Below, one piece after another: positions 1 through 64,000 of a stretch of DNA of 64,000 nucleotides; position 1 is the stretch's first letter; every line of letters begins with the position of its first letter. The stretch is taken from positions 65,089-129,088 of the forward strand of contig NZ_KB899636.1 in assembly GCF_000378405.1 (NCBI RefSeq), given 5' to 3'. The DNA comes from Succinimonas amylolytica DSM 2873. Its GTDB lineage: Bacteria; Pseudomonadota; Gammaproteobacteria; Enterobacterales; Succinivibrionaceae. The notes beneath the pieces are model-generated. The model had not been told where the DNA came from. It did no database searches and saw nothing but the letters and a program-made list of their open reading frames with translations. The position numbers and the translations under genes are program-made.

Positions 1-119
1 CTTTCCCGGGAAAACCCGCATTGTATTTCCAGGCTGTCAAAATTCTGAATGCTCCCCGGCCGGTTCCGGCACCGGAACTCCGGTACTAAACAATCAGGGA
101 GCTGGTACTAATACCGGTA

Positions 120-908
120 TTAAAGCGTCTGAACCAGATTGCCCATCATCTGATCCACTGTATGAAGAACCTTGGAGTTCATTTCATATACTCTCTGGGC
201 AGTAATGAGGTTAACCAGCTCCTCAGTAACATTAACATTGGAGACTTCAAGACAGCACTGATTGATGGTGCCCACGCCGTCAGCGCCGGCAATACCCTGA
301 ATTGGAGCCCCGGATGCCGAGGTTTCGGCAAAAAGGTTTTCTCCGATGGGCTCAAGACCGGTATTGTTAACAAAAGTGGTAACAGTAATCTGCCCCAGAA
401 CCTGGGATTCGGCCTGATCAGCAGTGGTTATGCTTACCTGGCCATCCTTGCCCACGGTAATGCTCTTGGCATTTTCCGGAACCTGAATCTCCGGCAGCAG
501 CGGGTAGCCGCTGCCCACGGTAACAATAGTTCCTTCCTGATTCAGGGTAAACTGGCCGTTTCTGGTATATTTGGTGGTGCCATCCGGCATCTGTATCTCA
601 AAAAAGCCATCGCCGGAAATCATCAGATCCAGAGTATTATTGGTGGTCTGCACGTCCCCCTGACCGAACTGCTTCTGGGTAGCAACCACCTTGGCACCGG
701 CCCCCAGCATCAGTCCCGAAGGCAGCGTAGTATCCGCAGAGGAACGGCCACCCGGCTGATTCACATTCTGATAAAGCAGATCCTCAAATACGGCCCGCCC
801 TTTCTTGTAGCCTACTGTTGAAGCATTGGCCAGATTGTTCGAGGTAACGGAAATATTGGTCTGCTGCGCATCCAGTCCGCTTTTGCTAATCCACAATGCC
901 GGTATCAT
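120..908 (-). CDS. flgG: Flagellar distal rod protein FlgG
   Basis: Structural protein of the distal rod, which crosses the peptidoglycan and outer membrane inside the L and P rings. The 262 residues match the usual FlgG length. The conserved N-terminal rod motif with NNLANASTVGYK is at about residues 24-35, and the heptad-rich C-terminus (LEVSNVNVTEELVNLITAQR) forms the other half of the D0 coiled coil. It lies downstream of flgF on the same strand, but the 85-base gap holds a sigma54 promoter, so it can be expressed alone. Beyond its stop is a GTTCCGG/CCGGAAC inverted repeat at 63-78. flgH would be expected next, but I cannot recognise its start in the 119 bases left. Confidence 0.97.
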   Translation of the reverse strand: MIPALWISKSGLDAQQTNISVTSNNLANASTVGYKKGRAVFEDLLYQNVNQPGGRSSADTTLPSGLMLGAGAKVVATQKQFGQGDVQTTNNTLDLMISGDGFFEIQMPDGTTKYTRNGQFTLNQEGTIVTVGSGYPLLPEIQVPENAKSITVGKDGQVSITTADQAESQVLGQITVTTFVNNTGLEPIGENLFAETSASGAPIQGIAGADGVGTINQCCLEVSNVNVTEELVNLITAQRVYEMNSKVLHTVDQMMGNLVQTL

Positions 909-961
909 ACGTTATTCCTCTTTTCAAAAATCCGTTAATAGTTTTCAGGTACTATCAATAT

Positions 962-977
962 TGCAAGGTCCATGCCA
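962..977 (-). promoter_or_regulatory. Sigma54 promoter of flgG
   Basis: Read on the minus strand this is TGGCAT-N5-TTGCA, with the invariant GG and GC separated by 10 bases as sigma54 requires. It sits about 55 bases upstream of the flgG start. One base (T for C) differs from the TGGCAC consensus. Confidence 0.75.
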
Positions 978-993
978 TTATCAGCTGACGTGT

Positions 994-1740
994 TTATGAC
1001 ATTCTGAGCAGGGAATTCTGAGCTTCGTCATTCTGCTCGGCATTCCGCATCATCTTGAGCTGCATGTCAAACTGCCGCTGCAGACTGATAATGCTGGTCA
1101 TCTCATGAACCACATTGACATTGCTGGCCTCCAGAGCACCTCCTATCACACCGACATCTTCATTGAAGGGCACAGTCCCCCCGTCTGCCGGACGGAACAG
1201 TCCGTCCGCCCCCTTGACCGTCAGATTATCGGGAATCTTGACCAGCTTAATCTGGGCAAATTCCTCCACAATGGTAATATCCGCTCCGGCCGGCCGGCCG
1301 CTTATCACGCCGTCATTGTTTATGGATACCTTATCCAGCGGCACCGGAAGCACAATCTCGTTTCCGGAATCATCCAGGAGTATCTGTCCGTTTGAGGTCT
1401 TTAGGACGCCGTTTTCATCAATGGTCAGACTGCCATTTCTGGTATATGCCTCCGCACCATTGCGGTCCTGTACCGCAAAGTAGCCCTCCCCGCGAACCGC
1501 CAGATCCAGATCCCTGCCGGTAGTCATCAAAGTGCCAGATTCCAGGTTGTAGCCCGGTCTCTCAGTCATGGAAAAAGCCCGAGATTTAAACCCGGGACCG
1601 TAGGCATTGATGGTTCTGGCCTGTTCCAGATCCGCTTTGAAGGCCGTAGTGGACGCGTTAGCCAGGTTGTTGCCGTGAAGTGCAATGCCATGAAAGTTTT
1701 CTTTGGCGCCTGACATGGCGATATAGAGCATTCTGTCCAT
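994..1740 (-). CDS. flgF: Flagellar proximal rod protein FlgF
   Basis: Component of the proximal rod, exported by the flagellar type III system. It has 248 residues, close to the family length of about 250. The N-terminus (MDRMLYIAMSGAKEN) and the motif GNNLANASTTAFK at residues 23-35 are diagnostic, and the C-terminus (LEASNVNVVHEMTSIISLQRQ) is the matching D0 helix. It lies between flgE and flgG as in other gammaproteobacteria. A gap of 266 bases with a terminator-like hairpin separates it from flgE, and a sigma54 promoter lies just upstream. Confidence 0.96.
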   Translation of the reverse strand: MDRMLYIAMSGAKENFHGIALHGNNLANASTTAFKADLEQARTINAYGPGFKSRAFSMTERPGYNLESGTLMTTGRDLDLAVRGEGYFAVQDRNGAEAYTRNGSLTIDENGVLKTSNGQILLDDSGNEIVLPVPLDKVSINNDGVISGRPAGADITIVEEFAQIKLVKIPDNLTVKGADGLFRPADGGTVPFNEDVGVIGGALEASNVNVVHEMTSIISLQRQFDMQLKMMRNAEQNDEAQNSLLRMS

Positions 1741-1773
1741 AATCGTTACCTCTTGTACTGATATTTATAGAGA

Positions 1774-1789
1774 AGCAAATGTCATGCCA
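1774..1789 (-). promoter_or_regulatory. Sigma54 promoter of flgF
   Basis: On the minus strand this reads TGGCAT-N5-TTGCT with GG-N10-GC spacing, about 35 bases upstream of the flgF start codon. The transcript leader would be short. Together with the terminator at 1953-1985 it makes flgF an independent transcription unit. Confidence 0.75.
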
Positions 1790-1952
1790 GTAAACAGAAA
1801 AGCGGGAAAATCTCAGAGAAACAGAGAAATGAGAAGGCAAAGCACCAGGAAAAAGGCCGTAAAAACGACAAAAACCGGAAATCCGGCTACAGGCAGTATA
1901 GAAAAAACGGCTATTTCTCTCCCAGAGTGTCGGAATCCTGCCGGATCCCGAC

Positions 1953-1985
1953 AAAAAACCGCCCCGGGGAGAGAACCGGGAGCAG
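1953..1985 (-). terminator. Intrinsic terminator after flgE
   Basis: On the minus strand a GC-rich hairpin (stem CCCGG/CCGGG, partly extendable) is followed by GCGG and a run of six T. It is about 20 bases past the flgE stop codon and would separate flgE from flgF transcription. Confidence 0.6.
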
Positions 1986-2006
1986 TCTTCAGCAGTATTA
2001 TCAGGA

Positions 2007-3398
2007 CTACCTGACGTTGAGGATGCTGTCCATCACCGTATTGTTGACCTCAAGAGCCCGGGAGTTCGCCTGGTAATGTCTCTGGGCCGTAATAAGCTCC
2101 ACCAGCTGGGTCGCCAGATCGGTATTGGACTCCTCCAGCGCGGACGACTGAATAGCCCCCGCAGTACCGACAGTAGCCTGGCAGGGAACGGCGTCTCCGG
2201 AATCCAGGGACTTCCTCCAGCAGGTGTCGCCAATCTGAGTAAGGCCCTGCGGATTTGCAAAATTCGCCATGGCAATCATGCCGAGCTTGGCGCTGGTGCC
2301 GTTGGAATAGGTGGCACTGGCAATGCCCTTGTCGTCAATCTGCACGTTGGTAAGCTGCCCAACAGTAGAACCGTTCTGACTTATGGCCTCCACTGAGAAC
2401 GAGGTACCGCCGTACATATGGAGATTCTTGCCGAACAGGTATTCGATCTGCTGTTCCGCATTGGCTCCGGAGGTGATAATCTTGTCCCCACCGTATTCTG
2501 CAACAGGAGCTGTTCCCAAAGCCACGGTTTTAATGATGGCGGGAGTATAGCCAGTAATTTCACCGGTATCATTGGTTTTTACGTTTCCCTTGTCATCAAA
2601 GACAATCTGTGCGCTTTTAAGCTTAAACCCCGCCTTTGACAGAGAAGACGGCGCAATAAATTCTTTGTCATTGCCATTTTCAATGTCAACCGGCTTGTCA
2701 TCGATAAACATAAACATCTGCCAGGTATTGGCATCTGTGGCCGCCCCCTGAGCTTCCTGATCCTTGATAAAGTAATAGGTAGCGGTATGAGCCTCGCCCA
2801 GGGAATCATAAACCTTAACCGAGGTGGAGGCATTAAAGGTGGTGGAATCCAGAGGATCAAAACTCTTTACATTCAGGTAAGGAGTATCTGCCGGCAGGGT
2901 CATGCTGGAATCTACCCTAGTAGTCATTTCCGGGGATCCAGCAGAGCTGGGAATTCTCAGAGGATGCGTGGAATCCAGACTGACCGATTTTACCGTACCG
3001 TCGTTATTGACATCATAAACCTGAAGATAGCTGCCCATGGAATTAACCACATAGCCGTCATCATCGCACTGGAAGGCTCCGGCCCGGGTATAGGTGCGAT
3101 CCAGGGAATTGGCATCAGGAGACAGCACAAAAAAGCCATCGCCCTTAATGGACAGATCCAGCGCGTTCTTGGTAGTGGTCAGAGACCCCTGACTGAACTG
3201 CTGGGAAACGCAGGCAGTCTGAACGCCGTTACCTACAGCAGTGCGGTTATCGGTAAAAATGGAATTTGCATACATATCCGCAAATTCCGCCCGGGAATTC
3301 TTGAAACCAATAGTATTGACGTTGGCGATATTGTTGGAGGTAACATCAAGGTGCTTCTGCGCCGCATTGATGCCACTTACGGAAATACTCATTGACAT
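2007..3398 (-). CDS. flgE: Flagellar hook protein FlgE
   Basis: Monomer of the hook, the universal joint between basal body and filament. The N-terminal D0 motif (SGINAAQKHLDVTSNNIANV, about residues 8-27) and the C-terminal helix ending VMDSILNVR are typical. At 463 residues it is longer than the 402 of E. coli FlgE; the extra length is in the exposed central domains (about 130-340), which vary between species. The start is supported by GGAAGGAGAG just upstream. It is separated from flgD by a gene on the other strand and has its own sigma54 promoter. Confidence 0.96.
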   Translation of the reverse strand: MSMSISVSGINAAQKHLDVTSNNIANVNTIGFKNSRAEFADMYANSIFTDNRTAVGNGVQTACVSQQFSQGSLTTTKNALDLSIKGDGFFVLSPDANSLDRTYTRAGAFQCDDDGYVVNSMGSYLQVYDVNNDGTVKSVSLDSTHPLRIPSSAGSPEMTTRVDSSMTLPADTPYLNVKSFDPLDSTTFNASTSVKVYDSLGEAHTATYYFIKDQEAQGAATDANTWQMFMFIDDKPVDIENGNDKEFIAPSSLSKAGFKLKSAQIVFDDKGNVKTNDTGEITGYTPAIIKTVALGTAPVAEYGGDKIITSGANAEQQIEYLFGKNLHMYGGTSFSVEAISQNGSTVGQLTNVQIDDKGIASATYSNGTSAKLGMIAMANFANPQGLTQIGDTCWRKSLDSGDAVPCQATVGTAGAIQSSALEESNTDLATQLVELITAQRHYQANSRALEVNNTVMDSILNVR

Positions 3399-3837
3399 AC
3401 GAACTCTCCTTCCGTTGTCGTTGTTTAAAATTCTTTTGCAGGACTGCTGATTCCTTCATTCCATCTAATGCAACCACTGTGCCATATCGGAATTCTCTTC
3501 GTTATTTCCCCAAAGATTTGAATCAAATCACAATATCCTGCAAATATTTCCGGATTCTTCCTGAAAAAATCGTCAAAAATCCGGAACAGCCTGCGAAAAG
3601 CAGGTTAACTGCGGCAAAAATTCCCGACATGATTTTGCCAGCTACAGCGGCAGCAGCGGCGGATTACCGCCGGTTTTCCGATTTTCCGAAACACCAGGAT
3701 ATTAAGTTCCGCTCCCCGGGAATCCACTAACCTGCCCGCAGATTTACTTTTATAGGAAGGCCGTTAAAATAGATTCCCTGAACCGGTATCTACCTGAATA
3801 TCATTTGTCTCCCCCGGTTCCGAAGGTTTCTTCTCCT
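3399..3837. other. Intergenic region between flgE and membrane-protein gene
   Basis: No convincing gene. It holds the flgE ribosome binding site and sigma54 promoter, then about 350 bases with small hairpins (CCTGC/GCAGG near 3592-3606 and GGCGG/CCGCC at 3658-3671). The TTCCGG/CCGGAA hexamer occurs here, as in most intergenic gaps of the window. No promoter for the plus-strand gene stands out. Confidence 0.6.
3469..3484 (-). promoter_or_regulatory. Sigma54 promoter of flgE
   Basis: The minus strand reads TGGCAC-N5-TTGCA, a perfect match to the sigma54 consensus with GG-N10-GC spacing, about 70 bases upstream of the flgE start. It is the strongest of the flagellar -24/-12 elements in the window. 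Confidence 0.85.
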
Positions 3838-4686
3838 ATGAATTCGCAGCAGCATAACCATAACCGCCCGGCCCCGGATCCCCAGAACCAGAATCCCGAT
3901 TACGGAATCTGGAATTACAGCCTGCGGGTCTTATGGAGCTCCGGCGCCACACTGGCAGGCCTGATGAGTCCGTTTCACAGTCAGACACTTTTCCTGAAAA
4001 GCCTCGCATACCTGCTTGCAGGTGCGGTCACTGGCCCGGGGCTCATGCTGATTACCCCGGTGCTTTCCAAAACCGGCATTCTGCCGCCGTTACGACATTC
4101 CAGGGATCGCCAAAAGCTGGGAGACTCTCTAAAAACAGCTTTGGTGCCGGCCCTGTTCTGCGGAGTCCTGAGCGCTTTTCCGCTGGCATTTTGCATAACA
4201 GCCATACTGCAGGACACGCCGGATATCATCGGCTACCAGGAACGCCAGCTACTGCTGCTTGGCATTGCCATACTTGCCATGATTCCGGGACTGGTCTCCG
4301 GATATCTTATTCTCGAGCTTCGGGAACGCCTTCCCTGGCTCTCCCTGCGCAAGCTTCTTTCCGAAACCGCCTGCATGCTGGGATCCAACATCTTTCAGCT
4401 GTTTTTTTTCATCATTCTCCTCTTCGGGCTATTCAATATCCTGGTGATCGCAGCCGAGTATTCCTACGGGATTCTGAATGACGAACTGCTCCTGAAAACC
4501 TATAACATGCCGGAGGCGGTGAACCTGATTCCCTATCCGCTGTGGAACTGCATATTTCTGATGTGGTTTCTGGGCAGCCTGACCGTAGCCTCCCGAAATG
4601 TCAGCATAAAGCTCGCCGACGATGCCGAAAACAGTATCAGACACAAATCCGGAGAAACCCGATGTAACGCCTCCCTTATGAAATAA
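3838..4686 (+). CDS. Unknown multi-pass membrane protein between flgD and flgE
   Basis: I do not recognise this gene. The ATG at 3838 (282 residues) is chosen over an upstream TTG at 3805 because GAAGG precedes the ATG and nothing resembling a ribosome binding site precedes the TTG. After a hydrophilic, Asn/Pro-rich N-terminus of about 25 residues there are five or six hydrophobic segments, including GLMLITPVL, LVPALFCGVLSAFPLAFCI, LLLGIAILAMIPGLVSGYL and NIFQLFFFIILLFGLFNIL, so an inner-membrane protein is likely. No catalytic motif is visible. It is on the strand opposite to the flagellar genes and splits flgBCD from flgE, so it is either a flagellar accessory gene or an insertion. Confidence 0.7.
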   Translation: MNSQQHNHNRPAPDPQNQNPDYGIWNYSLRVLWSSGATLAGLMSPFHSQTLFLKSLAYLLAGAVTGPGLMLITPVLSKTGILPPLRHSRDRQKLGDSLKTALVPALFCGVLSAFPLAFCITAILQDTPDIIGYQERQLLLLGIAILAMIPGLVSGYLILELRERLPWLSLRKLLSETACMLGSNIFQLFFFIILLFGLFNILVIAAEYSYGILNDELLLKTYNMPEAVNLIPYPLWNCIFLMWFLGSLTVASRNVSIKLADDAENSIRHKSGETRCNASLMK

Positions 4687-4741
4687 CCAGGATAATGACA
4701 AAACTCTCCGGACAGCGCTGGCGCAGCAACTTTCGGGCTGT

Positions 4742-4801
4742 TTATACACAGTTTTATCAACAATCTTATCAATAATCTTATCAACAATCTTATCAACAAC
4801 T
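4742..4801. repeat. Five 12-bp iterons beginning with a DnaA box
   Basis: Five copies of a 12-base unit start at 4742, 4754, 4766, 4778 and 4790. The first begins TTATACACA, an exact match to the DnaA box TTATNCACA. The other four begin TTATCAACA (three) or TTATCAATA (one), each one or two bases from that consensus. The array lies between the convergent ends of the membrane-protein gene and flgD, where no promoter is expected. Binding of DnaA or another initiator-like protein is an inference. Confidence 0.8.
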
Positions 4802-4911
4802 CCAGCCGCTAATATCCGGAAACCGCGCCCTGCAAAATACCAGCCCTCCCGCCTTCAGAAAACTGGTGCAATAAAATAAATTTCCAGGGTACTTCTTCCC
4901 AAACTCCCCAT

Positions 4912-4944
4912 AAAATTAAAAGGCAGAACCTTCCGATCCTGCCT
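4912..4944 (-). terminator. Intrinsic terminator of flgBCD
   Basis: On the minus strand AGGCAGGA pairs with TTCTGCCT (eight pairs, one G-U) and is followed by TTTAATTTTA. It lies 26 bases after the flgD stop, closing the flgB-flgC-flgD unit. Confidence 0.8.
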
Positions 4945-4969
4945 CTTATGCCGTGATTTTCTGAAACCA

Positions 4970-5650
4970 CTACCCGAAATTCTTGACCTCGGACATCTGA
5001 ATAGTGCCACCGCCCTGGAGATTCAGCACTGTATCCTTAATACCGTTCCCGAGAGTCACACTGGACACAGTGCCGTAACCGTATACCGGAATCGCGGTAT
5101 TGGCTCCGTTCTGTCTTCCGGTTACCGCGAAGCTGTAGTTTCCGCTGGGTACCGTATTGCCGTTCTTGTCGGTTCCGTCCCAGTAAAGATTAATGTCGCC
5201 GCTGCCGTCTCCGAGATCAATCTCATTCACCAGAGCTCCGGAGGCATCGGTAATGCTGACCTTCATACCAGTAGCGCCGGATCCGGCATCAATCATAAAC
5301 TGCGTGGCATCGGTACCGTTAAAGTAGGCACTGTTGGTATTAAGCTTCACGTCCTGTCCCACCAGTCCTGAGGCCATCAGAGCCTGCGACGAGGTAACAT
5401 TTGCTGTCAGGTCGTTGACACTGTCATTGAGAGAAGCTATGCCTGATACCATATTGAGCTGTGCCAGCTGTGTTACCATCTGAGAATTATCCACCGGATT
5501 AGTGGGATCCTGATACGACAGCTGTGTGGTCAGAAGACTCAGGAACTCCTCCTGCCCCAGGGTGCTGTTACCCTTTTTCGCAGCCTCCGCCTCATTCTGT
5601 GCCTTAACCGAACTTACAGTACTGAGTCCGATGCTATCATAAACCGACAT
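4970..5650 (-). CDS. flgD: Flagellar hook assembly scaffold FlgD
   Basis: Hook cap that directs FlgE polymerisation and is discarded when the hook is complete. The N-terminal export and capping region contains FLSLLTTQLSYQDP (36-49) and NSQMVTQLAQLN (55-66), the family signature. The C-terminal half (about 100-226) is the FlgD Ig-like/tudor region, with the typical WDGTDKNGNTVPSGNYSF stretch. The length of 226 is normal. It is last in flgBCD, 13 bases after flgC, and is followed by a terminator. Confidence 0.95.
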   Translation of the reverse strand: MSVYDSIGLSTVSSVKAQNEAEAAKKGNSTLGQEEFLSLLTTQLSYQDPTNPVDNSQMVTQLAQLNMVSGIASLNDSVNDLTANVTSSQALMASGLVGQDVKLNTNSAYFNGTDATQFMIDAGSGATGMKVSITDASGALVNEIDLGDGSGDINLYWDGTDKNGNTVPSGNYSFAVTGRQNGANTAIPVYGYGTVSSVTLGNGIKDTVLNLQGGGTIQMSEVKNFG

Positions 5651-5663
5651 AAACTACCCCCTG

Positions 5664-6092
5664 TTAGCTTGAACTACCCAGCTTAAGTGTCTGAAGCAGC
5701 ATCTGCTTGGCATTGTCAGCCACCTGTACCACGGTCTGATAGGAACGGCTGGCACTGACCATATCGGCCATTTCCTCCACCGGATTGACATTCGGCCGGA
5801 AGATATAGCCGTCGCGGTCAGCCAGAGGATGATGCGGCATATACTCCCTGATGGGATCCAGCGCGGATTCCACCACCTCCTTTACCTGCACTCCCATGCC
5901 CTGAACAGAACCCATGCTTTTTTCCGCCTCCAGAAGAGCGGTGGCAAAAACCGGCCGTCTGGCACGGTAAGTATCTGCCGCATTGGAAGTAATGCTGTCT
6001 GCGTTGGCCAGATTTGATGCTGTGGCATTAAGACGAATCGACTGCGCCGCCATGGCGGAGCCGGCAATATCTAAAACTCCGTAAAGACTCAT
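5664..6092 (-). CDS. flgC: Flagellar proximal rod protein FlgC
   Basis: Proximal rod subunit, part of the shaft between the MS ring and distal rod. It has 142 residues against about 134-138 usually. The motif SNLANADSITSNAADTYRAR (27-46) is the rod-protein signature and the C-terminus (NPVEEMADMVSASRSYQ) is the D0 helix. It begins 14 bases downstream of flgB and ends 13 bases before flgD, a tight three-gene operon. Confidence 0.95.
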   Translation of the reverse strand: MSLYGVLDIAGSAMAAQSIRLNATASNLANADSITSNAADTYRARRPVFATALLEAEKSMGSVQGMGVQVKEVVESALDPIREYMPHHPLADRDGYIFRPNVNPVEEMADMVSASRSYQTVVQVADNAKQMLLQTLKLGSSS

Positions 6093-6106
6093 TTTAAATA
6101 CTCCTT

Positions 6107-6517
6107 CTATTCACCGCTGAGAACACGTCTGAGACTGCTGATTTTGCCGTTCAGAAAGGCCAGGGTTGTCTGATAGTCAATGCTGTTTCCCATAAAGGCC
6201 ATACGCTCAACACTGACATCCACGGTATTGCCGTCGCCGGTGTCCGGCTGCAAAGATTCCCGGAAAACCCGGGTTCCGTCCAGCTGCATATCTGATCCTG
6301 CAAGATGCCTCTGATTCGTTACAGCAAGATTCGTGCCGGAATGCACTCCCTGCTCTTTAAGAGCCCGGTCCATGGCAGATTTGAAATCAAGATCCTGAGC
6401 CTTATAGCCCGGGGTATCGGCATTGGCCAGATTGCCAGCCAGAATTTCCGCTCTTTTGTTTCTGAGATTGAGAGCCCGGGTATGCACCCCGAAGAGATTG
6501 TCAAAAGAAATGCTCAT
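6107..6517 (-). CDS. flgB: Flagellar proximal rod protein FlgB
   Basis: First rod protein, joining the MS ring/FliE junction to FlgC. The 136 residues fit the family. GNLANADTPGYKA at 28-40 is the FlgB version of the rod motif, and the C-terminus carries the paired helix. It opens the flgBCD unit, with cheR about 110 bases upstream on the same strand. That gap contains a weak sigma54-like element and no strong terminator, so readthrough from cheV-cheR is also possible. Confidence 0.95.
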   Translation of the reverse strand: MSISFDNLFGVHTRALNLRNKRAEILAGNLANADTPGYKAQDLDFKSAMDRALKEQGVHSGTNLAVTNQRHLAGSDMQLDGTRVFRESLQPDTGDGNTVDVSVERMAFMGNSIDYQTTLAFLNGKISSLRRVLSGE

Positions 6518-6569
6518 AAGTCTGTCCCCGCCAAATCGCTGACACCAGTGTCATCTCCGGACAGATTGA

Positions 6570-6585
6570 TTCAAGATTCATGCCA
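6570..6585 (-). promoter_or_regulatory. Degenerate sigma54-like promoter of flgB
   Basis: The minus strand reads TGGCAT-N5-TTGAA. GG is correct at -24 but the -12 element has GA instead of the nearly invariant GC, so this is a weak candidate. A CCCCG/CGGGG hairpin sits between it and the end of cheR. Confidence 0.4.
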
Positions 6586-6624
6586 TATGACCCCGGCATT
6601 CGGGGAAGGCTGAAAATACTGAGC

Positions 6625-7473
6625 TCAGTCAAGACGCCTGAAAATAATCCCGGGATTGAGACGGATCATCTCAAAGCTGTCTTCAATGCCCGTCATAAAC
6701 TCGGAACTTCCCAGGAACATATAGCCTCCAGGCCTGAGCATTCCGGCAAAGCTCTTTACAATACGGAGCTTTTCCTCTCTGGAGAAGTAAATAAGAACAT
6801 TGCGGCAAAATATAATGTCAAACTTCCCCAGAACCAGAAGGTTCCCCAGAAGGTTGACTCTTTTAAATGACACCATCTTCCGGATATCCTCGGAAATCCG
6901 GAAGGCGCCAGTATCCTGATCCCAGACCTCGAAAAACTCCTGTCTTCTTTCGGCACTGAGACCGCGGGACATGGCCAGGGAATCATAAACCCCATTCTGG
7001 GCGATCCCCAGCATAGAATCAGAAATATCCGATGCCACAATGTCAACTACGGCAGACTTCAGTTCCGGAAGCTTTTTCTCCTGCTCCCGGACAACCATGG
7101 CTATGGAGTAGGGCTCCTGTCCCGAGGAACAGGCCGCCGACCAGATCCGGATCCGGCTGCGTTCCCGTACCACCTCCGGAAGAATTCTGCTCCCCAGAAT
7201 TTCAAAAGGATACACATCCCGGAACCAGAAGGTTTCATTGGTGGTCATGGCATCGATTACAATTCTTTCAAGAGTCAGGTTGTCGCTCCGTATCACCTTC
7301 TGCAGCAGAGCATCCAGACTGACAACACGGAACTGCGGCAGCAGAGACACCAGACGGCTTCTGATAAGGTATTCCTTATCAGCCCCCAAAACGATGCCGC
7401 AGCGCTCCTGCAGAAAAGCGCAGAATTCTCGGTATGTCTCCGGACTTACGGACCAGTCAGCTACGTTGTTCAT
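6625..7473 (-). CDS. cheR: Chemotaxis protein methyltransferase CheR
   Basis: Transfers methyl groups from S-adenosylmethionine to glutamates on chemoreceptors, giving sensory adaptation. The 282 residues show the CheR N-terminal helical domain (about 10-75), TTNETFWFRD (77-86), the SAM-binding segment WSAACSSGQEPYS (111-123) and the late motif FDIIFCRNVLIYF (218-230). Its start directly abuts the cheV stop, so the two are translationally coupled. The cheV-cheR-flgB order is that of the Vibrio polar flagellar cluster. Confidence 0.96.
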   Translation of the reverse strand: MNNVADWSVSPETYREFCAFLQERCGIVLGADKEYLIRSRLVSLLPQFRVVSLDALLQKVIRSDNLTLERIVIDAMTTNETFWFRDVYPFEILGSRILPEVVRERSRIRIWSAACSSGQEPYSIAMVVREQEKKLPELKSAVVDIVASDISDSMLGIAQNGVYDSLAMSRGLSAERRQEFFEVWDQDTGAFRISEDIRKMVSFKRVNLLGNLLVLGKFDIIFCRNVLIYFSREEKLRIVKSFAGMLRPGGYMFLGSSEFMTGIEDSFEMIRLNPGIIFRRLD

Positions 7474-8459
7474 CAGTTATTCCGAATCGCCTGAAACAGC
7501 TCTTCCTCCCCCTCATCCATCAGCTTGCGCACGGCCTTTGCCAGTTCATCAGGATTAAACTTGGCAATAAAGTTGTCTGCCCCGACCTTTTTAACCATGG
7601 CCTGATTGAACACCCCGGACAGGGACGTGTGGAGAATAACCTTCAAAACCGCCAGCTTGGGATCCTGACGAATATTGGCTGTCAGGGTGTAGCCATCCAT
7701 TTCAGGCATTTCAATATCTGAAATAAGAAGGCCTATCTGCTCCTGAATCGGGCCGTTCTTTGCCAGCTCCCGAAGCTTGTCCAAAGCCTGCTGGCCGTTT
7801 TCTACCACAATTGACTCCAGATTGATGGATTTCAGGGCGCGCTTGACCTGATTACGGGCCACAGAGGAATCATCGGCCACCATAACTTTCCGGATAATTC
7901 TGGGTCTGTCCGGCATTTTGGACTCGATTTCCGCCTCCTCTTTCCGGAACTCCTCCACCACTGTTTCACTGACATTCTTGTCATTAGGAGCAATCTCATC
8001 CAGAATCTTTTCAACATCCAGAATTTCCACCAGCTGCTTGTCAACCTGGGTTACCGCTGTCAGATAATTGGTCTTGCCCACCACCTTCGGAGGCATAATG
8101 GAACTCCAGTCCAGGTTTACAATTCTGTCGACACCTCCCACCAGAAACCCCTGCACGGATCTGTTATATTCCGTAATGATGACATAGCTGTGCTCCAGAT
8201 CATGATTCATCTTGCCGCCTATGGCCAGCCCCATGTCAATTATGGAAATGGTCTGTCCCCGAACATGAGCCACGCCTCTCACATTTTTGTTAAGCCTCGG
8301 CATGGCGGTGAGATGCGGGCACTCCAGAACCTCTTTCACCTTGAATACGTTTATCCCGTAAAGCTGCTCCCGGCCCGGCAGACGGAAAAGAAGAAGCTCT
8401 AATCGGTTCTGCCCTACAAGCTCAGTCAGCTGATTGACCGAATCCAATACTCCCGCCAT
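7473..8459 (-). CDS. cheV: Chemotaxis coupling/response-regulator protein CheV
   Basis: Links chemoreceptors to CheA and has a phosphorylatable receiver that tunes signalling. Residues about 15-155 are a CheW-like domain (EQLYGINVFKVKEV, RGVAHVRGQTISIIDM). Residues about 190-315 are a receiver with acidic D196-D197, phosphoacceptor D248 in LLISDIEMPEMDG and the late lysine in FIAKFNP. The length of 328 is normal for CheV. It is divergent from flgA across about 190 bases containing an inverted repeat. Confidence 0.96.
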   Translation of the reverse strand: MAGVLDSVNQLTELVGQNRLELLLFRLPGREQLYGINVFKVKEVLECPHLTAMPRLNKNVRGVAHVRGQTISIIDMGLAIGGKMNHDLEHSYVIITEYNRSVQGFLVGGVDRIVNLDWSSIMPPKVVGKTNYLTAVTQVDKQLVEILDVEKILDEIAPNDKNVSETVVEEFRKEEAEIESKMPDRPRIIRKVMVADDSSVARNQVKRALKSINLESIVVENGQQALDKLRELAKNGPIQEQIGLLISDIEMPEMDGYTLTANIRQDPKLAVLKVILHTSLSGVFNQAMVKKVGADNFIAKFNPDELAKAVRKLMDEGEEELFQAIRNN

Positions 8460-8603
8460 AAATGCTCCTTATTCCCGCACGGAATTCACCGTTCCGAACT
8501 GCCCCTCAAAATCTCCGCCTCCCGCACCGGACCGCGGAAACGGATATGGTTCTTATCTTGCATACCGCTCTTTACATAGGAAGTTTTCCTTATCATATAA
8601 TAT

Positions 8604-8619
8604 TGTCATGATATTGACA
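8604..8619. promoter_or_regulatory. Inverted repeat TGTCA-N6-TGACA between cheV and flgA
   Basis: A perfect 5+5 inverted repeat in the AT-rich middle of the divergent cheV/flgA spacer, near likely -10/-35 sequences on both strands. It has the form of a dimeric regulator site, but no regulator can be named from sequence. Confidence 0.4.
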
Positions 8620-8651
8620 GTTCCGGTATTTCCAAAGAGTGATTTTATAAA

Positions 8652-9356
8652 ATGGATAACACTTTTTTTAAGTCTCTGGTCTTCCTGACGGCAGTTTCAT
8701 GCTTTGGCGGCATCCCGGAAGACAGCCTTGCAGACAGCGAGTACAATGAGGAGCTTGCCGAAGAGGCCCGGGAATGGCTTGAAGGAGAGCTCACCCTGGA
8801 AGATGGAGAAACTGCCGAGATTTCCGTTGCCTCCGTCCCCAAACGGGACTACCCGATCTGCGAAGGAGTCGTGACATTTTCCGTGGCAGCTGACAAAATC
8901 CGCAAAAACAATTCCATAAAAACAGAATGCAAGAGCGACACCACGCCGTGGCATTTTTACCTCACCGCCAGAGTTATCATAAAAACACCTTTTGTCACCG
9001 TAATCGCCGCCGTGCCAAAAAACAGCATCCTCACCCGAGATAATCTGACCATCGGCTACATGGACAAGGTTCTGAACCGCGGTACCTCCTTTACGGATCC
9101 GGAACTTCTGAACGGCATCAGAACCAAGCGGGATCTCAAACCCGGACAGCCGGTGCTCAGCAATCAGATCTGCGTCATCTGCCAGGGGGATGAAATTGAT
9201 ATCGAGGCCGCCGGAGGAAGTTTCAGCATAAGAACCCGCGGGGAAGCTATGCAGGACGGCTCCTACGGCGACTTTATCAGAGTGAAAAACAGCAAAAGCG
9301 GCAAAACCGTCAAAGCCCGGGTGGTAGACTCCTCCCTGGTAAGAATCGACATGTAG
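8652..9356 (+). CDS. flgA: Flagellar P-ring chaperone FlgA
   Basis: Periplasmic chaperone needed to assemble the FlgI P ring. It is 234 residues long, with a hydrophobic signal-like N-terminus (FFKSLVFLTAVSCFGG) and a C-terminal SAF/FlgA domain (about 110-234) recognisable by PKNSILTRDNL and LKPGQPVLSNQICVICQGDEIDI. The start used has the hydrophobic segment immediately after it. It is followed by a terminator, then by the separately promoted flgM. Position between cheV and flgM matches Vibrio-type clusters. Confidence 0.93.
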   Translation: MDNTFFKSLVFLTAVSCFGGIPEDSLADSEYNEELAEEAREWLEGELTLEDGETAEISVASVPKRDYPICEGVVTFSVAADKIRKNNSIKTECKSDTTPWHFYLTARVIIKTPFVTVIAAVPKNSILTRDNLTIGYMDKVLNRGTSFTDPELLNGIRTKRDLKPGQPVLSNQICVICQGDEIDIEAAGGSFSIRTRGEAMQDGSYGDFIRVKNSKSGKTVKARVVDSSLVRIDM

Positions 9357-9382
9357 CGCCGGAATTTTCCGTCAGCCCCCCG

Positions 9383-9410
9383 TTATCCGGTCTATTCCGG
9401 ATAATGTTTT
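9383..9410 (+). terminator. Intrinsic terminator of flgA
   Basis: TTATCCGG pairs perfectly with CCGGATAA around a six-base loop and is followed by TGTTTT. It separates flgA from the sigma28-driven flgM. Confidence 0.7.
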
Positions 9411-9460
9411 ACGTTTTGCGGCAGCTGTCAAAAAAACTGCCATTTTTCAGAAAAACTCCC

Positions 9461-9487
9461 TAAAGATATTTACGTTCCTGCCGCTAC
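9461..9487 (+). promoter_or_regulatory. Sigma28 (FliA) promoter of flgM
   Basis: TAAAGATA, 11 bases, GCCGCTAC. The FliA consensus is TAAAGTTT-N11-GCCGATAA, so both halves and the spacing fit. It lies about 58 bases before the flgM start. Control of flgM by sigma28 is well known in other motile gammaproteobacteria. Confidence 0.7.
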
Positions 9488-9545
9488 AAGGTCAAGAGAC
9501 AACCCTCATTTTGACCAAACGCCCCCGGGGCTGAGGAGTTATAAA

Positions 9546-9860
9546 ATGTCCATTGATATTATGAACAACCAGAGTCTGTCCGTACAGCGTCAGGTGCAGA
9601 CCGGTTATGTGAAGAACAGCGGGACCGCTTCCAGGACTTCAGAAACGGCAGGCGGCGATAGCGACAACGTAAGAATCACCGACACCGCCCAGACCATGAG
9701 TGCCGCCGCAGCAAGAGCAGAAAAGGCAGACGGCATTGATCCTGCAAAAGTAGAGGCGATCAGAAAGGCTATTGAAAGCGGCAGCTATCATATTGACTTT
9801 GAAAAACTGGCCAGCCATATTCTTTCTAGCGAAAGGGAATTTGCCGAAGCACTTTCCTGA
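9546..9860 (+). CDS. flgM: Anti-sigma28 factor FlgM
   Basis: Binds FliA in the cytoplasm until the hook is complete, then is exported, releasing sigma28 for filament genes. The 104-residue protein has a Ser/Thr/Gln-rich unstructured N-terminus and the conserved C-terminal helices (VEAIRKAIESGSYHIDFEKLASHIL, about residues 70-94). GAGGAG precedes the ATG. It has a sigma28 promoter and a terminator, so it can be made without flgA or flgN. Confidence 0.92.
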   Translation: MSIDIMNNQSLSVQRQVQTGYVKNSGTASRTSETAGGDSDNVRITDTAQTMSAAAARAEKADGIDPAKVEAIRKAIESGSYHIDFEKLASHILSSEREFAEALS

Positions 9861-9880
9861 TTCCCGGAATCCACCGCAAG

Positions 9881-9905
9881 AACCGTGGTTGCCGCCGCGG
9901 TTTTT
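9881..9905 (+). terminator. Intrinsic terminator of flgM
   Basis: AACCGTGG pairs with CCGCGGTT (one G-U) around a short loop, followed by TTT after the stem. It starts 20 bases after the flgM stop and lies about 150 bases before flgN. Confidence 0.65.
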
Positions 9906-10052
9906 GTGTTCACCAGCATTCCCGGATTACTTCCAGAGCCGCAATCCGGAAGTTTTTTTCTTTCAGAAAAATTGCCTCCGGAGTACCATGTACCAGGAAC
10001 GCAGCGTAGCAATTCCGCATATCCGCACAATGGAAATGGAGAACTCAGCAGT

Positions 10053-10478
10053 ATGGCAGAACGCACTATCAGGGAAATTCTTAAAGAACAGGCTCAGCTT
10101 CTGACCCGGCTTGAGGAAGCTCTGGATCAGGAATTCAGCCTCCTCAAGGAGAGAAAAGCCCTGGAGCTCCCGGAACTATCAAAGGTCAAAACCGACATTC
10201 TTCTTAAAATTCAAACCAACGACAGCTCCATAAAAAACCATCCGGAAAAGGATCTCCTGAAAACCGATCTTCTCAGGGCTAAAAACCTGCTTCTGGAGCG
10301 GCTGGCAGAGGTAAAACGAAAAAACGAGGTCAACGGCCGGCTCATTGAACTCAACCTGGCCGCCAGCAGACGGCTGTCATCCTCGCTGGTGCAAATCCGG
10401 GATACCTCTACCGTTACGTATGACGAAAGAGGCAATAAGAACGCTCTGGCCGGACTTCATCTGGACTTCGAGGCCTGA
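10053..10478 (+). CDS. flgN: Flagellar export chaperone FlgN
   Basis: Cytoplasmic chaperone for the hook-filament junction proteins FlgK and FlgL. The start is placed at the ATG at 10053 (141 residues), where GGAG precedes and the FlgN-like helix begins (MAERTIREILKEQAQLLTRL); the open frame extends upstream to 9885, but that part includes the flgM terminator and looks non-coding. The protein is almost entirely charged alpha-helix, as FlgN is. The identification rests on helix pattern, size and position next to flgM. Confidence 0.85.
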   Translation: MAERTIREILKEQAQLLTRLEEALDQEFSLLKERKALELPELSKVKTDILLKIQTNDSSIKNHPEKDLLKTDLLRAKNLLLERLAEVKRKNEVNGRLIELNLAASRRLSSSLVQIRDTSTVTYDERGNKNALAGLHLDFEA

Positions 10479-10526
10479 TTTCCCGGCCAAAACACTCTCT
10501 CGCGGACACTCAGGCAAAACTGGGGG

Positions 10527-10955
10527 CTACAGGGCACCACGCATTTTATAAAGATCATAGATCAGCCTGCTGTCCAGCTCCAGTTCGGTAACGTAGGTGT
10601 TATTAAGAGGATACGACCGGATCACCCGGGCCCCCTTGATAATTCCTGCCGTTCTGGCCCTGAGCTCGTTGTCGGTCTGAATATTGTCCCGCAGATCGGT
10701 ATTCGCAATGAGCTGCTGCCCGAAAACCTGTTCACTGAGCTCCCGGTAAGCATCGAGTTTGGAAGCTCTCATAGCCTGAAGAATCCGATCATCTCCGGTG
10801 GGTCCCGGCTGCCGGGAAATAATGGCATAGCCGGTGGCTCTCATAATCGGATAACGTGACAATTCCTGAACGCCGTTACCATCATAGCCGGAAGAACAGC
10901 CTCCCGCCAGAAAAAGAAGACTCCCCAGGACTGCCGCTATTAATAAAGTTTTCAT
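10527..10955 (-). CDS. flgP: Flagellar outer-membrane lipoprotein FlgP
   Basis: Lipoprotein of the LPP20 family that forms a disc or ring around the distal flagellar motor in Vibrio and Campylobacter and is needed for motility. The signal peptide ends in a lipobox at C20 (FLAGGC). The mature part (142 residues in all) contains the repeated alternating pattern RATGYAIISRQPGP and AGIIKGARVIRSYPLNNTYVTELELD typical of the family. It lies 12 bases downstream of flgO, so the two are co-transcribed. Confidence 0.88.
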   Translation of the reverse strand: MKTLLIAAVLGSLLFLAGGCSSGYDGNGVQELSRYPIMRATGYAIISRQPGPTGDDRILQAMRASKLDAYRELSEQVFGQQLIANTDLRDNIQTDNELRARTAGIIKGARVIRSYPLNNTYVTELELDSRLIYDLYKMRGAL

Positions 10956-10967
10956 ATAGCCCCCTTG

Positions 10968-11945
10968 CTATCGTCTGTCATACTGACTCTGGTTTCTGAC
11001 ATCCCTGATAATGGTATCGTTGTAAATCATGCTGGATGCCGGGTAGATCTCGGGATTTACGCATTTGGCACGGCATGAGGACATTCCGTTGCAGTAGGCA
11101 CAGGGAATGTCAGCATTGCCACGGCTGGTAGCCTCGGCCCCGTTAACCCGCGGCGGAACGCTTTCTGAAGCGGCCGATGCCGGCTTCCCGGAATCCTTCC
11201 TGACTGCCGGTTTTCCTGAAGCCCTGGCTGTTTTACCGGAAGCAGGTGTTGCTCCGGAGGGCTTCCGCGCCGCCGTGGCTTTCCCGGAAGCCGGAGCCCC
11301 CGCGCCACTCCTTTTGTTCGCATTCCCGCCACTCCTGGTCATGGCCGGATCGTATACCGGATGGTCACCACAGGTCCGGGGATACTTGCGATAGCATTCC
11401 GGCAGCTCCTGATAAGGAATAAAGATATCAGATGCCCCCTCAACTACGGAATTTTTCATATTAACCAGCCGGCCGTAAATCATGACTCCGTCATCGTTGC
11501 GGCTCATAGTACCGCTTAAAATGTGAGTTATGTTCGCCTTGCCGGCAAGTTTTTGCCAGTTCCGGCTGTAAATATAGTCACCATTCGGGGTAATCTCCAG
11601 CCAGCCAGTAAGCTTGTATTCCAGAACCCGATAGCCCTGGCGATGCAGTCCGGCCACAAAATACTCCGCCAGCTCCCGCCCCAGCCAGTCAGTATGCTCC
11701 AGCGAAGCCACGTCCACCGGCGTGGCAATAGCCACCCGGGGCTTTTCGCCGGAATCCGGAACTGACCGAACAACCTCTTCCACCAGTCGATCAGCATACG
11801 GCTTGAGTCCTTCATGCGACCGCTGCCGCAGTGCCTGTTCTTCGGCGGCTGGCGGATTCTGCACCGGTGCCGGCGGCGGAGAGGAACAGCCTGTCAGAAC
11901 TGTCAGCATAAACACCGCCACACTGTATAAGAACGCTTTTATCAT
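10968..11945 (-). CDS. flgO: Flagellar outer-membrane lipoprotein FlgO with long C-terminal extension
   Basis: Outer-membrane lipoprotein that works with FlgP and FlgT in Vibrio motility. The start is the ATG at 11945 (325 residues), where a signal peptide with lipobox LTGC (C20) begins; the frame stays open upstream to 13058, but only antisense to flgT. Residues about 45-180 are the FlgO domain (PYADRLVEEVV, LGRELAEYFVAGLHRQGYRVLEY, ITHILSGTMSRNDDGVMIYGRLVN). After about residue 205 there is a low-complexity Ala/Gly/Ser/Lys/Pro stretch, then four cysteines (282, 285, 291, 295). That extension goes well beyond the core domain and its role is unknown. Confidence 0.85.
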   Translation of the reverse strand: MIKAFLYSVAVFMLTVLTGCSSPPPAPVQNPPAAEEQALRQRSHEGLKPYADRLVEEVVRSVPDSGEKPRVAIATPVDVASLEHTDWLGRELAEYFVAGLHRQGYRVLEYKLTGWLEITPNGDYIYSRNWQKLAGKANITHILSGTMSRNDDGVMIYGRLVNMKNSVVEGASDIFIPYQELPECYRKYPRTCGDHPVYDPAMTRSGGNANKRSGAGAPASGKATAARKPSGATPASGKTARASGKPAVRKDSGKPASAASESVPPRVNGAEATSRGNADIPCAYCNGMSSCRAKCVNPEIYPASSMIYNDTIIRDVRNQSQYDRR

Positions 11946-11983
11946 AAATGTAACCTCTGTCCTGTACCGGGAATGATATTTTT

Positions 11984-12011
11984 TTGGCACATCTCCTCTG
12001 GTATGTATAAT
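11984..12011 (+). promoter_or_regulatory. Sigma70-like promoter of flgT
   Basis: TTGGCA (-35), 16 bases, TATAAT (-10, perfect), 43 bases upstream of the flgT ATG. Its -10 overlaps the -10 of a candidate divergent flgO promoter. Confidence 0.65.
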
Positions 12012-12034
12012 GCAATCATTATGCCGGGAGTCAA
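12005..12034 (-). promoter_or_regulatory. Candidate sigma70 promoter of flgO-flgP
   Basis: On the minus strand TTGACT (-35), 18 bases, TTATAC (-10). The -10 occupies almost the same bases as the flgT -10 (12006-12011), so the divergent promoters would exclude each other. Confidence 0.45.
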
Positions 12035-12053
12035 TTTTCAGGAAGCCATCACT

Positions 12054-13220
12054 ATGCTGAAATATATCATTATTCTGCTCTTCCTTTTTCTTGCAGGGAC
12101 CGGAACAGCATTCGCCCAGTGGTTCGAGGCGGAAGGCTCTGCCCAGATCCGCAACGGAGACACTCCGGCTGCCAGACAGGAAGCTATCGACGATGCCATG
12201 CGGCAGGTAATGCTGGAATCGGGATCTTTTATCACCTCCAGCCAGAATGTCAGGGACGGGGTAATCTCCGATGACAGCTTCAATATCGCGGCATCCGGCA
12301 ATATCAGACAGTATATCCTGCTTTCCGAAAAAAAGGACGGCAGCTTCTTCAAAGTAAAAATAAGAGTATTCGTGGACACGGTACAGAATCAGTGTCTGGG
12401 CGCTGCCTGGAAGAAAACCGTTATGCCGGTGCTCTTTACCTACGATTCCGAACAGTTTCAGGAAAGCACGCACGGTCTCCAGGGCATCAATGCCGAAATC
12501 ACCAAGGTGGTTACCAGAACTATTTCCGGATTCGGCGGAGTAATCAGCCGCTCCTTCTATGACAAAAACCTCGGAATTGATCCGCTCCGGCACGCTCCGG
12601 ACAGCAAAAGACTGGACACCACCCTCCGGCAGCTGGCACGGAATTTTGACACCGAATATATTCTGACCGGCGTTATCAGGGATCTCTCCCGTTCCCGGCC
12701 GGACGACGGCTGGCTGAACCGTACCTTCGGAGATGATATCCGGCAATTCGGTGTCAGCTTTTATCTGTTTGACGGACTGACCGGAGAACTGATTTCCGGA
12801 AGTGACTACCGCGGTGCAGCAGAATGGAAGGCTGATTACGGCAGATCCGGGGTACAGAGCCGGGAATTTTGGGATTCCCCATACGGTCAGGAGGTCAGGA
12901 AGGTGCTGGAAAAAGGCACCCGGGAAGCCGCACAAATCGTGGCCTGCCGCCGGCCTCTGGCCCGCATCCTCAAGGTTGATGCCGCTACCGGCAGCGTTCT
13001 CGTCAATCTGGGACGCCAGAACAATCTGAAACAGGGTACCAGATTCTTTATCGATCACCGGGGAATGTTTACTGATAAAGACGGAAATCTCCGCTTTACC
13101 AGCGATCGTGCCAAGACTCCCCTGAAAACAGTTGAAGTTTATGACAGTGCGGCTCTTCTTGTTCCCATCGGCACCGCCAACGGCAACGTGCAGATCGACG
13201 ATATCGCACAGATTGAATAG
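12054..13220 (+). CDS. flgT: Flagellar H-ring protein FlgT
   Basis: Periplasmic protein of the H ring that surrounds the L/P rings in Vibrio and stabilises the stator-associated T ring. The start at 12054 (388 residues) is preceded by AGGAAG and begins a clear signal peptide, predicted cut after A21 (TAFA/QW). The mature start WFEAEGSAQI with ARQEAIDDAMRQVMLESG is the FlgT N-terminal domain. The middle has the TolB-like region (DTEYILTGVIRDLS) and the end an SH3-like tail (GSVLVNLGRQNNLKQGTRF). It is divergent from flgO-flgP, as in Vibrio. Confidence 0.92.
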   Translation: MLKYIIILLFLFLAGTGTAFAQWFEAEGSAQIRNGDTPAARQEAIDDAMRQVMLESGSFITSSQNVRDGVISDDSFNIAASGNIRQYILLSEKKDGSFFKVKIRVFVDTVQNQCLGAAWKKTVMPVLFTYDSEQFQESTHGLQGINAEITKVVTRTISGFGGVISRSFYDKNLGIDPLRHAPDSKRLDTTLRQLARNFDTEYILTGVIRDLSRSRPDDGWLNRTFGDDIRQFGVSFYLFDGLTGELISGSDYRGAAEWKADYGRSGVQSREFWDSPYGQEVRKVLEKGTREAAQIVACRRPLARILKVDAATGSVLVNLGRQNNLKQGTRFFIDHRGMFTDKDGNLRFTSDRAKTPLKTVEVYDSAALLVPIGTANGNVQIDDIAQIE

Positions 13221-13241
13221 GAGCTGAGAAGCATGACAGAA

Positions 13242-13263
13242 CTGCCGGAAACGGTTCCGGCAG
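13242..13263. terminator. Bidirectional hairpin between flgT and zapB-like gene
   Basis: CTGCCGGAA and TTCCGGCAG form a perfect nine-base-pair stem with an ACGG loop between two convergent genes. Neither side has a strong T run, so it is a weak or structural terminator. Confidence 0.5.
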
Positions 13264-13281
13264 CAAAAGAAAACAGAAAAG

Positions 13282-13521
13282 CTACGGAGCCTCCATCCGG
13301 CTCAAAAGGCTCCGGACTCTTTCAGTCCAGTTCTTCTGGTTTTCCATAATACGAAGATTCTCACTCCGGGACTCACTAAGCTCAGACTCAAGAGCGCTCT
13401 TTTCCTCCGAAAGCTTCTTCACCGTCTCCCGGAGTTCATCCCGCTCCTTTTCGGAGGTCTGAAGAGCGGTGATTCGCCCTTCCAGCATATCAAAGAATTC
13501 ATTAATCTCGCCGGTATTCAT
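13282..13521 (-). CDS. ZapB-like coiled-coil protein
   Basis: The 79-residue protein is one continuous coiled coil. Its C-terminus (MENQKNWTERVRSLLSRMEAP) resembles the end of E. coli ZapB, where QQNGWQERLQALLGRMEEV follows a similar coil, and the length is the same (about 80). ZapB stabilises the FtsZ ring through ZapA and MatP. The N-terminus also fits (FDMLEGRITALQT). The start lies only three bases after the stop of the HDOD gene, so the two are co-translated. The function is inferred from resemblance, and short coiled coils can mimic one another. Confidence 0.65.
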   Translation of the reverse strand: MNTGEINEFFDMLEGRITALQTSEKERDELRETVKKLSEEKSALESELSESRSENLRIMENQKNWTERVRSLLSRMEAP

Positions 13522-13524
13522 AGG

Positions 13525-14379
13525 CTATTCCCTCTCATCCACCAGCCCCTGTTCCCGCATCCAGCTCCGAATCCGGGCAACTGACTCCTCATCCGTAAGG
13601 GGAGCGTACGACTCGTCTGGAGTGGCAGGCTCGTGAACGGGAATGCCGTTCGCTTCGGCATATTCGATAAACTGTCTGGCAAAAGCCAGAGAATTGGTAT
13701 AAAACTCCACCGTATTGTCAGGCTCCTGACTCATGACACTTTCGAATGACTTGTCAAACCGCCAGTGTCTGAGAATCGCCGTTCCCAGAGGATACCTGAT
13801 TTTATCGGCCGCAGCCCTGAGGGCATCGTACTCCAGACTGTAGCTCTTCCCCTGGGCCAGAACATAGGTGTCCACTTCTACCAGAAACGGCAGATATCCG
13901 ATATTAAGAAGAGCACTGGCCAGCACCACGTAGTCAAAAACCAGATTCGGCATGATTCCGTAGCGGAGACTGCAAATCGTCAGGGCATAGGAGCAGATCA
14001 TAAAGCCCCGGGCCAGCTCGGCATGGCAGTATCTGACAACCACCGGGTTCCGAAAATAAAAGCTCTGTTCAATAGCCAAAGCCAGCGCCATGGACACCGT
14101 ACTGTTCAGCCCGATACGGCTTATGGCAGCCGGAAGAGACGTAATAGTGGTTCCGGGATTGGAATACCGCAAAGTCTGAGACATTCTGATAACCTGTGCG
14201 GTAACTCCGGTATCGGAACCAATCACCCGGGCCAGCTCTTTGGTAGTAAGATTCGGGTTCCCGACAAGACGGCTCAGCTTGCTGACCAGCTCCGGCATGG
14301 CCGGGATCATCAGATTGTCATTTTTCAGAGAAGCCGCAAGTCGGTTGACAAGCATATCCAAATCAGAAGTAGATGCCAT
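13525..14379 (-). CDS. HDOD-domain protein
   Basis: Contains an HDOD domain, the non-catalytic relative of HD phosphohydrolases used in signalling and in control of motility or c-di-GMP pathways. The segment PAMPELVSKLSRLVGNPNLTTKELARVIGSDTGVTAQVIRMS followed by LPAAISRIGL is the family core, here at about residues 20-90 of 284. No receiver, EAL or other partner domain is present. The ATG at 14379 (MASTSDLDML, preceded by GAGAG) is preferred to one at 14505 because the extra 42 residues look unlike a domain. It overlaps no neighbour and is coupled to the ZapB-like gene. Confidence 0.85.
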   Translation of the reverse strand: MASTSDLDMLVNRLAASLKNDNLMIPAMPELVSKLSRLVGNPNLTTKELARVIGSDTGVTAQVIRMSQTLRYSNPGTTITSLPAAISRIGLNSTVSMALALAIEQSFYFRNPVVVRYCHAELARGFMICSYALTICSLRYGIMPNLVFDYVVLASALLNIGYLPFLVEVDTYVLAQGKSYSLEYDALRAAADKIRYPLGTAILRHWRFDKSFESVMSQEPDNTVEFYTNSLAFARQFIEYAEANGIPVHEPATPDESYAPLTDEESVARIRSWMREQGLVDERE

Positions 14380-14621
14380 GAAATAATCTCTCAGTAAAAC
14401 ATAATGGTAGCTAGTGGCAGCCGTTCGCAGAATGACTGCATACTTAAATTGCGCTGCTGGAAGCAAAGGATTTACTCTGCGTTTGATCTGCATAGTGTCG
14501 CGCAAAACCGGCTTTCTGTTAGAATAATACTACAAATCAGATTTTTAATTGCTAACAGGGCTCAATTTTCCGGTATTTCCTGAATACAGATGATGATTCC
14601 GCCTTCATAAAAATTAGTACT

Positions 14622-15392
14622 ATGATTATTACAGATGAAATCAAGCACCGCTTCCGGGGAATCCGGGCAGTATACGGAGAAAACGCCTTCCGGAATTTCA
14701 CTGCTGCGCACGTGTTTATTGCCGGCGTCGGCGGAGTAGGATCCTGGTGTGCCGAATCACTGATCCGCTCCGGTATCGGCAAAATCACCATGCTGGACTG
14801 CGACACTATTGAAGACAGTAATTCCAACAGACAGCTTCATACCATGCAGAGCACTCTGGGACAGTTAAAGGCTGCCGTGCTGAAAAACCGGTTTTCGGAC
14901 ATTAACCCCCAGGCCGACCTGCGGATTATCACAGACAGGCTTACCGGCACCGGCATGGCGGAAACAGTTCCTGATGACGCGGATATCTATATTGACGCCA
15001 TTGACGATCTGCCGGCAAAAGCAGCCCTGATTCATCATGTGCACCGCAGGCTTCACAAAAAAATCATTGTCTCCGGCGGGGCCGGCGGTAAAAAAAACGC
15101 CGGACTCCTGAAGACCGCAGACCTGTCAGCCACCTTTAATGATGCCCTGCTTTCACGGCTTCGCAGCCTTCTCCGCAGAGAATACGGCTACCCGGCCGCC
15201 CCGGAGCGCATGGGCATTACCGCCGTGTTCAGCACCGAAAAGGGAGTGTCCGGAAAGGAAGCTTCTCCGGAAGGAACCGATATTCCTGCATTCGGAGCTC
15301 TTATGTGCGTTACCGCTTCTGCGGGACTCCTGACAGGCAGCGAAGTTCTGAAATTTCTGGCAGAAAACCGCCCCCTGAAGGAAAATTACTAG
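14622..15392 (+). CDS. tcdA: tRNA threonylcarbamoyladenosine dehydratase TcdA
   Basis: E1-like (ThiF/MoeB family) enzyme that dehydrates t6A37 in tRNA to cyclic t6A in an ATP-dependent step. The glycine-rich ATP-binding loop GVGGVGSW is at 35-42, followed by LDCDTIEDSNSNRQ (59-71) with the conserved Asp and Asn-Arg. YIDAIDDLPAKAALIHH and SGGAGGKKN are later family motifs. The length of 256 is close to E. coli TcdA (268). It lies 54 bases before the primase-like gene on the same strand; no terminator is seen between them. Confidence 0.92.
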   Translation: MIITDEIKHRFRGIRAVYGENAFRNFTAAHVFIAGVGGVGSWCAESLIRSGIGKITMLDCDTIEDSNSNRQLHTMQSTLGQLKAAVLKNRFSDINPQADLRIITDRLTGTGMAETVPDDADIYIDAIDDLPAKAALIHHVHRRLHKKIIVSGGAGGKKNAGLLKTADLSATFNDALLSRLRSLLRREYGYPAAPERMGITAVFSTEKGVSGKEASPEGTDIPAFGALMCVTASAGLLTGSEVLKFLAENRPLKENY

Positions 15393-15446
15393 CGAAACTT
15401 TTCAGGACTGACCAAAACAACAGCATTACAACGGAGACATATTTAT

Positions 15447-17072
15447 ATGGATCGTGAAAAGGCCAAGGAATATCTTAAAAGCATGCTTCCCCAGTATCTG
15501 AAAAAAAGAGGAATTCTGCCCAGCGGATATTTTAACTGCCTGAACCCGGCTCATCGCGATTCCCGCCCCATGATGAGCTTCAATCCCAAGGACAATACCG
15601 TCCACTGTTTCGGATGCGGCGCCACCTATGACATCTTCGGAGTTCTGGGAATTGACTGCGGCTTAAATACCTATGCCGAGCAGTTTAACAGAGCGTGTGA
15701 GCTTTTTCTGCCAGAAGAGGCTATTCAGCCCCCCAGGATCAGAAGCTCCGGTATCCGCCAGGTGGGGTCCCGCGCCCAGCCGGAAAAGGCTGTTGACTAT
15801 TCCGCATATCTCAGGGAATGCGCTTCCCGAGTCCGGGATACGGAGTATTTCAGAGATATCGGACTCTCTCAGGATATTATTCAGAAATACAACCTCGGAA
15901 TGGATCCGGAATTCAAGGGGGCCAACGGGGACACCTTCCCGGCAGTAATTATTCCACACGGAATCTACGGCTTTCTGGCTATAAATCTCGAAGAGCCCGA
16001 GGACAGTGCCTTCAGACTCTACTACGGCCGGGACAGTCTGTTCAATCCTCTTATCCCGCCGAATGCAGACCGGCTGTTTATTACCTTTACGGAACTGGAG
16101 GCACTGGCACTTCTGGAGGTAGGCGCTCCGGTAATCGCTCTGGGAAACAGTGCCAATATCGGCGAGCTTATCACGGTAATGAGCCAGCTGCCGCTTAATC
16201 GTATCTGCTATCTGGTTGATTCCGGGGATCCGGACTGGCGCGGTCTTACTGAGATCATCAAGGGTGAACTGGCCTCGCTGGGCATAAGATGCGAAACTCT
16301 CAGTCTTTCTTACCCCTGGCAAAATGTGGTGGAATACCTGACCCGGGATCGGGAGGACTTCAAACAGCGGCTTCTGAGTCTGGACAGAATCATTCACGCT
16401 TCCGGAAAAAGACTTCCCGAAATCCTGCGTTTTTCTCCGGTAACAGACGAAGACAGCTTTATGGAACCTTCTTTTCTTCCCGGAATCTATGCCGTATGCT
16501 CATCACCAGAAATAAGACGCCGTCTTGTCGCCTCCTGGGTGCTGCACGCCGATCCTGAAAGCATGCACTATATCTACGTTTCCGGAGAACGGGACTGGAT
16601 GCTTCTGGGACAGAATATCTACGAAAGCTCGCAAATCATTAATGAGAAATATTCGCTCCAGTTCCCGAAAATCGAACTGGCACTGCCGGGAAACGGCACT
16701 GACCCCGCGGAAGCCGCTCTCGAAATCACGAATCTGCTTCTGGCACATCGCATCAAAAACGAAACTGAGAACACTATTCTCATAAATGCGGACCGGCATG
16801 GAAATACCGATGACCGGCGGAACTGGTATCTCTCGCTTCTGGATGAGCTTTCTCAGAGACTTGCCGCGCTCAGGGCAGTGGTAGTGGTATTCTTCAGAAA
16901 AAGCGAGTACGAACTGGCTTCCGAGGTGGGAGATCAGGTTTTCCGGATCAGCTCAGCTCTGGACTGCGATGCTGTTTCAGGCTGCGACGAGGAACCGGAT
17001 ACCACGACAGCCACAGTACTGACCCGGGAAAACAGCGGAGAACCGGTATCCTTTGAAATAAGACTGGAATAA
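15447..17072 (+). CDS. Primase-like protein: CHC2 zinc finger, TOPRIM-like and Walker-A-less RecA-like region
   Basis: Not the housekeeping DnaG. Residues 31-57 form a CHC2-type zinc site (C31, H36, C54, C57) in a pattern like phage and plasmid primases (CLNPAHRDSRPMMSF...HCFGCG). Residues about 209-290 look like a TOPRIM fold: ELEALALL at 216-223 for the catalytic Glu region and DSGDPDWRG at 258-266 for the acidic loop. Residues about 345-510 resemble the RecA-like helicase domain of DnaB-type proteins in order of strands (LPGIYAVCSSPEIRRRLV, YIYVSGERD, TILINADRHG, RAVVVVFFRKS), but the Walker A lysine and glycines are absent. It ends 84 bases before tRNA-Arg. Family origin is inference; a remnant of a mobile element is possible. 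Confidence 0.65.
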   Translation: MDREKAKEYLKSMLPQYLKKRGILPSGYFNCLNPAHRDSRPMMSFNPKDNTVHCFGCGATYDIFGVLGIDCGLNTYAEQFNRACELFLPEEAIQPPRIRSSGIRQVGSRAQPEKAVDYSAYLRECASRVRDTEYFRDIGLSQDIIQKYNLGMDPEFKGANGDTFPAVIIPHGIYGFLAINLEEPEDSAFRLYYGRDSLFNPLIPPNADRLFITFTELEALALLEVGAPVIALGNSANIGELITVMSQLPLNRICYLVDSGDPDWRGLTEIIKGELASLGIRCETLSLSYPWQNVVEYLTRDREDFKQRLLSLDRIIHASGKRLPEILRFSPVTDEDSFMEPSFLPGIYAVCSSPEIRRRLVASWVLHADPESMHYIYVSGERDWMLLGQNIYESSQIINEKYSLQFPKIELALPGNGTDPAEAALEITNLLLAHRIKNETENTILINADRHGNTDDRRNWYLSLLDELSQRLAALRAVVVVFFRKSEYELASEVGDQVFRISSALDCDAVSGCDEEPDTTTATVLTRENSGEPVSFEIRLE

Positions 17073-17117
17073 CCGGAATAAAGAAAAGGTCCGGCAATTC
17101 CTCGAATCATAAAACAA

Positions 17118-17145
17118 TGGACAAACCGTAGCAAATTGCTATAAT
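17118..17145 (+). promoter_or_regulatory. Promoter of tRNA-Arg
   Basis: TGGACA, 16 bases, TATAAT (perfect -10), ending 11 bases before the first base of the tRNA. Confidence 0.8.
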
Positions 17146-17156
17146 TGCCGTGTTTT

Positions 17157-17231
17157 CTCCCCATAGTTAAATGGATATAACGGCCCCCTCCTAAGGGGCA
17201 GTTACAGGTTCGATTCCTGTTGGGGGGGCCA
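17157..17231 (+). tRNA. tRNA-Arg (CCT anticodon)
   Basis: All cloverleaf arms pair: acceptor CTCCCCA with TGGGGGG (one G-U at the second pair), D arm with TTAAATGGATATAA, anticodon stem GCCCC/GGGGC around loop CTCCTAA (anticodon CCT), and T arm ACAGG-TTCGATT-CCTGT. Discriminator G and CCA are encoded. The sequence is close to E. coli argW. tRNA-Arg(CCT) genes are common integration sites, but no second copy of the 3' end was found in the window. Confidence 0.96.
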
Positions 17232-17292
17232 TTGGAATTCCGCTGATCCGTCTCTCTGTATTTTCAGTTCTTTTCATTTACCTTTCAGATTC

Positions 17293-18321
17293 TTACGCTT
17301 CGGAAACTTCTCCATTTTCGCAGCTATCACCGGATACCAGCCGGAGAGCCTCTTCAAGAACTTCAATCCCGGCCCCTGGAAGATGCTGGTTCATACTGAG
17401 ATACTGCCGGAATTTACGGGCATTGGGACAGGACTGAAACATCCCCGTAAAATGCCTGGTGATATGCTTGAGAAGTTCTCCCCGGGAAAGCTCCTGCTCT
17501 ATATAGGGATACATATCCCTGATAACCTGCGCCCGGCTGCGGGGATTTGGAGCTCCGGCACGGCGCTCTTCACCAAATATTCTGAAATCAGCATCCTCCA
17601 GAATATAGGGATCCCGGTAAAGAGCCCGCCCCATCATAACACCATCAACATGCCTGAGATGTGCTGTGGCTGCATCAAGATCCATGATATTGCCATTTAT
17701 TCCCACAAACAGATCCGGAAAATCTCTCTTAATCCGGTAAACCGCCTCATAATCCAGCGGCGGCTTTTCGCGATTGTCCCGGGGGCTGATATCAAGACAG
17801 GCGTTCCTGGCATGAATGATAACGCCATCTGCTCCGGCATCCTGAATAGCCGACACCAGCCTGCTGGTAAAATCGTATCCGGCAAGATCATCCACTCCCA
17901 GCCGGGTTTTTACAGTCACCGGAACCGAAACAGCATCCTTCACAGCCCGAATCACCGCAGAAAGCAGGGGAAGATTCTTCATAAGGACCGCTCCGAAGGT
18001 TCCGGCCTGCACCCGGGATGAGGGACATCCGGCATTTATGTTGATTTCATCATACCCCCGGTCTTCTCCGATTCTGGCAGCTTTGGCCATATCATGCGGA
18101 TCAGAGCCTCCTAACTGCAAAGCCACAGGATGTTCAAAATCATCAAAGCGGAGATAATCCCGGCTGCCATAGATAATCGCTCCCGTGGAAATCATTTCCG
18201 TATAAAGATAGATGTGCCGGGAAAGGGTTCTCAGAAAATACCGCAGATGACGATCTGTAAGGTCAAGCATAGGAGCCAGAGATAGCCGGGCCTCCGGCGG
18301 GAGAGTTTTTCTGGATATCAT
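17293..18321 (-). CDS. dusA: tRNA-dihydrouridine synthase DusA
   Basis: FMN enzyme that reduces uridines 20 and 20a in the D loop of tRNA using NADPH. The start at 18321 (342 residues) is preceded by AAGGAA; the frame is open further upstream, but that part overlaps the neighbouring TPM gene. LSLAPMLDLTDRH (14-26) and YTEMISTGAIIYG (40-52) are the FMN-site motifs of the DusA branch. The catalytic cysteine is C99 in NAGCPSSRVQAGTFGAVLM, and PVTVKTRLG follows. The C-terminal helical tRNA-binding domain ends in a short acidic tail. A tRNA gene lies just beyond its stop, a coincidence of neighbourhood only. Confidence 0.95.
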   Translation of the reverse strand: MISRKTLPPEARLSLAPMLDLTDRHLRYFLRTLSRHIYLYTEMISTGAIIYGSRDYLRFDDFEHPVALQLGGSDPHDMAKAARIGEDRGYDEININAGCPSSRVQAGTFGAVLMKNLPLLSAVIRAVKDAVSVPVTVKTRLGVDDLAGYDFTSRLVSAIQDAGADGVIIHARNACLDISPRDNREKPPLDYEAVYRIKRDFPDLFVGINGNIMDLDAATAHLRHVDGVMMGRALYRDPYILEDADFRIFGEERRAGAPNPRSRAQVIRDMYPYIEQELSRGELLKHITRHFTGMFQSCPNARKFRQYLSMNQHLPGAGIEVLEEALRLVSGDSCENGEVSEA

Positions 18322-18457
18322 TAAAAATTCCTTGATAAAATCTGTTTCAGAAAAAAACAGGCCAGGGATGGCCGGGAAACCCCTTGGCACGGGGGGATGG
18401 CAGGAACAGCCGCTATGTCGCAGCAAAAAAGCCCTCAGAAGCCCGCCAAAAACACCA

Positions 18458-19384
18458 TCAGCGGGAGGCGCCCCCTCCGCGGGAACGGCCACCGCCCCCG
18501 GAACGGCCTCCGGAGGAGTGCCCGCTTCTCCTTCCGGAGCCTGAATGCCACCCCGAACCGGAACCTCCGCCGGAAGAGCAAAGTTTTGCCCAGCTGGATC
18601 TCCGGTAAACGGACGGTTCGATTTTTTCTACAATAGTGGCATTAATGGCAATGACAATCACCCAGAAAAAAAATCCCGTAACCGCACCGGAGAGCAGCCT
18701 CAGGAAAAGAAAAAGATCTCCGTTAGGGGATTCCTCCGGCCGATCGGCGAAAGGGGCATCGGCGGGACCGCCGTCCGTACTCCCGGTGCTTTCCCGATAA
18801 AAAAAACGCAATGCCGGATCCTCAGCCTTTCCCGAAATGGCATAAGCTTTCCTGGCAAGAGCTGTAAAGGAATTGGCAGCCGCCAGATTCCACTCTCCTT
18901 TGCTTTTGGGCTCTACCGCATATTCGTCAAGAATTCTTCCGGCTTCGGCATCGGTAATGCTTTCCTCCAGCCCGGCTCCCACCTCAAGACGCACTTTCCT
19001 GATATCCTGAACAAAAAGCAGCATAAGTCCATTGTTCCGATCCTTCTGCCCCAGTCCCCAGTAATTAAAAAGCCGGGTGGCATAGCTTTCCAGAATATCC
19101 CCGTTAAGCGTAGGAACTGTAACCACCGCAATCTGGACAGTAGTGGCATCCTCCAGTTTTCCGGCGGCTTCCGCAATATACTGCTCAGTATCCCGGGCAA
19201 GCATCCGGCCGTAGTCACTGACATAAAATGCTGCCGACGGTTCTGGATAAACACCAAAGCCCCAGCGGGAATCTTCAAGACTGCAGAATACCGGAACTCC
19301 GGCCAGAAGCGCCAGAAGAAGAAAAGAGCCGAACGGATGCTTTTCATTAAAACCAAAAAGCCAAAGCGTCATCCTGCGAAACAT
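18458..19384 (-). CDS. TPM-domain (YgcG-like) membrane protein
   Basis: After a hydrophobic anchor (about 16-36) comes a TPM (TLP18.3/Psb32/MOLO-1) domain at about 55-190, recognisable by VSDYGRMLARDTEQYIAEA, TTVQIAVVTVPTL, YATRLFNYWGLGQKDRNNGLML and VRLEVGAGLEESITDAEAGRIL. A second membrane segment is at about 222-250, and the last 39 residues are almost only Gly, Ser, Arg and His. This layout (TPM domain, membrane segment, Gly/Ser-rich tail) is that of YgcG-type envelope proteins, whose function is poorly defined. The gene ends upstream of dusA and starts 38 bases after the Sel1 gene. Confidence 0.8.
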   Translation of the reverse strand: MFRRMTLWLFGFNEKHPFGSFLLLALLAGVPVFCSLEDSRWGFGVYPEPSAAFYVSDYGRMLARDTEQYIAEAAGKLEDATTVQIAVVTVPTLNGDILESYATRLFNYWGLGQKDRNNGLMLLFVQDIRKVRLEVGAGLEESITDAEAGRILDEYAVEPKSKGEWNLAAANSFTALARKAYAISGKAEDPALRFFYRESTGSTDGGPADAPFADRPEESPNGDLFLFLRLLSGAVTGFFFWVIVIAINATIVEKIEPSVYRRSSWAKLCSSGGGSGSGWHSGSGRRSGHSSGGRSGGGGRSRGGGASR

Positions 19385-19422
19385 TTTAAATTCCCGGCCA
19401 TATGTTTATGGTTTCCTGCTGT

Positions 19423-20319
19423 CTATTGATCTGCAGCTTCCTGAAGAATCACATGCCTGTCCTGAACTATGGTGCCCTGCTCCTCCTTACGCCGGAGATC
19501 ATTCTTTTTAATTCTCGCAATTTCTGCCGGAATTGCTTCAGAATCGTACCCCAGAAGCAGAAGTTCCCGGGACAGATCCGCATGGTTTATGGCATACACC
19601 AGATCCCGGGCCCAGTTAAAGCCGTTACGAGAATCGCTGTCGCTGAGCACTCCGCGAAGAGAATTTTCATACTTCTGCGCCGAAGTGATATTTTTTTTAA
19701 GTGCGGAAAGGTTGCCATAGCGCTTGGACCACATCAGGAAAAATTCAATATTCTTAAAGGCTTCCGCATTTTCCTGAAGCTCCAGCTGCTGTCTGGCAAG
19801 ATGATAGGCATATTCGTAATTACGGTTTTTAAGGAGCGTCTGATACAGTTCTGCCGCCTCCCGGATATTATCCTGAGAATTGGAACTAAAGGTCAGGGTT
19901 TCCGCAAACTGAGCTGTGCATGACAGATCCTCTCCAGGTTCAAAACGCAGGCACAGCCGGAACATCTCCCGGGCCTTGTCAATATCTCGCGGCACTCCCA
20001 GACCGTTCCAGTAAAGAACCGCCAGATACCTGTAGGCCATGACATTTCCGGAATCCACAGCCTGCTCCAGATATTTTCTGGCCTGATCCCAGTCTCTTAC
20101 CGTTCCCTTACCCTTGAGATACATATACCCAAGATACATTGCTGCCTGAGGATCCCCCTTTTCGGTCTCATTTTCACAAAGGGTAAATGCATTGTCATAA
20201 CGCTCTTCGGAAATCGCCTTGAAGCAGGTATCACTGTTGATATCGCTGGCAACGGCAGCACTGCCGGATACCACGGCCCCAAGACAAAAAAACAGGTTCC
20301 TGAGAAATTTACGGTTCAT
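19423..20319 (-). CDS. Secreted Sel1-repeat protein
   Basis: The ATG at 20319 (298 residues) is chosen over an upstream TTG because GGAG lies five bases before it and it begins a signal peptide (LFFCLGAVVSGSAAVAS, cut near residue 24). Two clear Sel1-like helical repeats cover about 56-127 (AAMYLGYMYLKGKGTVRDWDQA, AYRYLAVLYWNGLGVPRDIDKA), with weaker helical hairpins after. Such proteins act as scaffolds in envelope complexes; no partner is indicated. The last third is charged and helical. It lies downstream of tRNA-Leu on the same strand, separated by a T-rich stretch. Confidence 0.8.
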   Translation of the reverse strand: MNRKFLRNLFFCLGAVVSGSAAVASDINSDTCFKAISEERYDNAFTLCENETEKGDPQAAMYLGYMYLKGKGTVRDWDQARKYLEQAVDSGNVMAYRYLAVLYWNGLGVPRDIDKAREMFRLCLRFEPGEDLSCTAQFAETLTFSSNSQDNIREAAELYQTLLKNRNYEYAYHLARQQLELQENAEAFKNIEFFLMWSKRYGNLSALKKNITSAQKYENSLRGVLSDSDSRNGFNWARDLVYAINHADLSRELLLLGYDSEAIPAEIARIKKNDLRRKEEQGTIVQDRHVILQEAADQ

Positions 20320-20387
20320 AGCCACTCCGGGGAAAAACGTCTTCAAAATAACAACCAGCTTTCAGATTTTAAAAAAATATGCTCTTT

Positions 20388-20396
20388 TTATCCACA
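20388..20396 (+). promoter_or_regulatory. DnaA box TTATCCACA
   Basis: Exact high-affinity DnaA box in the spacer between the Sel1 gene and tRNA-Leu. A single box may be chance (about one per 30 kb is expected for an exact nine-mer on either strand), so a role is uncertain. Confidence 0.3.
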
Positions 20397-20578
20397 ACTT
20401 TACAATAAACATCTTCGCAGGAAGCAGGCCTGCAACAACAAACAGCACCGGAGACCTTTCCGAAAATCTGCCCGCCAAAACAAACAGAGTCCCGACAGAA
20501 CACATCCAGAAAGCACGAAATAAAATGCAAAAAACGAAAGGAAAACGAGAAAAAGACAAGAAAATAAAACAGAAAAAC

Positions 20579-20665
<87 letters not shown>

Positions 20666-20682
20666 CCGTTAAGGACACGCTA

Positions 20683-20710
20683 ATTATACAGGTAACGATG
20701 GCTTTTGCAA
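20683..20710 (-). promoter_or_regulatory. Promoter of tRNA-Leu
   Basis: Minus strand TTGCAA, 16 bases, TATAAT, ending about 17 bases before the tRNA 5' end. Confidence 0.8.
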
Positions 20711-20787
20711 GCATTTTTGAAAACATTGCAAAAACTGTCTCTGCCCTGAAACACTTCTTCCTCTGTTCTGAAAACCTAGCAGGCCGC

Positions 20788-21864
20788 TCAGGAAGAGCTC
20801 CTTTTAAGAAGATATATTCCAACAGACAGCATAAGCAGCGTCGGAAGCACCGCACAAAGCACCGGAGGAATTCCCCAGAAAATGGTAAAGGGAGCCAGAA
20901 TCTCGTTCACAGCATAAAAAGCAAAGCCCACAATAATCCCCACCACCACCCGGGCCCCCATAGTGGCGCTTCTCAGCGGTCCGAAAACAGTACTGGCAGC
21001 CAGTAGCAGGATAACCAGTGACATAAAAGGAGCGATTATCTTACGATACAGATCCAAATAATAGCGATCTGCCTTCTGTCCGTTCTGAGTTATATAATCA
21101 ATATAGCTGATAAGGCCCCGGATACTGAATTCATCAGCTCCCACCCCCACAACATCCAGCTTCTCTGGCGTCAGATGAAGTTCCCAGTCCACCGCTTCGG
21201 GAAACTCCTTGATCACCCGCTCCGTCCCGAAACTGTAAACAGCAACATCAGTCATGTGCCACTTGCCGTCCTGCCAGACGCCCTTTTTGGCCACCATATA
21301 ACGCAAAAGCTGCTTCGGCAGAGAGGCAGAAAAATCATACCGGTATACCGAATCCAGTGAACCGTCAGTAAGCACTCTGGCAATACTGATAAACGAATTC
21401 CCCTCACGGAACCAGATACCGCGGCTGGTCACCGCCACCTGACCTCCGGAAATTGCTGCCGTATGAACGCTTTCAGCCTTTTTTTCGGTATCGGGCACCA
21501 CAAACTCGCCCATCAGAAAAACCGTCAATACCACCGGGAGCAACCAGAAACAGGCGGCAGACACAATGCCAAGACGGGATTTTCCCAGCCCCTGCATCAC
21601 GATAAGCTCGGAGCTGGACGCCAGATTTCCCAGGGCAAGTACTGTTCCTATCAGTACTCCCATAGGAAAAAACATGCAAATCTGTCCCGGGACTGTCCAG
21701 GAAACGTATTCGGCGATGGCAGCCATGTCATAATCACCCCGGCCTACATTGCGGAGCTGATCCACGAATTTAATCAGTGAGGACAGTGCCACCAGCCCCA
21801 TGGTGGAGGCGCAGGCCCAGATTACAACATTCCGGCCCACATACCGGTCAATAATTCTAAACAT
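20788..21864 (-). CDS. lptG: LPS export permease LptG
   Basis: Inner-membrane half of the LptB2FG transporter that extracts lipopolysaccharide and passes it to LptC. The start at 21864 (MFRIIDRYVGRNVVIWACASTMGLVALSSLIKF) gives 358 residues, the family length; the frame runs 26 codons further upstream, inside lptF. Three N-terminal membrane helices, a periplasmic beta-jellyroll domain (about 130-260) and three C-terminal helices are visible. The gene overlaps lptF by eight bases, so the pair is co-translated. Confidence 0.93.
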   Translation of the reverse strand: MFRIIDRYVGRNVVIWACASTMGLVALSSLIKFVDQLRNVGRGDYDMAAIAEYVSWTVPGQICMFFPMGVLIGTVLALGNLASSSELIVMQGLGKSRLGIVSAACFWLLPVVLTVFLMGEFVVPDTEKKAESVHTAAISGGQVAVTSRGIWFREGNSFISIARVLTDGSLDSVYRYDFSASLPKQLLRYMVAKKGVWQDGKWHMTDVAVYSFGTERVIKEFPEAVDWELHLTPEKLDVVGVGADEFSIRGLISYIDYITQNGQKADRYYLDLYRKIIAPFMSLVILLLAASTVFGPLRSATMGARVVVGIIVGFAFYAVNEILAPFTIFWGIPPVLCAVLPTLLMLSVGIYLLKRSSS

Positions 21865-23053
21865 TGCCGGTTTTCCTCCGCTTAAAACAACTGCCCAGCT
21901 TCCGGAAACGCTCGGTATCCGCCAGATTGAAGGGAATTGCAAAAATCAAAAGGTAGATTACAGGCAGCATAAAAAGTCCTGGAATCAGGGAAAGATGGCC
22001 CCGGGTCATACCTGATTTAATGCCAAAGGCAAAAAGGTAATAACTGAGATAAAACATAATAGCCGGAATAACCTTGGCAAAACGCCCCTTTCTGGGATTC
22101 ACCATGGATAACGGCACAACCATTATAGAAAGCACCAGCACACTGAGCGGCTGCACAAAACGCCACTCCAGCTCGGCCCTCTCGGGAACCGAGGCATCAC
22201 TTTTCATAAGATCCCGGGTGGCCTTGGCCGAAACCTTGCTAGGTTCAAAGGTCTTCTGAGATTCCGGAATCAGTGCCGTGTACGTATCAAAATACAGCAC
22301 CTCGAACTGACCGTCTCCTGACGGTCCCTCGTAGCGCAGTCCCGATTTCAGAGTCAGCCACGGCAAAAAATTTTTGTCGTACCTGAGCCGCCCCTCATTG
22401 GCAATAGTCACTGAAGGGGGAAGATGCCTGGCTTCATTGCCATGGCTCAGAATATAAATCTGCTTCATGATATTGCCGGAGGTGGCGTATTTTAGATGAT
22501 CCGGAAGCTCACTGCCCGGCGCGGTACCGGAACGACGCTCTCCTCCGGAAAGCTCAGCGTCCTCCATGTTTTCAATATAAATGACATTGTCCATGAGATT
22601 TAGAAAACGGCCGCTGTCCAAAGAGAACATTGACGGATCATTTCTGGCGCTGTCAATAATTTCCAGGGATTTAGATTCGCACCAGGGAGCCAGAAATACG
22701 GTACACACCCCATTAATTCCGGCAGTAATAAGAGCCAGAAAGAACACTATTCCCAGAATCCGGTTCTGGGAATAGCCTACTGAACGCATTACCACCATCT
22801 CGCTCTGGGAACAAAGATTCCCCATAGTCAGAATAATCGCCAGAAACAGGGACAGCGGCAGCATGAAATTTGCCATGGTAGGAACAGCCAGACTCATCAG
22901 CTGGGTTACCAGCTCGGCCGGTATTTTTCCGCGGGAGGCATGACTGATAAAACGGATAAACGACTGACTCATGAAAATCAGCATCAGTATGCTGAAAATT
23001 ACCAGCTGGGTCTTCAGAGTATTCTTGAGTATGTATTTCGAAATGGTATTCAC
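21857..23053 (-). CDS. lptF: LPS export permease LptF
   Basis: Partner of LptG in the LPS-extracting ABC transporter. The N-terminus (MNTISKYILKNTLKTQLVIFSILMLIFMSQSFIRFI) and LPLSLFLAIILTMGNLCSQSEMVVMRSVG match the family, with membrane helices at both ends and a periplasmic domain between. With 398 residues it is a little longer than E. coli LptF (366); the extra part is in the periplasmic loop near residues 170-200. In E. coli lptFG lies near pepA-holC-valS; here holB, tmk and mltG come between lptF and valS and no pepA or holC is seen. Confidence 0.93.
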   Translation of the reverse strand: MNTISKYILKNTLKTQLVIFSILMLIFMSQSFIRFISHASRGKIPAELVTQLMSLAVPTMANFMLPLSLFLAIILTMGNLCSQSEMVVMRSVGYSQNRILGIVFFLALITAGINGVCTVFLAPWCESKSLEIIDSARNDPSMFSLDSGRFLNLMDNVIYIENMEDAELSGGERRSGTAPGSELPDHLKYATSGNIMKQIYILSHGNEARHLPPSVTIANEGRLRYDKNFLPWLTLKSGLRYEGPSGDGQFEVLYFDTYTALIPESQKTFEPSKVSAKATRDLMKSDASVPERAELEWRFVQPLSVLVLSIMVVPLSMVNPRKGRFAKVIPAIMFYLSYYLFAFGIKSGMTRGHLSLIPGLFMLPVIYLLIFAIPFNLADTERFRKLGSCFKRRKTGNV

Positions 23054-23156
23054 AGCAGCAGACTCAGTTCAAACTTGCAAGGATCTAAAATCGCCGGATT
23101 CCGCCTCCGGTACCGGGACGCCTCCGCAGGATCCCCCGCTCAGCATTATAACCTTT

Positions 23157-24131
23157 TTATCCCCGGTTTTTACCTGTCAGAAGCTCCAGCCAGGCAGATA
23201 TCTGCAGGCCTCTGATGTAGGAAAACTGGTTACTGCGAACCATTTTCAGATCATTAAGCCTCTTAATGCCCTGAAGCACGGAATCGGGATCCAGCTCGGA
23301 CACCCGGGATGCCAGTTCAGGATACGGCTCCAGGAACACCAGATCCTGACTACCGGCCCCGGCCTCAAGCAGCATGGCATCACGCAGAATGCCGTAAAAA
23401 AAGGAACAGATGAGATCCCGGCTCTCCAGCTCCGCCAGAAGGTAATCCGCAAGCTCCGGAACGGAACTGCTTCCGGAAAGAACTCCGTTAAGAAGCTCCA
23501 GCGCCTGACGAAACTTATCCCCAATACCATTTCCGGCATACTCAACGGCTTTAAGAGGCGAATGACCGCTGATAAATATTTCCACCCGGAAATCCTGTTC
23601 CCGGCCAGTTTCCTTTCTGACAAATTCCTGCAGCTCCTTAATGCCCGGCATCAGCACCGAAATCTTCATAGTCCGGCTCAGAATTGTCGGTAAGAGATTC
23701 CTGATATTTCCCGTGGTCAGGATAATCAGGCTTTCTGCCGGAGGCTCCTCCAGAGTCTTCAGAAGTGCATTCGCCGCCGCTTCCGTCATCCTGTCAGCCT
23801 CAGGAATAAGCAGAACCTTGCCATGATCATTGGTGGAAGTCTTTTCCATGGCGGAAATCCCCTGACGGATTTCATCAATCCCGATGGTACCGGTCTGACC
23901 TCCGGAAATCCGGGTCATATCCGGATGCCCGGAAACCCGGAACATGCTGCAGGAGTGGCAGGTGCATTCGTCAGAACGATCTCCAACGCACAGAAAGCGC
24001 CGTGCCATTTCCACTGCAAGCTCGGTTCCGCCAAGCCCGGCTGCCGCGGTAACCAGAAGAGCATGGGGCAGGCGGTTTCTTTCCTGCATTTCAGAAAACA
24101 CCCGAAGTGCAGGGATCAGCCAGCTATGCAT
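23157..24131 (-). CDS. holB: DNA polymerase III delta-prime subunit HolB
   Basis: Clamp-loader subunit that helps open and load the beta clamp. Residues 21-50 hold a degenerate Walker A (AAAGLGGTELA), as expected because delta-prime does not bind ATP. A zinc site follows (C48, C56, C58, C61), then DRMTEAAANALLKTLEEPPAESLIILTT, the clamp-loader sensor region. The length of 324 matches E. coli (334). It overlaps the end of tmk by 16 bases, the normal mltG-tmk-holB operon arrangement. Confidence 0.93.
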   Translation of the reverse strand: MHSWLIPALRVFSEMQERNRLPHALLVTAAAGLGGTELAVEMARRFLCVGDRSDECTCHSCSMFRVSGHPDMTRISGGQTGTIGIDEIRQGISAMEKTSTNDHGKVLLIPEADRMTEAAANALLKTLEEPPAESLIILTTGNIRNLLPTILSRTMKISVLMPGIKELQEFVRKETGREQDFRVEIFISGHSPLKAVEYAGNGIGDKFRQALELLNGVLSGSSSVPELADYLLAELESRDLICSFFYGILRDAMLLEAGAGSQDLVFLEPYPELASRVSELDPDSVLQGIKRLNDLKMVRSNQFSYIRGLQISAWLELLTGKNRG

Positions 24132-24757
24132 TTTGACTCCAGAATTGTCCTGATATCAGCTCTTACAGCTGCAAAATCCTGATCCGCCCGCACCAGTGCT
24201 ATTCTGTCAGGATGCTGTTCGTATTCGTCAAGAAAGACCTTCCGGACTCTCTCAAAAAAATCCCGATCCTCCTGTTCGAACCGGTCCAGTTCGCCGCGCT
24301 TTCCGGCTCTTAACAGCCCCTTTTCCGGAGGGATATCCATCAGAATAGTGAGATCCGGATAAAAATCCCCCAGCACGGCGTCGCGAATACTCCTGATAAG
24401 CTCCCGGGAAATCCCCCGGCCGCCGCCCTGATAGGCCAGAGTCGAAAGATCATGACGATCTCCCACCACATACTTACCAGCCTCCAAAGCCGGCATGATC
24501 ACTGTCTTTACCAGCTGTACCCGGGCAGCATACATCAGAAGCAGCTCTGCCTCGGGACAGAGACAGTCGTCTTTACGGATATCCTTGAGGATTTTTCTGA
24601 TATCCTCGGCTATCGGGGTGCCACCCGGCTCCCTGGTTCTGACAATAGCGTCATCACTGACGCCCCTTTCCCGGAGATAAGCGACAATCTCGGCAGCCAT
24701 GGTGCTTTTGCCGGCCCCCTCACCGCCTTCAACGACTATAAAACATCCTCTTTGCAT
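24116..24757 (-). CDS. tmk: Thymidylate kinase
   Basis: Phosphorylates dTMP to dTDP. The P-loop EGGEGAGKST is at 10-19, TREPGGTPIAEDIRKIL binds dTMP, GDRHDLSTLAYQGGGRG is the DRx motif, and RAGKRGELDRFEQEDRDFF is the lid with the arginines of the E. coli-type enzyme. The start at 24757 gives 213 residues, exactly the E. coli length, and has a G-rich stretch just before it; an ATG five codons earlier would place GAAGG directly against the start. It follows mltG closely. Confidence 0.95.
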   Translation of the reverse strand: MQRGCFIVVEGGEGAGKSTMAAEIVAYLRERGVSDDAIVRTREPGGTPIAEDIRKILKDIRKDDCLCPEAELLLMYAARVQLVKTVIMPALEAGKYVVGDRHDLSTLAYQGGGRGISRELIRSIRDAVLGDFYPDLTILMDIPPEKGLLRAGKRGELDRFEQEDRDFFERVRKVFLDEYEQHPDRIALVRADQDFAAVRADIRTILESKCIAG

Positions 24758-24807
24758 AGTCCCCCGCGTCATCCTTCAAACATTATCCGTATTATCTGAA
24801 TCAGGTA

Positions 24808-25932
24808 TTATCTGACATCTCCGCCTTCTTCCGGCTTCTGAGAGCTGCCGTTATCCGGAACGGACTCCTGAGTTCCCTGCTCCGGACGTTTTTCTGCGGC
24901 GTGCTCGCTTTTGTATTCCCGCACCGCCCTGCGATATTCCTGAACCGCCTTTCGATGGGAGCTGTCGTCTCTGGAAAAAATATGTCCTTCCCGGCTGTCC
25001 GGTCCCCGGGCCACAAAAAACAGATACTCCGTGGCATCCGGATGCAGTGCCGCCCTTATGGCATCCTTGCCAGGAGCCGCTATCGGGGTAGGAGGAAGTC
25101 CCTCGATAACATAGGTATTATAGGGGTTGCGGTCTTCCAGGAAGCTCCGGTATATCTTACCCTGATAGCGATCCCCCACTCCGTATATCACCGTAGGATC
25201 CGTCTGCAGCTTCATTCCCTTTCTGAGGCGGTTCACAAACACTGAGGCAATCTGAGGCCTTTCCTCTTTCACTGCGGATTCCTTCTCAATAATGGAAGCC
25301 ATGATAAGAGCCTCATAGGCCGAGTTATAGGGAAGATTCTCATCACGGGTTTTCCATTCCTGTTCCAGAAACGTCTTTTCTGCTTCATAAGCCCTTTTAA
25401 GGATTGATACGTCGGAATCCCCCAGCCGGAACTGATAGGTATCCGCCAGAAAAAGTCCCTCTGGATTCGGATGGTCGCCGATATCGAGAATTTCCGGAAG
25501 ATCCTCCGGACGAGCCTCACCGGGAAGAGAATGAACCAGTTTTTCGGAAGCCCGGAGAACCGTCAGCATATCCCTTACCCGGGTTCCCTCCACAAATGTA
25601 ATCTGATAGCTCTTCTCACGCCCTGAGAGAATAATGCCCAGCACCTGCCGCACACCAGCTCCGGGAGGAATTTCATACGTCCCGGCCTTAAGCTGCGTAA
25701 GTCCGGGATTCTGCCGCAGCCACAGCCGTAACACCCGACCGTCAAAACGGTCGTTAAAGAGCTCTCTGATAACACCTCCCGCACTTTCACCGCGCTTTAC
25801 GGTTACAAGAACAGGTTCGGAATTGGCAGTTCTGGAAAATTCTATGCTGCCAAACTGCCAGGTCAGAAAAAGGCAGGCAAGGATGGCCGCCCCGGCAAGG
25901 CAAAGAATCAAAAAACCACAGATAAAACGCAT
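24808..25932 (-). CDS. mltG: Endolytic murein transglycosylase MltG
   Basis: Membrane-anchored lytic transglycosylase that cuts nascent glycan strands and so sets their length. One N-terminal membrane helix (4-24) is followed by a LysM-like region and the YceG domain, with the catalytic glutamate at E218 in ASIIEKESAVKEERP and VFVNRLRKGMKLQTDPTVIYG after it. The C-terminus carries a Glu/Gln/Arg/Pro-rich tail of about 40 residues beyond the domain. The length is 374 against 340 in E. coli. It is first in mltG-tmk-holB. Confidence 0.94.
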   Translation of the reverse strand: MRFICGFLILCLAGAAILACLFLTWQFGSIEFSRTANSEPVLVTVKRGESAGGVIRELFNDRFDGRVLRLWLRQNPGLTQLKAGTYEIPPGAGVRQVLGIILSGREKSYQITFVEGTRVRDMLTVLRASEKLVHSLPGEARPEDLPEILDIGDHPNPEGLFLADTYQFRLGDSDVSILKRAYEAEKTFLEQEWKTRDENLPYNSAYEALIMASIIEKESAVKEERPQIASVFVNRLRKGMKLQTDPTVIYGVGDRYQGKIYRSFLEDRNPYNTYVIEGLPPTPIAAPGKDAIRAALHPDATEYLFFVARGPDSREGHIFSRDDSSHRKAVQEYRRAVREYKSEHAAEKRPEQGTQESVPDNGSSQKPEEGGDVR

Positions 25933-26486
25933 AAGTAAACTCCTGGAAAAGTCCCCCGGCCCGAATCCTGACGATTCTAAAACCGTAAACGAACTCCTGA
26001 ATTATTATACACTGATTACCGGGGTCTTTCTTTTCCGGAGATTTCCCACACTATTGCAAGGAGATTCCTCTGCCATCAGCTTCTTTTCCGATACGGCCCG
26101 CTAATTGATCCTCGTCAGTTTCGGATGAACATTAAAGTTGCTCTCTAATCATGCACTAGGCTCCTTACGGATGAACGCATCAAACAGACCGCTCCTGCAA
26201 AGGCAGCATCCAGCAGCATAAAAGTGGCAGAAAAATCCTGAAAGCCGTCAGCAGAAAGACCGGAAACCGCCCCGAAAAATGGAAATATGAAAATGTGGAA
26301 AGCTGGGGTTCAGCCCATCTTAAGAAGCAGCCGATTATGCTACCCGAAACGCCGGACAATCAGTTTTTCAGCTTCCAGAAAGCTTCTGGCATGTTTTTGG
26401 ACATAAAAAAGCGGAACAGTTCATGCTCCGCCTAATTCTGAAACCGCCCGGCACTCCTGGGCGGCATTTTTGTTCCCATCCGGAAA
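25933..26486. other. Intergenic region between mltG and valS
   Basis: No gene seen on either strand. It contains the valS terminator hairpins at 26405-26464. A short frame near 26160-26245 translates to LLTDERIKQTAPAKAAS and ends at a stop; it vaguely recalls the N-terminal arm of P4-type integrases but is too short to call. Confidence 0.5.
26405..26431 (-). terminator. Intrinsic terminator of valS
   Basis: On the minus strand GCGGA pairs with TCCGC across an 11-base loop, followed by six T. A second hairpin, CCGCCC/GGGCGG at 26444-26464, lies between it and the valS stop. Confidence 0.7.
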
Positions 26487-29360
26487 TCAGAGACTCTCAA
26501 TCATTTTGAGCTGTTCCCGGAGCTTGCCGAGACTTTCTTCAAAACCGGGAAGCTTGGCCTTTTCCTTCTCAATAACCTGAGCCGGAGCCTTAGAGGTAAA
26601 GGCCGGATTCCCCAGCTTGTTATTAACACGGGTAATTTCCGCTTCTACGTAGGCAATATCCTTGCGGATTCTGACAAGTTCCGCCTCCTTGTTCAAAACA
26701 CCGGCTGCAGGGAAGAGAATTTCACTTCTGCCCACTATAACAGCAATTACCGGCGGCAGGTCTCCGTCTGCCGGGAATACCGATTCCAGATTTGCCAGAG
26801 CATTTACAAATTCGGAATTTCTGTTAATGATATCGATTTCCGACGCATCGCCTCTCATAAACGGACTCAGCTTCTGAGCAGGAGAAAGATTCTTCTCTGC
26901 ACGGAAATTACGCACGGTAACCACAAAGTCCTTAATGTAATCCAGTTCCCTGAGAGCCTCGGCATCTACCTGATAATCAGCTGCCTCAGGATAGGCCTTC
27001 AGCATTATGGTGTCCCCCTCACGGTAGTCTGAACATACCAAAGGAGCAACGGAACGGTATATCTCTTCGGTGATGAAAGGCATTATCGGATGAGCCAGTC
27101 TCAGAGTTACCTCCAGCACCTCCAGAAGGTTATAAAGAGCAGCATTCTTCTGCTTCTCAGTACCAAAACCGGAAGTCGGATTTTTAGCCCAGAGAATAGG
27201 CTTGGTGAGTTCGATGTACCAGTCACAGAGCTCATTCCAGATAAACTCGTAAAGAGCAGCGGCTGCCAAGTCGAAACGATAGCTTTCAAAAGCTGATCTG
27301 ACCTCTCCTATGCATTCAGAAAGCTTGCTTCTGATGTAACGGTCGGCCAGAGTGTAATCATCGGCCGCAGGCTTTCTTAAAGACTTCCCCTCGGCATTCA
27401 TAAGAACATAGCGGCAGGCATTCCAGAGCTTGTTGCAGAAATTTCGATACCCCTCAAGACGCTTCATGTCCCAGTTAATGTCACGGCCGGTGGAAGCCAG
27501 GGCAGCCAGGGTGAATCTGAGCGCATCTGTACCGTGAGCCTCAATGCCGTTCGGGAACTGCTTTTCGGTTCTCTTGGCAATTTTCTGAGCCTTCTGGGGC
27601 TGCATCATATTTTTAGTGCGCTTTTCCAGAAGTCCGGCAAGATCAATGCCGTCAATCATATCCAGAGGATCCAGCACATTCCCCTTGGACTTGCTCATTT
27701 TCTGACCTTCCTCGTCGCGGATAAGTCCGGTTACATACACCTTTTTGAAGGGCACCTGGGGATTTCCATCACTGTCCTTAATAAAATGCATGGTCATCAT
27801 GATCATTCTGGCAACCCAGAAGAAGATGATGTCAAAGCCGGTTACCAGAACATTGGTAGGATGGAACATTTCCAGTTCCGGAGTCTTTTCCGGCCATCCC
27901 AGAGTGGAGAATGTCCAGAGTCCGGAAGAAAACCAGGTATCAAGGACATCCTCGTCCTGTCTGAGCACCGTATCGGCTCCCAGATGGTTCAGCTGACGAA
28001 CCTCCTCCTCGCTGTGGGCAACATAAACCCGGCCGCTTTCGTCATACCAGGCGGGAATCCGATGCCCCCACCACAGCTGCCGGGAAATACACCAGTCCCG
28101 GATATCACGCATCCAGGAGAAATACATGTTTTCATACTGCTTCGGAACAAACTGGATATCACCTTTCTCCACGGCCTCAATGGCGGGCTTGGCCAGAATG
28201 GCTGCCCGGACGTACCACTGATCGGTAAGCATGGGCTCAATGGGAACCCCGCCGCGATCGCCATAAGGCTGCATCAGCGTATGATCCTCAATTTTAACCA
28301 AAAGCCCCGCTTCCTTTAGATCCTGCACCATGGCCTCACGGGCTTCATAGCGATCCATACCGCGATAACGGGCCGGGAGCTCCTTGCTGTAGGCATCGGA
28401 TGGCTCACCGTTAACATTGAACACCTCCGCCTCGTCCCGAATTCTGGCATCCGCAGTAAGAACGTTGATCATCGGAAGGGCATGCCTTTTCCCGACCTCA
28501 TTGTCGTTAAAATCATGAGCCGGGGTAATCTTCACACAGCCGGTTCCCTTGGTCATATCGGCATGCTCATCGCCGATTACCGGAATTTCACGGCCAACCA
28601 GGGGCAGAACCACCTTTGATCCGATAAGATCACGGTAGCGGGGATCCGCACTGTTAACGGCCACCGCAGTATCACCAAGCAGGGTTTCCGGACGGGTGGT
28701 AGCCACTACCAGATAATCAAGGCCTTCAGCAGTCTTGCGGCCACCGGCAAGAGGATAGCGAATATGCCACATGGAACCCTTGATTTCCCGATTCTCCACC
28801 TCCAGATCGCTGATAGCCGTGCGCAGCTTGGGATCCCAGTTAACCAGACGCTTTCCCCGGTAAATGAGGTCTTCCTGATAAAGCCGGATAAATACTTCCT
28901 GCACAGCCCGGGACAGCCCTTCATCCATAGTGAAGCGCTCTCTTTCCCAGTCAACGGAGTCCCCGAGACGACGCATCTGTCTGGTAATTGTGCCGCCAGA
29001 CTCCTCTTTCCATTCCCAAATCTTATTTATAAAGGCATCGCGGCCATAATCCTGTCTGGTTTTTCCTTCCTCTGCCGCAATCTTTCTTTCAACTACCATC
29101 TGAGTTGCAATACCGGCATGATCTGTTCCGGCCTGCCAGAGGGTATTGTCCCCCAGCATTCTGTGGTAGCGAATCAGAATATCCATAATGGTCTGCTGAA
29201 AGGCATGCCCCATATGAAGAGAACCGGTCACATTAGGCGGAGGCAGACAGATGCTGTAGGAAGGACGTGAGGAATCCATGCTGGGCTTGAAATATCCGGA
29301 TTTTTCCCAGTCCTCGTAAATAGCCTTTTCTATTGCGCTGGGATTGTATGTTTTTTCCAT
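26487..29360 (-). CDS. valS: Valyl-tRNA synthetase
   Basis: Class I synthetase charging tRNA-Val. The HIGH-type motif [15 protein letters not shown] is at 40-54 and KMSKS at about 555, with the CP1 editing domain between them. WWGHRIPAW and [17 protein letters not shown] are typical ValS motifs. The C-terminus is a coiled-coil arm of about 65 residues with leucine heptads ([22 protein letters not shown]). The length of 957 fits the family (951 in E. coli). It stands alone, with a terminator after it and 420 non-coding bases before it. Confidence 0.97.
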
Positions 29361-29781
29361 GATGGTAGTCTTCTATATTCTCAGTCAGAACCGGAGAGCC
29401 CAGAAGGGAATTTTAGGGATTCCGCTAATTCCCTTCTGCCGCTGCTCCCTGTTTTCAGAAAAGGACCTGATCGATACGATGATTCGAACAGTGCCTCAAA
29501 AATCCGGTGCTATTTTACTCTAAAACAGGATCAAAATCACGTATGACGCCATTATCTCACTTGATGACGTAACCGGTATTCCGCACCATCCTCTGGTAAT
29601 CACACCTGATTCCTGATGACCAAAAATTCACTTAACATCCGGATTATCAGGGGAACATTACATAAGTACTGTCCCTCCGGACATGTTTGGGATTTCATCC
29701 AGCTGATACATAACCAGCCACACAAAAAAAGGTGCCCCTCTCGAGACACCTTAAATATCAGACTACTAAACCGGAACGAAA
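29361..29781. other. Intergenic region between valS and PilY1-like gene
   Basis: Non-coding. It holds the valS leader on one side and the terminator of the PilY1-like gene on the other. I see no T-box or other recognisable leader motif for valS, and no clear promoter. Confidence 0.5.
29724..29752 (-). terminator. Intrinsic terminator of PilY1-like gene
   Basis: On the minus strand AAGGTG pairs with CACCTT and seven T follow. It lies 30 bases past the stop codon, so the PilY1-like gene is monocistronic. Confidence 0.75.
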
Positions 29782-32700
29782 TTAGTACAGCTTCATCCAG
29801 GAAGAATTCTTGGTCTCCTGGAAAGGATGAGGCTTATCAACAGATCCCATACCGTCTTTACCTTCTTCGTTACCTTCCGCATTGTCCAGACCGGCATGCA
29901 CAGATACACTCTTTTTTTCAGAATTATTATAGTGAATTGTTACACTCAGCTTATTTACCAAAGCTTTAATCTCACGATCCGTGGAACCAACACCATTGAT
30001 ATAATCTATGGTAATCATTGATGATCTGCCACTGGCGGAACAAAGATCGCCCACTATCGGGATATTAGGTGTAACAATCACTGTATTGTCAAGAACTAAC
30101 ATGTTTGTGCTGATTCTTTCACCAGAATGATAAATCGGCCCCTGTCCGGTTACCGGATCATAAGGATTCAGATCAACATACCAGCCATAATTTCCTGCCT
30201 GCTGATACGCATTCAGGTTAGGCAAATTAAACTGACGATAATTGGTTTCTGTCTGTTTAGTGACCGTCAAAGGCTTAAGACAGTGCTGCCCGTTCTGATC
30301 TTCACATCTTCCTGTAAACGCATCATCAGCAACCGTAACAGAACCAGCGTCTCTGAACATATACAGGGACTGCGCATCATTGTAGGTCTTCGAAACATCA
30401 TCAGAATCATAGGAATACATGTAAGAACCGGTTCCAACAATGATGCCAATACCGTCACCGCCATAGTATCCCATCACCGGAACTGCGGTTATAGGCTGAT
30501 TCTTCTTGTATTTATCCTGTGCAATGAAAATCACCTTCGGAGTGTTAGTATCTCCCGAACAGGCAGAATTCCCAGTCTTGCACTTGAACCAGTTGTAAGG
30601 ACGGTCAACATAGCCAGTAATACTGGTACCGAGAGTATGCTTCCAGACATAACCAAAGGTATCAGCAAAGTAAAAACCAATAGAATCTGCATCATCGCCG
30701 ACCAGATTAATTACTTTGGCCGCAGTATAAGCAGGTCTCCTTCCTAATCCCCAGGGATCACTGAAGGCATTCGTTATATCAACTTTATTTGCCTTCTGAA
30801 TCTCGTCCAACGAGGTAGCAGCAACCACACACGGAAGCTTGTAATCCGCTGCTGTTTCTGCCGTAATCTCCTTATTAAACTCACCGGATTCCAGAGAAGC
30901 ATAGCATTTCTTGGTACTGCCGCCTATAGATGCACCGGGATCGGTCGGATCAACAAAGCCATTTTCTCCCAGCATATCTACAATGAACACCCCAGGCACA
31001 CCGGAATAATCGAGACCGCTGGTAAACAGCAGATAAGGCACATTCTTATCATTATTCTCATTACCTCCTGCGTTAATAAGGGTCGGCGCATCCCTGTACT
31101 TCCCTACATAGCTGGAACCAGCATAGAATCCCGCACCAGGAATAAGAGTTTTATCTGTAAGCTCCCACTTCAGCATATCTCTAGCAAAAGTCAGCTTATC
31201 TTCATCATTCTTGGACGCAAAAGTATGAATTCCCGTAACATCAAGGAGATACGCTCCCTTAAGTCCCAACCCGAAGGTACCGTAGACATAAGTATGACCT
31301 TTACGACTATAAATTTTAGGTGTACTGTCAACAAAAGGGAAGTGATCGTAATCCTGTCTGCTAAGCTGCTTCAGTTCTCCCCAGGCGGCTGACGGAATAT
31401 AAGAAAGAACCGGCTTCATGTCCTGAGCATTAATGAAATGAAGCATACCATCATTGGCACCTACTACAATGAAACCTTTCGTTTCGGCAGTGGTGGTTCC
31501 GTCTTCTGCTGTAGTATTTATGACATCCGAAAAATAAACCGCATTCGAATTGATAATATCAGCCAGTACGAAAGATTTTCCGTCAGCATCACGTCTTTCT
31601 CTCAGCGGGGTACCCTGTGATCCCTTGCCACCTCCATTCAAAACGAGTCTCTTGCTGGCATTCTGGGAAATATCCAGGCCTTCATAGCTGTGATCACCAA
31701 GAACCCATCTGACAAACTGATTCATAAAACGCCTGGAATCAGTATTGTCCTGAGAATAGACACCGTCAGTACAGGTACCTTCCTTAAGAATCTGCTGAAT
31801 AATATTACAGGTAAGATAATGGAAGGCTCCATCTTCAATCATTCCGTCGGTAGTGTTATCAATTCCAGAGTAAAATCTCCGAACTCTATCGGCTTTATCG
31901 GCAACAGTCATATCATAGGTAAATACAAATCTGTTGGCAGGATCTGCAGATACATCATTAAATCCATCACTGGCCTTCTTTGCACCACTGTATTCGGAAA
32001 AATCATAGCCGCCTGAATTGCTAACCTTGGCTGTAACAACATCACCTTTCCAAATCGAAGGGTCGTACATCGTCGGATATATTAAATCGCCCGTCTTTGT
32101 TTTAGAGGTCGCAGCCGGCTGGAATCCGGAACCGGAATGAGCAAATTTATTAATGTTATTTAACATCTTTGCCATACCGTCCCGCAATTTGGTCATATTG
32201 GTAACTTCATAGTAATTATTAGGAGTATCACTATTGGGATCTACCGTTTCAGAAACCGGTCCGAGACCAAATCTTGCGGCATACCACAAAGGAGACTTCA
32301 GCCAGTAATTATTAGTGGTCTTGGAAACCTTGAAGACGCGACTTGCAGCGAGTCCGTAATTCTTCCTGACAGAGTCACCGAAAAGACGCTTTATCGACTT
32401 CGAGCCTTCGAAGCAACGCGGAGTGATACCAGCACGGTCGTACGGTATCTGATCTGCTCTTGGACAATCACTATCATTAGTTTTCGCAAGAACTTTATTC
32501 ATCGCATCAGCAATCTGGAGACGGTTTGAATAATAAAGATTGACTGTTCCAAATTTATCGGTTTCATAGCCATCGAGCTCTGTAATATACTGATAATACT
32601 GAGCAATATTGCTGGCACTCAATGCTACACCGTTTAATTTATAGTCATTCTTTGTCTTAAATCCTCCATTAGTAAAGCGACAGCTAGAATCATTGTAAAA

Positions 32701-35424
32701 ATCTTCTTTACTGGTATATTTCAGCCCCTTAGCACAATTAATGATATTGGAATCATTGATGATGGTATCGAGATCATAGAACTGATAAATTTCATCAGGA
32801 TGTGAATTCGCTGTGGACTTTGCCAGATCAACATAAACACCTTCATGCTCAACACCGGTAATCAGATATCCGGCATGCTGCGGTGCATAGGGGTCGCCAT
32901 CTACATGTCTGGTTACAATTCTGACATAATACTCCCCGTCAGTTCCTTTCATAACCTCATAGTCGTACTCTACAACCCAGTCCATATCGTAATCGGAACC
33001 GTACTGGAAATCCTCATAATTGATACGGAAAACACCTGATTTATCAGCAATCTTCTCAACATAGAAGTCAGCTATCTGATTAGTGGAATGACACTGCCGG
33101 ACCTGCTTCATCTTGTCTTTGTTAAGATAGTGCTCTACCCTGCTTAATTTATCACTTACCCACTGCCCTTTTTCATTCTTCACAGAAGTATAGCACTTTG
33201 TCGAAGATTCAGTATCTCCGAAAGTCTTTGCAAACGGAAGAATAGTAATCTGCCGTCCATCCTCTGTATGAAGATTTATCTCCGGAAGATTAGGCTTCAT
33301 TGCCACAACATATGTCTGTAGCGAATGTTGCTTTGCATCTGTTGAATTTGGCACATTAACCGTCCGCATGGTATTGGCACCAAAGTAATATGCCACACCC
33401 GCAACATTATAACTGCCATGGCTATAGGCTGCCGCCGGAGCAATACCCTCAATGTCCCCAAGAGAACTAATCTCCTTCAGAGAAGGGATATAATAGTAGT
33501 CGTCATATTCATTGGTATAATTACCGCCAACAATGTATTTACCAGACTTAAACCCTTTTGTAGAAACAGTCGACAATGCATTGGCAACGTTAGTGTTATC
33601 ATCAGTCCCGGAAACCTTAAACGGATCAGCGCCCCCCCACACATTGTTGTAATCAAAGGACACGTTTTCATCTGCAATGAGCAGAGTAACAGGTTTAGCA
33701 CACCAGTCAGTCAAAGTGTACGGATCCTTCTGTTCCGCATATCCGATATTCAGCGTAACTTCACCATTCCATGATGTCATTACATCATTCTTTGCCGGCA
33801 AAGTCTTATTCCGGAAATAAAGCACTGAGGAATACAGCAGTTTTGCAACCGGATTACCCCAGTCCTTACATTTTCCGTTCGTCATCTTGGCAATTCTTTG
33901 GATACTGTCATTTTTTTCAAAATTTCGGTGACAGTCTGTATAATCACCCGAACCATCATTGGAACCATGGTTTTTCATGGCAATATTCATATTGTCTATT
34001 GCCTTTATAAAACCGCAGTTTACCCCCTCCTTACAGCCTACGGCCTTTAGATCAAAATCGCCGACTCTGCCTCCTTCAGGAGCTGAAGATACATACACTT
34101 CCTTGGTAAAATCGCCGATATTGGCTCTAAGAGTTCCCAGTCCCAGATTATTGGTCCAGCTCCCCGTTATAAGACCAAAGTTTATACGCGGCTTACTGCC
34201 CTCTCCGTATTGCTGCAGCAAGCCCACCGGCTGCCATTCAGGGTTATCACGATCCGATGAGTAGTCCTTACAGTCAGAGCTGGAATGAAAATCCGGAGTA
34301 CAGGCAACAACCACAAGGTCCACTTCCCTCATTTTGCCGCCGGAACAGTCATCCCATTTAACTTTTGGCAAACTAACCCCTGTAGGGAAACTGCTCCAGT
34401 TATCCCCGCTACAGGAACCAAACTTCGAGCTCGAGCTCGCAGCACCGCCCTCTTTATTACTCTTCGTCTGACGGCTGACCCAGTCCCAGATATTCATCTT
34501 GGCAGAACTGTTTTCTACCATGGGCATACCGGCATTATCAATCTTGACGATTCTCATCACATGGGGCTGTCCCGGACCACTCGAATCCTGACTGTCATAC
34601 GAGGTAACCGCAAAAAAATATGCCCCATTTTCTGAAGTACTGGGAAGTCCGGTAAACTGAGAAGCCTTAAGCTTGCCGCCATACATGGCATCACCCAGCA
34701 CCTTACCCCAGGAATGACCGTCGCGCAGCACACGGGAATGCTTTAAAAGTGTTGCTTTATACGCTTTTCCGTCTTTGGACGTCCCACTGTAGGTGACAAA
34801 CTTGGAGTCTTTACTTGTCAGAGCGGTATCGGTAAGGCGGGTTCCCCCGTACAGAATCTTCCTTATGGCATCGATTCGCGATGTTGTTACATAATTGAGG
34901 AAATTACCAAGCCAGTGTGTAGACCCCTCACACACCGGCACCTTGCGCGACTGGCCACGGCCAAAAGGATCTTTATCTGCGGGAAGCCACAGGTCAGTAA
35001 GCGTCACGGGACTGCTCAAACTAGCCTCGGCCACCGGAAGCCAGTATCCGAACAGATCACCATCTCTTGCAGGGGCATTATTCAGCGAACTGGTTCCCTG
35101 TTTAAATTCATAGCATAACTTCGGATCAAACAATCCCTCATAGGTGATCGAGGGATCATACATGGTATCGAGACGACCGTCCCCGTCAATATCGGATGCG
35201 TCGTCATACGCCTCGACAAAAAGATTGTGTTCACGGCCAAGAACCAGCATTACCGCCGGAGGCACCATCCCTGACAAATTCATGGGCTTGTTGGCAACCT
35301 GACCATTTCTGATAACATTTTCCTCATCAGCGGAAAGACCGTAAGCCAGCGAAGATACGCCTATAACCCCTCCGGTGAGCATTGCCAGGGCAATATTACG
35401 CGAAAGCTTTGATAATCTGATCAT
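29782..35424 (-). CDS. PilY1/PilC-like type IV pilus tip protein
   Basis: Large secreted adhesin-type protein (1880 residues). The start at 35424 is preceded by GGAG at six bases and begins a signal peptide (NIALAMLTGGVIGVSSLAYG). The N-terminal region has PPAVMLVLGREHNLFVEAY and a calcium-loop-like DIDGDGRLD (about 78-86), then GNFLNYVTTSRIDAIRKILYGG and a HSWGK motif, as in the PilY1 subfamily without a canonical von Willebrand MIDAS. A C-terminal beta-propeller (about 1200-1650) shows VGANDGMLHFINAQ, YIPSAAWGELKQL, FVDSTPKIY and FADTFGYVWKHTL. PilY1 proteins promote pilus extension, adhesion and surface sensing. No pilus gene is nearby and the DNA looks more AT-rich than its neighbours. 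Confidence 0.85.
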   Translation of the reverse strand: MIRLSKLSRNIALAMLTGGVIGVSSLAYGLSADEENVIRNGQVANKPMNLSGMVPPAVMLVLGREHNLFVEAYDDASDIDGDGRLDTMYDPSITYEGLFDPKLCYEFKQGTSSLNNAPARDGDLFGYWLPVAEASLSSPVTLTDLWLPADKDPFGRGQSRKVPVCEGSTHWLGNFLNYVTTSRIDAIRKILYGGTRLTDTALTSKDSKFVTYSGTSKDGKAYKATLLKHSRVLRDGHSWGKVLGDAMYGGKLKASQFTGLPSTSENGAYFFAVTSYDSQDSSGPGQPHVMRIVKIDNAGMPMVENSSAKMNIWDWVSRQTKSNKEGGAASSSSKFGSCSGDNWSSFPTGVSLPKVKWDDCSGGKMREVDLVVVACTPDFHSSSDCKDYSSDRDNPEWQPVGLLQQYGEGSKPRINFGLITGSWTNNLGLGTLRANIGDFTKEVYVSSAPEGGRVGDFDLKAVGCKEGVNCGFIKAIDNMNIAMKNHGSNDGSGDYTDCHRNFEKNDSIQRIAKMTNGKCKDWGNPVAKLLYSSVLYFRNKTLPAKNDVMTSWNGEVTLNIGYAEQKDPYTLTDWCAKPVTLLIADENVSFDYNNVWGGADPFKVSGTDDNTNVANALSTVSTKGFKSGKYIVGGNYTNEYDDYYYIPSLKEISSLGDIEGIAPAAAYSHGSYNVAGVAYYFGANTMRTVNVPNSTDAKQHSLQTYVVAMKPNLPEINLHTEDGRQITILPFAKTFGDTESSTKCYTSVKNEKGQWVSDKLSRVEHYLNKDKMKQVRQCHSTNQIADFYVEKIADKSGVFRINYEDFQYGSDYDMDWVVEYDYEVMKGTDGEYYVRIVTRHVDGDPYAPQHAGYLITGVEHEGVYVDLAKSTANSHPDEIYQFYDLDTIINDSNIINCAKGLKYTSKEDFYNDSSCRFTNGGFKTKNDYKLNGVALSASNIAQYYQYITELDGYETDKFGTVNLYYSNRLQIADAMNKVLAKTNDSDCPRADQIPYDRAGITPRCFEGSKSIKRLFGDSVRKNYGLAASRVFKVSKTTNNYWLKSPLWYAARFGLGPVSETVDPNSDTPNNYYEVTNMTKLRDGMAKMLNNINKFAHSGSGFQPAATSKTKTGDLIYPTMYDPSIWKGDVVTAKVSNSGGYDFSEYSGAKKASDGFNDVSADPANRFVFTYDMTVADKADRVRRFYSGIDNTTDGMIEDGAFHYLTCNIIQQILKEGTCTDGVYSQDNTDSRRFMNQFVRWVLGDHSYEGLDISQNASKRLVLNGGGKGSQGTPLRERRDADGKSFVLADIINSNAVYFSDVINTTAEDGTTTAETKGFIVVGANDGMLHFINAQDMKPVLSYIPSAAWGELKQLSRQDYDHFPFVDSTPKIYSRKGHTYVYGTFGLGLKGAYLLDVTGIHTFASKNDEDKLTFARDMLKWELTDKTLIPGAGFYAGSSYVGKYRDAPTLINAGGNENNDKNVPYLLFTSGLDYSGVPGVFIVDMLGENGFVDPTDPGASIGGSTKKCYASLESGEFNKEITAETAADYKLPCVVAATSLDEIQKANKVDITNAFSDPWGLGRRPAYTAAKVINLVGDDADSIGFYFADTFGYVWKHTLGTSITGYVDRPYNWFKCKTGNSACSGDTNTPKVIFIAQDKYKKNQPITAVPVMGYYGGDGIGIIVGTGSYMYSYDSDDVSKTYNDAQSLYMFRDAGSVTVADDAFTGRCEDQNGQHCLKPLTVTKQTETNYRQFNLPNLNAYQQAGNYGWYVDLNPYDPVTGQGPIYHSGERISTNMLVLDNTVIVTPNIPIVGDLCSASGRSSMITIDYINGVGSTDREIKALVNKLSVTIHYNNSEKKSVSVHAGLDNAEGNEEGKDGMGSVDKPHPFQETKNSSWMKLY

Positions 35425-35468
35425 CTTTGTCTCCATTGACAAACATTAATTGAATTTATCTGTGTCCC

Positions 35469-35507
35469 ATTTTACGAAGCTCAAAACAAACCTCTGCTTC
35501 GTAAAAT
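35469..35507 (-). promoter_or_regulatory. 12-bp perfect inverted repeat in the PilY1-like leader
   Basis: ATTTTACGAAGC and GCTTCGTAAAAT (12 pairs, 15-base loop) about 45-85 bases upstream of the start codon. On the gene's strand no T run follows, so it is not an ordinary terminator. It could be an RNA hairpin controlling translation or stability, or an operator. Confidence 0.6.
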
Positions 35508-35516
35508 CCGCTTATT

Positions 35517-35542
35517 TGTCGCAGTTGTATTCCGGGGCGACA
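35517..35542 (-). promoter_or_regulatory. Second leader hairpin TGTCGC/GCGACA
   Basis: Six perfect pairs with a 14-base loop immediately upstream of the 12-bp hairpin. A third small hairpin, CAGGA/TCCTG, lies near 35608-35622. Together they suggest a structured leader of about 170 bases. Confidence 0.4.
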
Positions 35543-36003
35543 CACCTCCGAAGCACCAAGACTTTCCGGCAAGATACTCTAAAATCGGGACGCGAGCACC
35601 CAGCCAGGACAAAATCCTGCAACTTAGTCTAGTAATTTTACACCAGACCACAGTCATGTTTGAGTTTTTAGAAAGTACCGGTTATATTTTTGTTAAGAAT
35701 CGCACAACTTGAAAAAAAACACCTGAGAAATTAAAGCAATCTCACCGCCTCTCATACGTTACATAAAGCTTTCAAATACGCACCTTTTATGAAAACTATC
35801 TCCGTAAGATCAGTTTTTTATCTAACATTCTGTTAACAAATTCATGCCAAACCTAATATTCCAGAAATCCAGTACTTGTCCCGACGTAAGTTATCCCTGA
35901 TAAAACACCAGGAACGCATGACATGACGGAACTAAATGAGCTATAGAAACTACAGAAATGACTGCAACTGTCGAAAACATATGTTATGCCCGCCTGACTT
36001 CAG

Positions 36004-36060
36004 TCTTTTGGCAGATGAAGCGTGAATATCTTTCATATATGTCAATTTCACGCCAAAAGA
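36004..36060. repeat. Imperfect inverted repeat with alternative pairings
   Basis: The right side (TTCACGCCAAAAGA) can pair with TCTTTTGGC at 36004-36012 or with GCGTGAA at 36020-36026; both pair at once if the seven bases between bulge out. The loop is AT-rich. Confidence 0.6.
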
Positions 36061-36302
36061 ACAAATATAACAGGATTAAAGCTGGAACTTTCGCTTTTAT
36101 AAACAATAATTACTGTAAAAAACTTTAAAAATAAAATAATAATTATTACTTTAGAAAAACCCTCTATTCAGGATTAATCTTGTTTGAGAAATTCAATGTG
36201 TTATTAATAACTATAATATTAAAAGGGGTAAAATGGTCTTATGAATATTAAACAATGTTAATAATAATCAGAAATGGTGGCATAAGTGAATGGAACCGGA
36301 TA

Positions 36303-36323
36303 CTCCCCCTAAAAAAGGGGGAG
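36303..36323. repeat. Hairpin CTCCCCC-loop-GGGGGAG
   Basis: Perfect seven-base-pair stem of C and G around TAAAAAA. Neither side is followed by a T run, so it does not look like a standard terminator. Confidence 0.6.
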
Positions 36324-36440
36324 GGACGCATAGCGGTTCTGCAGTTCCCGATATAACAAGGGAATCCTCCAGAGGAAAATTTGCCTGGGCTTACAGATTC
36401 CAGCACGGTATCTAATCCCGCAGATTAGTAAACTTTGGGG

Positions 36441-37379
36441 CTAAAGATCTCCGGGTAGCCGGAACTTCTGTTTTTCAGTGGAAACCCCAAGCTCCTCGAT
36501 ATCCTCGTACCCGAAATTACGAAGCTCCCTGACAAGATCCTTAAGGAGATACTCCGGAGCCGAAGCCCCTCCGGTTATGCCGATTACCCGGTATCCTGTA
36601 ATCATTTCCGGAAGAAGTTCCGTGTAGTCGTTTATCAGAAACGCCTTCGCTCCCTCATGCTCGGCCACCTCCCGAAGCCGGTTGGAATTGGATGAATTTC
36701 GGGATCCCACAACCAGCACCACATCTGCCTTTTTAGCAAGCTCCTTCACTGCCCGCTGCCTGTTCTGGGTGGCATAGCAGATATCATTTAGTCCGGGACC
36801 CTGAATGCCCGGGAAACAGGACTGAAGCTCTCTGATGGTAGCAGCGGTTTCATCAACGCTGAGTGTGGTCTGGGTTACAAAGCTGAGCTTTGCAGGATTT
36901 TTTACCTTAAGATTTTCAATATCATGATGATTAACCACAAGATAAATCCCTCCCGCTTCACTGTTATACTGACCCAGAGTTCCTACAACCTCCTGATGCC
37001 CGGCATGGCCTATCATAATCACTTCTTCGCCCTGGGAGGAAAGACGCCGCACCTTCCGGTGGACACGATCCACAATGGGGCAGGTGGCATCATACACCCG
37101 AAGGTTCCGCATCCTAGCCAGCTCCTCCACATCCGCTGACACCCCGTGAGCAGAAAACACCACAATGCTGTTTTCCGGAATATCGGCAAGACAATCGGTA
37201 AACACCACTCCTTTTTGCCGGAGATCATCCACCACATGCTGATTGTGAACCACCTCGTGAAGTACATAAACGGTCTCGGAAGGAAATTTTTCCAGAACCT
37301 TTTCCACTGTTTCAATGGCCCGGCTGACTCCGGCGCAGAATCCGTGGGGTACGGCAATAATAATCTTTCTGTCAGACAT
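36441..37379 (-). CDS. ispH: 4-hydroxy-3-methylbut-2-enyl diphosphate reductase IspH
   Basis: Last enzyme of the MEP isoprenoid pathway, giving IPP and DMAPP through an iron-sulfur cluster. Cluster ligands are C15 (PHGFCAGVSRAIE), C100 (DATCPIVDRVH) and C201 (NDICYATQNRQ), and HAGHQE (125-130) carries the conserved acid. The start at 37379 has AAGGAG five bases upstream; an adjacent ATG at 37382 would be too close. The length of 312 matches E. coli (316). It follows lspA; fkpB, which sits between them in E. coli, is absent. Confidence 0.96.
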   Translation of the reverse strand: MSDRKIIIAVPHGFCAGVSRAIETVEKVLEKFPSETVYVLHEVVHNQHVVDDLRQKGVVFTDCLADIPENSIVVFSAHGVSADVEELARMRNLRVYDATCPIVDRVHRKVRRLSSQGEEVIMIGHAGHQEVVGTLGQYNSEAGGIYLVVNHHDIENLKVKNPAKLSFVTQTTLSVDETAATIRELQSCFPGIQGPGLNDICYATQNRQRAVKELAKKADVVLVVGSRNSSNSNRLREVAEHEGAKAFLINDYTELLPEMITGYRVIGITGGASAPEYLLKDLVRELRNFGYEDIEELGVSTEKQKFRLPGDL

Positions 37380-37437
37380 CATAACTCCTTCATAAATCCA
37401 CCGGCGGCAACACACCATCCCAATGCTTCAACCTGCG

Positions 37438-37962
37438 TTACGCCTGTGTATTCTGCCGGCTCTCCGCATCCTTTTTTCCAAAAATTTCGCAGATTATAAT
37501 CATCGCCACTCCGGTGCATACCCCGCAATCAGCAATGTTGAATGCCGGGTAATGATGGGTTCCAACATAAAAATCCAGAAAATCGATGACATAGCCATAA
37601 AAAACACGATCATAAAGATTGCCAATAGCCCCGCCAATAACAAGAGCATAACCCGAATTCAGAAACCAGCGGCTTCGCGGTGTTTTTTCCATAAGGTAAA
37701 CCAGAAACAGACTCACCAGAACAGCAATCCCCCCGAACAGCCATTTCTGCCAGCCTGGGTAGTCGGCCAGAAAACTAAATGCGGCACCGTGGTTATGCAC
37801 ATGTATTATTCTGAAAAAACCGTCAATAACAGAAATTGCCGCCTCCGCACTGTAGGGGGCCAGGTTATCCACAATCCAGGTCTTGGATACATAATCCAGA
37901 ATAATCACCACGACAGTCAGCAGCAGGTAAGCAATTCCGGACTGCTTTAAAGAATAGCTCAT
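37438..37962 (-). CDS. lspA: Lipoprotein signal peptidase LspA
   Basis: Aspartic protease of the inner membrane that cuts signal peptides from diacylated prolipoproteins. The 174 residues have four membrane helices. Conserved boxes are DYVSKTW (23-29), HNHGAAFSF (56-64), GGAIGNLYDRVFYGYVIDF with D127, and FNIADCGV with D145; D127 and D145 are the catalytic pair by comparison with the family. FlgO, FlgP and other lipoproteins would be its substrates. A terminator-like hairpin separates it from ileS upstream. Confidence 0.95.
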   Translation of the reverse strand: MSYSLKQSGIAYLLLTVVVIILDYVSKTWIVDNLAPYSAEAAISVIDGFFRIIHVHNHGAAFSFLADYPGWQKWLFGGIAVLVSLFLVYLMEKTPRSRWFLNSGYALVIGGAIGNLYDRVFYGYVIDFLDFYVGTHHYPAFNIADCGVCTGVAMIIICEIFGKKDAESRQNTQA

Positions 37963-37983
37963 ATCAGCGTTATCCCCACAAAT

Positions 37984-38010
37984 AAAACAAAGGCCGGAAT
38001 GAAACCGGCC
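37984..38010 (-). terminator. Intrinsic terminator between ileS and lspA
   Basis: On the minus strand GGCCGG pairs with CCGGCC around a seven-base loop and is followed by TTTGTTTTATT, 43 bases after the ileS stop. lspA-ispH therefore needs readthrough or a promoter of its own. Confidence 0.8.
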
Positions 38011-38052
38011 CCTTCAAACTATTCCTGAGCGTATTCGGCCAAATGCCGGATA

Positions 38053-40875
38053 TCAGGCAAACTTGCGAATCTCACCTGTACCATCAATATTGGTAACACA
38101 GCGGGTACAGACATCTTCATGACCGGCGATGGTGCCTACAGAATCCTCATAATGCCAGCACCGGGTACACTTCTGGGCAGAGCTGTGCCTGACCTCAAAA
38201 GCCAAACCGGAAATATCGGCATCCTTTGCAGCGGCAGTCTTTTCAGTCAGGGGACGAACATCACAGTGAGATACTATGAGAACATAAATGAGCTCGTTTT
38301 CCAGACGATCCAGAATCCCCTTTCTGGCTTCATCGGCATAGATTACCACATCAGCCTCCAGCGGCGATCCGATAACCCGATCGTTTCTGGCCTCCTCCAG
38401 CTTCTTGTATACCTCGTCCCGTACCTGCTTGACCTCATGCCAGAAGCTGTCATTGAACACAGCATCAGAAGAAAGCGGGGCCAGACCGTCATACCACTCG
38501 GAAGTGAATACATACTTCGTTCTTCTGCCCGGCATAAAACTCCAGGTTTCCTGTGCCGTGAAGCTGAGTACCGGCGCAAACCAGCGTACCAGGGCCTCTG
38601 CAATATGATAAAGAGCGCTCTGACAGGATCTCCTGGCCAGACTGTCGGCTTTGGCGGTGTACTGTCTGTCCTTGATGATATCAAGATAGAAGGAGCCCAT
38701 TTCCACAGAACAGAATTCCATGATCTTCTGAACCACGGTATGGAAATCGAAAGAGTCGTAGGCCTTGATAATTTCCTTCTGGAATTCAAAGGCACAGGCA
38801 ACAGCCCAGCGATCCAGTGCTACCATTTCCTCCAGAGGAACCAAATTCTTATCAGGATCAAAACCGTTCAGGTTGGCCAGAAGGAACCGGGTGGTATTTC
38901 TGATGCGACGATAGGCATCAGCACTTCTCTTGAAGATTTCATCGGAAACAGTCATATCTCCGGTATAGTCAGTAGAAGCCACCCAAAGACGGAGCACATC
39001 AGCTCCCATCTTGGCGATTACCTCCTGAGGACTTACCACGTTTCCAATGGATTTGGACATCTTGCGGCCCTGAGCATCCACAGTAAAGCCGTGGGTGAGA
39101 ACGGTTCTGTAGGGAGCCTCGTTCTTAATGGCCGTGCTCAGCATGAGTGATGACATGAACCATCCACGATGCTGATCCGAGCCCTCAAGATACATATCGG
39201 CACTCTGACCGTTGTATTCGCTTCTCTTATCCACCACCGTAAAGCTGGTAGAGCCGGAGTCAAACCAGACATCAAGGGTATCACCAACCTTTACATAGCG
39301 CTCCCGCTCTTCCGGAGCAAGCACCTCTGCCGGATCCAGATCCCACCAGGCCTGAATACCGCTCTTCTCTACCCGTTTGGCAACTTCTTCAATAAGCTCC
39401 TTTGTTCTCGGGTGAAGCTGGGAGGTATCCTTGTCCACAAAGAGGGCAATAGGAACACCCCAGGTACGCTGCCGGGAAATACACCAGTCCGGACGGTTCT
39501 TAACCATGGCTTCAATACGGTTCTGTCCCCAGGACGGCACCCACTTCACCTGCTGGATTTCCTCCAGGGATTTCTGACGAAGGCCATGATCATCCATGCT
39601 GATAAACCACTGAGGTGTAGCCCGGAAAATCACCGGACTCTTGTGTCTCCAGCAGCACGGATAGGAGTGATCAATCTTGTTAAGGGCCAGAAGAACGTTC
39701 TTCTCCTTAAGTAGCTCAATAACATTCTTGTTGGCATCGAATACATTCAGACCTGCAAAGAATTCCACGTCCGGCAAAAACCTTCCATCAGGTCCTACCG
39801 GGCAATCCACCGGAAGACCGTAGCGGGAACCTACCATATAGTCGTCAAGACCGTGAGCCGGAGCAGTATGAACAGCACCAGTACCGGAGTCGTCAGTTAC
39901 ATGGGCACCGAGAATCACCGGAACCTCACGGTTAAGGAAAGGATGGCGGAATTTAAGGTGCTCAAGCTTTTCACCCTTTGTCTCTGCCAGAACCTCATAA
40001 TCCTTAACCCCATAGCGGGCAAGAGCAGTTTCTGCAAGACTGGCTGCAAGAACCAGACGTTCCTTTTCAGGCGCGTTCACCTGAATCAGCTGATAGGTAA
40101 AATCCTTGTTAAGGCAGATAGCCTGGTTGGCCGGCAATGTCCAGGGGGTAGTTGTCCAGATTACCGAACTTAGCTGCCCTTCTCCCCGGTCAGTTCCGAA
40201 GGCTGCCAGCACAGCCCCTGCATCAGAGGCCGGGAAGCGCACGTCAATGGCATAGGAGCTCAGGTCCTTGTATTCAACCTCCGCCTCGGCCAGCGCGCTG
40301 CGACAATCAATACACCAGTGAACCGGCTTAAAGCCCTTAACCAGATGACCGTTTTCAGCAACTTTTCCAAAGGCCCGAATAATATTGGCCTCGGTCTCAA
40401 AATTCATGGTGAGGTAGGGATTATCCCAGTCTCCCAGCACTCCGAGGCGCTTAAAGTCGGCCATCTGGGCAGAGATCTGGGAACGGGCATACTTGCGGCA
40501 TTCCTCTCTGAATTCGCTGGCAGAAACCTTCTGCCCGGGTTTTCCCACTTTTTCCTCAACCTTAAGCTCTATAGGAAGTCCGTGGCAGTCCCAGCCGGGA
40601 ATATAGGGAGCATCAAAACCTGACAAGGTCTTAAACTTGATAATGATATCCTTGAGAATCTTGTTTACAGAATGCCCCAGATGAATATTTCCATTGGCAT
40701 AGGGCGGCCCGTCGTGAAGAATAAAGGACTTACGGCCTCTTCTGGCTTCCCGGATCTGTCCGTAAAGATCATCCTGATACCACGCATCAAGCATTTCAGG
40801 TTCACGCTTAGCCAGATTTCCCCGCATAGGAAAGGGAGTATCCGGCAGGTTCAAAGTATTTTTATAATCTGTCAT
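38053..40875 (-). CDS. ileS: Isoleucyl-tRNA synthetase
   Basis: Class I synthetase for tRNA-Ile. The HIGH-type motif [15 protein letters not shown] is at 55-69, KMSKS at about residue 605 ([10 protein letters not shown]), and the editing domain between them contains [11 protein letters not shown]. The C-terminal zinc finger is complete (CTRCWHY near 902 and CTRC near 925). The length of 940 equals E. coli IleS (938). It is downstream of ribF, the usual ribF-ileS-lspA order. Confidence 0.97.
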
Positions 40876-41031
40876 GAGCTCAATAAAGTCCCTTGTTTAG
40901 GTTACAACTTAATCATCAAACCAGACGCCTCATAGTTCTCCAGGAACAACCCCGGAACAAGGCATCCGACAATAATTCAAAATCTCAGGTCAGAAGACAC
41001 CTTCCGGCCCGTCTTTACGATTTCCAATCCT

Positions 41032-41997
41032 TTAGCTGCTGCGGTATTCACCTTCAAAAAAGTCCCGGGCTACCGCTTCATCCTGCTGTATCTGCTTTTT
41101 CAGTTCCATAAGTGATGAAAATCTTCGTTCAGCCCTGAGTTTTTTCAAAAAAGCCACCCTGATTTCCTGACGGTACAGATCACCGCTATAATCCAGAATA
41201 AAAACCTCCAGACGCGGCACCTTTCCGTCTACCGTAGGCCTGATACCGACATTGGCAATCCCGTTTCTCCAGATACCGTCGGGAAGCATGGCTCTGACTG
41301 CATACACCCCAGACACCGGCACCACCCGTCTCTTAAGATTGACGTTGGCTGTTGGAAAATTTATGGTTCTTCCCAGCTCCTGACCGTGGCAGACCTTTCC
41401 GGAAATAACGTAGTCTCTTCCCAGGAGAACCTTCGCCAGATCCAGCCTCCCCTCCTCCAGGTATTTTCTTACCAGAGTGGAACTTACTCTGTCATGAAGC
41501 CGTTCAAAGCTTTTCAGGCTCTCAGTTTCAAATCCGGCCTCCCGGCCTTTCTGCTTCAGAAAGGCATAGTCTCCAAGGCCGTACCTGCCAAACCGAAAAT
41601 CATCCCCCACCAACAGATATCTTACATGCATCCGGTTCCGGAGTATCTCAAACACAAAATCTCCGGGAGGCACACTGGCAAGTTCGCTGTTGAATCTCAG
41701 ACAGAACATAATTTCTATCCCCAGATCCCGAAACCCCTGAAACTTATCCCGAAAGCGGCTCAGTCTGGCGGGAGTCTCCTTCTGGAAAAACTCCTTTGGC
41801 TGCGGTTCAAAACACATTACAGCAGCCTTAAGATTTCTTTTCCGGGCCTCTCTGACAAGCGTCCCCAGAACAGCACGATGACCTGCGTGAAGGCCGTCAA
41901 AATTCCCGATGGTAAGAGCAATGTCAGGATTCTTTTCCAGGGGACTATCCTTATCCCTGCTGAAATGATAATGGCCTAAACTTCTCACAAGCAGCAT
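41032..41997 (-). CDS. ribF: Bifunctional riboflavin kinase/FAD synthetase RibF
   Basis: Makes FMN and then FAD from riboflavin. The N-terminal nucleotidyltransferase domain has TIGNFDGLHAGHRAVLGTL (29-47). The C-terminal riboflavin kinase domain has GRTINFPTANVNL and NGIANVGIRPTVDG, with the late LEVFILDY box. The length of 321 is normal (313 in E. coli). A candidate promoter lies upstream in the 85-base gap after murJ. Confidence 0.96.
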   Translation of the reverse strand: MLLVRSLGHYHFSRDKDSPLEKNPDIALTIGNFDGLHAGHRAVLGTLVREARKRNLKAAVMCFEPQPKEFFQKETPARLSRFRDKFQGFRDLGIEIMFCLRFNSELASVPPGDFVFEILRNRMHVRYLLVGDDFRFGRYGLGDYAFLKQKGREAGFETESLKSFERLHDRVSSTLVRKYLEEGRLDLAKVLLGRDYVISGKVCHGQELGRTINFPTANVNLKRRVVPVSGVYAVRAMLPDGIWRNGIANVGIRPTVDGKVPRLEVFILDYSGDLYRQEIRVAFLKKLRAERRFSSLMELKKQIQQDEAVARDFFEGEYRSS

Positions 41998-42041
41998 AGC
42001 CGAAACATTCTCAAACCGTCAGAACACTAAAACAGCTGTAA

Positions 42042-42072
42042 ATTATATCAGAAAATGTAACCTGCTTAACAA
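42042..42072 (-). promoter_or_regulatory. Candidate promoter of ribF-ileS
   Basis: Minus strand TTGTTA, 19 bases, TATAAT (perfect -10), about 45 bases before the ribF start. The spacer is a little long. Confidence 0.45.
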
Positions 42073-42082
42073 AATATCGCCG

Positions 42083-43663
42083 CTACCCCCGAAGCTCCCG
42101 GGGACGCACCCCGAGAATTAAAAGGACTGCTCCGTAAACCAGACCACCGGCAAGGATAAGCCCAGACATGAACATAAAGGCCTGCCACAGCGGAAGATCC
42201 GCCCAGCCGGCAACATCCATAGCCACCTGCATCTTGAGAACAGTAACGGCGGCAAACATAATAAGGGAACCAAGCACCACCTTGACGACATACAAAATGA
42301 CAGGCCGGGTCAGACTATAGACGTTACCTCGCCGAAGACCTCTAACAAGAAGGAAGGCGTTCACAAAAGCTGCCAGCGAAGTGGAAAGAGCCAGGCCGAT
42401 ATAGCCATACCCCCAGAAATGCTCTATCGGCCACACCAGAATCAGATTGAAGCACAGATTGGAAATCATGGAGATAATCCCGTACTTCACCGGGGTCTTG
42501 GTATCCTTCCGGGCATTATAGGCCGGAATCAGCACCCGGGACAGCATGATGGCCCACAAACCGGAAACCGAGGCGATAAGACTGTAGGACGAATGCTCTG
42601 CCGCTTCAACTCCGTACTCGCCTCTCATGAAGAGAACTCTGAGAATCGGTTCCCTAAGCGCAATCATTCCCAGCATCGCCGGGATCCCCAGGGTTAGCAC
42701 CAGCTTCACCCCCCAGTCCATGGTTTTTCTGAAGCCCGCGGCATCATTGTTAACCTGCACCCGGGACAGAGCCGGAAGGATTACTGTGCTTATGGCCACG
42801 GCGAAAATTCCGATGGGAAACTCCAGCAGTCTGTCGGAATAGTAGAGGTAGCTAATGGCTCCGGTTGCCAGAAAGGATGCCAGCATGGTATTCACAAGAA
42901 GATTCAGCTGACTTACGGAAACCCCGAACAGCGCCGGAATCATAAGGGTTCTAATCCTTTTTACACCATCATGATTCCAGCCCCATTTCGGCCAGACCAG
43001 TTTACCGAGCCGGTAAAGAAACGGAAACTGAAATAAAAACTGCACAATACCGCCGATAAGAACTCCCACTGCCAGTGCGGTATTGGGATCCTCAACCTCC
43101 GGGGCCAGAAAAATACAGCAGGCAATAACAGCCAGATTTAAGAAACAGGGGGTTACCGCAGGAACCAGGAACCGGCCACAGGTGTTCAAAACCGCTCCGG
43201 ACACGGCTGTCAAAGTAATAAAGAAAAGATACGGAAAGGTTATTTTCAGAAGAAAGGAGGCCTGAACAAACTTTGCAGCCTCCGGACCTCCGGTATACCA
43301 TTCCCAGAACCAGCCCCACCCGAACAGAGCTGTGATAACCGCACTTCCTGCCATTCCCAGAACTGTAACCAGAAAAACTATAATCCCCAAAGTACCGACA
43401 GTGCATGACAGAAGCTCCTTTTGCTCAGCCTCGGTTTTCTGTTCCTGAAATTCGGTCATTATGGGAACAAACGCCGAGCTAAACGCCCCTTCAGCAAAAA
43501 GACGTCTCAGAAAATTCGGAATTCTGTTGGCAAAGAAGAATACGTCAGCGCAAAGTCCGGCTCCCAAAAGGTGCGCAATAAAAATATCCCGTACCAGTCC
43601 GAGAATACGGGACAAAAAAGTAGCTCCGGCCGTAACCAGACCGGATCTGAAAAGCTTGGCCAT
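42083..43663 (-). CDS. murJ: Lipid II flippase MurJ
   Basis: Moves lipid II, the peptidoglycan precursor, to the outer face of the inner membrane. The 526 residues form the 14-helix MOP-superfamily fold. The N-terminus (GLVTAGATFLSRILGLVRDIFIAHLLGAG...ADVFFFANRIPNFLRRLFAEGAFSSAFVP) is diagnostic and includes the conserved arginines of the central cavity. It lies between rpsT (divergent) and ribF, whereas in E. coli rpsT and ribF are direct neighbours. In other gammaproteobacteria murJ is also found next to rpsT. Confidence 0.96.
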   Translation of the reverse strand: MAKLFRSGLVTAGATFLSRILGLVRDIFIAHLLGAGLCADVFFFANRIPNFLRRLFAEGAFSSAFVPIMTEFQEQKTEAEQKELLSCTVGTLGIIVFLVTVLGMAGSAVITALFGWGWFWEWYTGGPEAAKFVQASFLLKITFPYLFFITLTAVSGAVLNTCGRFLVPAVTPCFLNLAVIACCIFLAPEVEDPNTALAVGVLIGGIVQFLFQFPFLYRLGKLVWPKWGWNHDGVKRIRTLMIPALFGVSVSQLNLLVNTMLASFLATGAISYLYYSDRLLEFPIGIFAVAISTVILPALSRVQVNNDAAGFRKTMDWGVKLVLTLGIPAMLGMIALREPILRVLFMRGEYGVEAAEHSSYSLIASVSGLWAIMLSRVLIPAYNARKDTKTPVKYGIISMISNLCFNLILVWPIEHFWGYGYIGLALSTSLAAFVNAFLLVRGLRRGNVYSLTRPVILYVVKVVLGSLIMFAAVTVLKMQVAMDVAGWADLPLWQAFMFMSGLILAGGLVYGAVLLILGVRPRELRG

Positions 43664-43965
43664 AACTTAAACTCCGTGACGCCGCAACACCAGAATGATT
43701 CCAGTATGCAGCCGGTCCTAACTGTCCTGAACAAGGAAAATATCTTTATGAAGATTCATCCCGAAAAATTCCGGAATTCCGCAGTCTGAAGACAATCAAT
43801 ATCACTGAAACAGAAACAGATTTTATATCAGGGGGGCATATTCTTCAATTACCGGCACTTCCCGGAACTGAAACCAAAATCACCGAGAGACTCCTTATCC
43901 ACCTGTACCGGATGACGTTTCCGAAATACTGCGACTGGCGGAAACAAAGATTTTGTTTTCACCTG

Positions 43966-43994
43966 CTGACAAACCGGAAATAAAGATATAAAAT
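43966..43994 (+). promoter_or_regulatory. Candidate promoter of rpsT
   Basis: CTGACA, 17 bases, TAAAAT, giving a leader of about 280 bases. A second promoter nearer the gene is possible, but none is as good. Confidence 0.55.
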
Positions 43995-44209
43995 ACGCCC
44001 CGGTTTATTGGACTAATGCCGGAACTAGGGCAGCATGAATTTCTGAAAGGAAGTGTCTCTTTGTGCCGCTTTCACTGCCGGATTTCAGGAAAGGGAGTCA
44101 GTAAAAACTCCGCGGCGCTTTTCTGATTTCAGGCATGGTTGTCTTTTATACACCGGTAACCATAGTCGCAGTTTTATACGGATTGCTGAGTTCTTATATA
44201 GGAAGACAA

Positions 44210-44222
44210 TACCGATTCGGTA
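44210..44222. promoter_or_regulatory. Palindrome in the rpsT leader
   Basis: TACCGA-T-TCGGTA, a 6+6 inverted repeat about 60 bases upstream of the start codon. It could be a regulator site or part of a structured leader. Confidence 0.35.
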
Positions 44223-44282
44223 CGATAAACTTTAGTTAAATCTGTAATGCACTTATTTTCTATCAAGTTTTAGGAGTTTACT

Positions 44283-44546
44283 TTGGCAAATATCAAGTCT
44301 GCTAAGAAGCGTGTTGTTATCGCTGAAAGAAATCGTGTTCACAATGTTGCTAAGCGTTCTGAAATGCGTACTGCCGTGAAGAAGGTAATCAATCTTTGCA
44401 AGGCCGGTGACAAAGAGGCTGCAAAGGTTGCTTTCGCAAGAGCGGAAGTTCTTCTTGACCGTGCTGCAACCAAGGGACTGATCCACATTAATAAGGCAGC
44501 CAGACATAAGTCTAACCTGAGCAAGAAAATCAAGGCTTTAGGTTAA
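44283..44546 (+). CDS. rpsT: 30S ribosomal protein S20
   Basis: Small basic protein of the 30S subunit that binds 16S rRNA. The 87 residues and the sequence [20 protein letters not shown] are typical S20. The start codon is TTG, with AGGAG upstream; no in-frame ATG fits the family start. E. coli rpsT also starts with UUG, and S20 is known to repress its own translation there through the weak start, so the rare start is probably functional here. A strong terminator follows 18 bases after the stop. Confidence 0.97.
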
Positions 44547-44564
44547 GTCAGGATTATTTTCGGA

Positions 44565-44590
44565 AACCCCTCCGCAGCGAGGGGTTTTTT
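44565..44590 (+). terminator. Intrinsic terminator of rpsT
   Basis: AACCCCTC pairs with GAGGGGTT around a short loop, followed by TTTT. Confidence 0.9.
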
Positions 44591-44831
44591 ATTGTTAGTC
44601 ATTCGGCGTTTTTCCGGTTACCGGCATTGCGCGGCACCGCTTTCCCGGAAACTCAGTCCCCAAAAACACTCCCTGCCATTATTTCCGGGATTATCGGTTA
44701 CCAGAAAAAATCTTTGCAGATAAAAGAATAGTATAATTTATACTAATAAAAGCATATAATTACCAAAAAACAGGGTAGCACTCCTTATAATTAGCCATTG
44801 TCAAAAATTGTTTAAAATTTTACAATTTTTT

Positions 44832-44861
44832 TGGAACTTTTCCCTGCAGGACTACTCTAAA
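44832..44861 (+). promoter_or_regulatory. Promoter of small-RNA unit A
   Basis: TGGAAC, 18 bases, TCTAAA, directly preceded by TTTACAATTTTTT. Unit B has the same arrangement. Confidence 0.5.
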
Positions 44862-44867
44862 CATACA

Positions 44868-44951
44868 GATTAAGTATAGAAACTTCGGTTTTCGTGTTTA
44901 GTCTCCTTCATAATACTTCTTTGTCCCATGCGGTTTCCGCATGGGTTTTTT
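44868..44951 (+). ncRNA. Putative small RNA A
   Basis: About 84 bases from a predicted start to a very strong intrinsic terminator (CCCATGCGG, loop TTT, CCGCATGGG, then TTTTTTATTTT, 44925-44951). There is no open frame of useful length. The U-rich tail fits an Hfq-type small RNA. No known family is recognised. Confidence 0.5.
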
Positions 44952-45019
44952 ATTTTCTGTTTGTGCAAATTCACATTTTTCAATAAAACTGCCCGTCTTT
45001 TACAATTTTTTCTAAGATT

Positions 45020-45049
45020 TTGAACTTTTTACAGTTTAAATGTTCTAAA
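45020..45049 (+). promoter_or_regulatory. Promoter of small-RNA unit B
   Basis: TTGAAC, 18 bases, TCTAAA, with TTTACAATTTTTT upstream as in unit A. Confidence 0.5.
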
Positions 45050-45055
45050 CTAGTA

Positions 45056-45129
45056 CCTGTGAAACGAAGATCCTATCTTTGTTTTTCATTCCGTGTTTTC
45101 GGTCATCCCCAACAGGATGACCGTTTTTT
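45056..45129 (+). ncRNA. Putative small RNA B
   Basis: About 74 bases: a small 5' hairpin (AAGAT/ATCTT, near 45067-45079), a U-rich single-stranded stretch, and a strong terminator (CGGTCATCC, CCAACA, GGATGACCG, six T, 45100-45129). The promoter and upstream box match unit A, which suggests duplication. Confidence 0.5.
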
Positions 45130-45135
45130 GGAGCA

Positions 45136-45165
45136 TGGACAATACGACTAGCCTTAAATTAATAT
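45136..45165 (+). promoter_or_regulatory. Promoter of small-RNA unit C
   Basis: TGGACA, 18 bases, TAATAT, beginning only six bases after the T run of unit B. Confidence 0.45.
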
Positions 45166-45171
45166 AAATTT

Positions 45172-45222
45172 AGTGCAAAAACGAAGGGCATCCCGCTTGC
45201 TGTCTAGGGGATGCCCTTTATT
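45172..45222 (+). ncRNA. Putative small RNA C
   Basis: A short predicted transcript of about 50 bases, mostly an 11-base-pair hairpin (AAGGGCATCCC with GGGATGCCCTT, 45184-45218) followed by TATT. The T tract is weaker than in A and B. It could also be a backup terminator for unit B. Confidence 0.4.
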
Positions 45223-45346
45223 CTTAACCACTCCAAAATCTGCCGCCCCTGCCCCAGTAATATCATCAGGTCGTAAAACTGGTCATCAACACTATACACT
45301 ATGTGTTCCACAAAAATTCCCCGCAGATATACATGCTCACATATTT

Positions 45347-45556
45347 ATGGAGATTAAAAACCCTTTGGCATTGTCATCCGGCAGCATACTAATGACCTCG
45401 CCGTACAATACCGACACCGTGCTGATTGCGAAAAAAAAAAAACAGAAAGCCACAAACAAACATCCCGGACTAAACCGGGACTTCAGAAGAAAGACAAAAA
45501 AGGGGGTAATCCCCCCGGAGAAAAAGCCGACTAAAGTAAAAAGTTTCGGTTCATAG
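45347..45556 (+). CDS. Doubtful small basic protein
   Basis: A 69-residue frame from ATG 45347, ending in a strongly basic half (KKKKQKATNKHPGLNRDFRRKTKK...KPTKVKSFGS). The lysine run is coded by twelve consecutive A (45431-45442), a slippery sequence. No good ribosome binding site precedes the ATG or the next one at 45392, and no family is recognised. The frame remains open back to 45173, but that part lies in unit C and looks non-coding. It may be a real small RNA-binding-type peptide or chance. Confidence 0.3.
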   Translation: MEIKNPLALSSGSILMTSPYNTDTVLIAKKKKQKATNKHPGLNRDFRRKTKKGVIPPEKKPTKVKSFGS

Positions 45557-45633
45557 CGTCATTCGAGGCACCAAAAAACCGCAGCATCACTGCCAGACAT
45601 CATACCCCTGCCGGAATTGTCAGAAATGACGGA

Positions 45634-46590
45634 TCAGCAGTAGCCGTATTTCATAATACGGTCATATCTCTTTTCCAGAAGAGATTCCGGAGATTCGTTT
45701 TTAAGCTCGCTCAAATCCTTCAGAAGCTGCTTCTTAAGATTTTCGGCCATCTTCTGATAATCCCGGTGCGCCCCGCCGAGAGGCTCTTCAACAATGCTGT
45801 CAATAAGCTTCAGTCTTTTTAAATCCTTGGCGGTAATATTCATGGCATCCGCAGCCAGAGGTGCCTTGTCCGCACTCTTCCAGAGAATTGAGGCGCATCC
45901 TTCGGGAGAAATTACAGAATAGGTGGCATACTGCAGCATGTTCACCCGATCTCCAACCCCAATGGCCAATGCGCCGCCGGAACCGCCTTCACCAATAACA
46001 GTGCAGATAATAGGAACTTTGAGAGCACTCATAACTTTTAGATTTCTGGCTATAGCTTCAGCCTGCCCTCTTTCCTCGGCACCTACCCCCGGATATGCGC
46101 CCGGAGTATCAATAAAGGTAATAATCGGCAACCGGAATCTCTCGGCCATCTGCATAAGACGCAACGCCTTCCGGTAACCCTCGGGACGCGGCATTCCAAA
46201 ATTTCTCATGGTTCTGGTCTGAACATTGCGGCCCTTCTGATGTCCCACCAGCATTACCGGCTCGCCGTCAATTCTGGCAATACCGCCGATAATCGCCTTG
46301 TCATCTGCATAGGCCCGGTCTCCGTGCAGCTCCTCATAATCCGTAAATATTTCCTTGATGTAGTCAAGAGTATACGGCCGCAGCGGATGACGCGAAAGGC
46401 GGGAGATCTGCCAGGCTCCCAGATCGGAAAAGGTCTTTCTGGTCATTTCCACGGCCTTTTTCTCAAGAGATGCAATCTCGTCCGAGAAATCAACGCTTTC
46501 ACCGATATTGCTGCTTACGTGCTTAAGTTCATCAATGTGAGCCAGGAGCTCTGCAATAGGCTGTTCGAAATCCAAATAATCTATATTCAT
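45634..46590 (-). CDS. accA: Acetyl-CoA carboxylase carboxyltransferase subunit alpha
   Basis: With AccD transfers the carboxyl group from carboxybiotin to acetyl-CoA, the first step of fatty-acid synthesis. The 318 residues equal the E. coli protein (319). Family features are the N-terminal helical part ([16 protein letters not shown]), [48 protein letters not shown] and [15 protein letters not shown]. It follows dnaE after a 201-base gap, the usual order. Confidence 0.97.
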
Positions 46591-46791
46591 GCGTAAACCC
46601 TGTAAACTGTGCCGCCGGATCGGAAGGCATTCAGTATCTGCCGCATTTCTGCAACAGTCTCAGAAATCAAATACCCAATTTTAACCTACGCCCCGGTAAA
46701 ATACGAGACAGAAAAGACAATTTCTTATATCACTTCATAAAACGCCTCCGGATTCCCTGCTCCGGAGCCATTCAGAAATCCCACCAGCTCG

Positions 46792-49700
46792 TCACTCTTG
46801 AAACACCGGCCTGTCGGGTGGCAGATAAGAAACAGCCGCCCTGCCGTCGCAGTAGTACCGGAGATCATCAAGAAGCTCGTCGCAAGGATCAACCTGATAA
46901 TGGCTTTGTACCAGCATGGCGCCTTTTTCCTTTTCGTAAAGAATTTCCAGGGGCATGGACCCCGGATAGCGGAACAAAGCATCTCTGATGTGGGAGAGCT
47001 GGTTTTCCTTTTTCATAAGCCGGTCATTGAGACAGATCCGTACTGCACGTCCGTAACGGTGCCGGGCTTCAGAAATGCTGATAATCTCGTCAACCCGGAT
47101 TTCCACGCTTTTGTTGTAGTTGTCATAGCCCACGCTGCCGTAAAAAACCGCCAGCATATCGTCATGCACCAGATTCCGGTACTTGTCAAACTTGTCCCGC
47201 CATAAGGAGAACACCACATCTCCGGTATAATCGATAAGATGTCCCTGAATAAACTGATTACCCGATTTGGTAGTACGAAATTCCAGATGCTGGATTATTC
47301 CGGCAGCAACAATCTTTTTTCGTTCCTCACCAAAACCGCCAGAAGACGGACGCAGTTCTCCCAGTCTGGCTCCGCTGAAATGGAGCACCTCGTTACGATA
47401 ACGATCCATGGGATGCCCGGTAAGATAAAGTCCCAGAGTTTCCACCTCGCCGTCCAGATTAACCTTGTCGGGATACGGCTTCACCTCCGGATACTGCGGC
47501 TCTGCGATCTCCGAAAACATCATTCCCCCAAACAGATCCACTTCTCCCGAAGCCCGATCCTTGGACGATTCGGTATTCAGTTTCAGGGCGGCATCCACCG
47601 ATGCCATGAGAGCGGCCCGGTGCGGTCCTATGCGATCCAGGCTTCCCGCCTTAATAAGAGCCTCCAGAACTCTGCGACTCATGGACATCCGATCAATTCT
47701 GCGGCACAAATCGAAAATGCTGGTAAAGGGGTTCTTTTTGCGTTCCTCCATGATAGCCTTCACCGGCCACTCTCCGACTCCCTTGACAGCCGCCAGACTG
47801 AACACGATGTGCCCCTTGCCGTTAACAATAAAATGCACATTTCCCTCGTTGATGTCCGGGGGATCAACGGGAATATTCAGTCTGCGGCATTCGTTAATGT
47901 AGGAAACTATTTTGTCGGCGTTTTCCTTATCTGCCGTCATCATGGCTGCCAGAAATTCAGCAGGATAGTGAGCCTTGAGCCACAGAGTCTGAAAGCACAC
48001 CAGAGCATAGGCTGCAGAATGCGATTTGTTAAAACCGTATTTAGCAAATTTTTCCACCATGTCGAAGATTTTCATGGCCAGATCGCCGTCAATCCCCTTT
48101 TCCACAGCCCCGGCCCGGAACTTGGCCCGCTGCTTCTGCATCACATCCATCTGCTTTTTACCCATGGCACGGCGCAGAATATCAGCACCGCCCAGACTGT
48201 ACCCTGCCATGGCCTGGGCAATCTGCATTACCTGTTCCTGGTAAATAATAACGCCGTAGGTGGGCTTGAGAATCGGCTCCAGGCACGGGTGCTGGAATTC
48301 CGGATCCGGATAGGCGATTTCTTCCTTGCCATGCTTGCGGTTAACAAAGTTATCCACAAGTCCGCACCCCAGAGGCCCCGGGCGGTAAAGAGCCACCAGA
48401 GCGATGATATCCTCAAAGCAGTCCGGCTGCAGCTTCCCAATAAGCTCCCGCATGCCGCGGGATTCCAGCTGGAACACCGCCGTAGTTTCCGTGGATTTCA
48501 GCACCTCATAGGAAAGAGGATCCGCCAGGTCTATCCTGCGGATATCCACGAGAGGCTTCCCTTCCCGTTTCATCCTCTCATTTATCATATCCAAAGCCCA
48601 GCGAATAATGGTCAGAGTCCGGAGTCCCAGAAAGTCAAACTTTACCAGACCGGCCTCTTCCACATCATGCTTGTCAAACTGGGTCTTGAAATCGCCGCCG
48701 GCTTCGTCACACATCAGGGGAGCAAAGTCTGTAATTACCGAGGGAGAAATTACCACACCGCCGGCATGCTTGCCATGGGAGGTGGTAAGTCCCTCCACCC
48801 GGATAGCCTTGTCCACCACCTCACGGATTTCCTCATCCTCGGCATATTTTTCCCGGAAGGCTTTTGCCGCATCATCAGCAGGATCCCGGGGAGGCGCCAG
48901 AGCTTCTGTCAGGGTATAGTCCAGCTTGTCATTGACCTTTTTTGGCAGCAGTTTTGCCAGCCGGTCTCCAAAAGAATAGCTCTTTCCCATAACCCGGGCC
49001 ACTGCCTTTACAGAGGCCTTGGCCGCCAGAGTGCCGAAGGTGATGATCTGGGAAACTGACTGTCTGCCGTACAGTGCCGCTACATGCTGAATAACCTTGC
49101 CGCGGTTATCCATGCAGAAATCCACGTCAAAGTCCGGCATGGAGACACGTTCCGGATTCAGGAATCTTTCAAACAGGAGATCAAATGGCAGCGGATCAAA
49201 ATCGGTAATGCCAATGCAGAACGCCACCAGAGAACCGCCGCCGGATCCGCGTCCCGGACCTACCGGAATATCATGATTCTTGGACCACTGGATAAATTCC
49301 ATCACAATGAGGAAGTACCCGGGAAAGTCCATCTGAATAATAACCTTAAGTTCCTTTTCAAGGCGGATGAGATAAGGCAGACGCTTTTCGTTCCGAACCG
49401 CGGGATCCGGGTACATAAACTCCAGCCGCTTTTCCAGTCCCTGATAGGATTCCTTCTTTAAAAACTCAGCATCAGACAAACCGCCGGTAGGAAATTTCGG
49501 AAGGTAGTTCTTGCCGAGATGCATATAGACGTTACAGCGTTCCGCAAGACAAACAGTATTTTCCACAGCCTCGGGAATATCTCTGAAGAGTTCAATCATC
49601 TCCTCCTGGGAACGCATGTACATCTTCGGAGTGTACGGAGGATGCCAGTTTTTATCGGCCAGAGTCACCTTGTCCTGAATGGCCACCCGGATGTTATGAA

Positions 49701-50346
49701 TCTCATAATCCTCCTCTTTGGCAAACTGCACGTAGTTAGTGGCAATCACCGGAAGATCAAGCTTTTGCGCCAGTAAAAGGGCCTCCGCGATGTACCGTTC
49801 CTCTCCGGGACGATCCATGCGGGTCAGTTCAAGGTAATAAGAATCCGGAAAAAGCTGCCGGTAAAGTTCTGCCCTCTTTTCAGCCAGATCCTGACGCCCC
49901 TCGAGAATGAATTTTCCGACATCACCGTCAATACCACCGGAAAGCACGGCCACTCCCTCGGAATATTTCCTGATATTAGTGAGGGGAACACAGAACCGGT
50001 AATCTATAACCCCCTGACGGTAACCGTCCGCCTGAAGCTCCACAATATTGCGATATCCGGTTTCGTTAAGAGCCAGCATCTCCAGAGTAAAAAACTCTTT
50101 CTTTCCCCTGACTACGGTGTCATCGTAAACACAGAGCTCCATACCGAATATCGGCTTCAGGCCGCGAGGCAGGCACTCTTCATAAAGCTTTACGGAATTG
50201 CACTGATTCATGTGGTCAGTAATGGCCAGAGCCGGCATCCCGAGCTCCTGGGCCTTCTTGACCACTGACTTTACATCCATTAGTCCGTCATGAATGGAAT
50301 AGTCGGTGTGCACATGAAGATGGACAAATCTGCCGCTTTCGTTCAT
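46792..50346 (-). CDS. dnaE: DNA polymerase III alpha subunit
   Basis: Replicative polymerase. At the N-terminus is a PHP domain (HLHVHTDYSIHDG, 9-21). The polymerase active site shows GPGRGSGGGSLVAFCIGI and catalytic acids in MPDFDVDFCMDNRG at about residue 400. The finger and beta-binding regions follow, with the C-terminal OB fold and tail. The length of 1184 is slightly above E. coli (1160). It follows rnhB after a 63-base gap within the lpx block. Confidence 0.97.
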   Translation of the reverse strand: MNESGRFVHLHVHTDYSIHDGLMDVKSVVKKAQELGMPALAITDHMNQCNSVKLYEECLPRGLKPIFGMELCVYDDTVVRGKKEFFTLEMLALNETGYRNIVELQADGYRQGVIDYRFCVPLTNIRKYSEGVAVLSGGIDGDVGKFILEGRQDLAEKRAELYRQLFPDSYYLELTRMDRPGEERYIAEALLLAQKLDLPVIATNYVQFAKEEDYEIHNIRVAIQDKVTLADKNWHPPYTPKMYMRSQEEMIELFRDIPEAVENTVCLAERCNVYMHLGKNYLPKFPTGGLSDAEFLKKESYQGLEKRLEFMYPDPAVRNEKRLPYLIRLEKELKVIIQMDFPGYFLIVMEFIQWSKNHDIPVGPGRGSGGGSLVAFCIGITDFDPLPFDLLFERFLNPERVSMPDFDVDFCMDNRGKVIQHVAALYGRQSVSQIITFGTLAAKASVKAVARVMGKSYSFGDRLAKLLPKKVNDKLDYTLTEALAPPRDPADDAAKAFREKYAEDEEIREVVDKAIRVEGLTTSHGKHAGGVVISPSVITDFAPLMCDEAGGDFKTQFDKHDVEEAGLVKFDFLGLRTLTIIRWALDMINERMKREGKPLVDIRRIDLADPLSYEVLKSTETTAVFQLESRGMRELIGKLQPDCFEDIIALVALYRPGPLGCGLVDNFVNRKHGKEEIAYPDPEFQHPCLEPILKPTYGVIIYQEQVMQIAQAMAGYSLGGADILRRAMGKKQMDVMQKQRAKFRAGAVEKGIDGDLAMKIFDMVEKFAKYGFNKSHSAAYALVCFQTLWLKAHYPAEFLAAMMTADKENADKIVSYINECRRLNIPVDPPDINEGNVHFIVNGKGHIVFSLAAVKGVGEWPVKAIMEERKKNPFTSIFDLCRRIDRMSMSRRVLEALIKAGSLDRIGPHRAALMASVDAALKLNTESSKDRASGEVDLFGGMMFSEIAEPQYPEVKPYPDKVNLDGEVETLGLYLTGHPMDRYRNEVLHFSGARLGELRPSSGGFGEERKKIVAAGIIQHLEFRTTKSGNQFIQGHLIDYTGDVVFSLWRDKFDKYRNLVHDDMLAVFYGSVGYDNYNKSVEIRVDEIISISEARHRYGRAVRICLNDRLMKKENQLSHIRDALFRYPGSMPLEILYEKEKGAMLVQSHYQVDPCDELLDDLRYYCDGRAAVSYLPPDRPVFQE

Positions 50347-50409
50347 ATCCTGAAATCCTGATCAAATATCAAACCGGCCTCCGAAACTACGGATCTCACT
50401 TCCCCGGTC

Positions 50410-51090
50410 CTAAAATAATTCCGTGTTTTTACCGCAGAGAAGAACATCATCCGCAAATCTTCCGTCAGTTTCCAGAAGAATCTCCCGAACCGGACGGTAA
50501 CTCTTCCGGTAACAGGAAAGCACCCCCAGCTCCCGGATTCTGGCAAGATGTTCCGCAGTAGGATATCCTTTATGTCTTGCAAAGCCGTACTGAGGATACC
50601 GGGCATCCAGTTCCCGCAGCTCCCGGTCCCTGGTAACCTTGGCCAGAATCGACGCTGCACTGATTTCCGGCACCAGAGCATCCCCCTTGACCACTGCCCC
50701 GGCGGGAATTCCAAGATTCCTGGGAATACGGTTTCCGTCTACCAGTACATAGTGAGGCTCAACCTTAAGAGCCCGGATCGCCCGTTCCATGGCCAGCATG
50801 GAGGCCCAAAGAATATTGAGAGAATCGATCTCCCCAGGAGTGCACTCCCCAATACCGAAGGCCAGTGCCTTTTCAGTGATCTCCAAAAACAGCTCCTCGC
50901 GTTTTTTCTCGGACAGCTTTTTGGAATCCCGAAGTCCCGGTATCGGCCGTGCCGGATCCAGAATCACTGCTCCAGCCACCACATTACCGACCAGAGGTCC
51001 CCGGCCGGCCTCATCAGTTCCGGCAAAAATAGTTACTCCCGGAATGTCGGGATAACGAAATAAAGAGTTCGCGGAGTTATTCTGAGACAT
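50410..51090 (-). CDS. rnhB: Ribonuclease HII
   Basis: Removes ribonucleotides from DNA and RNA from RNA-DNA hybrids. [13 protein letters not shown] (24-36) holds D26 and E27 of the catalytic DEDD set, [15 protein letters not shown] follows, and [32 protein letters not shown] and [18 protein letters not shown] are family motifs. The length of 226 is normal. A 138-base gap separates it from lpxB upstream. Confidence 0.96.
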
Positions 51091-51228
51091 AAACTGGGAA
51101 CCTGTAAATACTGACAGAAATCTTCAAAACCGGTAATCTGCTAAGATCCGACCGAAAATCTCAGTACTGCATTGGGAAAAATATGACATACAAGACAAAA
51201 CACCTGTCCAGGAGCCGAAAAGCACCTT

Positions 51229-52398
51229 TTAGCTTTCAGCAACCTTCAGCACTGCCTCGGCCGCTCTGGCATCAGAGTCCATCCTGAGTTCCTTGTGAAT
51301 TCTGGCAAACTCCAGCATCTGATCCCGGTTTTCCTGGGTATAGATCTTCTTCACCTCTTCACAGATCCGTACCGGGTTGCAGTCATCCTGAATAAGCTCC
51401 GGGACAATGCGCTTTCCGGAAAGAAGATTTGGCAGGGAGTACATATCCACCTTTACCACCCGCTTTCCAATCATGGCAGTAATTCTGCTGATAATGTAGC
51501 AGACCACCATCCGCTTTTTAAGAAGCATGGCCTCCAGCGTGGCAGTACCGGAAGACAGAATTACGGCGTTGGCAGCCGCCATTACTGCATGGGATTTCCC
51601 AACCCAGATGGTAAGAGGAATTGAAGGGGCATGCTCCCGCCATAGCCTGCTGATAAGCCGGGCTTTGGCTGCGGAGGTGGCGGCACAGATAAAACGCATT
51701 CCGGGATAGCTTTTCTGGAGAAGATAGGCAGCCTCGGCAAACTCCGGAGTAAGAAAGGTAATTTCCGCAATACGGCTTCCCGGAAGAACCGCAGTAACCA
51801 TATTGCTCTTAAAGACGCTTTCCGAAAAATTCAGCTCCAGTCTGGCGGCGGTAATCGGATACTCCATGGGAATCTCTTCAGCCAGCCGGTGCCCCACATA
51901 GGTACAAGGAGCGTCATATCTGGCATAGAAATCCTTCTCGAAAGGAAGAATCGACAGCACCATGTCAGTGGCAGCCTTTATCTTGTGAATTCTTCCGGAA
52001 CGCCAGGCCCATACTGAAGGGCTGACATAGTGTACCGTGCGGATACCGGATTTTTTAAGAAACAGTTCCACCGAAAGATTGAAGTCCGGACCGTCAATTC
52101 CCACAAAAACATCGGGATGTCTTTCCAGCACGGCAGTTTTGAAATTCTTGCGGATTTTAAGGAGCCGGGGCAAAGATTTAATAACCTCCCCGATCCCCAT
52201 AACCGAAAGCTCCTCCATATCGTAGAGCTGTTCGTAACGGGAGCCTGCAGCAGCACGCATTCTAGGCCCGAAAATCCCGGTAAACCGGGCCCGGGAATCT
52301 CTTTTCATAAGCTCGCAGACAAGCCCGGCCCCAAGAGCATCTCCTGAGGCTTCACAGGCCGAAAGCGCATAAAGATGATTACGCGAAGCAAGGGGCAT
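51229..52398 (-). CDS. lpxB: Lipid A disaccharide synthase LpxB
   Basis: Glycosyltransferase (GT19) joining UDP-diacylglucosamine and lipid X to the lipid A disaccharide. Family motifs include YALSACEASGDALGAGL, GIDGPDFNLSVE, YVSPSVWAWRSGRI and VLPGSRIAEITFL. SSGTATLEAMLLKKRMVVCY binds the nucleotide sugar. The length is 389 (382 in E. coli). It starts 11 bases after lpxA, so both are translated from one message. Confidence 0.96.
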   Translation of the reverse strand: MPLASRNHLYALSACEASGDALGAGLVCELMKRDSRARFTGIFGPRMRAAAGSRYEQLYDMEELSVMGIGEVIKSLPRLLKIRKNFKTAVLERHPDVFVGIDGPDFNLSVELFLKKSGIRTVHYVSPSVWAWRSGRIHKIKAATDMVLSILPFEKDFYARYDAPCTYVGHRLAEEIPMEYPITAARLELNFSESVFKSNMVTAVLPGSRIAEITFLTPEFAEAAYLLQKSYPGMRFICAATSAAKARLISRLWREHAPSIPLTIWVGKSHAVMAAANAVILSSGTATLEAMLLKKRMVVCYIISRITAMIGKRVVKVDMYSLPNLLSGKRIVPELIQDDCNPVRICEEVKKIYTQENRDQMLEFARIHKELRMDSDARAAEAVLKVAES

Positions 52399-52409
52399 CA
52401 GGGATTTCC

Positions 52410-53198
52410 TTAACGACAGATACCGCGGGTGCTGTCTTTGAGGAAGTCCGACAGAAGACTGATAGAAGGTTCCTCGGCTATCAGTTCCTGAAGCTTTTCA
52501 ATGGCTTCCGGAATAGTATTACCTTCCTTGTATACAATCATATAGGCACGTCTGATGGCAGCAATGCCCTCAGGAGAAAAACCTCTTCTCCTGAGCCCCT
52601 CTCTATTAATTCCAAAGGGCTTGGCATAATGACCGGCGGCCATTACGAAAGGAGGGACATCCTGATTAAGAGCTGCCATCCCGGCAATGAACGCATGATC
52701 CCCGACCCGGCCGAACTGATGAATTGCCGCCAGTCCCCCGAAGATCACCCAGTTTCCGATATGAACATGACCGGCAAGAGTGGCATTGTTGGCAAAAATA
52801 CAGTCATCGCCCACCTGGCAGTCATGAGCCACATGAACATTGACCATCAGGAGATTACGGCTGCCGACCCGGGTTACCGAACCGCCTTCCTTAGTTCCCC
52901 GGTGCAGGGTGCAATGCTCGCGAATCACATTGTCATCACCTACTTCCAGAAAGGTTCGTTCTCCGCCGTACTTCTTATCCTGACAGTCCTCGCCGAGAGT
53001 AGCAAACTGAAAAATCCGGTTCCGCTCTCCGATTTTGGCCGGCCCCCTGAGAACACAGTGGGAAGAAATCCAGGTATCAGCACCGATCTCAACTTCAGGA
53101 CCAACCCAGGTCCAGGGACCGATCTGAACCCGCGGACCAATCACCGCATCCTGACTGACAATGGCAGTTGGATGAATAACGGCACTCTCATCAATCAT
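52410..53198 (-). CDS. lpxA: UDP-N-acetylglucosamine acyltransferase LpxA
   Basis: First enzyme of lipid A synthesis, adding a 3-hydroxyacyl chain from ACP to UDP-GlcNAc. The left-handed beta-helix hexapeptide repeats fill residues 1-190 ([20 protein letters not shown]). The catalytic histidine is H125 in [11 protein letters not shown], the same position as in E. coli. The C-terminal helical part follows. The length of 262 equals E. coli. It lies 20 bases after fabZ. Confidence 0.97.
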
Positions 53199-53218
53199 GG
53201 AAATCTCCTTAATTAAAA

Positions 53219-53689
53219 TCAGCCGCGGCGCTTAGCACACATAAGCTCGGCAGAACATACCTCATGTCCGTCAACGGAAGCTACACCGGTAAACTTGGCA
53301 ATGCCCCGCCGCTCTTTCAGATATTCCACATCAAGAATGAGCTGATCCCCCGGAAGCACCGGACGCTTGAAGCGGGCATTATCAATGGAAGCAAAGTAAT
53401 AGAGCTCATCCTGCTCCGGCTTACCCACCATGGTAAATGCCAGTATACCGGTGGCCTGAGCCATAGCCTCAAGAATCAGCACTCCAGGCAGAACGGGCTT
53501 TCCTGGAAAATGTCCCTGAAAAAACGGTTCATTGAAGGAAACATTCTTAAGCCCCCTAAGAGTCTTATGTTCGCCTTCGGTGTTGTAGCTTAAAACCCGA
53601 TCCACCAAAAGAAACGGATAACGATGGGGTAATAAATTCAAAATCTGCTGAATATCTAAATCCTTAGCAGGGGTATTTATCTCAGTCAC
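53219..53689 (-). CDS. fabZ: 3-hydroxyacyl-ACP dehydratase FabZ
   Basis: Dehydrates 3-hydroxyacyl-ACP in fatty-acid elongation, competing with LpxA for the same substrate pool. The hot-dog fold motif with H60 and E74 is in [15 protein letters not shown] and [23 protein letters not shown] (21-32) is also typical. The length is 156 (151 in E. coli). It lies between lpxD and lpxA with gaps of 12 and 20 bases. Confidence 0.97.
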
Positions 53690-53701
53690 TTAACTATTTC
53701 C

Positions 53702-54772
53702 TTACTTGCTGCTATCTTTGGAATCTGCACTGTTCCCGGCATCATCTGCGGGCAAATGCTCCCGTACATTTTTTTCAAGAGCCTGAAGTCTTGCGGCGAT
53801 CTTATCCACACTGTAAAGCTTCGGAAAAAGCTTCCACCACTTTTCTGCTTCCAGCACCGGCAGGAATGAATGATATTTCCCCGGCTTGTTGATATTCTTG
53901 CCCACCTGGCCCAGTATTTCGACACCGTCGCAAATCTTGATATGACCGTCGAATACCGAAGTGCCACCGACAATGCAGTATTTGCCCAGTTCCACGCTTC
54001 CCGCCAGAACGGCAGCGCCAGCAATGGCCGTGCCATAGCCAATCCGGTCATTGTGGGCAATCTGAACCTGATTGTCTATTATAACATTATCCTCGATAAC
54101 CGTATCGTCCACTGCTCCGCGATCCACCGCAGTAGAAGCTCCGATTTCAACCCGGTTTCCGATAACAACTCTTCCCAGCTGGGGGATTTTGATCCACTCC
54201 CCCCTCTCATTAGCATAGCCAAAACCGTCGGAACCAATCACACATCCGGACTGAAAAAGACAGGAATCACCAATAACACAGTTATGATATACCGACACAT
54301 TAGCCCAGAGTTTGGTGTTTTTGCCAATAACCGTATCCTTGCCGATAAAACAGTTCGGACCAATCTGCGTTCCTTCTCCGATGATGACTCCAGATTCAAT
54401 AACCGCGTGGGCACCTACGGATGCTGTGGGGGCAATTTTCGCAGAGGGATCGATAACGGCAGTAGGATGTATGCCGGGAGCACAGCTCGGAGGAGTGGTA
54501 TCAAACAGCTGAGCAACCCGGGCAAAGGCCACGTAAGGATTAGGAACCACCACAAAGGTAATGCCGGAATCCGGAAGCACGTCATCTTCCTTCACCAGCA
54601 CGGCACCAGCCTGGGACTCCGCCAGATACTTGTGCAGCTTCTTATCCGACAGAAAACTAATTTCATCCTTTTTGGCAGTCTGCAAATTGGCAATTCTGGA
54701 AATCTGTACCCCGGAATCACCAATGATTTTCCCGCCAATTTTCTCTGCAATATCCTTAAGCAGCATACTCAT
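53702..54772 (-). CDS. lpxD: UDP-3-O-acylglucosamine N-acyltransferase LpxD
   Basis: Third step of lipid A synthesis, adding the N-linked acyl chain. The N-terminal uridine-binding domain (about 1-100) includes DEISFLSDKKLHKYL. A long hexapeptide-repeat helix follows (about 100-320), and H240 in VQIAHNDRIG is the catalytic histidine (H239 in E. coli). The C-terminus ends with a charged helix. The length is 356 (341 in E. coli). A terminator between skp and this gene implies extra control at the lpxD boundary. Confidence 0.97.
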   Translation of the reverse strand: MSMLLKDIAEKIGGKIIGDSGVQISRIANLQTAKKDEISFLSDKKLHKYLAESQAGAVLVKEDDVLPDSGITFVVVPNPYVAFARVAQLFDTTPPSCAPGIHPTAVIDPSAKIAPTASVGAHAVIESGVIIGEGTQIGPNCFIGKDTVIGKNTKLWANVSVYHNCVIGDSCLFQSGCVIGSDGFGYANERGEWIKIPQLGRVVIGNRVEIGASTAVDRGAVDDTVIEDNVIIDNQVQIAHNDRIGYGTAIAGAAVLAGSVELGKYCIVGGTSVFDGHIKICDGVEILGQVGKNINKPGKYHSFLPVLEAEKWWKLFPKLYSVDKIAARLQALEKNVREHLPADDAGNSADSKDSSK

Positions 54773-54831
54773 AAATATATCCTTTGAGCCGTCTTAAAAG
54801 CAAAACCGGGAACATTCTGTTCATTTTAAAC

Positions 54832-54859
54832 AAAAAACCCGTTTGTATTCCAAAACGGG
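54832..54859 (-). terminator. Intrinsic terminator after skp
   Basis: On the minus strand CCCGTTT pairs with AAACGGG and six T follow, 17 bases after the skp stop and before lpxD. It would lower transcription into the lpx block. Confidence 0.8.
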
Positions 54860-54875
54860 CCTCAAAACTTTTAAA

Positions 54876-55385
54876 TTACTTGGACTTGCTTACAACACTG
54901 ATAACTTCTTCAGAAATATCAAGAGTGTCATCACCAAGATAAACAGCACCTTCGCTGCGGAAAACCACAGACAGATTCTTCTTCTTTGCTACCTGATCAA
55001 TAGCAGCCTGCACCTTCTGGTTAATGTCCATCTGCTCCTTGCCGGCGATTTTCTGCTCCTCCTCGCGGAATTCGGAAATCTTCACCTTAAGCTCAGCCTC
55101 CAGCATCTGCAGATCTCTCTGCTTCTTGAGAGCATCCGACTGGGAAAGACTGGGATTCTGGAGAGCCTTCTGAATGCTGTTGTAGTCAGCCTCCATCTTG
55201 TCAAGAGCGCGCTTCTTGGAATCCAGAGCCTTCTGCACCTTGGCCTGAGCTGCCTTGGTCTGAGGGATCTTGGAAAGAACATAAGCGTAATTGAAGAGAC
55301 CAATTTTAAGCTCCTGGGCCTGGGCTGCCACCGAGCCGAAAGCCAGTACTGCCGATAATGCTGCAACTGTTAACAGTTTCTTCAT
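54876..55385 (-). CDS. skp: Periplasmic chaperone Skp (OmpH)
   Basis: Trimeric chaperone that holds unfolded outer-membrane proteins on the way to BamA. The signal peptide (LLTVAALSAVLAFGSVAAQA) is clear, and the rest is the jellyfish-like body with long coiled tentacles (residues about 45-130, KAAQAKVQKALDSKKRALDKMEADY). The length of 169 is normal. It is preceded by its own promoter and followed by a terminator, so it can be made in excess of its neighbours. Confidence 0.94.
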   Translation of the reverse strand: MKKLLTVAALSAVLAFGSVAAQAQELKIGLFNYAYVLSKIPQTKAAQAKVQKALDSKKRALDKMEADYNSIQKALQNPSLSQSDALKKQRDLQMLEAELKVKISEFREEEQKIAGKEQMDINQKVQAAIDQVAKKKNLSVVFRSEGAVYLGDDTLDISEEVISVVSKSK

Positions 55386-55418
55386 TTTATCTGTTCCTTC
55401 TATTATGAAATTAACAAT

Positions 55419-55447
55419 AATTTACTGACAAAAATAATGAGTGTCAA
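55419..55447 (-). promoter_or_regulatory. Promoter of skp
   Basis: Minus strand TTGACA (perfect -35), 17 bases, TAAATT, about 30 bases before the start codon, in the 174-base gap after bamA. Confidence 0.65.
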
Positions 55448-55559
55448 CCTGATAGCGGTCATGAAGCTGATAAGCTTCTCCGCCTCCCGGCGACTCTTCC
55501 CGGCACGTCATTTTCCGCCATTTCCGTTTCTGACGGAAATTATACTCCATTATACAGGA

Positions 55560-58049
55560 TTAAAAGGTTCGTCCCAGACTGAAGGAGAAGAACTCCGTGC
55601 GATCTCCGTCCCTTTTCCGGATAGGTTCAGCCAGGGAAAATCCGATAGGCCCCATGGGGGATACCCACACCAGAGTGACACCTGCGGACATACGGTATTC
55701 CTTGGGATCGGAATAATCATAAATATAATCGCATTTTCCGAAACACTGTCCGATGGCACCCGGATCATAATTGGTATCCCACAGGGAACCGGCATCCAGG
55801 AAGATCGAGGTTCTGAGAGATCTGTCATACCCCTCGGAAGCAAACGGCGTAGGGATTATCAGGGAAAGACTTCCAGCCACAATCGCGTTGCCGCCCACCG
55901 ATTCACGACTGCCCATTACTCCCACATTTCCCATGGTAAACGAATTGTAAAGAGCCTTCGGTCCCACGGCATTGTACTTAAAGCCTCTCAGCCATTCATC
56001 ACCTCCCAGATAGTAATTCTGGAAAAATGGCAGCGTTTCCTCAATACCGTTTCTGGAACCATAGCCGTTTCCGTAACCGGCCTTGGCTCTGAAATTAACG
56101 ATAAACTTTCTGTCCTTGTCCAGCGGGAAGAAATGTGTAGTGTCCGCTCCCAGCTTGTAGTATCTGGTATCGGATCCCGGAATGGCCACAGTGCCATACA
56201 GGGTCTGTTTGCTGCCATCTGTCGGCAGAGCCCCCCGATCCAGATAATTTCGGGAGAAATAAAGTCCCGCGGTATAGTTCTGAAAGACCACCTTGCCGTT
56301 TCTGATGTTCTTGTCCACATAGGTATCCCAGAAACGCTGAATCTGAATGAAAGAAGAAGTCTGTGATAGCCGGTTATGCTCATATCCGATGTTGTAGCGG
56401 ATAAAATTATGTTCGTCTATCGGATAGCCAAGCCCCAGGCTGGCACCAAACTTTTCGTTGGTATAGTCAACGATGTTGGCATCCCCGGCTTCAAATTTCT
56501 CATAGTAAATGCTGCCGCCGAGACTCACACCGTCAACCGTAAAGTAAGGCTCGTCATAGCGCAGCTCTATCTTCTGGTCATATTTATTGGTATTGACGCC
56601 AAGACTGGCATTTCCGCCATAGCCCAGAAAATTGTCCTGGGAAATTTCGGCGTTAAGATTAATTCCGGTTTCAGTGCCAAAGCCGATACCGGCCTTGATT
56701 GATCCTGTAGGCCTTTCCTTAACAGTGGTCACCACCTCCACGGTATCACCGTCAGTTCCGGTCTTACGGGGCGTTATATCCACAGTTTCAAAGAATCCCA
56801 GCTGATCCAGACGTCTTTTTGAGGTACTGATAGCTTCATTTGAAAGCCAGGTGCCGTCCATCTGCCTGAGCTCCCGGCGCACCACTTCATCAGTGGTAAT
56901 GGTGTTGCCGGTAATCCGCACATCGGTAACATATATACGATGTCCCGGATCAACAGAGAAGTTCAGAGAAACAAGCTTTTTCTCATCATCAATTACGGGA
57001 ATGGCCTTGACCTTAGTGTAGGCATAACCGAACTTGCCCATGTAGTTGGCCAGAAGTTCCTCCGTGTGGGAAACCTGATTGGCATCGTATACTTCCCCCG
57101 GAATCAAAGGAATCAGCTTCAGCATTTCCTCGCCATGACCGTAGGTTTCTCCAATGACATTGAATTTGTCAAAGCTGTACTGATCCCCTTCGTTTATGGA
57201 AATGCTGAGGTAGATTCCCTTGCGATCCGGTGTCATTTCTACCCGGGTGGAATCAATTCTGAAACGGACATAGCCGCGATTCATGTAAAAAGAACGGATG
57301 GTTTCCAGATCGCCGCTGAACTTCTGAGCCTGAAAGGTGCGGTCTGCCAGAAAATTCCACCAGGGCACATAATCCCGGAGCTCCAGCTGTGCCAGAAGCT
57401 TTTCTTCAGGAAAGCTCTTGTTGCCCACTATGTTAATCTGCTCTATTTTGGCACTGACACCTTCTGTGAAATTAAACTTAACATCAACTCTGTTACGCGG
57501 CAGATATACCAGAATGGTGGAGACTTTGGCCTGATACCGGCCGGTACTGTTATAGTAATCCTCCAGCGAAGCTTCCAGTTCCCGCAGCTTTTCCACATCA
57601 AGGATTTCTCCGGTCTTAACATTATGAGCCTTGATAATGTCATCCAGCTGCTCAGCCTTGATGGCATTGTTCCCGGCATAGGAGACATTTACAATGGTGG
57701 GACGTTCCTTGACATCGATTATCAGCACACCCTGGCTCGTATAATAGGCATTGACCATATCAAAATTACTGGTTCTGAACACCTTTCTGAGAGCCTGTGC
57801 CACATCCTCCCTGGTAACATCATCCCCGGCCTGAATCGGCAGGGAAAGCAGTACCGCGCCCTTGGTAACACGATAAAGACCGCGAACCTCAATATCATTA
57901 ATGTGCATAACCTTCGGGAGACTTCCCTGAAGCTTACGATCAGAATCCTCCCCCTGAGATGCAGAAGCAGAATTGCTTAACGCCCCCGTTGCGGCCAGGG
58001 CCAGCGTCATGCAGCAGAAGAGCTTTGAATACAGCATTTTATCTACCAT
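55560..58049 (-). CDS. bamA: Outer membrane protein assembly factor BamA
   Basis: Core of the BAM complex that inserts beta-barrel proteins. It has a signal peptide (to about residue 30), five POTRA domains (about 45-445), and a C-terminal 16-strand barrel with the loop-6 signature LRGF (GGDEWLRGFKYNAVGP) and a terminal phenylalanine (FFSFSLGRTF), the usual C-terminal signal. The length of 829 is close to E. coli (810). The start overlaps rseP by seven bases; an ATG at 58037 (four codons later) is an equally good start and lies closer to the signal peptide. Confidence 0.96.
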   Translation of the reverse strand: MVDKMLYSKLFCCMTLALAATGALSNSASASQGEDSDRKLQGSLPKVMHINDIEVRGLYRVTKGAVLLSLPIQAGDDVTREDVAQALRKVFRTSNFDMVNAYYTSQGVLIIDVKERPTIVNVSYAGNNAIKAEQLDDIIKAHNVKTGEILDVEKLRELEASLEDYYNSTGRYQAKVSTILVYLPRNRVDVKFNFTEGVSAKIEQINIVGNKSFPEEKLLAQLELRDYVPWWNFLADRTFQAQKFSGDLETIRSFYMNRGYVRFRIDSTRVEMTPDRKGIYLSISINEGDQYSFDKFNVIGETYGHGEEMLKLIPLIPGEVYDANQVSHTEELLANYMGKFGYAYTKVKAIPVIDDEKKLVSLNFSVDPGHRIYVTDVRITGNTITTDEVVRRELRQMDGTWLSNEAISTSKRRLDQLGFFETVDITPRKTGTDGDTVEVVTTVKERPTGSIKAGIGFGTETGINLNAEISQDNFLGYGGNASLGVNTNKYDQKIELRYDEPYFTVDGVSLGGSIYYEKFEAGDANIVDYTNEKFGASLGLGYPIDEHNFIRYNIGYEHNRLSQTSSFIQIQRFWDTYVDKNIRNGKVVFQNYTAGLYFSRNYLDRGALPTDGSKQTLYGTVAIPGSDTRYYKLGADTTHFFPLDKDRKFIVNFRAKAGYGNGYGSRNGIEETLPFFQNYYLGGDEWLRGFKYNAVGPKALYNSFTMGNVGVMGSRESVGGNAIVAGSLSLIIPTPFASEGYDRSLRTSIFLDAGSLWDTNYDPGAIGQCFGKCDYIYDYSDPKEYRMSAGVTLVWVSPMGPIGFSLAEPIRKRDGDRTEFFSFSLGRTF

Positions 58050-59392
58050 GAAAAATAAAGATCATTGAACACGGCGACTATCATCAAGAGACAGAGCAGC
58101 ACAAAACCTGTTTTCATCAGGATATCCAGAACCTTTGCGGAAACAGGTTTCCGGAAAACACCCTCAAGAATATAGAAAAACAGATGTCCTCCGTCCAGAA
58201 CCGGTATCGGAAGAAGATTTAGCACTCCCAGATTCACGCTTATAAGCGCCATGAAGCTCAAAAAGAATATATAACCCATACGGCCGGTAAGTCCGGCCCC
58301 TTTCGCGATTCCCACCGGACCGGAAATATTTTTCGGAGAAATTTCACCGGTGACAAACTTTTTAATAAATCTGAGAGTAATGATACTCATATCCCAGGTT
58401 TTGTACCAGCTTCCTGTTACTGCCGGCCAGAAATCATACTTTCTGACAAAGGAAACCCCGGGAATCTCATCAATAGCCGGCATGATTCCGGCATATCCCT
58501 GAAGCTCCCCGTTCTTATCACGGCCTTCCGGAACCAGATCGGCAGACAGTGTAGCGTCCCCCCGTTTCAGGCTGATGGCTATGGTTTTTTCGGGATGAGC
58601 CCTGATATAGGCACTAAAGGTCTTCCAGTCCTGGTATGTAATCCCGTCATAGCTGATAAATTCATCATCCTTCTCAAGTCCGGCAGCCTCGGCCCGGGAA
58701 CCGGATTCAACCATTTCAACCCGTCCCGAGATTTTATACGAAAGCGGCTCCAGTCCGATTTCCTCCAGAATTTTGGTATTGCCGGGCTCCAGCGACCAGG
58801 ATGACAGCGGCAGCTCAAGAACTCTTTCCGGTTCGCTGCCATAACTTCCCCTAACCGTCACCGTAACCGCATCATCGCCGATACGGCTTATCAGACTGTA
58901 CAGACTCTCTTCGATATCAACAATTTCGTCATCGCCCACCTTGACGATAAGATCTCCGGATCTAAAACCATGCTCGGCAGCCAAACCTCCGGGAATAACA
59001 TCAAATACCGGCTTAACATCAGGAATTCCCAAAAGAAAGATCGCCAGATAGATAACCCATGCCAGAGCAATATTGTTAAAGGGACCGGCCAGCACTATAA
59101 GAAATCGCTGCCATACCTTCTTGCAGCAGAAAGCTTCCTTCTCCCGTTCGGGATCAATACTTTTCCTGTCTTCGCCGTACATCTTCACATAGCCGCCAAA
59201 TGGCAGCAGGGACAGTGAATATTCCGTGCCGTTTTTACCCTTGTGTGACAGCAGAACAGGACCAAAGCCCAGGGAAAAACGCTCCACATACACACCCATG
59301 AACCTGGCCATAAAAAAATGGCCGGCCTCATGAATGGCAATAAGAATTCCCAGGGCCAGGCAAAAATAAAATATATTGCTGAGAATATCCAT
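58043..59392 (-). CDS. rseP: Site-2 protease RseP
   Basis: Intramembrane zinc protease that cuts the anti-sigma factor RseA to release sigmaE and clears signal peptides. HEAGH at 21-25 provides the zinc ligands, and LDGGH near residue 400 provides the third. Two PDZ domains lie between, seen at VIPGGLAAEHGFRSGDLIVKVGD and VESGSRAEAAGLEKDDEFISYDG. The length of 449 matches E. coli (450). It sits directly upstream of bamA, as is usual. Confidence 0.97.
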   Translation of the reverse strand: MDILSNIFYFCLALGILIAIHEAGHFFMARFMGVYVERFSLGFGPVLLSHKGKNGTEYSLSLLPFGGYVKMYGEDRKSIDPEREKEAFCCKKVWQRFLIVLAGPFNNIALAWVIYLAIFLLGIPDVKPVFDVIPGGLAAEHGFRSGDLIVKVGDDEIVDIEESLYSLISRIGDDAVTVTVRGSYGSEPERVLELPLSSWSLEPGNTKILEEIGLEPLSYKISGRVEMVESGSRAEAAGLEKDDEFISYDGITYQDWKTFSAYIRAHPEKTIAISLKRGDATLSADLVPEGRDKNGELQGYAGIMPAIDEIPGVSFVRKYDFWPAVTGSWYKTWDMSIITLRFIKKFVTGEISPKNISGPVGIAKGAGLTGRMGYIFFLSFMALISVNLGVLNLLPIPVLDGGHLFFYILEGVFRKPVSAKVLDILMKTGFVLLCLLMIVAVFNDLYFSW

Positions 59393-59400
59393 CAGATGCG

Positions 59401-60597
59401 TTACCTGCCCAGATTACCGAGGAGGCTGAAGGCTCTGCTGCGAGCCGCAAGATCAATATTCAGAACATCTTCAAGAGAATCCGCCGGAGCCAGAGTGAAG
59501 AAATCCGCAGTTTTAGCGGCAACAGTGTAAATATCGGTAAATCGCAGTCTGCCGTCCAGAAACGCCTGTACCGCAACTTCGTTGGCGGCGTTTACAGCGG
59601 TGGTAAGAGCCTGAGAGGTGTTGCAAGCATCAATAGCCAGTTTAAGACAAGGGTAGCGATTAAAATCCGGAGCTCTGAAGGTAAGACCGCCAAGCTTGGT
59701 AAAATCAAGCGCTTCCGCACCGGAATCGATGCGATCCGGCCATGCCATAGCCCGGGCAATGGGGGTTCTCATATCAGGAACACCGATCTCCGCCAGCACC
59801 GATCCGTCACGGTAACGTACCATGGAATGTATCACAGATTCCGGATGCACAATAACCTCAATGTCACCAGGATCGGCGTTAAAAAGCCACTTCGCTTCAA
59901 TAAACTCAAAGCCTTTATTCATCATGGTGGCACTGTCAACACTGATCTTCCGTCCCATGCTCCAGTTAGGATGGCTAACTGCCTCCTCAGGAGTTACCTC
60001 GGCAAGCGTAGCGATATCTCTGTCCCGGAAAGGCCCTCCGGAACCAGTAAGTACCAGTTTGGTAATACCGGCCTCCCGGAGATCACAGTGTCCGATGCGG
60101 TTCTGTTCCTTTTCCGGAAGACACTGAAAAATGGCATTATGCTCACTGTCCACAGGAACAATGCGGGACTTGTATCTTCTGGCGGCATCAACAAAAATGT
60201 GCCCGCTCATAATCAAAGATTCCTTGTTCGCCAGATAGACAGTTTTCCCGGTGGTGATTGCAGCCAGTGTCGGTTTCAGACCGGCAGCTCCCACAATAGC
60301 GGACATCACACTGTCTGTCTCGTCCCCGGAAGCTACCGCACTTAGAGCTTCAGATCCGGAAAGAACCTCCGTTTTAAGCCCCCTGCCCGCCAGAAGCTCT
60401 CTCAGCTCGGCTGCTGCCTTTTCCTCCAGCATAACCGCTGCTTCCGGATGAAATTCCGCAACAATATCAAGCATGCGGGAAACATTGCTGCGGGCTGTAG
60501 CCGCAAAAAGACGGTATCTGTCCGGATTTCGTCTGATAACGTCCAGGGTACTTGTACCAATGGAACCGGTTGCGCCTAAAACTGTAACATTATTCAT
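59401..60597 (-). CDS. dxr: 1-deoxy-D-xylulose 5-phosphate reductoisomerase
   Basis: First committed enzyme of the MEP isoprenoid pathway. The NADPH-binding loop GATGSIGTSTLDV is at 8-20, and PVDSEHNAIFQCL and NMGRKISVDSATMMNKGFE-type segments form the metal and substrate site (here SMGRKISVDSATMMNKG). The length of 398 equals E. coli. In E. coli dxr precedes uppS-cdsA; here it follows cdsA and precedes rseP, an order also found in other gammaproteobacteria. Confidence 0.97.
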   Translation of the reverse strand: MNNVTVLGATGSIGTSTLDVIRRNPDRYRLFAATARSNVSRMLDIVAEFHPEAAVMLEEKAAAELRELLAGRGLKTEVLSGSEALSAVASGDETDSVMSAIVGAAGLKPTLAAITTGKTVYLANKESLIMSGHIFVDAARRYKSRIVPVDSEHNAIFQCLPEKEQNRIGHCDLREAGITKLVLTGSGGPFRDRDIATLAEVTPEEAVSHPNWSMGRKISVDSATMMNKGFEFIEAKWLFNADPGDIEVIVHPESVIHSMVRYRDGSVLAEIGVPDMRTPIARAMAWPDRIDSGAEALDFTKLGGLTFRAPDFNRYPCLKLAIDACNTSQALTTAVNAANEVAVQAFLDGRLRFTDIYTVAAKTADFFTLAPADSLEDVLNIDLAARSRAFSLLGNLGR

Positions 60598-60622
60598 AAA
60601 ACAAAAAACCTGTGGCGAAAAA

Positions 60623-61618
60623 CTAGCTTAGAAGCACACTTAATATTGAATAGGACACCAGAAATACCGGAACTGCGGCACAAAGCGAATCTATGCGATC
60701 CAGCATTCCGCCATGTCCCGGAAAGAGAACTCCGGAATCCTTGATTCCGGCATAGCGCTTGAACATGCTTTCAGACAAATCACCGAAAACCGAAAAAATC
60801 ACCGCCAGCACAGCCGAAACAGTAAGGGCGGCAAAATTTGAATAATACACGGTATACATCCCGGTGCCGTAGAGAATGCCATACACCGCCAGTGCCAGCA
60901 GCACTCCTCCCGCCAGCCCCTCCCAGGTTTTTTTAGGACTGACATGGGCGCTCATATGATGCTTTCCCAGAAGACGTCCCGCAAAGTAAGCCCCCGAATC
61001 AGCACTCCATACCAGCATCATCACTGAAAGAAGAATACGGCTTCCGATATAGGGATCATCTCCGTAATGGGTAATCCCGGTATCCCGGAGCAGCATCAGA
61101 GAAACGCCAAAGGGAATCAGGGTAAGAAGGCCGTATATCGCCCTCTGCCACCAGGAGCGCATCATGACACCGGAACGGGGATAGCAAAATACCATGACCG
61201 TGGCCAAGACCCACCAGGCAAAGCCGGCAAGCAGTATCCAGAAAACAAAACCGTTACTTAAATTTGACAAAATCTCCGCCGGCCTTGCCCAGTCCCCGAG
61301 ACTGACCTCTCTGACTACGTATTTGAAAGACAGCAGAGCCGAAAGAAAAACAAACAGCGCATACAGACATCTTTTCAGAAAAAGATTCCGGGACTCACGC
61401 ACACCGGAGGAGGCAGATACAGGAGCAGTACTCACGCTATTATCCGGAAAAACCAGCTTTGAAAACTCCCAGCCACCGATAACGACTATCAGGACAGCGA
61501 CAAGATTAAAGATATCAAGACCGAGAAAACGGGCGGATGCTGTCTCTGCCACCGGGAAAAACAGCCACAGTCCGGCAAAGACAAACAGGAAAAAACCGGT
61601 AATTATTCTGGTTAGCAT
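60623..61618 (-). CDS. cdsA: Phosphatidate cytidylyltransferase CdsA
   Basis: Makes CDP-diacylglycerol, the precursor of all membrane phospholipids. The ATG at 61618 starts the first membrane helix (MLTRIITGFFLFVFAGLWLFF) and gives 331 residues; the frame continues to a TTG at 61681 inside the uppS end, which is less likely. About eight hydrophobic helices are seen, and the family signature appears near the end (SPKKTWEGLAGG, DLSESMFKRYAGIKDSGVLFPGHGGMLDRIDSL). A loop with a charged SS-rich stretch (about 75-95) is extra. Confidence 0.94.
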   Translation of the reverse strand: MLTRIITGFFLFVFAGLWLFFPVAETASARFLGLDIFNLVAVLIVVIGGWEFSKLVFPDNSVSTAPVSASSGVRESRNLFLKRCLYALFVFLSALLSFKYVVREVSLGDWARPAEILSNLSNGFVFWILLAGFAWWVLATVMVFCYPRSGVMMRSWWQRAIYGLLTLIPFGVSLMLLRDTGITHYGDDPYIGSRILLSVMMLVWSADSGAYFAGRLLGKHHMSAHVSPKKTWEGLAGGVLLALAVYGILYGTGMYTVYYSNFAALTVSAVLAVIFSVFGDLSESMFKRYAGIKDSGVLFPGHGGMLDRIDSLCAAVPVFLVSYSILSVLLS

Positions 61619-61684
61619 ATAGTTGAAAGCCACCGCCGTATCAAATTGCGGTTTCACCTGCAAAACCGCAATGGTTAACAAAAC

Positions 61685-62446
61685 TTAGAGCATCCGTTCC
61701 TGCACCTGTTCGCTGGTGCGGCCGAAGCGTCTCTCCCTGCCCCGATAATAATCAAGCGCGGCCTGAAACACGCTGCTGTCAAAATCAGGCCAGAGAACAT
61801 CCGATATGTAGATCTCACTGTATGCCAGCTGCCAGAGAAGGAAATTTGAAATGCGCCGCTCTCCCCCGGTGCGAATCAGAAGATCCACATCTTCGGCAAC
61901 AGCAAGAGATGCCGTCACGAGATCCTCGTCAACATCGGCTACAGAAATCTCGCCGGCCTGTACCCTCCGCAGCAGAAGCTGCACTGCCCTGGCAATATCC
62001 CACCGGCCTCCGTAATTGGCGGCAATCACCAGCCTGAGACCGGTATTGCCGGAGGTCACCCTCTCGGCTTCAGAAATGGCAGTCTGAACATTTTCCGGAA
62101 AGCGGGAGGTGTCTCCCACAACCCGAAACCTGATGTTATTATCAGCCAGATGCTTTGTCTCGTTAGACAAGGCCCAGGAAAAAAGTTCCATCAGCCCTGA
62201 CACCTCGGTCTCCGGACGTTTCCAGTTTTCAGATGAGAATGCAAAGAGGGTGAGCTGCCTTATGCCATGCCGTCCGGCAAACTCAATGGCACGTCTTACA
62301 GACCTGACTCCGGCACGATGCCCGGCCAGACGAATCTGACCGCGCTTCTGAGCCCACCGGCCATTACCGTCCATGATAATAGCCACATGCGCCGGAACCC
62401 GATCTCCGTCTTCGGGACAGATCGGGGTGTTAAGATCGTTTGACAC
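61685..62446 (-). CDS. uppS: Undecaprenyl diphosphate synthase UppS
   Basis: Cis-prenyltransferase making the C55 lipid carrier for cell-wall and O-antigen synthesis. HVAIIMDGNGRWAQKRG (20-36) has catalytic D26, and GHRAGVRSVRRAIEFA, LTLFAFSSENWKRP and DLLIRTGGERRISNFLLWQLAYSEIY are the other signatures. The length of 253 equals E. coli. It starts six bases before the end of frr and is the natural partner of MurJ and the lipid II pathway. Confidence 0.97.
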   Translation of the reverse strand: MSNDLNTPICPEDGDRVPAHVAIIMDGNGRWAQKRGQIRLAGHRAGVRSVRRAIEFAGRHGIRQLTLFAFSSENWKRPETEVSGLMELFSWALSNETKHLADNNIRFRVVGDTSRFPENVQTAISEAERVTSGNTGLRLVIAANYGGRWDIARAVQLLLRRVQAGEISVADVDEDLVTASLAVAEDVDLLIRTGGERRISNFLLWQLAYSEIYISDVLWPDFDSSVFQAALDYYRGRERRFGRTSEQVQERML

Positions 62447-62452
62447 TACAGA

Positions 62453-63013
62453 TCAGATCTCCATCAGCTCTTTTTCTTTATCTGCCAGAATCTTTTCAAT
62501 ATCCTTGATGCTGGCATCGGTAAGCTTCTGAATTTCATCCTGAGCTCTCTTCTCCTCGTCCTCGGAGATCTCCTTATCCTTGGTCAGAGCCTTAATGTCA
62601 TTGTTGGCATCGCGGCGGATATTGCGGATTTCAACCTTTCCCTGCTCAATGTCGCCACGGACAATCTTAATAAGATCCTTGCGGCGGTCCTCTGTCAGAG
62701 GAGGCAGCGGAATACGCAGGGAAGTGCCGGCAGATACCGGATTGAGTCCCAAATCACTGTCACGAATGGCCTTCTCGACCTCTTTGGCCGCACTGCGATC
62801 AAAAACGGTTACGGACAGAGTACGGGCATCGGCAACATTGACAGATGCCACCTGATTTAACGGGGTCTTGGAACCGTAATATTCAACCATAATCCCGTCG
62901 AGCAGGGACGGCTGGGCTCTGCCTGTTCTCACCTTGGAAATACGATTCTCCAGAGATTTAACAGCCTTGGCCATCTTTTCCTTTGCAGTCGCTTTGATAT
63001 CGTTAACTGACAT
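62453..63013 (-). CDS. frr: Ribosome recycling factor
   Basis: With EF-G splits post-termination ribosomes. The three-helix bundle with small beta domain fills 186 residues. Motifs are [21 protein letters not shown], the loop [20 protein letters not shown], and [18 protein letters not shown]. The length is 186 (185 in E. coli). It lies between pyrH and uppS, the conserved tsf-pyrH-frr order. Confidence 0.97.
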
Positions 63014-63076
63014 AATCTTTACCTTGTAGTTATATGGCCTGATATTACAATTATCGGCTTCAGGCCCTGGCCTTGC

Positions 63077-63790
63077 TTATCTGACAATGGTGCCCTCTTC
63101 CTCTCCGGAAATAACCCTCATAAGAGCATCCGGACGATTCATGTTAAACACCATAATCGGCATTTTATGATCCCGGGCCAGCACAAAGGCCGCAAGATCC
63201 ATTACCTTGAGCTCCTTATCCATAACTTCCTGATAGGTAAGCTCACGATAAAGCTCGGCATCCGGGTGAGTTACCGGATCCGCACTGTAAATACCGTCCA
63301 CCTTGGTGCCTTTGATTACAACATCGGCCTGAATCTCAATTGCCCGGAGACAGGCAGCACTGTCAGTGGTAAAAAAAGGATTTCCGGTACCGGCAGCCAT
63401 TATTACCACCCTGCCGGCTGACAGAGCATGAATCGCTTCAGTCCAGGAGTAGGACGCACACACACCCGGCATTGCTATCGCAGACATGAGCGTAGCCGGA
63501 ACACCGGCTCTGTAAAGAGCATCTCTCATAGCCAGCCCGTTCATAACGGTTGCCAGCATCCCCATATGATCACCTACCACCCGGTTCATTCCGGCCTGAG
63601 CCAGTTTGGCGCCTCTGAAAATATTACCGCCTCCCAGAACCAGACCGACCTCAACGCCGGAACTGACCACTGCGCCGATTTCTCCGGCCATGCGATCAAG
63701 AACATCGGGATCGATGCCAAAGCTTTCCTTTCCCTCGAGAGCTTCACCGCTCAACTTTAATAGAACGCGCTTAAAACTTTTGTGACTCAT
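63077..63790 (-). CDS. pyrH: Uridylate kinase PyrH
   Basis: Phosphorylates UMP to UDP, feeding pyrimidine and cell-wall sugar pools. The amino-acid-kinase fold begins at [13 protein letters not shown], and [32 protein letters not shown] and [19 protein letters not shown] are the family segments. The start is put at 63790 (237 residues, near the 241 of E. coli); an ATG at 63808 overlaps a DnaA-box-like sequence and the frame reaches 63922. No strong ribosome binding site distinguishes them. Confidence 0.95.
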
Positions 63791-63807
63791 TTCAGATGTA
63801 CCGTACA

Positions 63808-63816
63808 TTATCCACA
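63808..63816 (+). promoter_or_regulatory. DnaA box TTATCCACA at the pyrH start
   Basis: An exact high-affinity DnaA box; its last bases form the alternative ATG at 63808. One box alone may be chance. Confidence 0.25.
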
Positions 63817-63904
63817 AACACTGTCTGATCGTGAAATTATAATATATATGGAGGAGTTCCGCAAAAATCAGAAAGGAGTCAGTACTCCGGTTTCCGGCAG
63901 ATAC

Positions 63905-63927
63905 AAAAAAAGGCGGAATCACCGCCT
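63905..63927 (-). terminator. Intrinsic terminator between tsf and pyrH
   Basis: GGCGG/CCGCC stem with T runs on both strands. It follows the tsf stop and may regulate how much of the rpsB-tsf message continues into pyrH. Confidence 0.8.
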
Positions 63928-63958
63928 TTTTCGCTAAACCTGACGATCTTACCGGTAA

Positions 63959-64000
63959 TTACTTCGCCTGAGCAGCAGCAACCTGAGCAGCTACTTCAGC
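63959..64000 (-). CDS. tsf: Elongation factor Ts, C-terminal end (partial)
   Basis: Only the last 13 codons and stop are present, reading AEVAAQVAAAQAK. This matches the end of EF-Ts, which in E. coli also has EVAA near the C-terminus, and the position upstream of pyrH on the same strand is the conserved place for tsf. The rest lies outside the window. Confidence 0.75.
   Translation of the reverse strand, partial: AEVAAQVAAAQAK

Follow-up and report, generated by a model that had tools for sequence, protein, structure and literature searches.

Does the DNA between the convergent genes rpsT (plus strand) and accA (minus strand) of Succinimonas amylolytica DSM 2873 hold small-RNA genes and, if so, how many, under which sigma factor and with which task? 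A preliminary description of the window, the whole 64,000-nucleotide stretch of contig NZ_KB899636.1 that was analyzed, had proposed three tandem units in this region, here called A, B and C (Table 1). The nearest homologues of the window's accA are found in Succinivibrionaceae genomes (82% identity, tblastn), and the whole arrangement is kept in two further species of the genus. A protein-coding reading of the region was rejected, since its open reading frames are small and overlapping and it is the RNA features that conservation tracks. A tilS remnant between unit B and accA was also considered, but tblastn gave no match. The plasmid collection contained no match for the region either.

Table 1. 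Features of the rpsT–accA region and of elements complementary to unit B. Positions refer to the window unless another locus is named.
Feature	Position	Strand	Description
rpsT	44283..44546	+	Ribosomal protein S20 (Pfam PF01649); upstream neighbour, syntenic in relatives
Terminator hairpin of rpsT	44562..44589	+	Terminator scan
Unit A sigma-E promoter	44833..44860	+	GGAACTT (44833-44839), 16 bases, TCTAA (44856-44860); exact pattern matches in the sequence
Unit A small RNA	44867..44951	+	About 85 nt; predicted start 6 bases past the -10
Unit A 5' hairpin	44867-44904	+	Fold
Unit A linker	44905-44924	+	UCCUUCAUAAUACUUCUUUG; fold
Unit A terminator hairpin	44925-44945	+	Fold; U tail to 44951
Unit B sigma-E promoter	45022..45048	+	GAACTT (45022-45027), 16 bases, TCTAA (45044-45048); sequence
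Unit B small RNA	45055..45129	+	About 75 nt; predicted start 6 bases past the -10
Unit B 5' hairpin	45058-45088	+	Fold
Unit B linker	45089-45099	+	UUCCGUGUUUU; fold
Unit B terminator hairpin	45100-45123	+	Fold; U tail to 45129
"Unit C" hairpin	45183..45219	-	Best read as accA-side terminator; kept in three species
accA	45634..46590	-	Acetyl-CoA carboxylase alpha subunit; ORF and homologues named by tblastn; convergent neighbour
B-core complement	L261:2479-2505	+	One of three g11 genomes
B-core complement	L258:2525-2548	-	One of three g11 genomes
B-core complement	L260:1791-1819	-	One of three g11 genomes

The promoters of A and B have the form GGAACTT/GAACTT-N16-TCTAA, as found at the genome's own rpoE. 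The pattern GAACTTTT-N14-TCTAA occurs in this genome at both units and also 43 bases ahead of rpoE, which is followed by rseA and rseB (the RpoE gene was identified by TIGR02939, and the distance is counted to the start of the RpoE match). Across genera the invariant promoter positions are exactly GAACTT and TCTAA, 16 bases apart, and the boxes of unit B do not vary in 8 genomes of three genera. When the bare promoter pattern is searched with loose spacing, the genome as a whole shows no enrichment, with 13 occurrences versus 10 in the control. Judged by sequence, the promoters of A and B are of the sigma-E (RpoE) type and not of the sigma-70 type. The TCTAAA previously noted as common to A and B is indeed present in both, at the positions given for it. 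The accompanying reading as a -35, 18 bases and a -10, however, has to be given up, because this site is a sigma-E promoter read with shifted hexamers. TTGGAA/TTGAAC and TCTAAA can be taken for poor sigma-70 boxes, and a housekeeping sigma factor might then transcribe A and B as ordinary tandem paralogous small RNAs. This is very improbable: a generic sigma-70 scan of the region returned 5 promoters versus 3.9 by chance (sd 2.5), and sigma-70 promoters for A and B were rejected at this chance level. The cross-genus invariance of GAACTT and TCTAA at 16 bases, matching the rpoE promoter, and the dissimilar transcripts of A and B speak against it as well.

Each of the two promoters is followed by a predicted short untranslated RNA that ends in an intrinsic terminator. 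In both predicted folds a linker remains unpaired between the 5' hairpin and the terminator hairpin, 20 nt long in A and 11 nt in B (linker limits were drawn by eye from the folds). The folds have z values of -5.3 (A) and -6.3 (B) relative to shuffles, none of which was equally stable; for these two units the short transcribed stretch and the strong terminator lie where they had been proposed. Unit A is conserved in genomes G001 and G002, and in G008 and four genomes of genus g11 its hairpin sequences are altered while the linker core (CTTCATAATA) is the same. In 8 genomes from three genera, a covariance model of unit B finds matches with E values of 1e-17 to 1e-20. They have in common an invariant core of roughly 30 bases (TCTTTGTTTTTCATTCCGTGTTTTCGGTCA), the linker is likewise invariant across the three genera, and the promoter spacer, the flanks and the terminator loop vary. 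G036 and G059 gave weak matches to the B model (E about 0.001), which were discarded, as they have no sigma-E promoter of the A/B form. Conservation of the promoter-terminator pairs in related genomes had been set beforehand as a refutation test, and the pairs of A and B are kept. With several terminator-like hairpins in a region flanked by convergent genes, one might suppose that these merely end the transcripts of rpsT and accA and that no RNA genes lie in between. We give this explanation a very small chance, since rpsT has a terminator of its own and invariant promoter boxes and linkers beside variable spacers and loops in several genera would be left unexplained.

Unit C behaves differently. 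Its proposed promoter reads TGGACA-18-TAATAT in the window and TGGTCA-22-TATTAT in the third species of the genus, so the spacing is not kept. On the minus strand, past the end of accA, the T-rich tail is conserved, whereas the plus-strand tail decays. With neither a conserved promoter nor a conserved plus-strand terminator, C was rejected as a third RNA gene; it is probably a terminator of the accA side, and perhaps its hairpin acts in both directions in some species. The number of predicted tandem small-RNA genes is consequently two instead of three. Between the unit B terminator and the C hairpin, ACGACTAGCCTTAAA (window:45142-45160) does not differ among the three species of the genus.

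The preliminary description had further likened the units to paralogous small RNAs. A and B are tandem and have promoter boxes and architecture in common, but their transcript sequences are unlike; they are not adjacent copies with a common transcript sequence, and their paralogy is unproven. The upstream TTTACAATTTTTT box that had been taken as a sign of duplication is present at both units. It belongs to an A/T-rich tract that precedes most sigma-E units of the family and therefore does not by itself prove duplication. We surveyed 54 Succinivibrionaceae genomes over as much as 1300 bases on the downstream side of rpsT and detected 23 units, each consisting of a sigma-E promoter and a terminator, in 15 genomes of 6 genera (g1, g6, g7, g8, g11 and g12); the opposite strand gave 2, reversed sequence 2 and shuffles a mean of 0.35. 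In the other genera of the family, of which there are many, no units were found within this range. G013 has near-identical tandem units at rpsT, G014 and G005 have them at other sites, and the pair of G004 is non-identical (near-identical tandem units of other genera: L015, L016 and L023). From such pairs in other genera it follows that pairs are frequent and that some were born of duplication. Tandem pairs of sigma-E promoter and terminator with CTTCTT-type linkers are also present away from rpsT in other genera (L016:1348-1509, L018:1360-1640, L023:1524-1850). G032 seems to hold three units, as a third sigma-E unit with the linker CTCCTTCATATAAG lies between the A and B homologues (L011, reverse strand near 1056).

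Which mRNAs could be addressed by unit A? In a genome-wide search with the complement of its linker, the start codon of ompA (1 mismatch in 14) was among the top matches, and three lamB genes were matched at the start codon with 2 mismatches each. The identities of OmpA and LamB are supported by Pfam. In the window's genome the predicted helix of A with ompA comprises 10 bp and 5 bp around one mismatch. Its energy of -17.2 is reached by 20 of 329 sampled genes, and in a second test 43 of 1030 background windows were as good (the energy backgrounds comprise the window and 400 kb of sampled stretches). For lamB the energy is -19.0 and 4 of the 329 genes are as good, which is better than for ompA but not unique. 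In the window's genus, lamB may now be the more important target. The three lamB-like porin genes lie within about 14 kb and have an identical start region, GGAATTATTATGAAGGCAAAATGG (G000:C1:1050661, 1059566 and 1064197; L164, L165 and L263).

Energies from the window's genome do not by themselves settle the case. The stronger argument comes from relatives of three other genera, whose own linkers form longer predicted helices with ompA, namely 16 bp in G007, 18 Watson-Crick bp in G008 and 21 bp in G012 and G032 (G-U allowed), with energies of -22.6 to -30.6. For G007, G008 and G012 none or one of the 1030 background windows matches the cognate energy, and 0 of 2000 shuffled ompA windows was as good in each case. 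The cognate assignment of linkers to ompA is the best of 24 permutations, which covers four genera only. G031 of genus g8 reaches -26.0 (0 of 300 shuffles as good), and in G022, a g11 species, a one-base change leaves a 12-bp helix. Elsewhere in the family, the sigma-E units of G004, G005, G013 and G014 give a mixed picture in their fit to ompA. Taken over the genera, linker and ompA leader appear to change together. It is nevertheless conceivable, though quite unlikely, that A and B are driven by sigma-E while ompA and lamB are not the main targets of A here; the anti-Shine-Dalgarno-like linker would then have other mRNAs as targets or a broad action, and its pairing with ompA would be ancestral only. 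The CUCCUU of the linker is able to pair with any Shine-Dalgarno sequence, and such a scenario would account for the weak discrimination of ompA in the window's own genome and for the linkers of some other genera, which fit this ompA better than its own linker does. It agrees poorly with the position of the ompA match and of the three lamB matches, all exactly over the start codon, and with the joint change of linker and leader in relatives.

For unit B, searches with 11- and 13-base seed complements in four genomes, where part of the places were inspected, gave no convincing outer-membrane start site. In three genomes of genus g11 (G012, G022 and G032) a complement of the B core is located in the intergenic region flanked by genes for an OLD-like ATPase and an NAD-synthetase-like protein. 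Predicted duplexes of the B core with this element have energies of -49 to -61 kcal/mol. A terminator-like hairpin lies downstream of the element, and the short hydrophobic reading frames overlapping it are not conserved. The element could represent a decayed antisense copy of B, a sponge, or a small mRNA under the control of the sigma-E RNA.

Taken together, A and B probably constitute the noncoding arm of the sigma-E envelope-stress response, or a part of it, as a tandem pair in which A would repress ompA and lamB via the predicted pairing. Most likely, unit A is a sigma-E-induced antisense repressor of outer-membrane proteins that acts in the manner of MicA or VrrA. Outer-membrane stress would free RpoE from RseA, and RpoE would transcribe A and B. 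Together with Hfq, the linker of A would then pair over the start codon of the ompA and lamB mRNAs; in several relatives the predicted pairing takes in the Shine-Dalgarno region of the target too. Ribosomes would presumably be blocked and less OmpA and LamB synthesized. B, with its invariant UUCCGUGUUUU linker, is expected to use the same mechanism against another target. The genome has two Hfq-family genes (G000:C1:882559-882744 and 987598-987777, with 105 and 74 bits). A more far-reaching proposal, which we put forward tentatively and consider unlikely, is that the sigma-E arm of the family consists of lineage-specific tandem arrays that grow by duplication and whose seeds co-evolve with ompA, and that B has a dedicated partner RNA.

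Succinivibrionaceae are a family of gut and rumen bacteria, and our literature search returned no small-RNA work for them. A and B therefore represent a concrete, testable candidate for their sigma-E small-RNA arm. Across the genera, moreover, the apparent joint change of an antisense RNA and its ompA target can be followed as a natural series. The earlier impression that A and B belong to no known family was borne out, as neither the region nor any of 8 related loci matched an Rfam family at the gathering score. LhrC and Hrs10, the best matches at E<=5, are far below threshold and were dismissed as noise.

Among known RNAs, MicA of Escherichia coli and Salmonella (RF00078) resembles A in its sigma-E type, its length of about 70-85 nt, its intrinsic terminator and its complementarity to the translation start of ompA. 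ompA was the first known target of MicA, whose gene lies between luxS and gshA and which pairs via its 5' linear region (PMC4618604). In A, by contrast, the linker predicted to pair sits inside the RNA with a hairpin on either side, the gene is located at rpsT, and RF00078 is not matched even at E<=5. The tasks of the sigma-E noncoding arm are split among two or three RNAs (PMC11005410). RybB and MicL of E. coli and Salmonella are further members of this arm, and A and B may share work likewise; RybB and MicL are encoded at separate loci, however, and A and B have no Rfam match to them.

Two sigma-E RNAs in one genome are also found in Vibrio cholerae, where OmpA is a target of both VrrA and MicV (PMC11005410); repression of ompA by VrrA is described in PMC2628432. 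No Rfam family matched the A/B region. VrrA is 140 nt long and, as far as we know, does not form one tandem pair with MicV. In sequence, A has no detectable kinship to MicA or VrrA. The 86-nt, Hfq-bound Rna01 of Actinobacillus pleuropneumoniae has the promoter GAACTT-16-TCTTA, starts 6 bases past the -10, folds like MicA and is predicted to have outer-membrane targets (PMC9577009). Going by this published description, Rna01 is like A and B in promoter form, start spacing and size, but it is a single gene between sbcB and eriC. A and B are new to Rfam and, by their predicted properties, lie within the known functional class of sigma-E small RNAs (MicA, RybB, MicL, VrrA, MicV, Rna01). To our knowledge, their compact tandem layout differs from the scattered sigma-E RNA genes of E. 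coli and Vibrio.
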